A program made the position numbers and the translations under genes. DNA of 32,986 nucleotides from Desulfotomaculaceae bacterium (GTDB lineage: Bacteria > Bacillota > Desulfotomaculia > Desulfotomaculales > Pelotomaculaceae), in NCBI GenBank assembly GCA_028702435.1, contig JAQVOX010000004.1, positions 1 through 32,986 on the forward strand, given 5' to 3'. Below are positions 1 through 32,986 of this stretch, in pieces; position 1 is the stretch's first letter, and the number at the start of each line of letters is the position of its first letter. The notes under the pieces are model-generated. The model saw only the letters and a list, made by a program, of their open reading frames with translations. It was not told the DNA's origin and ran no database searches.

Positions 1-2552
1 CTAATATTAATAACGAAGAAGAATATTTAGTAAACAAACTTATGCGGGGATCACTGGGTGTGGTTGATCTTGACCACTGCGCCCGTATATGACACGCCCC
101 AACTGTAGCCGGTCTGGCGAATACAGTTGGTCGGGGAGTAATGACTAATAGTTTTATTGATTATAAAAATACAGACATATTTTTAATTATTGGCTCCAAC
201 CCGGCCGAAGCTCACCCCATGGCCATGCGTCACATTGGCAAGGCTATGGCAAAAGGAGCCAAAGTCATTGTTGTTGACCCGAGATTTACTAAGACAGCGG
301 CCAAGGCGGATATTTACGTTCCTTTGCGTCCGGGGACAGACATTTCTTTTCTTTACGGTCTGATAAATTACGCCATTGAAAACGATCTTTACCAACATGA
401 GTATGTGCATAACTATACCAACGCTTCTTACTTAATCAGTCCTGATTATAATTTTGCGGATGGTGTTTTTTCCGGTTTAGAGGAAAAAGACGGCAAACTA
501 TCCTATAACAATGCCAGCTGGGCTTACCAAAAAGATGGCGATAATATTATAAAGGACCCCACTTTACAGGATCCCCAGTGCGTGTGGCAGATCATGAAAA
601 AGCATGTTTCCCGGTACGACATAAAAACGGTCAGTAAAGTCACGGGAACCCCGGAAGATATTTTACGAAAAGCTTACGCCACTTATTGTGAGTCGGGAAA
701 ACCGGATGTAGCAGGCAATTTAATTTACGTACTGGGGATTACCCAGCACAGTTATGGAACTCAAAACACACGGGCAACTACCATGGTACAGCTCTTGCTG
801 GGCAATATAGGCCTGCCCGGTGGCGGCCTTAACCCCCAACGGGGTCAATCAAATGTTCAGGGTGCCTGTGACATGGGGATGCTGTGGAATAATATTACGG
901 GCTATCTTAAAGTCCCCGATGCGACAAAACATGCCACGTATAAGGACTACCTGGCGGTGGAATCGCCCAAGACGGGATACTGGTCCAACACACCCAAGTT
1001 CTTGGCCAGTCTGCTCAAGGCCTGGTATGGGGAAAAAGCTACCCAGGAAAATGACTTTTGCTTTGACTGGCTGCCTAAATCAGACGGGAAAGACCATTCC
1101 CATATGTCTTCCTATGCCGCCTTGGCAGAAGGACATATTAAAGGCGTTTTTTGCTGGGCTGAAAATCCTTCCGTAGCCGGGCCGGATGCTAAACACGAGG
1201 TCAAGGCCCTGGAGAACGCGGAATGGATGGTCTGCGTTGATGTATTTGAAAACGAAACAGCCGCTTTTTGGAAGCGTCCGGGAGTAAACCCGGCGGATGT
1301 AAAAACGGAAGTTTTCCTGCTGCCGGCAGCTCACATCTACGAAAAAGAAGGCACGCGAACAAACAGTTCACGCCATGTTCAATGGCGCTGGAAGGCTATT
1401 GAACCGCCTGGAGAGGCAAAAAGCGATCTCTGGATTGCCGACCGGTTATTTAAAGCTATTCGCCAGGAATACCGGAGCGGCGGCAAATTTACAGACCCGA
1501 TTTTAAACATGGTTTGGAATTATGATCAGCCGGGACAGGACGAGCCGGATTTAGAAAAAATAGCGGTGGAAATTAACGGTTATAATGTGGCGGACGGTCG
1601 GGTTTTAGGTACTTTTGGCGACCTTAAAGATGATGGTTCTACGGCCTGCGGTGTATGGGTTTACACTGGTTATTATTACGTTGACCCCAAAGAGCAGAAC
1701 CCGTCGTTAAAGGTGCCCGCTACCAAAAAGCACGGCACGGAGGATAAGAGCGGGCTTGGTATATATCCGAAATGGACTTTTGTTTGGCCTTTGAACCGGC
1801 ACATTGTTTATAATCGTTGTTCGGCTGACCCGGCCGGCAGGCCCTGGAAAAAGGATAAACCTTTGATGGCCTGGGACGGAACAAAGTGGATTACCAACGA
1901 TGTTCCAGATTTCGGTGTCACGGACCCGGTTACCAAAGAACCGTCACCACCGGAAAAGACAGCCAATGCTCCTTTTATTATGCTTCCTGAAGGACAGGCG
2001 CGCTTCTTTAATCCTTCCGGCTTGAAAGATGGTCCGATGCCGGAACACTATGAACCGGCGGAAAGTCCGGTGAAAAATTTAATAAGCAAGCAGCAAAATA
2101 ATCCTGTGGCTTATAGATGGGAAGGCGAATATTCTAAATTGGCCGAAACCGGCAGCAAAGAGTTTCCTTACGTGGCTACCACCGTCCATTACATTGAACA
2201 TTATCAAACCGGGGTAAGAACCAGATACAGTCCCATGCTGGCAGAATTAATGCCGGAACAATTTGCCACCATATCGCCAACATTAGCCGATAAGCTGGGA
2301 ATAAAACCTGGAGATGACGTAATTGTTAGCAGTGCCCGATCAGAAATAAAATTAAAGGCTAATGTTCTGCCGATTGTTAGGCCCTTAAATGTAAATGGCA
2401 GTACCATAGAAATTGTTTCCTTGCCATGGAGCTGGGGCTTCATGGGATTATCCACGGGAGACATTGGGAACGAATTAACACCTTTTGTTGCTTGTCCTAA
2501 CGCCGCTGTTCCCGAATACAAAGCTTTTTTAGTTAACGTTAGAAAAGCATAG
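1..2552 (+). CDS. fdhA: Formate dehydrogenase large (alpha) subunit, selenocysteine-containing, 5' partial
   Basis: Molybdo/tungstopterin enzyme that oxidises formate to CO2. The first full codon is at 3 and the frame runs to TAG at 2550-2552, broken only by TGA at 90-92. That TGA lies in DHCARI-U-HAPTVAGL, the formate dehydrogenase active-site motif, so it encodes selenocysteine. The ATG at 141 is therefore internal, not the start. About 850 codons are present; the [4Fe-4S] cysteines and any Tat signal lie upstream of the window. The C-terminal half (TEVFLLPAA, EKEGTRTNSSRHVQWRWKA, and LTPFV near the end) resembles the long FdnG/FDH-N type rather than the short FdhF type, which suggests a membrane-associated, outward-facing respiratory enzyme. 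No electron-transfer subunit gene follows; one may lie upstream. The family is certain; FDH-N versus another long FDH is inferred. Confidence 0.95.
90..137 (+). promoter_or_regulatory. Bacterial SECIS element directing UGA-to-selenocysteine recoding
   Basis: The hairpin starts just after TGA 90-92. CCCC 97-100 pairs with GGGG 133-136, AACTGTA 101-107 with TACAGTT 122-128 (GGTC bulged on the 3' side), and GCC 108-110 with GGC 116-118. The apical loop is GGTCT (111-115). In E. coli fdhF the GGUCU loop occupies positions 22-26 counted from the U of UGA, and here it sits at exactly the same offset. This is the SelB-binding signature, so the genome should also carry selA, selB, selC and selD, which are not in this window. 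Confidence 0.93.
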
Positions 2553-2791
2553 CGATAAAACGACTTGCTATGCTCAGCGTATTGCTGTAAGCTGGGCTCC
2601 AATTCTAGTGAACCAAGACAATATATAAGAAATATTGGCGTGTGAATTTATTGTATGAGTAATAATTTAGCAAGTCTATTAAAGAAGTAACGAACAGAGA
2701 GCGGAAAAAATTATATATTTACTTTGCATGATTATTGAAGTTGATTCCAGAAGTTAGTCCGTTCCTAGCGCCAGTTGCTGTTTTGCCTGGG

Positions 2792-2839
2792 ATAGTCTCT
2801 TGGATTAAATTCCAGTGTTTAGAATACCAAGAGGACTAT
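2792..2839. repeat. Imperfect inverted repeat, function unknown
   Basis: The arms 2792-2803 and 2827-2839 pair over 12 bp with one bulged base around a loop of about 23 nt. There is no T-run after the right arm (ATTAAAAACA follows), so it is not an intrinsic terminator. It could be an mRNA 3'-end structure of fdhA or the remnant of a small element. Confidence 0.4.
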
Positions 2840-2874
2840 TAAAAACAAGGGTTTCCCTGAACTGAAGTTATAGT

Positions 2875-2911
2875 AATCCTCCTACTTAAAAGTAGGAGGA
2901 TTTTTGTTTTT
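2875..2911 (+). terminator. Intrinsic terminator downstream of fdhA
   Basis: Near-perfect palindrome: AATCCTCCTACTT (2875-2887) against AAGTAGGAGGATT (2890-2902), with an effective loop around TTAAAA, followed by TTTTTGTTTTT. The T-run is only on the plus-strand side, so it ends rightward fdh transcripts about 320 nt after the stop codon. Confidence 0.85.
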
Positions 2912-3131
2912 CATCTAGATAAGCTGGAAATTGTACACAAAATAAATTTTGATAATTAGCCAAAACCCTGGGTAAAACACTTGAAATTTTCAGAATATCC
3001 CCAAAATCAGATTCCACTCTCCATTGTCTCCGCCAGCATTATTCCGGCGAAGTATTCGTCATTATCAACAAGGACTGGCCTCTGGTCGTGAAATTACGGA
3101 TGACCGCATCTGGTTGCTGCCGAGAGGGCTA

Positions 3132-4943
3132 TTAATTTTTTAAGCTTCTCTGGCGGTCGTGCTTGCTAAGTATTCGCTTGCGCAGACGTAAATTTTTTGG
3201 TGTTACCTCCAATAGCTCATCGCTACCAATGTATTCTAGTGCCTCTTCCAAGCTGAATTTCCTGGGCTCATCCAAGCGAAGGGCAGCCTCGGCGGTGCTG
3301 GAGCGAATATTGGTAAGGTGTTTTTTCTTGCAGACATTAACATTCAAGTCTTGTTCGCGGTTGTTTTCTCCTACAACCATTCCCTCATAAACTTTTGTGC
3401 CGGGAGTAACAAAAAGTATGCCTCGATCCTGCACGGAATGAAGCCCGTAAAGATTGGCCTCGCCCGATTCAAAGGCAACCAGCACTCCTTGATAGCGTCC
3501 CTTGATGTCCCCTTTGTAATGCTCATATCCGAGAAAAAGATGGCTCATTACCCCATGGCCCCTTGTTTCTGAAAGTAACTGAGAGCGCAAACCAAGCAGG
3601 CCCCTGGCCGGTATTTTAAACTCCATCCGCAATTGGTCCGGGCCGAGGGAGGTCATATTAACCATTTCCCCTTTTCTTGCTCCAATCAGTTCCATCACTG
3701 CGCCCATCTTGTCTTTGGGTACATCTACCATTAATAGCTCGATTGGTTCCATTTGCCGGTCATCTACCCAGCGGAAGATCACCTCCGGCTTGGAAACCTG
3801 CAACTCATATCCCTCGCGGCGCATCGTCTCTATTAAGATCGACAGGTGCAACTCACCTCGCCCGCATACCTGAAAGGCATCCGGGCTATCTGTTTCCTCT
3901 ACACGTAGGCTGACGTTCTTCTCCATTTCTTTAAAAAGGCGGCTTCTGAGGTGTCGTGATGTTAGGTGTTTGCCCTCCTCGCCGGCAAAAGGACTGTCAT
4001 TAACCATGAAGGTCATTTTTAAGGTCGGTTCGTCAACTGTAATGGGCTCTAATTGTATCGGCTGGTCTTTGCAGGCGACAGTCTCACCTATTCTGATATC
4101 TTCTAAGCCGGAAAAGGCTACAATCTCACCTGATGGTGCTTCATTAACCTCTACCCGTTCCAGTCCTTCATATACATAAAGAGTGCCAATGCGGCCTTGG
4201 CGCAAGGAGCCGTCATGCCCGATTATATTAACTTGCTGACCGGCAGAAATACTGCCGCGTTTTACGCACCCGATACCCATTCGCCCGATAAAACTATCAT
4301 ATTCTGTATTATTAACCAGCAGTTGCAGCGGCCCGTTGGTATTTCCCTCAGGCGGTGATATATACTTGACAATGGCGTCGAACAGGGGGAGCATATTTTC
4401 TCCTGGTATAGCCGGGTCGGTTGTAGCGGTACCCTCTTTGGCTGAGGTGTAGACGATCGGGAAGTCAATCAGTTCATCACTCGCACCGAGATCAATAAAC
4501 AGCTCCAGCACTTCGTCCACTACCTCGGAAACACGGGACTCGACCCGGTCTATCTTATTAATAACTACAATCGGCTTAAGATTTAACTGTAAGGCTTTGT
4601 GCAGGACAAACCTTGTCTGTGGCATAGTGCCTTCAAAGGCGTCTACCAGTAAAAGAACACCATTAACTGTTTTCAGAACCCGCTCAACCTCGCCGCCAAA
4701 ATCAGAATGGCCCGGGGTATCGACAATGTTGATTTTTATGTCACCATATGGTACTGAGGTGTTTTTTGCCAAGATGGTAATGCCGCGCTCTCTTTCCAGG
4801 GTATTTGAGTCCATTATCCTTTCTGCCACCTGCTGGTTTGCCCTAAAGATGCCGCTTTGTCTGAGCAGTGCATCAACAAGAGTGGTTTTGCCGTGATCTA
4901 CATGAGCAATAATTGCAATATTCCTAAATGTTGTAATGGGCAA
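3132..4943 (-). CDS. typA: Translational GTPase TypA/BipA
   Basis: Ribosome-associated GTPase of the EF-G/LepA superfamily, linked to 50S assembly at low temperature and stress adaptation. Seen: G1 AHVDHGKTT at residues 13-21, the switch region RERGITI, G3 DTPGHSDF, G4 NKID, then EF-G-like beta-barrel, domain III and V segments and the TypA C-terminal domain. I place the start at TTG 4943-4941, giving 603 aa, because AAGGAGG (4954-4960) lies about 10 nt upstream and the protein then begins six residues before RNIAI, as usual for the family. An upstream in-frame TTG at 5000 would add residues unlike TypA and overlap the likely promoter. The gene is monocistronic and convergent with fdhA. A typical core gene with nothing missing. 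Confidence 0.95.
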   Translation of the reverse strand: MPITTFRNIAIIAHVDHGKTTLVDALLRQSGIFRANQQVAERIMDSNTLERERGITILAKNTSVPYGDIKINIVDTPGHSDFGGEVERVLKTVNGVLLLVDAFEGTMPQTRFVLHKALQLNLKPIVVINKIDRVESRVSEVVDEVLELFIDLGASDELIDFPIVYTSAKEGTATTDPAIPGENMLPLFDAIVKYISPPEGNTNGPLQLLVNNTEYDSFIGRMGIGCVKRGSISAGQQVNIIGHDGSLRQGRIGTLYVYEGLERVEVNEAPSGEIVAFSGLEDIRIGETVACKDQPIQLEPITVDEPTLKMTFMVNDSPFAGEEGKHLTSRHLRSRLFKEMEKNVSLRVEETDSPDAFQVCGRGELHLSILIETMRREGYELQVSKPEVIFRWVDDRQMEPIELLMVDVPKDKMGAVMELIGARKGEMVNMTSLGPDQLRMEFKIPARGLLGLRSQLLSETRGHGVMSHLFLGYEHYKGDIKGRYQGVLVAFESGEANLYGLHSVQDRGILFVTPGTKVYEGMVVGENNREQDLNVNVCKKKHLTNIRSSTAEAALRLDEPRKFSLEEALEYIGSDELLEVTPKNLRLRKRILSKHDRQRSLKN

Positions 4944-4971
4944 ATGATTATTACCTCCTTCTAAAATATAA

Positions 4972-5000
4972 AATATATCAGTTTTTCTCCCAACAAACAA
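4972..5000 (-). promoter_or_regulatory. Probable sigma-A promoter of typA
   Basis: On the minus strand TTGTTT (5000-4995) and TATATT (4977-4972) are separated by 17 nt, giving a leader of roughly 20-25 nt before the typA TTG start. The -10 box matches the consensus at 5 of 6; the -35 is weaker. Confidence 0.45.
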
Positions 5001-5051
5001 CTTGTAGTTTTCTTTAATTTGGCTAGATAGATTTAGTCTCTAACTTTGATA

Positions 5052-5082
5052 AATTAAGGGGCAGCGATGCTGCCCCTTAATT
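5052..5082 (-). terminator. Terminator-like hairpin between the tRNA genes and typA
   Basis: TTAAGGGGCAGC (5054-5065) pairs perfectly with GCTGCCCCTTAA (5069-5080), and two more A-T pairs extend it to 14 bp. On the minus strand it is followed by TTTATC, a short T-run, so it probably ends tRNA transcription before the typA promoter. Confidence 0.6.
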
Positions 5083-5116
5083 CAAGCTTTCAAATTCAAA
5101 TTATTTTTATAACGTA

Positions 5117-5147
5117 AGGCCTCCCTGAACTAGATTCTGGGAGGCCT
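5117..5147 (-). terminator. Hairpin immediately 3' of the tRNA genes
   Basis: AGGCCTCCC (5117-5125) pairs with GGGAGGCCT (5139-5147) around a 13-nt loop. It lies 24 nt beyond the tRNA-Gln 3' end in the minus direction. There is no clean T-run (TACGTTATAAAAAT follows), so it may be a weak terminator or a 3'-processing structure. Confidence 0.45.
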
Positions 5148-5170
5148 CTAATTGTTAATATCCTAAGTTT

Positions 5171-5246
5171 TGGCTGGGGCGGCTGGATTCGAACCAACGA
5201 AATGCCGGTGCCAAAGACCGGTGCCTTACCGCTTGGCGACGCCCCA
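5171..5246 (-). tRNA. tRNA-Gln (anticodon TTG)
   Basis: The minus strand reads TGGGGCG...CGCCCCA as the acceptor stem, then discriminator G and an encoded CCA. The anticodon stem CCGGT/ACCGG encloses the loop CTTTGGC, giving anticodon TTG. The T-arm contains GGTTCGAATCC. Its leftward position after tRNA-His and the single upstream promoter imply cotranscription. Confidence 0.96.
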
Positions 5247-5260
5247 AAACAAAATAATAA

Positions 5261-5338
5261 TGGGGTGGGTAATGGGACTCGAACCCACGACCCCCAGAGC
5301 CACAATCTGGTGCTCTAACCAACTGAGCTATACCCACC
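5261..5338 (-). tRNA. tRNA-His (anticodon GTG)
   Basis: The acceptor stem is GTGGGTA/TACCCAC with discriminator C and encoded CCA. The G at position -1 that marks tRNA-His is encoded (complement of C5338). The anticodon stem CCAGA/TCTGG encloses TTGTGGC, giving GTG. The T-arm is GGTTCGAGTCC. It is the first gene of the two-tRNA unit. Confidence 0.96.
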
Positions 5339-5383
5339 ATGTGTTGGTAAATTATCTTGCTCTTGCTCGACTCCGTATGAGGT

Positions 5384-5412
5384 ATGTTAACAAATAATCA
5401 ATGCCTTGTCAA
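5384..5412 (-). promoter_or_regulatory. Strong sigma-A promoter of the tRNA-His/tRNA-Gln unit
   Basis: On the minus strand a perfect -35 TTGACA (5412-5407), a 17-nt spacer and -10 TAACAT (5389-5384) lie about 45 nt upstream of tRNA-His. Confidence 0.8.
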
Positions 5413-5490
5413 GGAAAAAGCGGCAGCTAACCGGTGTAATTAATTTTAAAACAGTTTATCCTTATTCGATAAAGAAATACGTTTTTCCTG

Positions 5491-5519
5491 TTGATAATTT
5501 TTAGTGGTACGGATATAAT
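5491..5519 (+). promoter_or_regulatory. Strong sigma-A promoter of a short structured RNA
   Basis: TTGATA (5491-5496), a 17-nt spacer and a perfect TATAAT (5514-5519). Predicted transcription start is near 5526. It is divergent from the tRNA promoter, and the transcript meets a strong terminator only about 120 nt later. Confidence 0.8.
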
Positions 5520-5525
5520 TGAAAA

Positions 5526-5647
5526 AGTAATATTAGTAACCACCAAGTGCTGGTAATTATTGAAGTAGGCTGGCGCGACGGGCTTTAAAACCCACCGGCA
5601 ACAAGGACAATAATTGGCGCCAGGGCTATTGCAAGCCTTGGTTTTTT
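5526..5647 (+). ncRNA. Candidate structured small RNA or attenuating leader upstream of tig
   Basis: About 120 nt lie between a strong promoter and an intrinsic terminator, with no coding frame. Helices I can draw: AATTATTG (5555-5562) with CAATAATT (5608-5615), closing a domain that holds GCTGG (5569-5573) with CCGGC (5595-5599) and GGG (5580-5582) with CCC (5591-5593). A competing helix is possible: CTGGCGC (5570-5576) with GCGCCAG (5617-5623), which would use bases of the terminator's left arm (5620-5627). That arrangement resembles a riboswitch expression platform. I compared it by eye with the conserved cores of common riboswitches, T-boxes, 6S, SRP RNA and tmRNA and found no match. It could be a free sRNA, or a leader controlling tig, which starts 163 nt beyond the terminator. 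Confidence 0.55.
5620..5647 (+). terminator. Intrinsic terminator of the structured RNA
   Basis: CCAGGGCT (5620-5627) pairs with AGCCTTGG (5634-5641), with one G-T pair, around ATTGCA, followed directly by six T residues (5642-5647). Confidence 0.85.
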
Positions 5648-5655
5648 AATATATT

Positions 5656-5685
5656 TTGAAGGAAATAGTATTGTTTTTGTAGAAT
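5656..5685 (+). promoter_or_regulatory. Possible promoter of tig
   Basis: TTGAAG (5656-5661), an 18-nt spacer and TAGAAT (5680-5685) lie just after the terminator. If real, tig has its own promoter and the upstream RNA is an independent gene; if not, tig depends on read-through. Confidence 0.4.
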
Positions 5686-5810
5686 AGCTTTTTAAAATGG
5701 TTAAGATATGTTATATGGTTTTTTATAGCAGTTGGATCAAGAGGAGAGGGTGTGACTTTTCTAAAATAGCAACTATCTAATCTAATCAAACTATTTAAGG
5801 AGGAGCATAT

Positions 5811-7127
5811 ATGAAAGCTAACGCGGAAAGGATAGAAAAAAACACTGTTCTCCTTGAAGTTGAGGTGGACTCGGAGCTATTCTCACAGGCTGTTGATAAA
5901 GCCTACCGCAAAATTGTACGTAACATAAATATCCCGGGTTTTCGCAAGGGTAAAACCCCGCGTGTGATCCTTGAGCGTTATATCGGCAAGGAAGCTATTT
6001 ACGAAGAAGCGATGGAAGCGCTGGTGCCCGAAGCCTACATAGAGGCGGTAAAGGATACCGGTATTGAACCTATTGACAAGCCGGAGGTCGAAATTATTCA
6101 GGTTGAAGAAGGTAAGCCGGTAGTTTTTAAAGCTACCGTTCAAGTAAAACCAGAAATAGAGTTAGGTCAGTATAAAGGACTGGAAGTAGTAAAGCCGGTC
6201 ATTAATGTTACCGAAGAAGATGTACAGAAAGAACTGGATCGTTTACAAAACAGTCATGCCAAGTTGCTGACTTTAGAAGAAGGCATGGTTGAAAACGGTG
6301 ATATTGCCGTTATAGATTTTCTAGGGAAAATTGACGGCGAGCCTTTTAAGGGGGGAGAGGGCAAAGAATATTCCCTGGAGATCGGCTCAGGTTCTTTTGT
6401 CGGAGGATTTGAAGATCAGGTTATTGGCATGTCTATTGGCGAGACCAGGGATATACAGGTAACTTTCCCTGAAAACTATCAGGCGGAGGAATTGGCCGGT
6501 AAAGACGTTGTCTTTACCGTCACAGTTAGCGGAATTAAAAGGAAAGAGCTGAGTCCGCTGGATGACGAGTTTGCCAAGGATGTCAGTGAGTTTGATACCT
6601 TAGAGGAATTAAAGAATGATCTCACGAATAAATTAGAAGTAAACGCAGAGAACAGATCAAAATTTACACTTAGAAGTGAACTTCTCAATAAGGTTGTTGA
6701 CCAGTCTGCGGCTGAGATTCCCGATAGTATGATTGAGCAGCAAATTGGAGAAATGATTGCCAACATGGGCAACAGCTTTGCCAATCAAGGTCTCTCTATT
6801 GATGATTACCTCAAGTATACTAATTCATCTATGGAAAAAATGAGGGAGAATTTCCGGCCGGAGGCAGAGCAAAACATAAAAACTGCTCTGGTAATGGAGT
6901 CAATCGCCAAAACGGAAGAAATTAAACCGTCTGAAGAGGATATACAGGCGGAAATAGAGCGAGTTGCTTCGCTATACCGTCAAGATCCAGGAGAATTCCG
7001 TAATATGCTTGAAAATGAAGGCAACCTCAGTTACATTACTGAGAATTTAGTCAAGGAAAAAACATTACAGTTTTTGGTAGATAACGCTAAAATAATTGAG
7101 GGCACCAACAATCAGAGTGTAGAATAG
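5811..7127 (+). CDS. tig: Trigger factor, ribosome-bound chaperone and prolyl isomerase
   Basis: Binds near the ribosomal exit tunnel and folds nascent chains. At 438 aa it has the usual length. Domains seen: an N-terminal ribosome-docking domain with the signature GFRKGK at residues 43-48, an FKBP-type isomerase domain from about 160 to 240 ([26 protein letters not shown]), and a long helical C-terminal domain rich in Glu, Lys and Asn that forms the chaperone arms. The start ATG follows a perfect AAGGAGG at 6-7 nt. It opens the tig-clpP-clpX-lonB-usp-lon-engB run, a frequent order in Firmicutes that couples folding with degradation. clpP starts 61 nt after its stop with no terminator between, so they are probably cotranscribed. 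Confidence 0.97.
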
Positions 7128-7188
7128 TAATATAAAAATATCCTCATTGGTTATGCGCAGGGGGAAATATTCAGGAGGTGGAGCGATT

Positions 7189-7773
7189 ATGAATTTAGTG
7201 CCAATTGTAGTAGAACAAACTAACCGCGGCGAACGATCGTATGATATCTATTCAAGGCTTTTAAAGGACCGGATAATTTTTTTAGGCGGACCGATAGACG
7301 ACTATGTAGCTAACCTTGTGATCGCGCAGCTTCTTTTCCTGGAGGCTGAAGACCCCGAGAAAGATATTCACCTCTATATCAATTCCCCTGGTGGTGTGGT
7401 TACTGCTGGTATGGCTATTTATGATACCATGCAGTATGTTCGGCCTCCTGTATCCACTATCTGCCTGGGGCAGGCGGCCAGCATGGGATCACTGCTCCTG
7501 ACTGCCGGGGCAAAAGGGAAGCGTTTCGCCCTACCTTATGCCAGGATCCTGATTCACCAGCCTCTAGGTGGGGTTCAAGGCCAGGCAACAGATATAGATA
7601 TACACGCCAAGGAAATATTACGGATGAGAGAATATCTTAATGAAATCCTTTCCAGGCATACAGGTCAGCCTTTGGATAAAATAGCCGGGGATACCGAACG
7701 GGACTTCTTTATGTCGGCACAGCAAGCTAAAGAATATGGTATTATTGACGAGGTGTTCGATGTCAGGAAGTAA
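7189..7773 (+). CDS. clpP: ATP-dependent Clp protease proteolytic subunit ClpP
   Basis: Serine peptidase that forms the tetradecameric barrel of ClpXP and related proteases. Protein of 194 aa, the normal size. Catalytic triad seen as Ser98 (GQAASMGS), His123 (LIHQPLGG) and Asp172 (DTERDFF). I chose ATG 7189 because AGGAGG (7173-7178) precedes it and the protein then begins [11 protein letters not shown] like other ClpPs; an in-frame start at 7147 would add 14 unrelated residues. clpX begins 19 nt after its stop, so the two are one operon. No CtsR-type direct repeat is evident in the short gap before it. Confidence 0.97.
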
Positions 7774-7792
7774 AGGTAAAAGAGGTGGAAAT

Positions 7793-9040
7793 GTGTTTAA
7801 CGATAAAGGACAATTGAAATGTTCCTTTTGTGGTAAACTTCAGGATCAGGTAAAAAAGTTGGTTGCCGGTCCGGGTGTCTATATTTGTGATGAATGCATT
7901 GAATTGTGTAACGAGATCATCGAGGAGGAGCTCAGTGAAGATCTGGGTATAGAACTTGGTGAAATCCCGAAGCCAAAAGAGATCAAGGAAATTTTGGACC
8001 AGTATGTAATTGACCAGGAAGATGCCAAGAAATCCCTCTCAGTTGCCGTTTATAACCACTATAAGCGGATTAATCTAGGGGGCAAGATAGATGATGTGGA
8101 ACTGCAAAAGAGCAATATTGTCATGCTGGGGCCTACCGGAAGCGGGAAAACACTTCTGGCGCAAACTTTGGCTCGTCTATTAAACGTACCTTTTGCCATT
8201 GCCGATGCTACATCACTGACTGAGGCCGGTTATGTCGGCGAAGATGTTGAGAATATTCTACTAAAGCTAATTCAGGCTGCAGATTATGATGTGGAAAAAG
8301 CAGAAAAAGGGATTGTTTATATCGACGAAATTGATAAGATTGCCCGTAAATCGGAAAACCCTTCTATTACTCGGGATGTTTCCGGTGAAGGTGTGCAGCA
8401 GGCGCTTTTAAAAATACTTGAAGGTACTGTGGCCAGTGTGCCGCCTCAAGGTGGGCGTAAACACCCCCATCAGGAGTTCATTCAGTTAGACACCACTAAT
8501 GTGTTGTTTATCTGTGGAGGGGCATTTGATGGGATTGAAAAGCTTATTGAGAACCGTACCGGCAAGAAGTTAATGGGTTTCGGGGCTGAGATCAAACCGA
8601 GGAAAGAAGTAAAAATTGGGGAAATCCTGAAAAGTATTTTACCGGAAGACCTTTTGAAGTATGGTCTCATTCCTGAATTCGTGGGCAGGTTGCCAGTTAT
8701 TGTTACGCTGGATGCCTTGGATGAAGATGCGCTTATTCGTATTCTTACCGAGCCCAAAAACGCTCTGGTGAAGCAATATGAAAAAATGTTGCACTTGGAT
8801 GGGGTTACCCTTGAATTTACTCCGGACGCGCTAAGAGCAGTGGCCGAAGAAGCTCTCAGGCGCAATACCGGCGCCAGGGGTCTACGATCTATCTTAGAAG
8901 AGGTAATGCTTGAGGTCATGTATGATATTCCTTCTCGTAATGATATCGCCAAGTGTATTATTACCAAGGAAACCATTCAAAAGAAGGAAGCGCCACGAAT
9001 TATTGCTGTCGAACAAAAAAAGAAAGAAGTAACAGCATAG
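7793..9040 (+). CDS. clpX: ATP-dependent Clp protease ATP-binding subunit ClpX
   Basis: AAA+ unfoldase that recognises and feeds substrates into ClpP. Seen: an N-terminal C4 zinc finger (Cys10, Cys13, Cys32, Cys35; CSFCGK and CDECIELC), Walker A GPTGSGKT (113-120), Walker B VYIDEID, and the pore and sensor region conserved to the end. I chose GTG 7793 (415 aa) because AGGTGG lies 4-5 nt upstream and the protein then starts a few residues before [11 protein letters not shown], as in other ClpX. An in-frame ATG at 7760, overlapping clpP, is a less likely alternative. A terminator follows, so the tig-clpP-clpX transcript probably ends here. Confidence 0.96.
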
Positions 9041-9076
9041 AACAGCTGTTGATTAGTAATGCCTTTATAATAGTAA

Positions 9077-9127
9077 AACATGGAAGCTTCCGGCCATATA
9101 CCCGGCTGAAGTTTTCATGTTTTTTTG
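9077..9127 (+). terminator. Intrinsic terminator after clpX
   Basis: Bulged hairpin: AACATG (9077-9082) with CATGTT (9116-9121), CTTC with GAAG and CCGG with CCGG in the inner part, followed by a run of T residues to 9127. Confidence 0.75.
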
Positions 9128-9203
9128 TTAAAAAATATGGTTAAAATTTGTAAATTATAGCAATACTACAAGTAACGCTATTGTATCTGAAAGGAGGTTC
9201 CCC

Positions 9204-10922
9204 ATGGGAGTGTATTCTTCCGGGTTTGGAAGTATCTTAACTTTTATTCAAGTGTTTTTTGCGGTAATCATCGGCTTATATTTTTGGAATTTATTAAAAA
9301 CTCAACATGGCAGTAAAAATGTATTGGAAAAGGAATCTAGGAAAGAGCTGGAGAAGCTCAGGAAGCTACGAGCCATTTCCTTGACGGAACCGCTTTCTGA
9401 GAAAACCCGCCCGGCTAGTTTTGCGGATATTATCGGACAAACGGAGGGCCTGAAATCCTTACGCGCAGCTCTCTGCGGGCCCAATCCCCAGCACGTGATC
9501 ATATACGGCCCCCCTGGTGTAGGTAAAACAGCTGCGGCCAGGCTAATATTGGAGGAAGCTAAAAAGAACCCATACTCTCCCTTCAAATCTGACGCAAAAT
9601 TTATTGAGATAGATGCTACTACTGCGCGTTTTGACGAGCGTGGTATTGCGGATCCGTTGATTGGCTCAGTTCACGATCCGATTTATCAGGGGGCTGGTCC
9701 TATGGGCATGGCTGGTATTCCTCAGCCGAAGGCCGGTGCAGTGACAAAGGCGCACGGCGGGGTATTATTTATTGATGAGATCGGTGAACTTCACCCTAAT
9801 CAGATTAACAAGCTGTTGAAGGTGATGGAAGACCGTAAGGTGCAGCTGGAGAGTGCCTATTATAGTTCTGAGGATAGTAACATACCTTTTCACATCCACG
9901 ATATATTTCAGAACGGCTTACCGGCGGACTTCCGGATGGTAGGCGCCACAACGCGAGGTGCGGAGCAGATTGCGCCGGCCATTCGTTCCCGCTGCATGGA
10001 GATATTTTTCCGCCAGCTTTTACCTGAGGAAATTGAAAAGATTGCTGCCAATGCTGCCGCTAAAATTAGTCTCCCCCTTCAGGCAGGAGCGCTGGATATA
10101 ATTAAAAAATATGCCACTAATGGCCGCGAGGCGGTAAATATTATTCAAATTGCCGGGGGATTGGCTATTACTGAGGAGCGCAGTGATATCCGTATTGTTG
10201 ATATCGAATGGGTGGTTCAAAGTGGTCAGTATACCCCGCGTCCCGATAAAACCATACCAGAGTGCCCCCAGGTCGGGCTTGTAAATGGACTAGCTATTTA
10301 TGGCCCAAACATAGGTGCTCTTTTAGAGGTGGAAGCAAACGCTATGCCTGTTGCACATGGACAGGGTAAGGTGACTATTACCGGATTAGTGGAAGAAGAG
10401 GAATTGGGTGGATCCGGCAAAACTGTGCGTCGCAAGAGCATGGCCATGAGTTCTGTGGATAACGTATTGACCGTGCTCCGCCGGATAATGGAGCTTGATC
10501 TGCGTGATTTTGACATCCATATTAATTTCCCGGGGGCGTTGCCTACCGACGGCCCTTCAGCCGGTGTCACAATTGCCACCGCGGTTTATTCAGCAATTCT
10601 TGGCTTACCAGTAAATAATACCGTCGCCATGACCGGTGAAGTATCTATTCGAGGCCTGGTCAAGCCTGTTGGCGGTATAGTGGCCAAGGTCGAAGCAGCT
10701 GGTCGGGCGGGTGTCAAAAAGGTGTTGATACCTGCTGAAAACTACCAGGAGATTTTCTGTGATCTGAGCGACATACAGGTAATACCGGTGAAATACTTGG
10801 AAGAGGTAATCAGACTGGCCTTGATTAATCTGCCGGAGTTAGAAAGGAAGCTAGAAATTCCAGCCCTTGCTTCTGAAGTACTAAGCGCCTCAAGCTTTGT
10901 GACGGGACATTCAGCAGTCTAA
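9204..10922 (+). CDS. lonB: ATP-dependent protease LonB, membrane-anchored type
   Basis: Second Lon-family protease of spore formers; in Bacillus LonB acts in the forespore under sigma-F. Protein of 572 aa. Seen: one N-terminal membrane segment at about residues 9-30, Walker A GPPGVGKT (102-109), Walker B LFIDEIGEL, an arginine-rich sensor region, and a C-terminal Lon peptidase domain with the Ser-Lys dyad Ser452 (PTDGPSAG) and Lys495 (VGGIVAKVEAA). It lacks the Lon N-terminal substrate domain, as the family does. ATG follows AAAGGAGG at 8 nt. The clpX terminator upstream implies its own promoter, which I could not place with confidence. Typical neighbour of clpX and lonA. Confidence 0.95.
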   Translation: MGVYSSGFGSILTFIQVFFAVIIGLYFWNLLKTQHGSKNVLEKESRKELEKLRKLRAISLTEPLSEKTRPASFADIIGQTEGLKSLRAALCGPNPQHVIIYGPPGVGKTAAARLILEEAKKNPYSPFKSDAKFIEIDATTARFDERGIADPLIGSVHDPIYQGAGPMGMAGIPQPKAGAVTKAHGGVLFIDEIGELHPNQINKLLKVMEDRKVQLESAYYSSEDSNIPFHIHDIFQNGLPADFRMVGATTRGAEQIAPAIRSRCMEIFFRQLLPEEIEKIAANAAAKISLPLQAGALDIIKKYATNGREAVNIIQIAGGLAITEERSDIRIVDIEWVVQSGQYTPRPDKTIPECPQVGLVNGLAIYGPNIGALLEVEANAMPVAHGQGKVTITGLVEEEELGGSGKTVRRKSMAMSSVDNVLTVLRRIMELDLRDFDIHINFPGALPTDGPSAGVTIATAVYSAILGLPVNNTVAMTGEVSIRGLVKPVGGIVAKVEAAGRAGVKKVLIPAENYQEIFCDLSDIQVIPVKYLEEVIRLALINLPELERKLEIPALASEVLSASSFVTGHSAV

Positions 10923-10950
10923 TAAAATATTCTGAATTAAGCAGGAGATT

Positions 10951-10999
10951 AACCACCTTTTAAGGAATACTCTTATGTATTATTCCTTGGGAGGTGGTT
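10951..10999 (+). promoter_or_regulatory. Long hairpin burying the usp ribosome binding site
   Basis: The left arm 10951-10969 can pair without interruption with 10981-10999 over 19 bp around an 11-nt loop: AACCACCT with AGGTGGTT, TTT with GGG (three G-U pairs), AAGGAATA with TATTCCTT. The right arm contains the whole GGGAGG ribosome binding site and ends one base before ATG 11001. Four U residues (10958-10961) face GGGA of that site, as in fourU-type RNA thermometers. No T-run follows, so it is not a terminator. The function is inferred from the structure. Confidence 0.7.
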
Positions 11000-11000
11000 T

Positions 11001-11513
11001 ATGATGAAAAAAATTTTAGTGGCATACGATTTTGAAGAACAGTCAAAGAGAGCACTGAAAACCGCCATTCAAATGGCAAAGAACGGTTATGGTGAGATTT
11101 ACCTGGTTACCTCAGTGGAAAGACCAGGAAAAACTATTGATGAAAATACTCGTAAATATTATGAAAGAATCCTTGAAGAGGCTGAAGCCAGGGCAAAAAA
11201 AGATGGTGTTGCAGTTCCAGCTGAAGTTATGTACGAGATAATGAAAGGGCTGAAAGGACACACCCTTATCGACTATGAAAAAGTATTGGAGGATGTCGCG
11301 GCCGAGGCAAAAGCAGAAGGTGTTTCAATTCGGACTAAAGTTTTGTATGGCAGCAAACCGGGTGAATCAATTGTCGAGTTTGCTCAACAAGAAAAAATTG
11401 ATATCATCGCCTTAGGTAGCAACAACCGTGGTCCCCTTGATAAATTCTTTTTAGGCAGTGTTTCTAGCTACGTGACTGTGAAGTCAGATAGCGCCGTGTT
11501 AGTGATTAAATAG
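11001..11513 (+). CDS. Universal stress protein, UspA family
   Basis: Small alpha/beta nucleotide-binding-fold protein of 170 aa; the family is tied to stress survival, often without a known reaction. Seen: N-terminal KKILVAYDFEEQS with the family Asp, a helix-rich middle somewhat longer than usual (about residues 40-110), and a C-terminal GSNNRGPLDKFFLGSVS that aligns with the ATP-binding G-x2-G-x9-G-S/T loop. The second Gly of that loop is Asn, so ATP binding is uncertain. ATG 11001 or 11004 could start; both sit behind the site buried in the hairpin. It lies between lonB and lon, an unusual guest in this protease cluster, and ends with its own terminator, so it behaves as a separately controlled unit. 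Confidence 0.9.
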   Translation: MMKKILVAYDFEEQSKRALKTAIQMAKNGYGEIYLVTSVERPGKTIDENTRKYYERILEEAEARAKKDGVAVPAEVMYEIMKGLKGHTLIDYEKVLEDVAAEAKAEGVSIRTKVLYGSKPGESIVEFAQQEKIDIIALGSNNRGPLDKFFLGSVSSYVTVKSDSAVLVIK

Positions 11514-11557
11514 GTAAAACATTGGCCGGCAAAACAGGCCATAACATCATTTTATTT

Positions 11558-11596
11558 CACGATAATCCCGTAAATGCGGGGTTATCGTGTTTATTT
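11558..11596 (+). terminator. Intrinsic terminator between usp and lon
   Basis: CACGATAATCCCG (11558-11570) pairs with CGGGGTTATCGTG (11577-11589), 13 bp with one G-T pair, loop TAAATG, followed by TTTATTT. lon must therefore have its own promoter in 11597-11700, but I could not identify a convincing one. Confidence 0.88.
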
Positions 11597-11708
11597 GTAA
11601 TTATTGCTATAGGGCTTTTCTGAATTTCATGTTAAAATAAGTTCGTATATTTGTACGCCTAATATTATGACAGCAGAAGCAATATAATGTTTAAAAGGGG
11701 GCGCAGCT

Positions 11709-14114
11709 ATGAATTCAGAAACTAAGATTCTGCCTTTATTGCCTTTGCGGGGTATCCTGGTCTTTCCTTACATGGTAATCCACCTTGATGTAGGCCGCGA
11801 AAAATCAGTAAATGCTATTGAAGAAGCAATGGCTAGGGACCAGGTTGTCTTTTTAGCGACACAAAAGGATGCACAAACCGACGAGCCAGGCCCGGATGAT
11901 ATTTTTCAAATAGGCACTGTAGCAGAAGTCAAGCAGATATTGAAGTTACCTGGTGGGACTATTCGGATTCTGGTTGAGGGACTCGCCAGGGCTAAAATCT
12001 GCCGTTTTATAACTAACGAATCATATTATCAAGTAGAAGTTAAACAATATTCTGATGATATTCAAAAAAGCAGTGAAATAGAAGCTTTTATGCGCAGTCT
12101 TAATTTCCAGTTCGAACAGTATGTTAAATTATCCAAGCGGATACCGCCAGAAACAGTTGTCACCGTTGTTAATCTAGATGAGCCGGGACGACTCGCGGAC
12201 ACGATTGCTTCCCACTTAACGCTGCGGATAGAAGAAAAGCAGGAGCTTCTTGAAGCAATAGATATAGTCCAGCGGCTGGAAAAACTGTGTGCAATTGTAG
12301 TAAAAGAGTTGGAAATTGTTGAATTGGAGCGGAAGATCAATATTCGTGTGCGCAAGCAAATGGAAAAAACACAGAAAGAGTATTATTTGCGCGAACAAAT
12401 GAAGGCTATCCAGCGTGAGCTTGGTGAAAAAGATGAACGGGCCGAGGGTGAAGATTTGAGGAGGAAAATCGCTGAGGCCAAGCTGCCCAAGGAAGTAGAA
12501 GAAAAAGCAATAAAGGAAGTCGAACGCCTGGAAAAAATGCCTCCGATGGCTGCCGAGGCTGCAGTGGTGCGTAATTATCTGGATTGGCTGCTATGTCTGC
12601 CCTGGAATAAGTCCACTCGGGACCGGATGGACATTAAAGCTGCTGAAAATATTTTGGAAGAAGACCACTACGGCTTAAAGACTGTTAAAGAGCGTATTTT
12701 AGAATACCTTTCTATCCGAAAACTAGCCAAGAAAATGAAAGGCCCGATTATCTGTTTTGTTGGGCCGCCAGGTGTTGGTAAAACTTCTCTGGGCCGTTCC
12801 ATTGCCCGGGCCCTGGAGCGTAAGTTTATCCGTATGTCCTTGGGCGGAGTGCGCGATGAGGCGGAAATCCGCGGGCACCGGCGCACTTATGTTGGCGCTA
12901 TGCCAGGGCGGATCATCCAGGGGATAAAGCAAGCAGGCTCTAGAAATCCTGTTTTTTTGTTGGATGAAATTGATAAGATGAGCATGGACTTTCGTGGCGA
13001 TCCGTCGGCAGCGCTTCTTGAAGTATTGGACATGGAACAAAACAACACTTTTAGCGATCACTACATTGAAGTCCCGTTTGATTTGTCAAACGTGATGTTT
13101 ATCACAACAGCAAATGTGCAGCATAATATTCCCCGCCCGTTGCTGGACCGCATGGAGGTCATCTATCTGTCCGGTTATACGGAAGAGGAAAAAGTGCAGA
13201 TAGCTTTACGTTATCTAATACCCAAGCAAATTAAAGAGCACGGGTTAACTAAAGAGATGCTTAAGATATCTGAAAACACAGTTCGTAAGATCATCCGTGA
13301 GTATACCAGGGAGTCCGGTGTGCGGAACATAGAAAGACAGATAGCGACAATTTGCCGCAAAACGGCAAGGCAGATTGTTACCGATAAGACCAAGAAGATC
13401 CAGGTAACCACACAAAATTTAAATCAGTTTTTAGGTTCTCCCCGCTTCCGGTATGGCATTGCCGAGCAGACTGACCAGGTTGGGGTAGCAACCGGACTAG
13501 CCTGGACTGAGGTAGGCGGCGATACGCTGGCGATCGAGATTTCTATATATAAGGGAAACGGTAATTTGACCTTGACGGGCAAATTAGGCGATGTCATGAA
13601 GGAATCTGCTCAGGCCGGCTATAGTTATATCCGCGGCCGGGCCTGTGAACTAGGTATTGAAGAAGGTTTTTTTGATAAGCAGAACATCCATATCCATGTT
13701 CCTGAAGGGGCTATACCTAAAGACGGACCTTCGGCCGGTATTACTATGGCTACTGCACTGGCATCGGCCATTACCGGGCGCAAAGTGAGACATGATGTGG
13801 CCATGACTGGTGAAATTACCCTGCGAGGGCGGGTACTACCGGTTGGTGGAATTAAAGAAAAGATACTTGCTGCCCATCGCGCCGGTATAAAAACCTTGCT
13901 TTTACCAAAAGATAATGTAAAAGATCTGGATGAGGTTCCAAAAAAGGTAAAGGATAAAATTAACTTTATTCTGGTGGACCATATGGATAAGGTATTAGAA
14001 GCGGCTCTTGTTGAGCAAGAGTATAGTATGGATTTTGCTGTTTCTCCAGTAGTGCCGCCGGAAGTCTATCAATCAGCTGTGATTAACGATGGAGGTACTC
14101 CTGTTCCCTCATGA
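11709..14114 (+). CDS. lon: ATP-dependent protease La (LonA)
   Basis: Soluble AAA+ serine protease that degrades misfolded and selected regulatory proteins. At 801 aa it is full length: an N-terminal LON substrate domain ([15 protein letters not shown] at the start), a coiled-coil linker around residues 200-260, the AAA+ module with Walker A GPPGVGKT (352-359) and Walker [10 protein letters not shown], and a peptidase domain with Ser675 (PKDGPSAG) and Lys718 (GGIKEKIL). The 43-residue spacing of the dyad equals that of E. coli Lon (679/722). The start ATG follows AAAAGGGGG. engB overlaps its last 4 nt (ATGA), so the two are translationally coupled. Confidence 0.97.
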
Positions 14115-14704
14115 AAATAACTAGTGCCGAATTTGTTACAAGTGCAGTTAAACCAGAACACTACCCGGCAGGGGAACTTTGTGAAGTTGCCCTGGCCGGG
14201 CGTTCTAATGTGGGGAAGTCATCTCTACTGAATAAACTTGTAAATAGGAAGGGCCTTGCCCGTACCAGCAATACTCCCGGGCGAACTCGCCTGATTAACT
14301 TTTTCATTGTCAACGGACTTTTTTATCTGGTGGACCTCCCGGGCTACGGTTATGCCAAAGTGCCTGTTAGCGAGCGGGAAAGCTGGAGAAGAATGATTAC
14401 GACCTATTTGCAGAAAAGAGAGAATTTGAAAGGAATATTGTTGCTCATCGATAGTCGTCATCCGCCGTTTGCCCAGGATATCCAGATGTATGGCTGGTTT
14501 AAGGAGAATGGTATTCCTGTTCTGGTAGTTACAACTAAAGCTGATAAATTATCCCGTTCGAAGCTGCTTCGCTCGATGCAGGTAATCAAGGGCAACCTGT
14601 CGATGTCCCCGAAAGACGTGCTGGTTCCATTTTCAGCGGTAACCGGTCAGGGACGGAACGAATTGCTTGATTTAATCGGACATTGGGTTGGTATTACCAG
14701 CTAG
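14111..14704 (+). CDS. engB: Ribosome biogenesis GTPase EngB/YsxC/YihA
   Basis: Essential GTPase in late 50S subunit assembly. 197 aa, the family size. Motifs seen: G1 GRSNVGKS (30-37), a threonine-bearing switch segment TSNTPGRT, G3 DLPGYGYA, G4 TTKADK and G5 SAVTGQG. The start ATG overlaps the lon stop, the classic lon-ysxC arrangement of Firmicutes. The next gene converges on it with only 5 nt between stop codons and no terminator between them, so transcripts from both sides may overlap. Confidence 0.97.
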
Positions 14705-14709
14705 GATAA

Positions 14710-15792
14710 TTAATTATTTAACAGTCTTCTTAATAGTGAATTTCTCTTTGGCTTTTCTATTTCCTGATTATATACTATAGTCTCAGCTGCCTGCCTGGCA
14801 AAATCCGTAATAACAGCGGTTTCGTAGGGAACAAAACTCGCAATTTCCCCCGCTTCTTTGGCTGCAGTATTAAAATTTTCATAGGCTTCTCTGGATACAA
14901 GCGGGTTCTCAGCCCAAATTTTTAGGGACTGGTACCGTTTTATAGAGTTTAGAAGCACCTGCCTGTCGAGATTGTTAAAAGATGGGTATGCTACCTGTAC
15001 AGCTTCCTCAGCGCTGTGCTGGTTAAGCCACAGCTGAGCTTTGTATATAGCATTTGTAAACCTTTGGATATTTTCCGGTTGCTCTTCTATATAGCATGGC
15101 ATAGCAGCAAAGGCAGTTACAACCATAGTTCCGGAAGCTACTCCAACCGAGGCAACCACCTTACCATAACTTTTTATTTCTGCGTAAGAGGCTTCTGGTT
15201 CTAATAACTGGATGTAGTTGCCTGTTCCTGAGCGAAAGGCGCTAATACGCAGGGCTTCCGGTATATTATGATAAATTGTAACCCGGCGGTAGGGAGGAAG
15301 GTCATTTTCTCTTAGTACACTCTCCAGGGCGATTCCAGAGCTGTCGTCTTGAGAATTACCGATAATTGATTTATCTTTAAGGTTAGGCCACTGAAATTCA
15401 GAGTTATCTAGCTTCCCTAAAAGTAAGGAACCATCGCGCAAGGACATGGTAGCAAAAATTTTAGGTGAATTTCCCTCTTTAGCAGATTGGTCAGGGTTGA
15501 AGATGATTTTTTGTATCCCACATAGCGCTATATCCGTTCTTTGACTGTTTAAAGCAGCGCGAATGGCCCCGGGGCTAGAGGTGGTAATTTTGACAATAAG
15601 GTTCTGCTCCTCGAAAAACTTCAGGTTTTGGGCCAGGTATAAGGGTAAAAAATACGGTGATCGTACCGATTCCATAACCCGGACGGTTTGTGTTTCTTTC
15701 TCTTCAATGGTATTATTGCGGCTGTGCGTGATAAATATGATACTCAAGGCCAGGATAGTTATTGCTATCAAAAGTTTCATTTTAGTCTGCAA
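14710..15792 (-). CDS. Membrane-anchored periplasmic-binding-like protein, NMT1/SsuA-type, lone
   Basis: 360 aa. One hydrophobic N-terminal segment (residues about 5-22, LLIAITILALSIIFI) without a lipobox cysteine, so probably a membrane anchor rather than a lipoprotein. The body reads as a type-2 binding protein of the ABC family that includes SsuA, TauA and NMT1: PYFLPLYLAQNLKFFEEQ, SPGAIRAALNSQRTDIALCG, and a late segment VSREAYENFNTAAKEAGEI typical of that fold. The ligand is unknown; the family takes up sulfonates, nitrate or pyrimidine-like compounds. The start is TTG 15792, eight nt after GGGGGG; ATG 15780 is too far from that site. No permease or ATPase gene is nearby, so it may be an orphan or act with a distant transporter. 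The low G+C codon use is like its neighbours. Confidence 0.75.
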   Translation of the reverse strand: MQTKMKLLIAITILALSIIFITHSRNNTIEEKETQTVRVMESVRSPYFLPLYLAQNLKFFEEQNLIVKITTSSPGAIRAALNSQRTDIALCGIQKIIFNPDQSAKEGNSPKIFATMSLRDGSLLLGKLDNSEFQWPNLKDKSIIGNSQDDSSGIALESVLRENDLPPYRRVTIYHNIPEALRISAFRSGTGNYIQLLEPEASYAEIKSYGKVVASVGVASGTMVVTAFAAMPCYIEEQPENIQRFTNAIYKAQLWLNQHSAEEAVQVAYPSFNNLDRQVLLNSIKRYQSLKIWAENPLVSREAYENFNTAAKEAGEIASFVPYETAVITDFARQAAETIVYNQEIEKPKRNSLLRRLLNN

Positions 15793-15810
15793 TATTTTAA
15801 CCCCCCTGCG

Positions 15811-15843
15811 TTTATATCACTTAAAATTTATTTTGATAAGTGA
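15811..15843 (-). promoter_or_regulatory. Promoter with overlapping palindromic operator, binding-protein gene
   Basis: On the minus strand -35 TTATCA (15839-15834), a 17-nt spacer and -10 TATAAA (15816-15811). The inverted repeat TCACTTA (15817-15823) and TAAGTGA (15837-15843) covers the -35 and the whole spacer, which is a typical place for a repressor. A third half-site-like CCACTTAA lies at 15853-15860. The regulator is unknown. Confidence 0.5.
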
Positions 15844-15911
15844 ATTTTCATACCACTTAAGCTAAAGAACATTTTATTGAAGGATTTTTGTCTTTCCTGG
15901 AGAAAATATGC

Positions 15912-15967
15912 CGAGGAGGTGAAAACGTCTTATTAGTTTGCTACGATTCTACCTCCTTCGTTTTTTT
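15912..15967 (+). terminator. Terminator in the valS leader (possible attenuator)
   Basis: CGAGGAGGT (15912-15920) pairs with ACCTCCTTCG (15951-15960), one bulged A, loop of about 30 nt, followed by seven T residues. It sits about 50 nt before valS. No T-box sequence (AGGGTGG...) is present in 15793-16015, and the region is too short for one, so any attenuation here is of another kind. Confidence 0.6.
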
Positions 15968-16015
15968 AAGCGGAGGGGTTTTTAGTTTTACAATAGATAT
16001 AAGGAGTGGATCCAC

Positions 16016-18661
16016 TTGGTTAAAGATGATATTCCTTCAATTTACGATCCCCATTCAGTTGAGGACCGGTGGTACCATTACTGGGAAGAAAGCGGTTTTT
16101 TCCATCCTGAGGTTAGCCCTGAACAGGAACCTTTTTGTATTGTTATGCCGCCTCCCAATGTAACCGGGCAATTACATATGGGTCATGCCCTAGATAATAC
16201 CTTGCAAGATATTTTGACCAGGTGGCGCAGAATGCAGGGGTATAATACCCTGTGGATGCCGGGCACCGATCATGCAGGTATTGCTACCCAGGCTAAAGTT
16301 GATGAACAATTGGTCCAGGAAGGGACCTCACGGTACGAAATTGGCCGGGAAGCATTTTTAAAGCGGGCTTGGGCCTGGAAAGATCAATATGGTGACCGGA
16401 TCACTACCCAGCTCAGAAGGCTTGGCGCTTCCTGTGACTGGCAGCGGGAGCGGTTCACTATGGATGAAGGCTGCTCCGAGGCGGTGCTGGAAGTATTTGT
16501 TGATCTGTACAAGCGGGGGTTAATTTATCGTGATTACTATATTACAAACTGGTGCCCCAGGTGTAAGACCACTATCTCTGATATTGAGGTCGAGCACTTA
16601 GAAGAGCCGGGTCATTTCTATCATTTAAGATACCCGTTTAAAGACGGTAATGGTTTTATTGTGGTGGCAACCACTCGCCCGGAAACCGTACTTGGGGATA
16701 CCGCCGTGGCGGTACACCCTGATGACGAACGCTATGCCGGAGTGGTCGGCAAAACCCTGATCCTACCTTTGGTTGGTCGGGAGATGCCGGTTATCGCCGA
16801 TGAGTATGTAGATCCTTCTTTCGGCACCGGGGCGGTAAAGATTACCCCGGCCCATGACCCCAACGACTTTGAGGTGGGGCACCGGCATGAGCTGGAACAA
16901 ATTATCGTGATCGACAAGGATGGTAAAATGAGCGCTGAGGCAGGCCCCCGTTACCAGGGGCTAGACCGCTATGAGTGCCGTAAGAAAATTGTCCGGGACC
17001 TGGAGGCAGGCGGCTATCTCACTAAAACAGAGGACTTGTCACACGGGGTGGGACACTGCTACCGCTGCAGCACGGTCATCGAGCCGATGCTCTCCCGCCA
17101 ATGGTTTGTTAAAATGAAGCCCCTGGCTGAGGAGGCGATTGTGGCCGCTAAAACAGGCGACGTCCGCTTCATTCCGGAGCGGTTTACTAAGATATACTTG
17201 GGCTGGATGGAAAATATTCGCGACTGGTGTATCTCCCGCCAACTCTGGTGGGGGCACCGCATCCCGGTGTGGTACTGCCAGGACTGTGACGAGATGACGG
17301 CAGCAAAAAAACCGGTGGCGCAATGTCCTAAGTGCGGCAGTAGAAATATGGAACAGGACTCCGATGTGCTGGACACCTGGTTTTCATCCGCGCTCTGGCC
17401 ATTTTCCACCTTGGGCTGGCCCAAGCAAACGATTGAGTTGGCTTACTATTATCCCACCTCGGTGCTGGTTACCGGCCGTGATATTATTTTTTTCTGGGTG
17501 GCCCGGATGATCTTTTCCGGCCTGGCGTTTATGAATAACGTGCCGTTTAAGGAAGTATTCATTCATGGTCTGGTCCTGGACGCCCTGGGGCGAAAAATGA
17601 GTAAGTCGCTTGGCAACGGGGTAGACCCGATTGATGTCATTGAATCTCACGGCGCCGACAGCTTGCGCTTCATGCTGGTAACCGGTAATACACCGGGTAA
17701 TGACTTACGTTTTAATTTCGAAAAATTGGAAGGCGCCCGCAACTTTGCCAATAAGCTCTGGAACGCCTCGCGGTTTGTAATGATGAACCTGAAGGATTAT
17801 AATCCCGACGGACAGACCGGCCAGTACACACTGGCCGACCGCTGGATTCTTAGCCGCTTCCAAAACGTGGCCGGAGAGGTTACCAGGTTGCTTGAGGACT
17901 ATGAGCTGGGCGAGGCAGCCCGGGTGCTATATGAATTTATCTGGAATGAATTTTGTGATTGGTACATTGAGCTGGTCAAGCCGAGGCTATACGGAAAAAC
18001 AACTCCCCAGGACCGTTATACCGCACAATACGTGCTAACAGCAGTGCTCAAGAATACTCTAGAACTGCTACACCCGTTTATGCCGTTCATTACCGAAGAA
18101 ATTTGGCAGCACTTACCAGGCAGGGGAGTGACGATAATGCGTGCTTCCTGGCCAGTAGCCCGGGAAGAGCTGTTAGATACAGAAGCTGAGTATGAGATGG
18201 GGGTGCTGATGGAGGTAACGAAAGCCATCAGGCATATCCGCAGTGAAATGAACGTTCCACCCGGTCGTCCGGTCGAGACCTTGCTGGAGGTTAGTGCTAA
18301 TGCTACCAGGGCCCTCCTGAAACGGGATACTGGAGTTATAAAAGGTCTGGCAAACGCCAGCATCAGTATTTATCAAACACTAAATGAAAAACCAGAACAG
18401 GCTGCCCATGCTGTTACCCGAGGGGTCGAGGTGTTTATTCCGTTAAAGGGGTTAATCGATATTGATAAGGAAACAGCCCGGTTGAGGAAAGAACTTATTG
18501 TTTTGGAAAAGGACCTGGCCCGGGTGCAGGGTAAGTTAAACAATCAGGGGTTTTTAGGCAAGGCCCCAGCGGATGTGATTGAAAAAGAGCGGAAAAAAGA
18601 AGTTGAGCTTTCCGCCAAGCAGTCCGCTGTCAGGGAAAGACTCTCCATGCTGGTGGGATAA
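16016..18661 (+). CDS. valS: Valyl-tRNA synthetase
   Basis: Class I aminoacyl-tRNA synthetase that charges tRNA-Val, with editing of threonine. 881 aa, full length. Seen: the HIGH motif as HMGH (54-57) within PPPNVTGQLHMGHAL, the CP1 editing domain (ATTRPETVLGDTAVAVHP, ITPAHDPNDFEVG), a zinc-type cysteine cluster (CQDC...CPKC) before the catalytic domain resumes, KMSKS at 527-531, an anticodon-binding helical domain, and a C-terminal coiled coil from about residue 815 to the end. I chose TTG 16016 because AAGGAGTGG lies 5-6 nt upstream and the protein then begins close to the usual YDPHSVEDRWY. folC follows after 150 nt, a common pairing. Confidence 0.97.
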   Translation: MVKDDIPSIYDPHSVEDRWYHYWEESGFFHPEVSPEQEPFCIVMPPPNVTGQLHMGHALDNTLQDILTRWRRMQGYNTLWMPGTDHAGIATQAKVDEQLVQEGTSRYEIGREAFLKRAWAWKDQYGDRITTQLRRLGASCDWQRERFTMDEGCSEAVLEVFVDLYKRGLIYRDYYITNWCPRCKTTISDIEVEHLEEPGHFYHLRYPFKDGNGFIVVATTRPETVLGDTAVAVHPDDERYAGVVGKTLILPLVGREMPVIADEYVDPSFGTGAVKITPAHDPNDFEVGHRHELEQIIVIDKDGKMSAEAGPRYQGLDRYECRKKIVRDLEAGGYLTKTEDLSHGVGHCYRCSTVIEPMLSRQWFVKMKPLAEEAIVAAKTGDVRFIPERFTKIYLGWMENIRDWCISRQLWWGHRIPVWYCQDCDEMTAAKKPVAQCPKCGSRNMEQDSDVLDTWFSSALWPFSTLGWPKQTIELAYYYPTSVLVTGRDIIFFWVARMIFSGLAFMNNVPFKEVFIHGLVLDALGRKMSKSLGNGVDPIDVIESHGADSLRFMLVTGNTPGNDLRFNFEKLEGARNFANKLWNASRFVMMNLKDYNPDGQTGQYTLADRWILSRFQNVAGEVTRLLEDYELGEAARVLYEFIWNEFCDWYIELVKPRLYGKTTPQDRYTAQYVLTAVLKNTLELLHPFMPFITEEIWQHLPGRGVTIMRASWPVAREELLDTEAEYEMGVLMEVTKAIRHIRSEMNVPPGRPVETLLEVSANATRALLKRDTGVIKGLANASISIYQTLNEKPEQAAHAVTRGVEVFIPLKGLIDIDKETARLRKELIVLEKDLARVQGKLNNQGFLGKAPADVIEKERKKEVELSAKQSAVRERLSMLVG

Positions 18662-18719
18662 AGAAATAAATTTTGATTATTCGAACCAGCAGATATTGGG
18701 ATGTAACCTGGATTCTATT

Positions 18720-18821
18720 GTGGATATTCGGTTTCTGGAGATTCCGTAGCGGGTTATACAGTGGGAGTGCACTGGTAGTCCTGGTGGATATCAAGTTCTG
18801 GAGGTTTCTTAGTGGACTATA
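18720..18821 (+). repeat. Imperfect direct repeat spanning the folC start region
   Basis: A segment of about 38 nt occurs twice, at 18720-18758 and 18784-18821. Both copies share GTGGATAT, a TTCTGGAG-like core and a TAG/GG/TATA tail. The second copy carries the working ribosome binding site (CTGGAGG) and GTG start of folC; the first has CTGGAGA and GTAGCGG in the same places and cannot start a gene. It looks like a local duplication of a translation start. Confidence 0.55.
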
Positions 18822-20122
18822 TAGCGGCAATGGGTTATCTGTCTGAATTGACTAAATTTGGGTTTAATTTTGGCTTGGAGCGGATCGAGGAGTTGTTGAA
18901 ACGTCTGGACAACCCGCATCGCAGATTAAAAATAGTGCATATCGGCGGGACGAATGGCAAAGGTTCAACTACGGTCATGCTGGCAAATATTTTGCAGTCT
19001 GCCGGGTACCGGGTAGGGACTTTCACTTCGCCCCACCTCCATTCTTATACTGAACGGTTCCGGATCAATGGGGAACAAATTGACAGGCAAAGGGTTGCTA
19101 GTATAATCGAAGACCTCCGGCCACTCCTGGAAGAGATGGTCGTCGGGGGATTTGAGCACCCCACTGAATTCGAAGTGAGCACTGCTATCGCATTTCAATA
19201 TTTTGATCAGGAAAAAGTTGACTTTCTGGTATTAGAGGTTGGGTTGGGCGGCGCCGTTGATTCCACCAACGTGATGATACCGCTAATCTCGGTTATTACT
19301 AATGTTGCTGTGGATCACACTAACTATTTGGGTAAAACTATTGGTGAAATAGCCCGGGTTAAGTCCGGTATTATTAAGCCCGGTATTCCTGTAGTCACCG
19401 CCGCAGCAGGAGAGGCTCTGGAAATTATTACAGAAGTTTGCCTGGCCGGGGGCGCTCCATTAACGGTGGTGGGTCGGGATATTACCTGGGGGCAAATGTC
19501 CTCATCCCCTTCAGGTCAGCAATTTTGGGTTAGAGGACGCCGGAATATTTATGAGGACCTGTGGCTTTCTTTGATTGGCAGACATCAGCAGGTTAATGCC
19601 GCGACGGCCATTGCAGCGGTAGAGCTATTGGTTGGCTATGGTATACCAGTTGGGGCCGGGGCTGTACGGGGAGGTCTGGCAGCTACGCGCTGGCCGGCCA
19701 GACTGGAAAGCTTTAGTGGAGAGCCGCTGGTATTAATTGACGGTGCACATAATTACGAAAGTGCACGAAGCCTGCGCCAGGCATTGGCAGAATACTTTCC
19801 AGGCAGGAGCCTGGTGCTTTTGATCGGAATGCTGGAAGATAAGGAGTGGGGTAAGGTAGCGGCTGAACTGGCGCCGGTGGCCAGGGCGGTTGTGGTAACC
19901 AAGCCGGACAGCCCGCGGGCCGGGTACTGGCAGGGCATTGCCAGCGAGATGCGGTGCTATGTCCCGGAGGTTTATCTGCTGGAGGATATAAAAGAGGCTC
20001 TTGACCAGGCGCTGTCCCTAGCCCGGTCGGGAGAGCTAGTGTGTGTTACCGGTTCGCTGTATATGGTGGCTGGGGTGAGGGAATTAATTATAAAAACGAG
20101 GGGAATCAACAATGTCTTTTGA
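18812..20122 (+). CDS. folC: Folylpolyglutamate synthase / dihydrofolate synthase
   Basis: Adds glutamate to (dihydro)folates, keeping them in the cell and suiting them as cofactors. 436 aa, normal for the Mur-ligase-like family. Seen: P-loop GTNGKGST (46-53), SPHLHSYTERFRING, LEVGLGGAVDSTN, and the C-terminal ligase domain with IDGAHNYESARSL. The start is GTG 18812, eight nt after GGAGG; the ATG seven codons later has no comparable site. The last 11 nt overlap the next gene, so the two are coupled. It sits after valS as in many Firmicutes. Confidence 0.95.
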   Translation: MDYIAAMGYLSELTKFGFNFGLERIEELLKRLDNPHRRLKIVHIGGTNGKGSTTVMLANILQSAGYRVGTFTSPHLHSYTERFRINGEQIDRQRVASIIEDLRPLLEEMVVGGFEHPTEFEVSTAIAFQYFDQEKVDFLVLEVGLGGAVDSTNVMIPLISVITNVAVDHTNYLGKTIGEIARVKSGIIKPGIPVVTAAAGEALEIITEVCLAGGAPLTVVGRDITWGQMSSSPSGQQFWVRGRRNIYEDLWLSLIGRHQQVNAATAIAAVELLVGYGIPVGAGAVRGGLAATRWPARLESFSGEPLVLIDGAHNYESARSLRQALAEYFPGRSLVLLIGMLEDKEWGKVAAELAPVARAVVVTKPDSPRAGYWQGIASEMRCYVPEVYLLEDIKEALDQALSLARSGELVCVTGSLYMVAGVRELIIKTRGINNVF

Positions 20123-20576
20123 AGAAAAGCTAGGGCTATTGGGTATAACCATCCCGGCGGCGCCCACGCCGGTTGCGGCCTATATACCGGCAGTGCTTTC
20201 GGGTAGCTTTGTATATACGTCAGGACAGCTTCCCATAGTTGACGGAAAACTTAAGTTTGCCGGAAAGCTTGATCGTGATCTAACAACGGAAGAGGGTTAT
20301 CAGGCGGCACGCCTGTGTGCGATCAATTGCTTGGCTGCTATAAAAGGTGTTCTTGGTAGCTTAGACAATATTAGTAGAGTTGTTAAGGTTACTGGATTTG
20401 TCAATAGCCTGGCTGGATTTAACCGGCAGCCCCAGGTGGTTAACGGTGCTTCAGAATTTCTTTGCGAGGTTTTTGGTGAATTGGGCAAACACGCCCGGTC
20501 AGCGGTTGGTGTAAGTGAATTGCCCCTTGATGCCGCGGTCGAAGTAGAGTTGATTATTGAAGCAAAGCAGTTCTAA
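20112..20576 (+). CDS. RidA/YjgF-like protein, long (about 150 aa) subgroup
   Basis: 154 aa in the YjgF/YER057c/UK114 superfamily, whose classic members hydrolyse reactive enamine/imine intermediates. This longer subgroup (cd02199-like, recognised from memory) begins with LGITIPAAPTPVAAYIPAV and has the strand YTSGQLPIVDG, the helix EEGYQAARLCAINCLAAIK, and a segment ending in HARSAVGVSELPLDAAVEVE. The Arg that binds the imine carboxylate in RidA appears present in HARSAVG. The substrate is not known for this subgroup. The ATG overlaps the folC end by 11 nt with AGGGGAA upstream, so it is translated with folC. No terminator follows. Confidence 0.88.
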   Translation: MSFEEKLGLLGITIPAAPTPVAAYIPAVLSGSFVYTSGQLPIVDGKLKFAGKLDRDLTTEEGYQAARLCAINCLAAIKGVLGSLDNISRVVKVTGFVNSLAGFNRQPQVVNGASEFLCEVFGELGKHARSAVGVSELPLDAAVEVELIIEAKQF

Positions 20577-20617
20577 GCAGGCTATAAATGCCAATGGATC
20601 TGGATTTTAGCCAAGCC

Positions 20618-20646
20618 TTGTTATAGATATCTTTAAATGGTAAACT
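20618..20646 (+). promoter_or_regulatory. Possible promoter of the DUF4321-maf pair
   Basis: TTGTTA (20618-20623), a 17-nt spacer and TAAACT (20641-20646), about 57 nt upstream of the DUF4321 start. Each box matches the consensus at 4 of 6 positions. Confidence 0.4.
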
Positions 20647-20702
20647 ATGATAGTGAAATCATATGTTTTTCAAGCTTAAGAACTTTTGATACGGGTGATT
20701 CA

Positions 20703-20963
20703 ATGGCTAAGAGCTTTAATAAAGCTAACAGTAGTATATGGGTGCTGTTCCTGCTCCTGCTAGTAGGCGGATTGATTGGCAGTGCAATTGGAAATACGCT
20801 GGCTCCGGCGCTACCCTGGCTAAAAACGACATCAACCATAGGATTAAAGCCATTCACTCTAGATTTGCAGTTTTTTAGCATGACTTTTGGCTTTACTTTT
20901 AACTTAAGTGTGTTTACAGCCTTGGGGTTTATTATTGGCTACTTAATATATAAGCGGGTGTAA
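20703..20963 (+). CDS. Small two-helix membrane protein, DUF4321 family
   Basis: 86 aa. Two hydrophobic segments: about residues 12-32 (WVLFLLLLVGGLIGSAIGNTL) and 60-83, separated by a region with GLKPFTLDLQFFSMTFGF, the part by which I recognise DUF4321. No catalytic motif is visible and its function is unknown. I chose ATG 20703 because the residues before it in frame are not conserved-looking; the preceding ACGGGTGA is a modest ribosome binding site. It ends 2 nt before maf, so the two are coupled, as I recall for other Desulfotomaculum-like genomes. Confidence 0.8.
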   Translation: MAKSFNKANSSIWVLFLLLLVGGLIGSAIGNTLAPALPWLKTTSTIGLKPFTLDLQFFSMTFGFTFNLSVFTALGFIIGYLIYKRV

Positions 20964-20965
20964 GA

Positions 20966-21664
20966 ATGACGAAAAAGTTGATCCTTGCCTCAGCTTCGCC
21001 GCGCCGTTCACAATTATTAAAACAAATGGGATTAGATTTCCGGATCATAATTTGCAATCAGGAGGAAAACATTCCGCCCGGTCTAAAACCTTTTGAGGTG
21101 GTTGAACAACTGGCCGAAAGGAAGTCCAAGGCAGTAGCAAAAGGCCTGAATGACGGAATTGTGATTGGAGCGGACACTATAGTAGTATGGCGTGGTAATG
21201 TGCTGGGCAAGCCGTCTAGTGCGCGAGAAGCCGAGGAGATGTTAAATAACTTGCAAGGCAGTACGCATGAGGTATATACTGGGGTGGCTCTGGTAGATGC
21301 TTTGAGCAGTAAGATCAAGGTCGATCACGAAATTACCAGGGTAATTTTTAGACCGGTGGGGATGGACGAGATACGGCGGTATGTAGCTACCGGTGAGCCG
21401 ATGGACAAGGACGGGAGTTTGGTGGGTACGATGTACCGGAACTCTTCTTGCTTGTCAAATAGTATGTTGAACGAGAAAGAATTTTCTCCCAGAGGTACTG
21501 GCTGTGCCGGCGCTTATGCAATACAGGGAATAGGGACTATATTTGTAGAAAGAATTGAAGGGGATTACACTAATGTAGTGGGATTGCCTTTGCCCTTATT
21601 ATATAAGATGTTAAAAAAAATGGGATATGATATCTTGGACAAAAAAAATGAGCAGGCATATTAG
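20966..21664 (+). CDS. maf: Maf family nucleoside triphosphate pyrophosphatase, with an internal insertion
   Basis: House-cleaning enzyme that hydrolyses non-canonical or modified NTPs to NMPs; named after septum formation effects. Seen: ASASPRR (8-14), the conserved Glu-rich first loop, IGADTIVVW with Asp70, GKPSSAREAEEML, GSTHEVYTGVAL, and YVATGEPMDK followed later by AGAYAIQGIG and EGDYTNVVGLPLPLL. Between MDK (146-148) and AGAY (181-184), which are normally adjacent, stand about 32 extra residues (149-180) with two Cys and many Ser and Asn. The total is 232 aa against about 190-200 usual. The frame is kept and all other motifs are intact, so the protein may still work, though the insert lies in the substrate loop. 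The end is slightly Lys/Asn-rich. Confidence 0.92.
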   Translation: MTKKLILASASPRRSQLLKQMGLDFRIIICNQEENIPPGLKPFEVVEQLAERKSKAVAKGLNDGIVIGADTIVVWRGNVLGKPSSAREAEEMLNNLQGSTHEVYTGVALVDALSSKIKVDHEITRVIFRPVGMDEIRRYVATGEPMDKDGSLVGTMYRNSSCLSNSMLNEKEFSPRGTGCAGAYAIQGIGTIFVERIEGDYTNVVGLPLPLLYKMLKKMGYDILDKKNEQAY

Positions 21665-21671
21665 CCTACTC
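21641..21671 (-). terminator. Minus-strand terminator-like hairpin over the maf 3' end
   Basis: GAGCAGGC (21650-21657) pairs at 7 of 8 positions with GCCTACTC (21664-21671) around ATATTA. Read on the minus strand it is followed at once by A then eight T residues (complement of 21641-21648). There is no T-run in the plus direction. It would stop a leftward transcript from entering maf. Confidence 0.5.
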
Positions 21672-22210
21672 ACGATAAGAAACCCCTCACTTTATTTTGA
21701 GCTGAGGGGGCGTTAGCTGTATGTTTCCAGATAAATATTTTTAACTAGTCCTTTGAGACTCTGATCGTAGATGGGGTAGTATACTGGATTACCTCAATGT
21801 TTGCTATAGTTACCTCCCTTTTCTCCCCGTTGTAGCTCCGTAGTTAATTTGCTTGCTACTGTCATCCTATTTAGTAAGTTATTATTCTTCTGAACAGACT
21901 ATCAATGCCTTGCTAAAACATATTTGCTATAATAAAATAGTCTTGGTTTTCGTATAAGATACTAAGACAAGCTCTGTAAGAAACCCAATTATAACAATGT
22001 ATAACCATTTTTTAGCAGGGGCGCTCAGAAGGTTGGGTCAGTTTTTATTAAACAAATGTTATACTAATATTGTAGGCCTTACACTGGCTAGACTGCTAGA
22101 CTGCTAAAATGCTTAAAAATTTTGCGTAAAATGTACCGGTATGTAGCCTGGCTGTATTTGAAAAAATAACGCCAAGAATTTAGTAATAATAATTAGAAAG
22201 GGGCCGAGAA
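21665..22210. other. Gene-free stretch between maf and mreB (usual place of radC)
   Basis: 546 bases with no credible coding gene. It holds the two leftward hairpins above; a minus-strand GGGAGG (21813-21818) followed by a 20-codon frame that lacks a standard start (21807-21745); a plus-strand extended -10 TGCTATAAT (21925-21933) with a hairpin right after it (GTCTTGGT 21940-21947 with ACTAAGAC 21961-21968); ACCCAA (21983-21988) that can pair with TTGGGT (22033-22038) before CAGTTTTT; and a short tandem GCTAGACT repeated twice near 22090. The mreB promoter must lie here but I cannot pick it with confidence. Confidence 0.5.
21678..21709 (-). terminator. Second minus-strand hairpin with T-run
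   Basis: CCCCTCA (21683-21689) pairs perfectly with TGAGGGG (21703-21709). On the minus strand TTTCTTAT follows; on the plus strand CGTTAG follows. So the orientation again fits a leftward transcript, although it could act weakly for maf. Confidence 0.45.
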
Positions 22211-23242
22211 ATGCGCATCGGTCTGTTTTCAAAGGATATGGGAATGGATTTGGGCACTGCCAATTGCCTTATTTATGTCAAGGGAAAAGGTACCGTTATT
22301 CGTGAGCCCTCGGTAGTGGCTGTTCAAAAGGATACCGGGCAGGTGCTTGCAGTAGGGGAAGAAGCAAAGAGAATGATCGGGCGCACACCGGGTAACATAG
22401 TTGCAATTAGGCCGTTAAAAGATGGAGTTATCGCCGATTTCGATGTTACTCAAAGTATGATCAAATACTTTATTAATAAGTCACTGCGAAACTACACTTT
22501 TTTATTCCGCCCCCGGGTAGTGGTGGGTGTTCCGTCGGGAGTCACCACAGTAGAGGAAAGAGCAGTACGCGAAGCGGCTCTGCAGGCCGGGGCAAGAGAA
22601 GCCTATCTGATTGAAGAACCGATGGCCGCGGCGATCGGGGCGGGGCTACCTGTTCATGAGCCTACCGGTAATATGATCGTCGATATTGGCGGCGGAACAA
22701 CTGAAGTTGCTGTTATTTCTCTGGGCGGTATTGTTACCAGTCGCTCGAGCAGGCTTGCCAGCGATGAGATGGACGAAGCAATTATTAATCATGTTAAACG
22801 CACCTATAACTTAATGATTGGCGAGCGTACTGCAGAGTCAATTAAGATCCAGATTGGTTCAGCCTACCCGCTTGAGGATATAGAAACAGAAGAGGTGCGC
22901 GGGCGCGATCTGATCACAGGATTGCCTAAAACTGTCCAAATTACTTCGGAAGAAATTTACAAGGCCCTTTCGGAGCCTGTAGCTAGCATTATTGAGGCAA
23001 TCAAGTCTACACTTGAGCAGACTCCACCGGAATTAGCAGCTGATATTATGGACCGGGGCATTGTTATGGCAGGTGGCGGATCGCTTTTACGCGGTTTGGA
23101 CCGCTTGGTTATGGAGGAGACGGGGATGCCGGTAAGTATGGCCGAAGAACCATTGCTGGCTGTGGCATATGGCGCGGGGCGGGTGCTGGAGAATATCGAC
23201 GTGCTGCGAAAAGTCTTAATCCAGACCAAAAGGCTGGCTTAG
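22211..23242 (+). CDS. mreB: Rod-shape-determining actin homologue MreB
   Basis: Forms membrane-bound filaments that guide side-wall peptidoglycan synthesis. 343 aa, standard length. Seen: phosphate-1 motif [14 protein letters not shown] near the start, phosphate-2 motif [17 protein letters not shown], an adenosine-binding segment [12 protein letters not shown], and the conserved [21 protein letters not shown]. The short N-terminus MRIGLFSKD may form the amphipathic membrane-binding tip. ATG follows AAAGGGG. It begins the mreB-mreC-mreD-mrdA run; mreC starts 35 nt later. Confidence 0.97.
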
Positions 23243-23277
23243 TATAATCAACACAACTAAGATAGGGGGAAATCAGG

Positions 23278-24105
23278 GTGCGTGGGGCAACTGCCAAAAG
23301 GCTGTTTTTACTTGCCGTCTTGTTGGCGACTACCCTGGCGGTAATGCATTTTACAGTTCCGGAGCGAACCCGGTCGGTCTCATTGGAGTACAGGTTCAGG
23401 GACACTCTGGCGCCGGTACAGGTTGGCTTAACATGGTTGAGCGGGCAGGTACGTCACCTAATGTCACTCCCCGTGTCTACGGTGAGAGCGGGAGCGCGCA
23501 ATCAGTTCCTGGAACAGGAGGTTGCGCGCCTGGAGAGCCAGGTTGTTAAATTGACTGAATATAAGCTGGAGAGTGAGCGTTTGGCCAACTTGTTAAACTA
23601 TAAGCATATCGTGGCTGAAGATTATAATTTGCTTGCTGCTTCTGTAGTGAGCAGGGACCCGGGCAACTGGTTCGGGACTGTTAGCTTAAATAGGGGTGCA
23701 GTTGATGGTATTAAAGAAAATATGACCGTTCTTACTCCGGAAGGACTGGTGGGACGGGTGTTTTCTGTTTCTTCTACTACCTGCGGGGTCCTATTAATTA
23801 CCGACCCCCGTAGCGGAGTTGGCTCACTAATTCAGGAATCCCGCATCTCGGGGGTTGTTGAGGGTACTGCCGGCAGTATTGGGATGGCCAGAATGATCCA
23901 TATTCCGAATAATGCGCCTTTAGAGATAGGGCAGGCGGTGATTACCTCAGGTCTAGGGAGTATTTTCCCAAAGGACATTCCAATAGGGGAAATAACCGAT
24001 ATTCGTAGTGAGCCCTCCGGGCTTTTTAATAGCGCCGACATATGTCCGTACGCTGACTTGAGCCGGCTGGAGGAAGTACTAATCATTACCAGCGTAAACA
24101 CTTAA
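23278..24105 (+). CDS. mreC: Rod-shape-determining protein MreC
   Basis: Bitopic scaffold that activates PBP2 in the elongation complex. 275 aa. Seen: a short cytoplasmic N-terminus, one membrane segment at about residues 6-23 (LFLLAVLLATTLAVMHF), a coiled coil at about 75-110 (NQFLEQEVARLESQVVKL), and the two-barrel MreC domain with SRDPGNWFGTVSLNRGAVDGI, VGRVFSVSSTTCGVLLITDPRSGVG and LGSIFPKDIPIG. The start is GTG 23278 behind GGGGGAAA; no nearby ATG fits the membrane anchor. Confidence 0.96.
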   Translation: MRGATAKRLFLLAVLLATTLAVMHFTVPERTRSVSLEYRFRDTLAPVQVGLTWLSGQVRHLMSLPVSTVRAGARNQFLEQEVARLESQVVKLTEYKLESERLANLLNYKHIVAEDYNLLAASVVSRDPGNWFGTVSLNRGAVDGIKENMTVLTPEGLVGRVFSVSSTTCGVLLITDPRSGVGSLIQESRISGVVEGTAGSIGMARMIHIPNNAPLEIGQAVITSGLGSIFPKDIPIGEITDIRSEPSGLFNSADICPYADLSRLEEVLIITSVNT

Positions 24106-24139
24106 AAACCAGGACACTTTGAGGGAGGAGGTCAATAAG

Positions 24140-24631
24140 TTGCCATTTCCCGCATTATTGCTCTTGTTTGGGGCGGTTTTGATTTTGCAGTCTACAGTTC
24201 TTGGTTTCATCACTGTTTATGGGATTAAACCAGACTTGATTCTGTTAATGGCTGTTTTCAATGGCTTCCTCCTGGGTCCCAGGCAGGGAGCTTTTTTAGG
24301 TTTTGTCGGTGGTATCATGGCAGATTTGTTCACCGGAAGCTATATTGGCATGAACGCCATTTCTAAAATGGTTGCCGGTTATTTAGCAGGGATCTTCGGT
24401 GAACGTTTTTACCAGGATAATGCTTTGGTTTTATCCGGGGTTACTTTTGTTTCCTCAATATTAGGTTTATTGGTGGACTACCTGCTATTGCATTTTTTGG
24501 AGATCCAGGTGACTATTTTTTATGCATTTTTCAGGGTAATAATTCCTACAGCCTTTTACAATGCAGTGTTAGTGCCGCTTCTTTATGGACATGTTCTTCG
24601 TTTCATGAAAATCAAGAGCAGCGAACCGTAG
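24140..24631 (+). CDS. mreD: Rod-shape-determining protein MreD
   Basis: Integral membrane partner of MreC. 163 aa with about five hydrophobic segments, the family topology; PALLLLFGAVLILQSTVL, YGIKPDLILLMAVFNGFLLGP, and FLGFVGGIMADLFTGSYIGMNAISKMVAGYLAG are the recognisable parts. I chose TTG 24140 because AGGAGG (24126-24131) precedes it by 8 nt and the protein then starts directly with the first hydrophobic helix; an in-frame TTG at 24119 would lie before that ribosome binding site. It follows mreC after 34 nt. Confidence 0.93.
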   Translation: MPFPALLLLFGAVLILQSTVLGFITVYGIKPDLILLMAVFNGFLLGPRQGAFLGFVGGIMADLFTGSYIGMNAISKMVAGYLAGIFGERFYQDNALVLSGVTFVSSILGLLVDYLLLHFLEIQVTIFYAFFRVIIPTAFYNAVLVPLLYGHVLRFMKIKSSEP

Positions 24632-24689
24632 CGTTGTCACTAATGAATGGCGGGGAAATATGTTGCTAATATATTGAGTGAGGTGAAGA

Positions 24690-26651
24690 ATGGAAAGAAA
24701 TTTAATTGAAAAAAGAATGCATATTTATCTTTATATCGTTGTCATTTTGTTTCTAATTTTGGTTTCCAGACTTGCTTACATGCAATTGCTCCAAAACGAT
24801 AAGTTTTCCACTTTGGCAAGGGAGAACCGAATGAGATTGATTACTATCACTGCCCCACGTGGCGAAGTTTTTGATCGCAACGGAATCAAACTGGTAGGCA
24901 ATCAGCCGGTATATACAGTTTCTCTGGTGAACCTAGGCCGTAAAGACATGGGCGGGGTGGTTCAGAGACTAGCTGGGATACTGGGTACGGATGCTCAGGA
25001 AATTCAGCAGAAAATAGATCAGCAGGAGCGTTTATATGAACCGGTAAAACTGGCTACCAGGGTATCTGAGGAGATTGTGATTAAAATAGAAGAGCAGCGT
25101 CTCGAATTACCGGGGGTGGAAATAGATATTGAGCCTTTGCGGGAATATCCAAACGGGAACATGTTGGCTCATGTAATGGGATATGTGCGGGAAATCAATC
25201 CGGAGCAGCTTGCAGAAAATAAAGATAATGGCTATAAATCGGGTGATCGTTTCGGCCAGTCGGGTCTGGAATATACGTATGAACAGTACCTGCGGGGGCG
25301 GGACGGCGGGAGACAGGTGGAGGTGGACAGCAAGGCCAGGCCGGTGCGGGATCTGGGTGTTTTGGGCCCGGTGCCCGGTAACAACCTAATGCTCACAATT
25401 GACCATAAGGTGCAAAAGGCGGCGGAAGAAGCTTTGGCCAGATCCTCACAGGAAGCTCTAAGACAGGGATATGGGGAGGCGAGAGCCGGGGCCGCGGTGG
25501 CGATAGATGTGCGGAGTGGGGCGGTGCTGGCTATGGCCAGCTATCCAGGGTTCGATCCGGTTAAACTCTCAGGAGTATTATCCCAAAAGGAATATAATGA
25601 AGTTTTTAATTCTCCTTGGAACCCGATGTTGAACCGTGCTTTGCTTTCCTACGCGCCAGGCTCAACTTTTAAAATGATTGTGGCTATGGCAGGGCTGGAA
25701 ACAGCTACTATAACACCTCAAACAATTATTTCCGACCCCGGTTACTTTATATGGGATAATCATCGGTACAACGACTGGAAGCTGAGCGGTCACGGGCAAG
25801 TAGATATGGTCAAGGCGATAAAAGTATCCTGTAACACATACTTTTATCAGCTCGGACTTAAGGTCGGCATAGATAATATAGCCAAGATTGCTAGAGAATT
25901 TGGACTTGGTGAAAAGACCGGCATTGAATTACCTGGAGAATATAGTGGTGTCGTACCTGGCCCTCCCTCCAAATTTCAGTTAAGGAAGCCATATTTGAGT
26001 TCTGAGGGTCTGAGAAAAGTAGAAGAAATCGAGCAGAGATACGAAGACCTTATGAACAAGGCAACCGGCGAAGAAGAAAAAAAACAACTGCTTGATAAGA
26101 AAGCGAAGGATTTGCTTGCGGTAAACTGGGAGCTCGCCTGGCATGATTACGATACAATTATCACTTCTATTGGGCAGGGTGATAGCAGCTATACTATACT
26201 TGGGATGGCAAATTATGTTGCTGCTATTGCCAACGGGGGCATCCTGTACAAACCATATTTGGTGCAAAAAGTCATTGATCCCTCCGGAAATGTGATCGAG
26301 GAAAATCAACCTGTTGTGGTCAGGCACACCAGCGTCTCACCGGAGACCCTGGCCGTGGTAAGAGAGGGTATGCGTGAAGTAGTGCTGCCCCCGAATGGCA
26401 CCGCCCACGGTTTTTTTACAGGATTTCCGCCCGTGGCGGCTAAAACTGGAACGGGAGAAGTGTTCGGACACGATAATCATGCCCAGTTTGTTGCCTTTGC
26501 TCCCTATGCTCAGCCGGAAATTGCCGTAGCTGTAGTCATGGAATTTGCAGGCCACGGTGGTGCGATGGCCGGGCCGGTGGCTGAAAGTATGCTAGCCGCC
26601 TACTTTGGTTTGACTGATTTGAGCACAACATATATAAACACCCCGGAGTGA
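24690..26651 (+). CDS. mrdA: Penicillin-binding protein 2 (elongation transpeptidase)
   Basis: Class B monofunctional transpeptidase that cross-links side-wall peptidoglycan with RodA. 653 aa. Seen: one N-terminal membrane anchor (about 12-32), a PBP dimerisation domain beginning ITITAPRGEVFDRNG, and the transpeptidase with Ser325 in STFK, SCN at 380-382 and KTG at 585-587. Between SCN and KTG a charged helical stretch of about 45 residues (near residues 437-477, with KATGEEEKKQLLDKKAKD) enlarges this region compared with E. coli PBP2; I believe this occurs in other Clostridia too. ATG lies behind a modest GAGGTGAAG. Its place after mreD and before rodA marks it as MrdA/PbpA rather than a septal or SpoVD-type PBP, which would carry PASTA domains. 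Confidence 0.95.
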   Translation: MERNLIEKRMHIYLYIVVILFLILVSRLAYMQLLQNDKFSTLARENRMRLITITAPRGEVFDRNGIKLVGNQPVYTVSLVNLGRKDMGGVVQRLAGILGTDAQEIQQKIDQQERLYEPVKLATRVSEEIVIKIEEQRLELPGVEIDIEPLREYPNGNMLAHVMGYVREINPEQLAENKDNGYKSGDRFGQSGLEYTYEQYLRGRDGGRQVEVDSKARPVRDLGVLGPVPGNNLMLTIDHKVQKAAEEALARSSQEALRQGYGEARAGAAVAIDVRSGAVLAMASYPGFDPVKLSGVLSQKEYNEVFNSPWNPMLNRALLSYAPGSTFKMIVAMAGLETATITPQTIISDPGYFIWDNHRYNDWKLSGHGQVDMVKAIKVSCNTYFYQLGLKVGIDNIAKIAREFGLGEKTGIELPGEYSGVVPGPPSKFQLRKPYLSSEGLRKVEEIEQRYEDLMNKATGEEEKKQLLDKKAKDLLAVNWELAWHDYDTIITSIGQGDSSYTILGMANYVAAIANGGILYKPYLVQKVIDPSGNVIEENQPVVVRHTSVSPETLAVVREGMREVVLPPNGTAHGFFTGFPPVAAKTGTGEVFGHDNHAQFVAFAPYAQPEIAVAVVMEFAGHGGAMAGPVAESMLAAYFGLTDLSTTYINTPE

Positions 26652-26710
26652 TAAAATTTGTCAATTAAGTATGAAATTGTGTGGATTGTAAACCTTTTTT
26701 TTATTCAATT

Positions 26711-26740
26711 TTAGCAGGATTTGGTTTTCCTTTGTAGAAT
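26711..26740 (+). promoter_or_regulatory. Possible promoter of minCDE
   Basis: TTAGCA (26711-26716), an 18-nt spacer and TAGAAT (26735-26740). Transcription would begin about 20 nt before the minC reading frame. It lies 60 nt after the mrdA stop, so read-through from the mre operon is also possible. Confidence 0.4.
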
Positions 26741-26764
26741 TTACTGGTAGTTGCAGTACTGGAG

Positions 26765-27199
26765 GTGATTGCTTCGGCTAATTCTTACAGTATTTCCGGA
26801 TTCGGTCATGATCTCCCGGCTAAACTGGAAGATTTAATTGACGAGAACACTATACTGGTGCAGCGAACGCTGCGATCTGGCCAGAGTTTACATTATAATG
26901 GTAATGTAGTAATTTTAGGGGATGTTAACCCTGGGGCGGAGGTTGCTGCAACCGGCAGTATTATTATTATGGGTTCTTTGCGGGGGGTTGTGCATGCCGG
27001 GGCCGGAGGTGATGTAAACGCTATCGTAATGGCCTTCCACCTCCAGCCGACCCAGTTAAGAATTGCAGATCATATAACTAGGCCTCCGGATAATGGGGCT
27101 ATTGACCCTGACTATCCTGAGATGGCGCAAATCAAAGGCGGGGTTGTTACGATTGAATCATTTCAGTATGCTGGAGAACGTCAGGGGAAGGTCACTTAA
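26765..27199 (+). CDS. minC: Septum site-determining protein MinC, C-terminal domain only
   Basis: Inhibitor of FtsZ-ring formation, moved by MinD. Only the C-terminal beta-helix domain is present: LVQRTLRSGQSLHYNGNVVILGDVNPGAEV, GSIIIMGSLRGVVHAGA and a LQPTQLRIA segment, about residues 32-110 of 144. This domain dimerises and binds MinD. The N-terminal domain of about 100 residues that antagonises FtsZ is absent, and only 113 nt separate this frame from mrdA, with a stop (TAG 26735) just upstream. The start is unclear: GTG 26765 overlaps the only ribosome binding site (GGAGG 26761-26765), and no ATG, GTG or TTG stands at a normal distance in this frame; ATT 26768 is the other candidate. The conserved domain leaves no doubt about the family. 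Confidence 0.85.
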   Translation: MIASANSYSISGFGHDLPAKLEDLIDENTILVQRTLRSGQSLHYNGNVVILGDVNPGAEVAATGSIIIMGSLRGVVHAGAGGDVNAIVMAFHLQPTQLRIADHITRPPDNGAIDPDYPEMAQIKGGVVTIESFQYAGERQGKVT

Positions 27200-27266
27200 C
27201 CAGTTACATATTTCCTGACCTCCAGTGCCTGGCGTCCAACGACTTAATAAGGGGGGATCTCAAAGG

Positions 27267-28064
27267 ATGGGCCAAGTACTTGTAGTCACTTCCGGTAAAG
27301 GAGGGGTTGGAAAAACTACGACTACCGCAAATATTGGAACTGGGCTGGCAGCCGCTGGTCATAAAGTAGCTTTACTAGACACTGATATCGGCCTGAGAAA
27401 TCTTGATGTGGTTTTAGGCTTGGAAAACCGGATAGTTTTTGATATTGTTGATGTCGTCAATGGGAATTGCCGTTTGCGGCAGGCATTAATTAGAGATAAG
27501 CGTTTTGAAGGTCTTCACTTGTTGCCGGCTGCCCAGACCAAGGATAAGACAGCGGTAAACCCGGACCAGATGCTTGGGCTAATTGCTGAATTAAAAAAGG
27601 AGTTTGATTATATAATTATTGACTGCCCAGCTGGGATTGAGCAAGGTTTTCGAAACGCCATCGCTGGCGCGGAAAAAGCTATCGTTGTTACAACACCAGA
27701 GGTTTCGGCAGTGAGGGATGCTGATCGAATTATTGGCTTGCTGGAGGCTTCCGATTTACGTGAGCCAAAATTAATCATCAACCGCATTCGTCCTAAAATG
27801 GTCAGACAGGGTGATATGATGAGTATCGAAGATATCCTCGATATACTCGCCGTTGATTTACTTGGGATAATCCCAGAAGATGACATGATTGTGATCACGA
27901 CAAACCGGGGGGAAGCGGTGGTGCTGGATCAAAATTCTCGTTCTGGACAAGCCTACAGGAATATAGTCCGCCGTATCCTGGGGGAAGAGGTGCCAATTAT
28001 CAACTTGGACGAAGAAGAGGAAGGATTTTTCAAAAAGTTAAGGAGGATTATTGGACTAAAGTAA
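27267..28064 (+). CDS. minD: Septum site-determining ATPase MinD
   Basis: ParA-type ATPase that binds the membrane with ATP and recruits MinC, and is released by MinE. 265 aa. Seen: the deviant Walker A GKGGVGKT (residues 10-17, with Lys11 and Lys16), DTDIGLRNLD, the switch-II region IIDCPAGIEQGFRNA, and a C-terminal amphipathic helix EEEGFFKKLRRIIGLK for membrane binding. I chose ATG 27267 because GGGGGG lies about 10 nt upstream and the protein then begins GQVLVVTSGKGG; an earlier in-frame start (27225) would add 14 unrelated residues. Confidence 0.97.
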   Translation: MGQVLVVTSGKGGVGKTTTTANIGTGLAAAGHKVALLDTDIGLRNLDVVLGLENRIVFDIVDVVNGNCRLRQALIRDKRFEGLHLLPAAQTKDKTAVNPDQMLGLIAELKKEFDYIIIDCPAGIEQGFRNAIAGAEKAIVVTTPEVSAVRDADRIIGLLEASDLREPKLIINRIRPKMVRQGDMMSIEDILDILAVDLLGIIPEDDMIVITTNRGEAVVLDQNSRSGQAYRNIVRRILGEEVPIINLDEEEEGFFKKLRRIIGLK

Positions 28065-28085
28065 ACTGGGGGAGGTGGAACGGCC

Positions 28086-28352
28086 TTGCTGGAATTTATT
28101 ACTAGGCTTTTTGGTAAAGAGTATAAAAGTAAAAACATTGCAAAGGAGAGACTTCGACTGGTCCTGGTGCATGACCGCGCCAGCATTTCACCCCAGATGC
28201 TTGAATCCTTAAAATTAGATCTGATCAAGGTTATCTCAAACTACATGGAAATTGATGAGGAAAACCTGGACGTCAGTCTGGACTCTAGCGGTAACACAGT
28301 GGCGTTGGTAGCCAATATACCGGTTACGGGGATGAAAAGGACTGCAGGGTAA
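28086..28352 (+). CDS. minE: Cell division topological specificity factor MinE
   Basis: Stimulates MinD ATPase and so drives pole-to-pole movement of MinCD. 88 aa, the family length. Seen: the N-terminal membrane-targeting stretch LEFITRLFGK, the MinD-binding strand/helix AKERLRLVLVHDRASISPQ, and the C-terminal dimerisation domain ending in ANIPVTGMKR. The start is TTG 28086, about 8 nt after GGAGGTGG, 21 nt behind minD. Presence of MinE rather than only DivIVA implies an oscillating Min system. A terminator follows. Confidence 0.95.
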   Translation: MLEFITRLFGKEYKSKNIAKERLRLVLVHDRASISPQMLESLKLDLIKVISNYMEIDEENLDVSLDSSGNTVALVANIPVTGMKRTAG

Positions 28353-28368
28353 TTTGAATTTACCCAGG

Positions 28369-28402
28369 AGCCTGTATATCAATAATAATACGGGCTTTTT
28401 TT
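28369..28402 (+). terminator. Intrinsic terminator after minE
   Basis: AGCCTGTAT (28369-28377) pairs with ATACGGGCT (28388-28396), one G-T pair, followed by a T-run to 28402. It separates minCDE from rodA. Confidence 0.85.
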
Positions 28403-28498
28403 ATGTGGTTTATTATTATACAATAAACCTTTAGGTACAGGCGCTGAGCCGGTAAATAAAGAAAGGTTGGTTTATTTAACACGGGGGAAAGAAGTGAT

Positions 28499-29695
28499 GT
28501 GGCAATGTTAGAACAAAATATACTCTTTAAAAAACTGGATCGCACATTACTGATTGCTATTACCATAATTATCCTCCTAGGGCTTGTGATCATTTACAGC
28601 GCAACCAAGCCGTCAGGGTTACTACCGGTAGCGGAGGCTTTAAGCACCGGCGATGACCCTTTTGCTTATGTTAAAAAACAAATGTTTTTTGTCCTGTTTG
28701 GGATCGGAATGATGATCATGATGCTTTATATTCAATATGAAGACCTGTTAAAGCATGTGAAATTCCTATATGTCCTGAATTTAATTATACTTGGAGCAGT
28801 CCTTATTGTGGGCGATTCTACGTTGGGCGCCCAGCGCTGGATTGCCATCGGCCCCAACCAAATTTTTCGTTTTCAGCCTTCCGAATTCTCAAAGCTGCTG
28901 ATCATTATCTGCTTCGCGGCTTACTTGAATTCCCGAAGCAATATGCTTAATCGCTTAAGAGATTTGCTCCCCTGCTTTGTTTATATCGGGGTACCGGCAC
29001 TGCTTATATTGATGCAACCGGACCTGGGCACAGCCCTGGTATTTTTGGCAATAATGTTCGGTATGCTCTTTATAGCAGGAGCGCGTCCCTGGCTGTTGTC
29101 CGGAATAATCGCCGGAGGGATCGGGACGGCCTCTTTATGGATCTGGGCACATTTCTGGTTGGCGGCAAACCGTGGGTTTGAGCTCTGGATTCCAATAAAA
29201 GATTACCAGCTGAAAAGATTGGTTATTTTTCTTGACCCGTGGCAGGAACCGTTTGACGCGGGTTACAATGTGATCCAGTCGCAGATAGCCATTGGTCAAG
29301 GTGGTTTTTGGGGACGCGGACTTTTTAATGGAAGCCAGACATATGGTGATTTTCTGCCTTTCCAGAAGAATGACTTTATTTTTTCTGTAGTAGGGGAAGA
29401 ACTTGGGTTTATCGGTGCATTTTTGCTGTTGGTTCTCTTTTTTGTCGTGATTTACCGGGGCATTCTAATCGCGATTAACGCCAGGGACAGGTTCGGTTCC
29501 CTCTTAGCTACCGGAATAGTGTCCATGCTTGTTGTTCATGTTTTAATCAATGTGGGCATGAATATTGGAATTATGCCTGTGACGGGTATTCCCTTGCCGA
29601 TGTTTAGCTATGGGGGCAGCAGTATGATTACTAACCTTACTGCACTGGGGTTGCTCTTGAATATAAATATGAGACGGAAAAAGATTTTGTTCTAA
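28499..29695 (+). CDS. rodA: Rod-shape-determining glycosyltransferase RodA (SEDS family)
   Basis: Polymerises lipid II into glycan strands with PBP2. 398 aa with about ten hydrophobic helices. Seen: DRTLLIAITIIILLGLVIIYSAT at the start, the SEDS segments GAQRWI, FQPSEFSKL, QPDLGTALV, GQGGFWGRGLFNGSQT, DFIFSVVGEELGF, and the terminal TGIPLPMFSYGGSSM. Start GTG 28499 (behind GGGGGAAAG) or ATG 28505 two codons later; both are possible. Proximity to mrdA and mreBCD supports RodA rather than FtsW or SpoVE. It has a terminator on each side, so it is probably its own unit. Confidence 0.95.
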   Translation: MAMLEQNILFKKLDRTLLIAITIIILLGLVIIYSATKPSGLLPVAEALSTGDDPFAYVKKQMFFVLFGIGMMIMMLYIQYEDLLKHVKFLYVLNLIILGAVLIVGDSTLGAQRWIAIGPNQIFRFQPSEFSKLLIIICFAAYLNSRSNMLNRLRDLLPCFVYIGVPALLILMQPDLGTALVFLAIMFGMLFIAGARPWLLSGIIAGGIGTASLWIWAHFWLAANRGFELWIPIKDYQLKRLVIFLDPWQEPFDAGYNVIQSQIAIGQGGFWGRGLFNGSQTYGDFLPFQKNDFIFSVVGEELGFIGAFLLLVLFFVVIYRGILIAINARDRFGSLLATGIVSMLVVHVLINVGMNIGIMPVTGIPLPMFSYGGSSMITNLTALGLLLNINMRRKKILF

Positions 29696-29727
29696 CCGGG
29701 ATGATTATCAGTCCTGGTTAGTTTTTT
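29692..29727 (+). terminator. Intrinsic terminator after rodA
   Basis: CTAACCGGGA (29692-29701) pairs with TCCTGGTTAG (29712-29721), one G-T pair, then six T residues. The left arm overlaps the rodA stop codon. Confidence 0.87.
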
Positions 29728-29856
29728 AATAGGCCATTCTTAACCGAGCTAAAAATATTATTTTTATCCCCCTTAGAATTTACTTGTCATATTACCTTTT
29801 TAGGAAAAATATGTTATATAGACAAGCCAATAATTTGTACGTATGGGGGGGTAATA

Positions 29857-30606
29857 ATGAAAGGGATTGATTACAAGCCGGGTGGGCCATTTAAACAAGA
29901 AGATTGGATATCCCACTACCATAAGCCCCAATGGAAAAAGCCTCGACGTGAGGGCGGCGGTAGACATAACCTGCACCGAATTGCTATTGCTTTATTAATT
30001 TTCATATTTTGTTTTGCCTTGAGGGAGACTCAAAATCCATGGGGTATAGAGGCCAGGGAAACTTTAAAAGATGTACTGACTTCCGAGTGGAATTACCAAC
30101 CGGTTTTGGAAAAGGTGGCTCAGTTTGGGATACGGGTTGTCAAAATGGACTGGTCTCTTAATAGTCAAACACGTCCTGTTGTTAGCATTCAGGGGAATAG
30201 CGGTACCGGAACCTTGCCCGTACCGGTTTCGGGCGAGGTTATCAAGAGATACGGTATGGTTATAGACCCAGTAGACAACATGGAGAGATTTCATAACGGT
30301 ATTGATATTGCGGCTCCAGTAGGCAGCCCTGTCAGGGCTGTGCTAGACGGAAAAGTAAAACGGTTAGGTGATAGCCGGACATTGGGTAAATATGTGTTGT
30401 TGGAACATGTGCAGGGCTGTTTTACCCTTTATGGTAGACTTTCCAGGTATACGGTTACTGATGGACAGTCAGTTAAAGCTGGTCATAACATTGGAGAGGT
30501 AGGGATAGCAAGCGATATTCCCGGTGGGGTCCTGCATTTCGAATTGCGCGAAGACAACAAGTTGGTAGATCCGCTAATACGGTTACAGCCACTTAATGAC
30601 AAGTGA
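29857..30606 (+). CDS. spoIVFA: SpoIVFA-like M23-fold protein, probably non-catalytic
   Basis: In sporulating Firmicutes SpoIVFA holds the SpoIVFB protease and the inhibitor BofA in the outer forespore membrane. 249 aa. Seen: a basic cytoplasmic N-terminus (residues 1-40), one membrane helix (about 41-55, IAIALLIFIFCFAL), a linker, and a LytM/M23 domain at about 118-245. The zinc ligands His146, Asp150 (FHNGID) and His227 (LHFE) are present, but the first His of the usual HxH pair is Val225, so endopeptidase activity is unlikely, in keeping with SpoIVFA. It lies directly before spoIVFB, 75 nt apart, which settles the assignment. A GGGGGGG ribosome binding site precedes ATG 29857. Confidence 0.88.
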   Translation: MKGIDYKPGGPFKQEDWISHYHKPQWKKPRREGGGRHNLHRIAIALLIFIFCFALRETQNPWGIEARETLKDVLTSEWNYQPVLEKVAQFGIRVVKMDWSLNSQTRPVVSIQGNSGTGTLPVPVSGEVIKRYGMVIDPVDNMERFHNGIDIAAPVGSPVRAVLDGKVKRLGDSRTLGKYVLLEHVQGCFTLYGRLSRYTVTDGQSVKAGHNIGEVGIASDIPGGVLHFELREDNKLVDPLIRLQPLNDK

Positions 30607-30681
30607 TATGGGGCATTGTAGCCGAAACTCTTGCTTGGCTATAGACTCTGTTAAATACAGGCGGTAGGATGAGGTGATACC

Positions 30682-31566
30682 ATGAAAGTTGGCCGTATTG
30701 CTGGGGTAGAAATCTATCTAAATAACTTTTTTATAGCCCTACTGGGGCTGTTTTTTGTAGCCGGTGTACTGGGTAAAGGCCTAATTGCTTTCATTGTGGT
30801 GCTCCTTCATGAATTGGGGCACGTGGCTATGGCCCGCCGCCTGGGTGTGCATGTTTCAGATGTTGAACTCTTGCCTTTTGGTGGTGTCAGCCGTATGGGT
30901 GGGGAGGTTGTTTCTGATCCCTCTAAAGAAGTATACGTTGCCCTTGCCGGGCCAGCCACAAACCTATTTCTGGTCGGAATAGGTACAGTATTAAAAAATC
31001 ACGGCCTATTAAATAATGACCTGGGTTTATTTTTTCTTAACTGTAACTTGATTATGGCTGTTTTTAATTTGATTCCGGCATTGCCTTTAGATGGTGGCCG
31101 GGCTTTCCGGGCATATCTGGCCAGGCGGACCGGCTTCAGCAAGGCCACCTATCAGGCCGCTTGGTGGGGTCAGTTTTGGGGTATTGTTATTATCGTTGGG
31201 GGGGCGGTCGGTCTGGTGATGCGTTTATCCGGCCTAGACGTGGTGATCATTGGGATGTTTCTTTTCTATGCTGCCACAAGGGAAAAAAATCAGGCGCCTT
31301 ACCATTTTATTCGCCATCTGCTCCAAAAAAAAGATGAGTTGGTGACAGCAGGAGTCTTACCTGCGGAGCCGCTGGTTGCCTTTGATACAGTACGCTTAGG
31401 CAAAGTGATCCATGCCTTTTTGCCGCAGCGCTTTCACCTGGTCCTACTACTTGACCGCAACTGGCATTATAAAGGTGTGGTTAGTGAAGCTCAAATTATT
31501 GATGCCCTGCTGTCTAAAGGGGTCGATGTCGAGATCGGCGATTTAATAAAAGTGCCACGCGGCTAA
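30682..31566 (+). CDS. spoIVFB: SpoIVFB-type intramembrane metalloprotease (M50, site-2 protease)
   Basis: Cleaves pro-sigma-K inside the mother-cell membrane to start the last stage of sporulation gene expression. 294 aa. Seen: about six hydrophobic helices, the zinc motif HELGH with His43, Glu44 and His47, the third ligand Asp137 in NLIPALPLDGGR (the same numbers as in Bacillus subtilis SpoIVFB), and a C-terminal soluble CBS-like domain from about residue 220 (FDTVRLGKVIHAFLPQRFHLVLLLD). ATG behind GAGGTGA. It follows its partner spoIVFA as expected. Confidence 0.94.
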   Translation: MKVGRIAGVEIYLNNFFIALLGLFFVAGVLGKGLIAFIVVLLHELGHVAMARRLGVHVSDVELLPFGGVSRMGGEVVSDPSKEVYVALAGPATNLFLVGIGTVLKNHGLLNNDLGLFFLNCNLIMAVFNLIPALPLDGGRAFRAYLARRTGFSKATYQAAWWGQFWGIVIIVGGAVGLVMRLSGLDVVIIGMFLFYAATREKNQAPYHFIRHLLQKKDELVTAGVLPAEPLVAFDTVRLGKVIHAFLPQRFHLVLLLDRNWHYKGVVSEAQIIDALLSKGVDVEIGDLIKVPRG

Positions 31567-31585
31567 AATAAGGAGGTTTTCCGTA

Positions 31586-31600
31586 ATGGACGTAGAATAA
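31586..31600 (+). other. Four-codon mini-frame with an excellent ribosome binding site
   Basis: AAGGAGG (31570-31576) is followed after 9 nt by ATG GAC GTA GAA TAA. There is no longer frame at this site. It could be the remains of a gene start, a ribosome-stalling leader for the radical SAM gene 98 nt on, or chance. I do not call it a gene. Confidence 0.35.
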
Positions 31601-31698
31601 ATCCCCACAAGAATATTCTTCTATTGATTTTGGGTTATACTGATCACTAAATAGAAAATTACCAGGATATTGCTTATAATGCTGGGGGATTCAACTAT

Positions 31699-32986
31699 AT
31701 GGAGCTGCTCGATCAAATTTTACCACTTGTACAAAAGCCTGCCCGTTATACCGGAGGAGAGTGGAATGCGATCCGGAAAGACTGGAGCGAAGTTGACTTA
31801 AAGGTGGTTTTTGCCTTTCCCGATGTCTACGAGGTGGGCATGTCCCACCTCGGGATGCAGATACTTTACTCAATTGTGAACAGTCGTAACGATACTTTAA
31901 TGGAAAGGGTGTTTGCGCCCTGGCCCGATATGGAAGAAAAGATGCGTGAACATAAACTACCTTTGTTTGCCCTCGAATCTTACCGGCCGGTTCGGGATTT
32001 TGATGTGATCTCCTTTACTCTACAGTATGAGCTGAGTTACACCAATGTTTTAAATATGCTTAAACTTGCAGGTATACCCTTACGTGCGAGCCAACGCGGT
32101 AACGAATACCCCTTGGTTATTGCCGGAGGTCCTTGTGCCTTTAACCCCGAGCCACTCGCCAGTTTTATTGATTTGTTTGTAATTGGTGAGGGAGAAGAGG
32201 CTATTGGTGATTTATTGGATGTTTTCCGGAATGCGAAGGCTCGGAAATTGTCTAAGAAAGATTTGTTGCTAAAAGCGGTGCGGGTGCCAGGGGTTTATGT
32301 GCCATCTTTATACCAGGTTGAATACCTGGATGATGGTGCGATCGGGAAAGTAGAACCAATTAGTGATGGTATCCCGAGAAGAGTGAACAAACGGGTGGTG
32401 CATGACTTAGATCAGGCGCCGTTCCCAACCCGACCAATAGTGCCTTCTACCGAAATTGTGCATGACCGGATCATGATTGAAGTATTGCGAGGTTGTACCA
32501 GGGGTTGTCGTTTTTGTCAGGCCGGGGTGATTTACCGGCCGGTGCGGGAGAAAAAACCGGAAACAGTCAGAAGACAGGCGGCTGAACTGGTTCAGCACAC
32601 GGGTTACGATGAGATTTCCTTGACATCCCTGAGTACCAGCGATTATACTCCCGTGCGAAGTGTGATCAAGGCGCTCATTGATGATCATGCCTGTCGAGGT
32701 GTAGGAGTTTCCCTCCCCTCGCTACGTGTGGATAACTTTTCGGTACAGTTGGCCAAAGAGGTTCAAAAGGTTCGGCGGTCCAGCCTTACTTTTGCCCCGG
32801 AGGCCGGTACACAGCGCCTGCGTGATGTGATTAATAAAGGAGTTTCCGAAAAGGATTTAATGACGGCTGCTAGTGTTGCATTTCAAGAGGGCTGGCGTGC
32901 CATCAAGCTCTACTTCATGATTGGGCTGCCCACAGAAACCGTTGAAGACCTTGAAGGGATCGTTTACCTAGCCCGGGAAGTTCTAG
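31699..32986 (+). CDS. Radical SAM protein of the TIGR03960 type (cobalamin-binding-like N-terminus), 3' partial
   Basis: 429 codons are present and the frame is open at the window edge. The N-terminal part (about 30-175) has FAFPDVYEVGMSHLGMQIL and GGPCAFNPEPLASFIDLFVIGEGE, the B12-binding-like fold of this family. The radical SAM core then starts with Cys266, Cys270 and Cys273 (RGCTRGCRFCQAG), followed by SLTSLSTSDY and SLPSLRVD. In Clostridia this protein is usually encoded beside or fused to a TIGR03936/DUF2344 partner and upstream of rng, rplU and obg; a role in RNA modification is suspected but unproven. ATG 31699 follows GGGGGAT (31684-31690) at about 8 nt. Confidence 0.9.
   Translation, partial: MELLDQILPLVQKPARYTGGEWNAIRKDWSEVDLKVVFAFPDVYEVGMSHLGMQILYSIVNSRNDTLMERVFAPWPDMEEKMREHKLPLFALESYRPVRDFDVISFTLQYELSYTNVLNMLKLAGIPLRASQRGNEYPLVIAGGPCAFNPEPLASFIDLFVIGEGEEAIGDLLDVFRNAKARKLSKKDLLLKAVRVPGVYVPSLYQVEYLDDGAIGKVEPISDGIPRRVNKRVVHDLDQAPFPTRPIVPSTEIVHDRIMIEVLRGCTRGCRFCQAGVIYRPVREKKPETVRRQAAELVQHTGYDEISLTSLSTSDYTPVRSVIKALIDDHACRGVGVSLPSLRVDNFSVQLAKEVQKVRRSSLTFAPEAGTQRLRDVINKGVSEKDLMTAASVAFQEGWRAIKLYFMIGLPTETVEDLEGIVYLAREVL

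Follow-up and report, generated by a model that had tools for sequence, protein, structure and literature searches.

The tig locus and its upstream region

The window, as we call the whole stretch of DNA analysed here (32,986 nucleotides), carries the trigger factor gene tig (5811..7127, + strand; Pfam domains Trigger_N, FKBP_C and Trigger_C) as the first gene of a tig-clpP-clpX-lon group, and since clpP, clpX and a gene for a Lon-type protease follow it, the segment studied does lie just before a trigger factor/ClpXP operon, as an earlier note on this DNA had stated. Upstream of the segment, typA and the genes for tRNA-Gln and tRNA-His are on the opposite strand, and a promoter-like sequence on the − strand (TTGACA-17-TAACAT, 5384-5412) would serve the divergent tRNA-His/tRNA-Gln genes.

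The segment itself begins with a promoter on the + strand, P1 (TTGATA-17-TATAAT, 5491..5519), which matches the consensus at 11 of 12 positions with a spacer of 17, in agreement with the strong sigma-A promoter described in the note. The body of its leader, counted from the predicted start site, occupies 5526..5618 (+ strand), is poorly conserved and has no conserved fold. It is followed by an intrinsic terminator (5620..5647, + strand) composed of CCAGGGCT, the loop ATTGCA, AGCCTTGG and then TTTTTT; a promoter and terminator scan of the window returned a terminator-like stem-loop at 5619-5642 with the T-tract attached, and the note had been right about this as well. No frame of at least 30 amino acids was found on the + strand of the transcript, which bears out the reading of the RNA as non-coding. 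The RNA of about 120 nt is best explained as the terminated product of P1.

Two further candidate promoters lie on the + strand between the terminator and tig. From its sequence, P2 (GAAGGAAAT-12-GTAGAATAG, 5658..5687) reads as a sigma-H-like promoter, and the corresponding motif, AGGAAAT-N11-15-GTAGAA, recurs at tig in families f1, f3, f5, f8, f10, f14, f16 and f18 (f1 being the window's own) against a null of 0.05-0.25%; it is present just upstream of tig in all nine f8 loci. The sigma-H consensus of Bacillus is RnAGGAwWW and RnnGAATww, and the motif fits it. Further downstream, TAAGAT (5702..5707; GGTTACAAT in most relatives), conserved by eye, is possibly the -10 element of a third promoter, P3. 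The 5' UTR of tig contains a second well-conserved f1 block (GGAGAGGGTGTGACTTTTCTA...AGCAACTATCTAAT, 5745-5800) between P3 and the ribosome-binding site.

Promoter and terminator are conserved within the family

The f1 relatives were gathered by a DNA search of 60 relatives, together with the tig upstream regions from genomes of the family. Of the 22 f1 loci that could be used, 21 carried the promoter-terminator unit before tig, with 81-114 nt between the -10 element and the hairpin, and P1 was found in every one of the 21 complete loci that have the hairpin. The complete 3.03-Mb genome G012 (locus L031) has kept P1 and lost both the leader body and the hairpin, so that P1 leads there straight to P2 and tig.

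Among genus representatives of f1, identity was 100% for the -10 element of P1, 87% for its -35 element and 95% for the left arm of the terminator, GCCAGGGCT, which is better conserved than its pairing partner. The 5' part of the body was only about 24% identical, and the 33 nt before the hairpin 41%. This pattern, with conserved promoter hexamers and terminator arm around a variable body, is the reverse of what one would expect from an aptamer. In the genus of the window and in the neighbouring one, the U-tract is an uninterrupted T6, which makes a strong terminator.

The leader body has no conserved fold

The earlier note had described the segment as a structured RNA with two long-range helices. 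Both are indeed present in the window and fully paired: all pairs form in the closing helix AATTATTG (5555-5562)/CAATAATT (5608-5615), and all 7 in CTGGCGC (5570-5576)/GCGCCAG (5617-5623). Neither survives in the relatives. When the window was compared with five of them, the sixth sequence being less surely aligned, the closing helix kept 8, 8, 7, 3, 4 and 4 of its 8 pairs, and the second helix 7, 4, 5, 6, 6 and 3 of 7. The minimum-energy fold of the transcript contains neither helix. The 122-nt transcript as a whole (folding z = -0.35) and the part 5' of the terminator (z = 0.03) fold no better than their shuffles, so the description as a structured RNA was not borne out, and no common fold was found in the leader bodies of 21 relatives. 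Set against the tig upstream regions of its relatives, the segment keeps its promoter-terminator unit and not its helices.

Searches of Rfam at gathering and relaxed thresholds gave nothing relevant, the best sub-threshold matches being far under the cut-off; the segment thus belongs to no Rfam family, just as no known class had been recognised by eye. Nor did the identity pattern, the helix pairs or the common-fold test reveal a conserved, covarying aptamer.

The sole conserved motif of the body is AACCC (5589..5593, + strand), RAGCCC in relatives, which sits 28-32 nt 5' of the hairpin in 21 f1 sequences. It is complementary to the GGGCT of the terminator left arm, and the two could pair in most members of the family. 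An RAGCCC-GGGCT antiterminator is nevertheless doubtful: although the position is constant, the complementarity did not exceed that of shuffles in most f1 sequences, and the partners of RAGCCC in predicted nascent folds differ from one sequence to another. The short leaders of the other families could not accommodate such a competing structure. No conserved antiterminator helix was found in the relatives.

The same pair precedes tig in other families of the class

We extended the comparison to 17 other families, which supplied 80 further tig genes whose upstream regions were long enough to use, accepting automatically a promoter with at least 8 of 12 consensus positions and a hairpin 17-40 nt after the start of the -10 element. 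The pair was detected at 31 of these 80 loci, in eight families: f2, f5 (one locus), f6, f7 (three loci), f11 (9/9), f15, f16 (10/16) and f17 (5/7). Dinucleotide shuffles gave it in 0.2%. By eye it is also present in f3, with CATACT as the -10 element, and at the remaining f7 loci. The order of elements at tig in the class is promoter, hairpin, P2/P3, tig. Where detected, the hairpin begins 17-28 nt after the start of the -10 element, which corresponds to transcript positions of about +5 to +16 and leaves no room for an aptamer. The hairpin is absent in f8, f9, f10, f12, f13, f14, f18 and most of f5, and is thus missing from about half of the families of the class.

The stem reads CCAGGG/CCCTGG in f1, f2, f3, f6, f7, f11, f15 and f17, the exceptions being f16, where it is GCCGG/CCGGC, and the single f5 locus, which also differs. 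Around this constant stem the loop measures between about 4 and 11 nt. Such variation suits a hairpin formed in RNA, and it is too great for a DNA operator palindrome, which was rejected on this ground. A stem sequence held fixed while the loop is free may reflect slow drift, contact with a polymerase factor or recognition by a specific factor. Outside genera g1 and g2 other bases break up the U-tracts (TATTTT, TATTTATTTT), a feature to be expected where terminators leak, and these sequences suggest leakiness in most lineages. In f11 (L078, L082, L088, L224-L228 and L259) a conserved block, CTGGAAAAAATTRCCCTTTTTGGCTG, lies 3' of the terminator, and its ACCC-UUUU-UGGC could, by sequence, pair with the GCCAGGGU of the hairpin.

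The pair has remained at tig while the neighbouring genes changed. The tRNA His-Gln-Lys-Leu cluster is divergent from tig in f1 and co-directional with it in f3, the upstream neighbour is a divergent TrmI-like gene in f7 and a co-directional AAA+ regulator in f14, and the promoter-hairpin unit follows the direction of tig in every context that has it. Since the tRNA genes of f1 run away from the hairpin, it is not their terminator. The CCAGGG-loop-CCYTGGTWTTTT pattern occurs in 0-4 copies per genome and none of the checked copies away from tig, inside or outside the class, has a tig gene nearby, which led us to reject a repeated mobile unit. Among the pattern matches checked, no CCAGGG hairpin was found at tig outside the class. 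A scan of named genomes yielded mostly Bacilli and Clostridia from outside the class. In some Clostridia outside the class (L178, Alkaliphilus; L134; L151) the region upstream of tig also has a promoter and, after it, a terminator-like hairpin of unrelated sequence, so early terminators ahead of tig may be more general.

Discussion

From a promoter and a hairpin conserved together across the class and tied to tig, with neither a conserved aptamer nor switch helices between them, the reading that we consider on balance probable is that P1 serves tig-clpP-clpX-lon and that the promoter-proximal intrinsic terminator acts as an attenuator. P1 would be the strong housekeeping promoter of the operon. 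The terminator would stop most of its transcripts early, after about 120 nt here and about 36-45 nt in the other families, and a fraction of the polymerases would pass it and enter the operon, which P2 and P3, 3' of the terminator, would also feed. With leaders that leave no space for a sensor, general inputs would be likeliest, such as hairpin stability with temperature or NusA/NusG-type factors, or else a factor reading the conserved stem. That the pair is kept before tig in about half of the families suggests that this operon for protein quality control carries a simple brake of its own.

The arrangement is that of an attenuator, with promoter and terminator both upstream of tig, co-directional with it and kept there despite the changes of neighbours. 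Four observations speak against it: the clean T6 of the window's genus and the next; the lack of a conserved antiterminator helix, the RAGCCC/GGGCT complementarity not exceeding that of shuffles; the presence of P2 and P3, which could supply tig without P1; and the absence of the hairpin from about half of the families. Regulation linked to the terminator, which the earlier note had also proposed, thus stays plausible, and it is the riboswitch form of the idea that finds no support.

The segment could instead be an independent sRNA gene whose RNA, 120 nt here and about 40 nt elsewhere, base-pairs in trans. This is possible, though we favour it less than the attenuator. Its own strong promoter and terminator, the absence of a frame and the single copy near tig would all suit such a gene, as would a left arm (GCCAGGGCT) that outdoes its pairing partner in conservation and a C-rich RAGCCC at a constant place in f1. 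However, the body is nearly unconserved between genera, and in the other families the RNA barely exceeds the terminator hairpin, and its loop and 5' end vary. No conserved unpaired seed was found, only the promoter and the terminator arms being conserved, with RAGCCC as the one motif of the body. The unit also always stays at tig though its neighbours change.

About as tentative is the possibility that the hairpin is a partial terminator, passive and unregulated, which fixes how much P1 contributes to tig expression or shields P2/P3 from P1. Leaders too short for a sensor, two more promoters downstream and the loss of the hairpin in several families and in G012 are all in keeping with it. The stem of such a terminator should drift, yet CCAGGG has been kept in eight families (f1, f2, f3, f6, f7, f11, f15 and f17) while its surroundings diverged.

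A more specific form of the attenuator, and an improbable one, is a class-wide minimal device without a sensor leader, whose termination signal begins at about +5 to +16 and whose CCAGGG/CCCTGG stem would be read by a trans-acting or polymerase-bound factor; when protein folding is under stress, this factor would admit polymerase to the trigger factor-ClpXP-Lon operon.

The weakest reading, which takes up the riboswitch-like switch of the earlier note, is a metabolite riboswitch with its aptamer in 5526-5619 and the terminator as expression platform, which is very unlikely: the window sequence does allow alternative helices with the terminator directly 3' of them, but there is no Rfam match, folding z is near 0, the helices are not kept, the body is conserved less than any other part and has no common fold in 21 relatives, and the orthologues with short leaders have no space for an aptamer.

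Two other candidates were rejected. A leader peptide finds no frame of at least 30 amino acids in the window transcript, and the short leaders elsewhere are too small for one; the Leu-rich mini-frames of genera g5 and g6 shift frame between sister species, as do the frames that follow small start codons in relatives. The segment is not 6S RNA either, since it has no RF00013 match and the 6S RNA lies elsewhere in the genome (G000:C99). A 6S RNA scored over the cut-off in 24 of 25 f1 genomes, and G002, from the window's genus, has two such matches (G002:C165 and G002:C164).

If read-through is regulated, the attenuator would be a very compact control that acts, throughout a class of anaerobes, on a central operon of chaperone and protease genes, and it would offer a test case of how attenuation can work without a leader sensor. 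Even if the terminator is passive, the locus shows how an apparent riboswitch dissolves when relatives are compared, the promoter and terminator being conserved and the body not.

Comparison with known systems

We found no described tig leader element for these bacteria in searches of open-access papers, and trigger factor is absent from the main text of two large surveys of novel structured RNAs. With 6S RNA (RF00013) the unit shares an abundant-type promoter, a non-coding transcript and a terminator, but the genome has its own 6S RNA at another place. It resembles the trans-acting sRNAs of Firmicutes as a stand-alone promoter-terminator unit without a frame, and differs from them in being tied to tig and in having no conserved seed outside the terminator. 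Riboswitches with a terminator expression platform also place a terminator beside alternative helices, as seen in the window, whose RNA has no conserved aptamer or alternative helix.

The closest relatives are the terminator-based transcription attenuators, in which a leader contains a premature terminator and which have been surveyed before (PMC2965389); neither trigger factor nor these genera appear in the text of that survey. As in those systems, an intrinsic terminator stands between a promoter and the first gene of an operon, here with a class-wide link to that gene. Unlike them, the tig unit lacks an aptamer, a leader peptide, a T-box and any known protein site, its hairpin starts only about 5-16 nt after the predicted start in most families, and the sequence of its stem is conserved whereas that of its loop is not.
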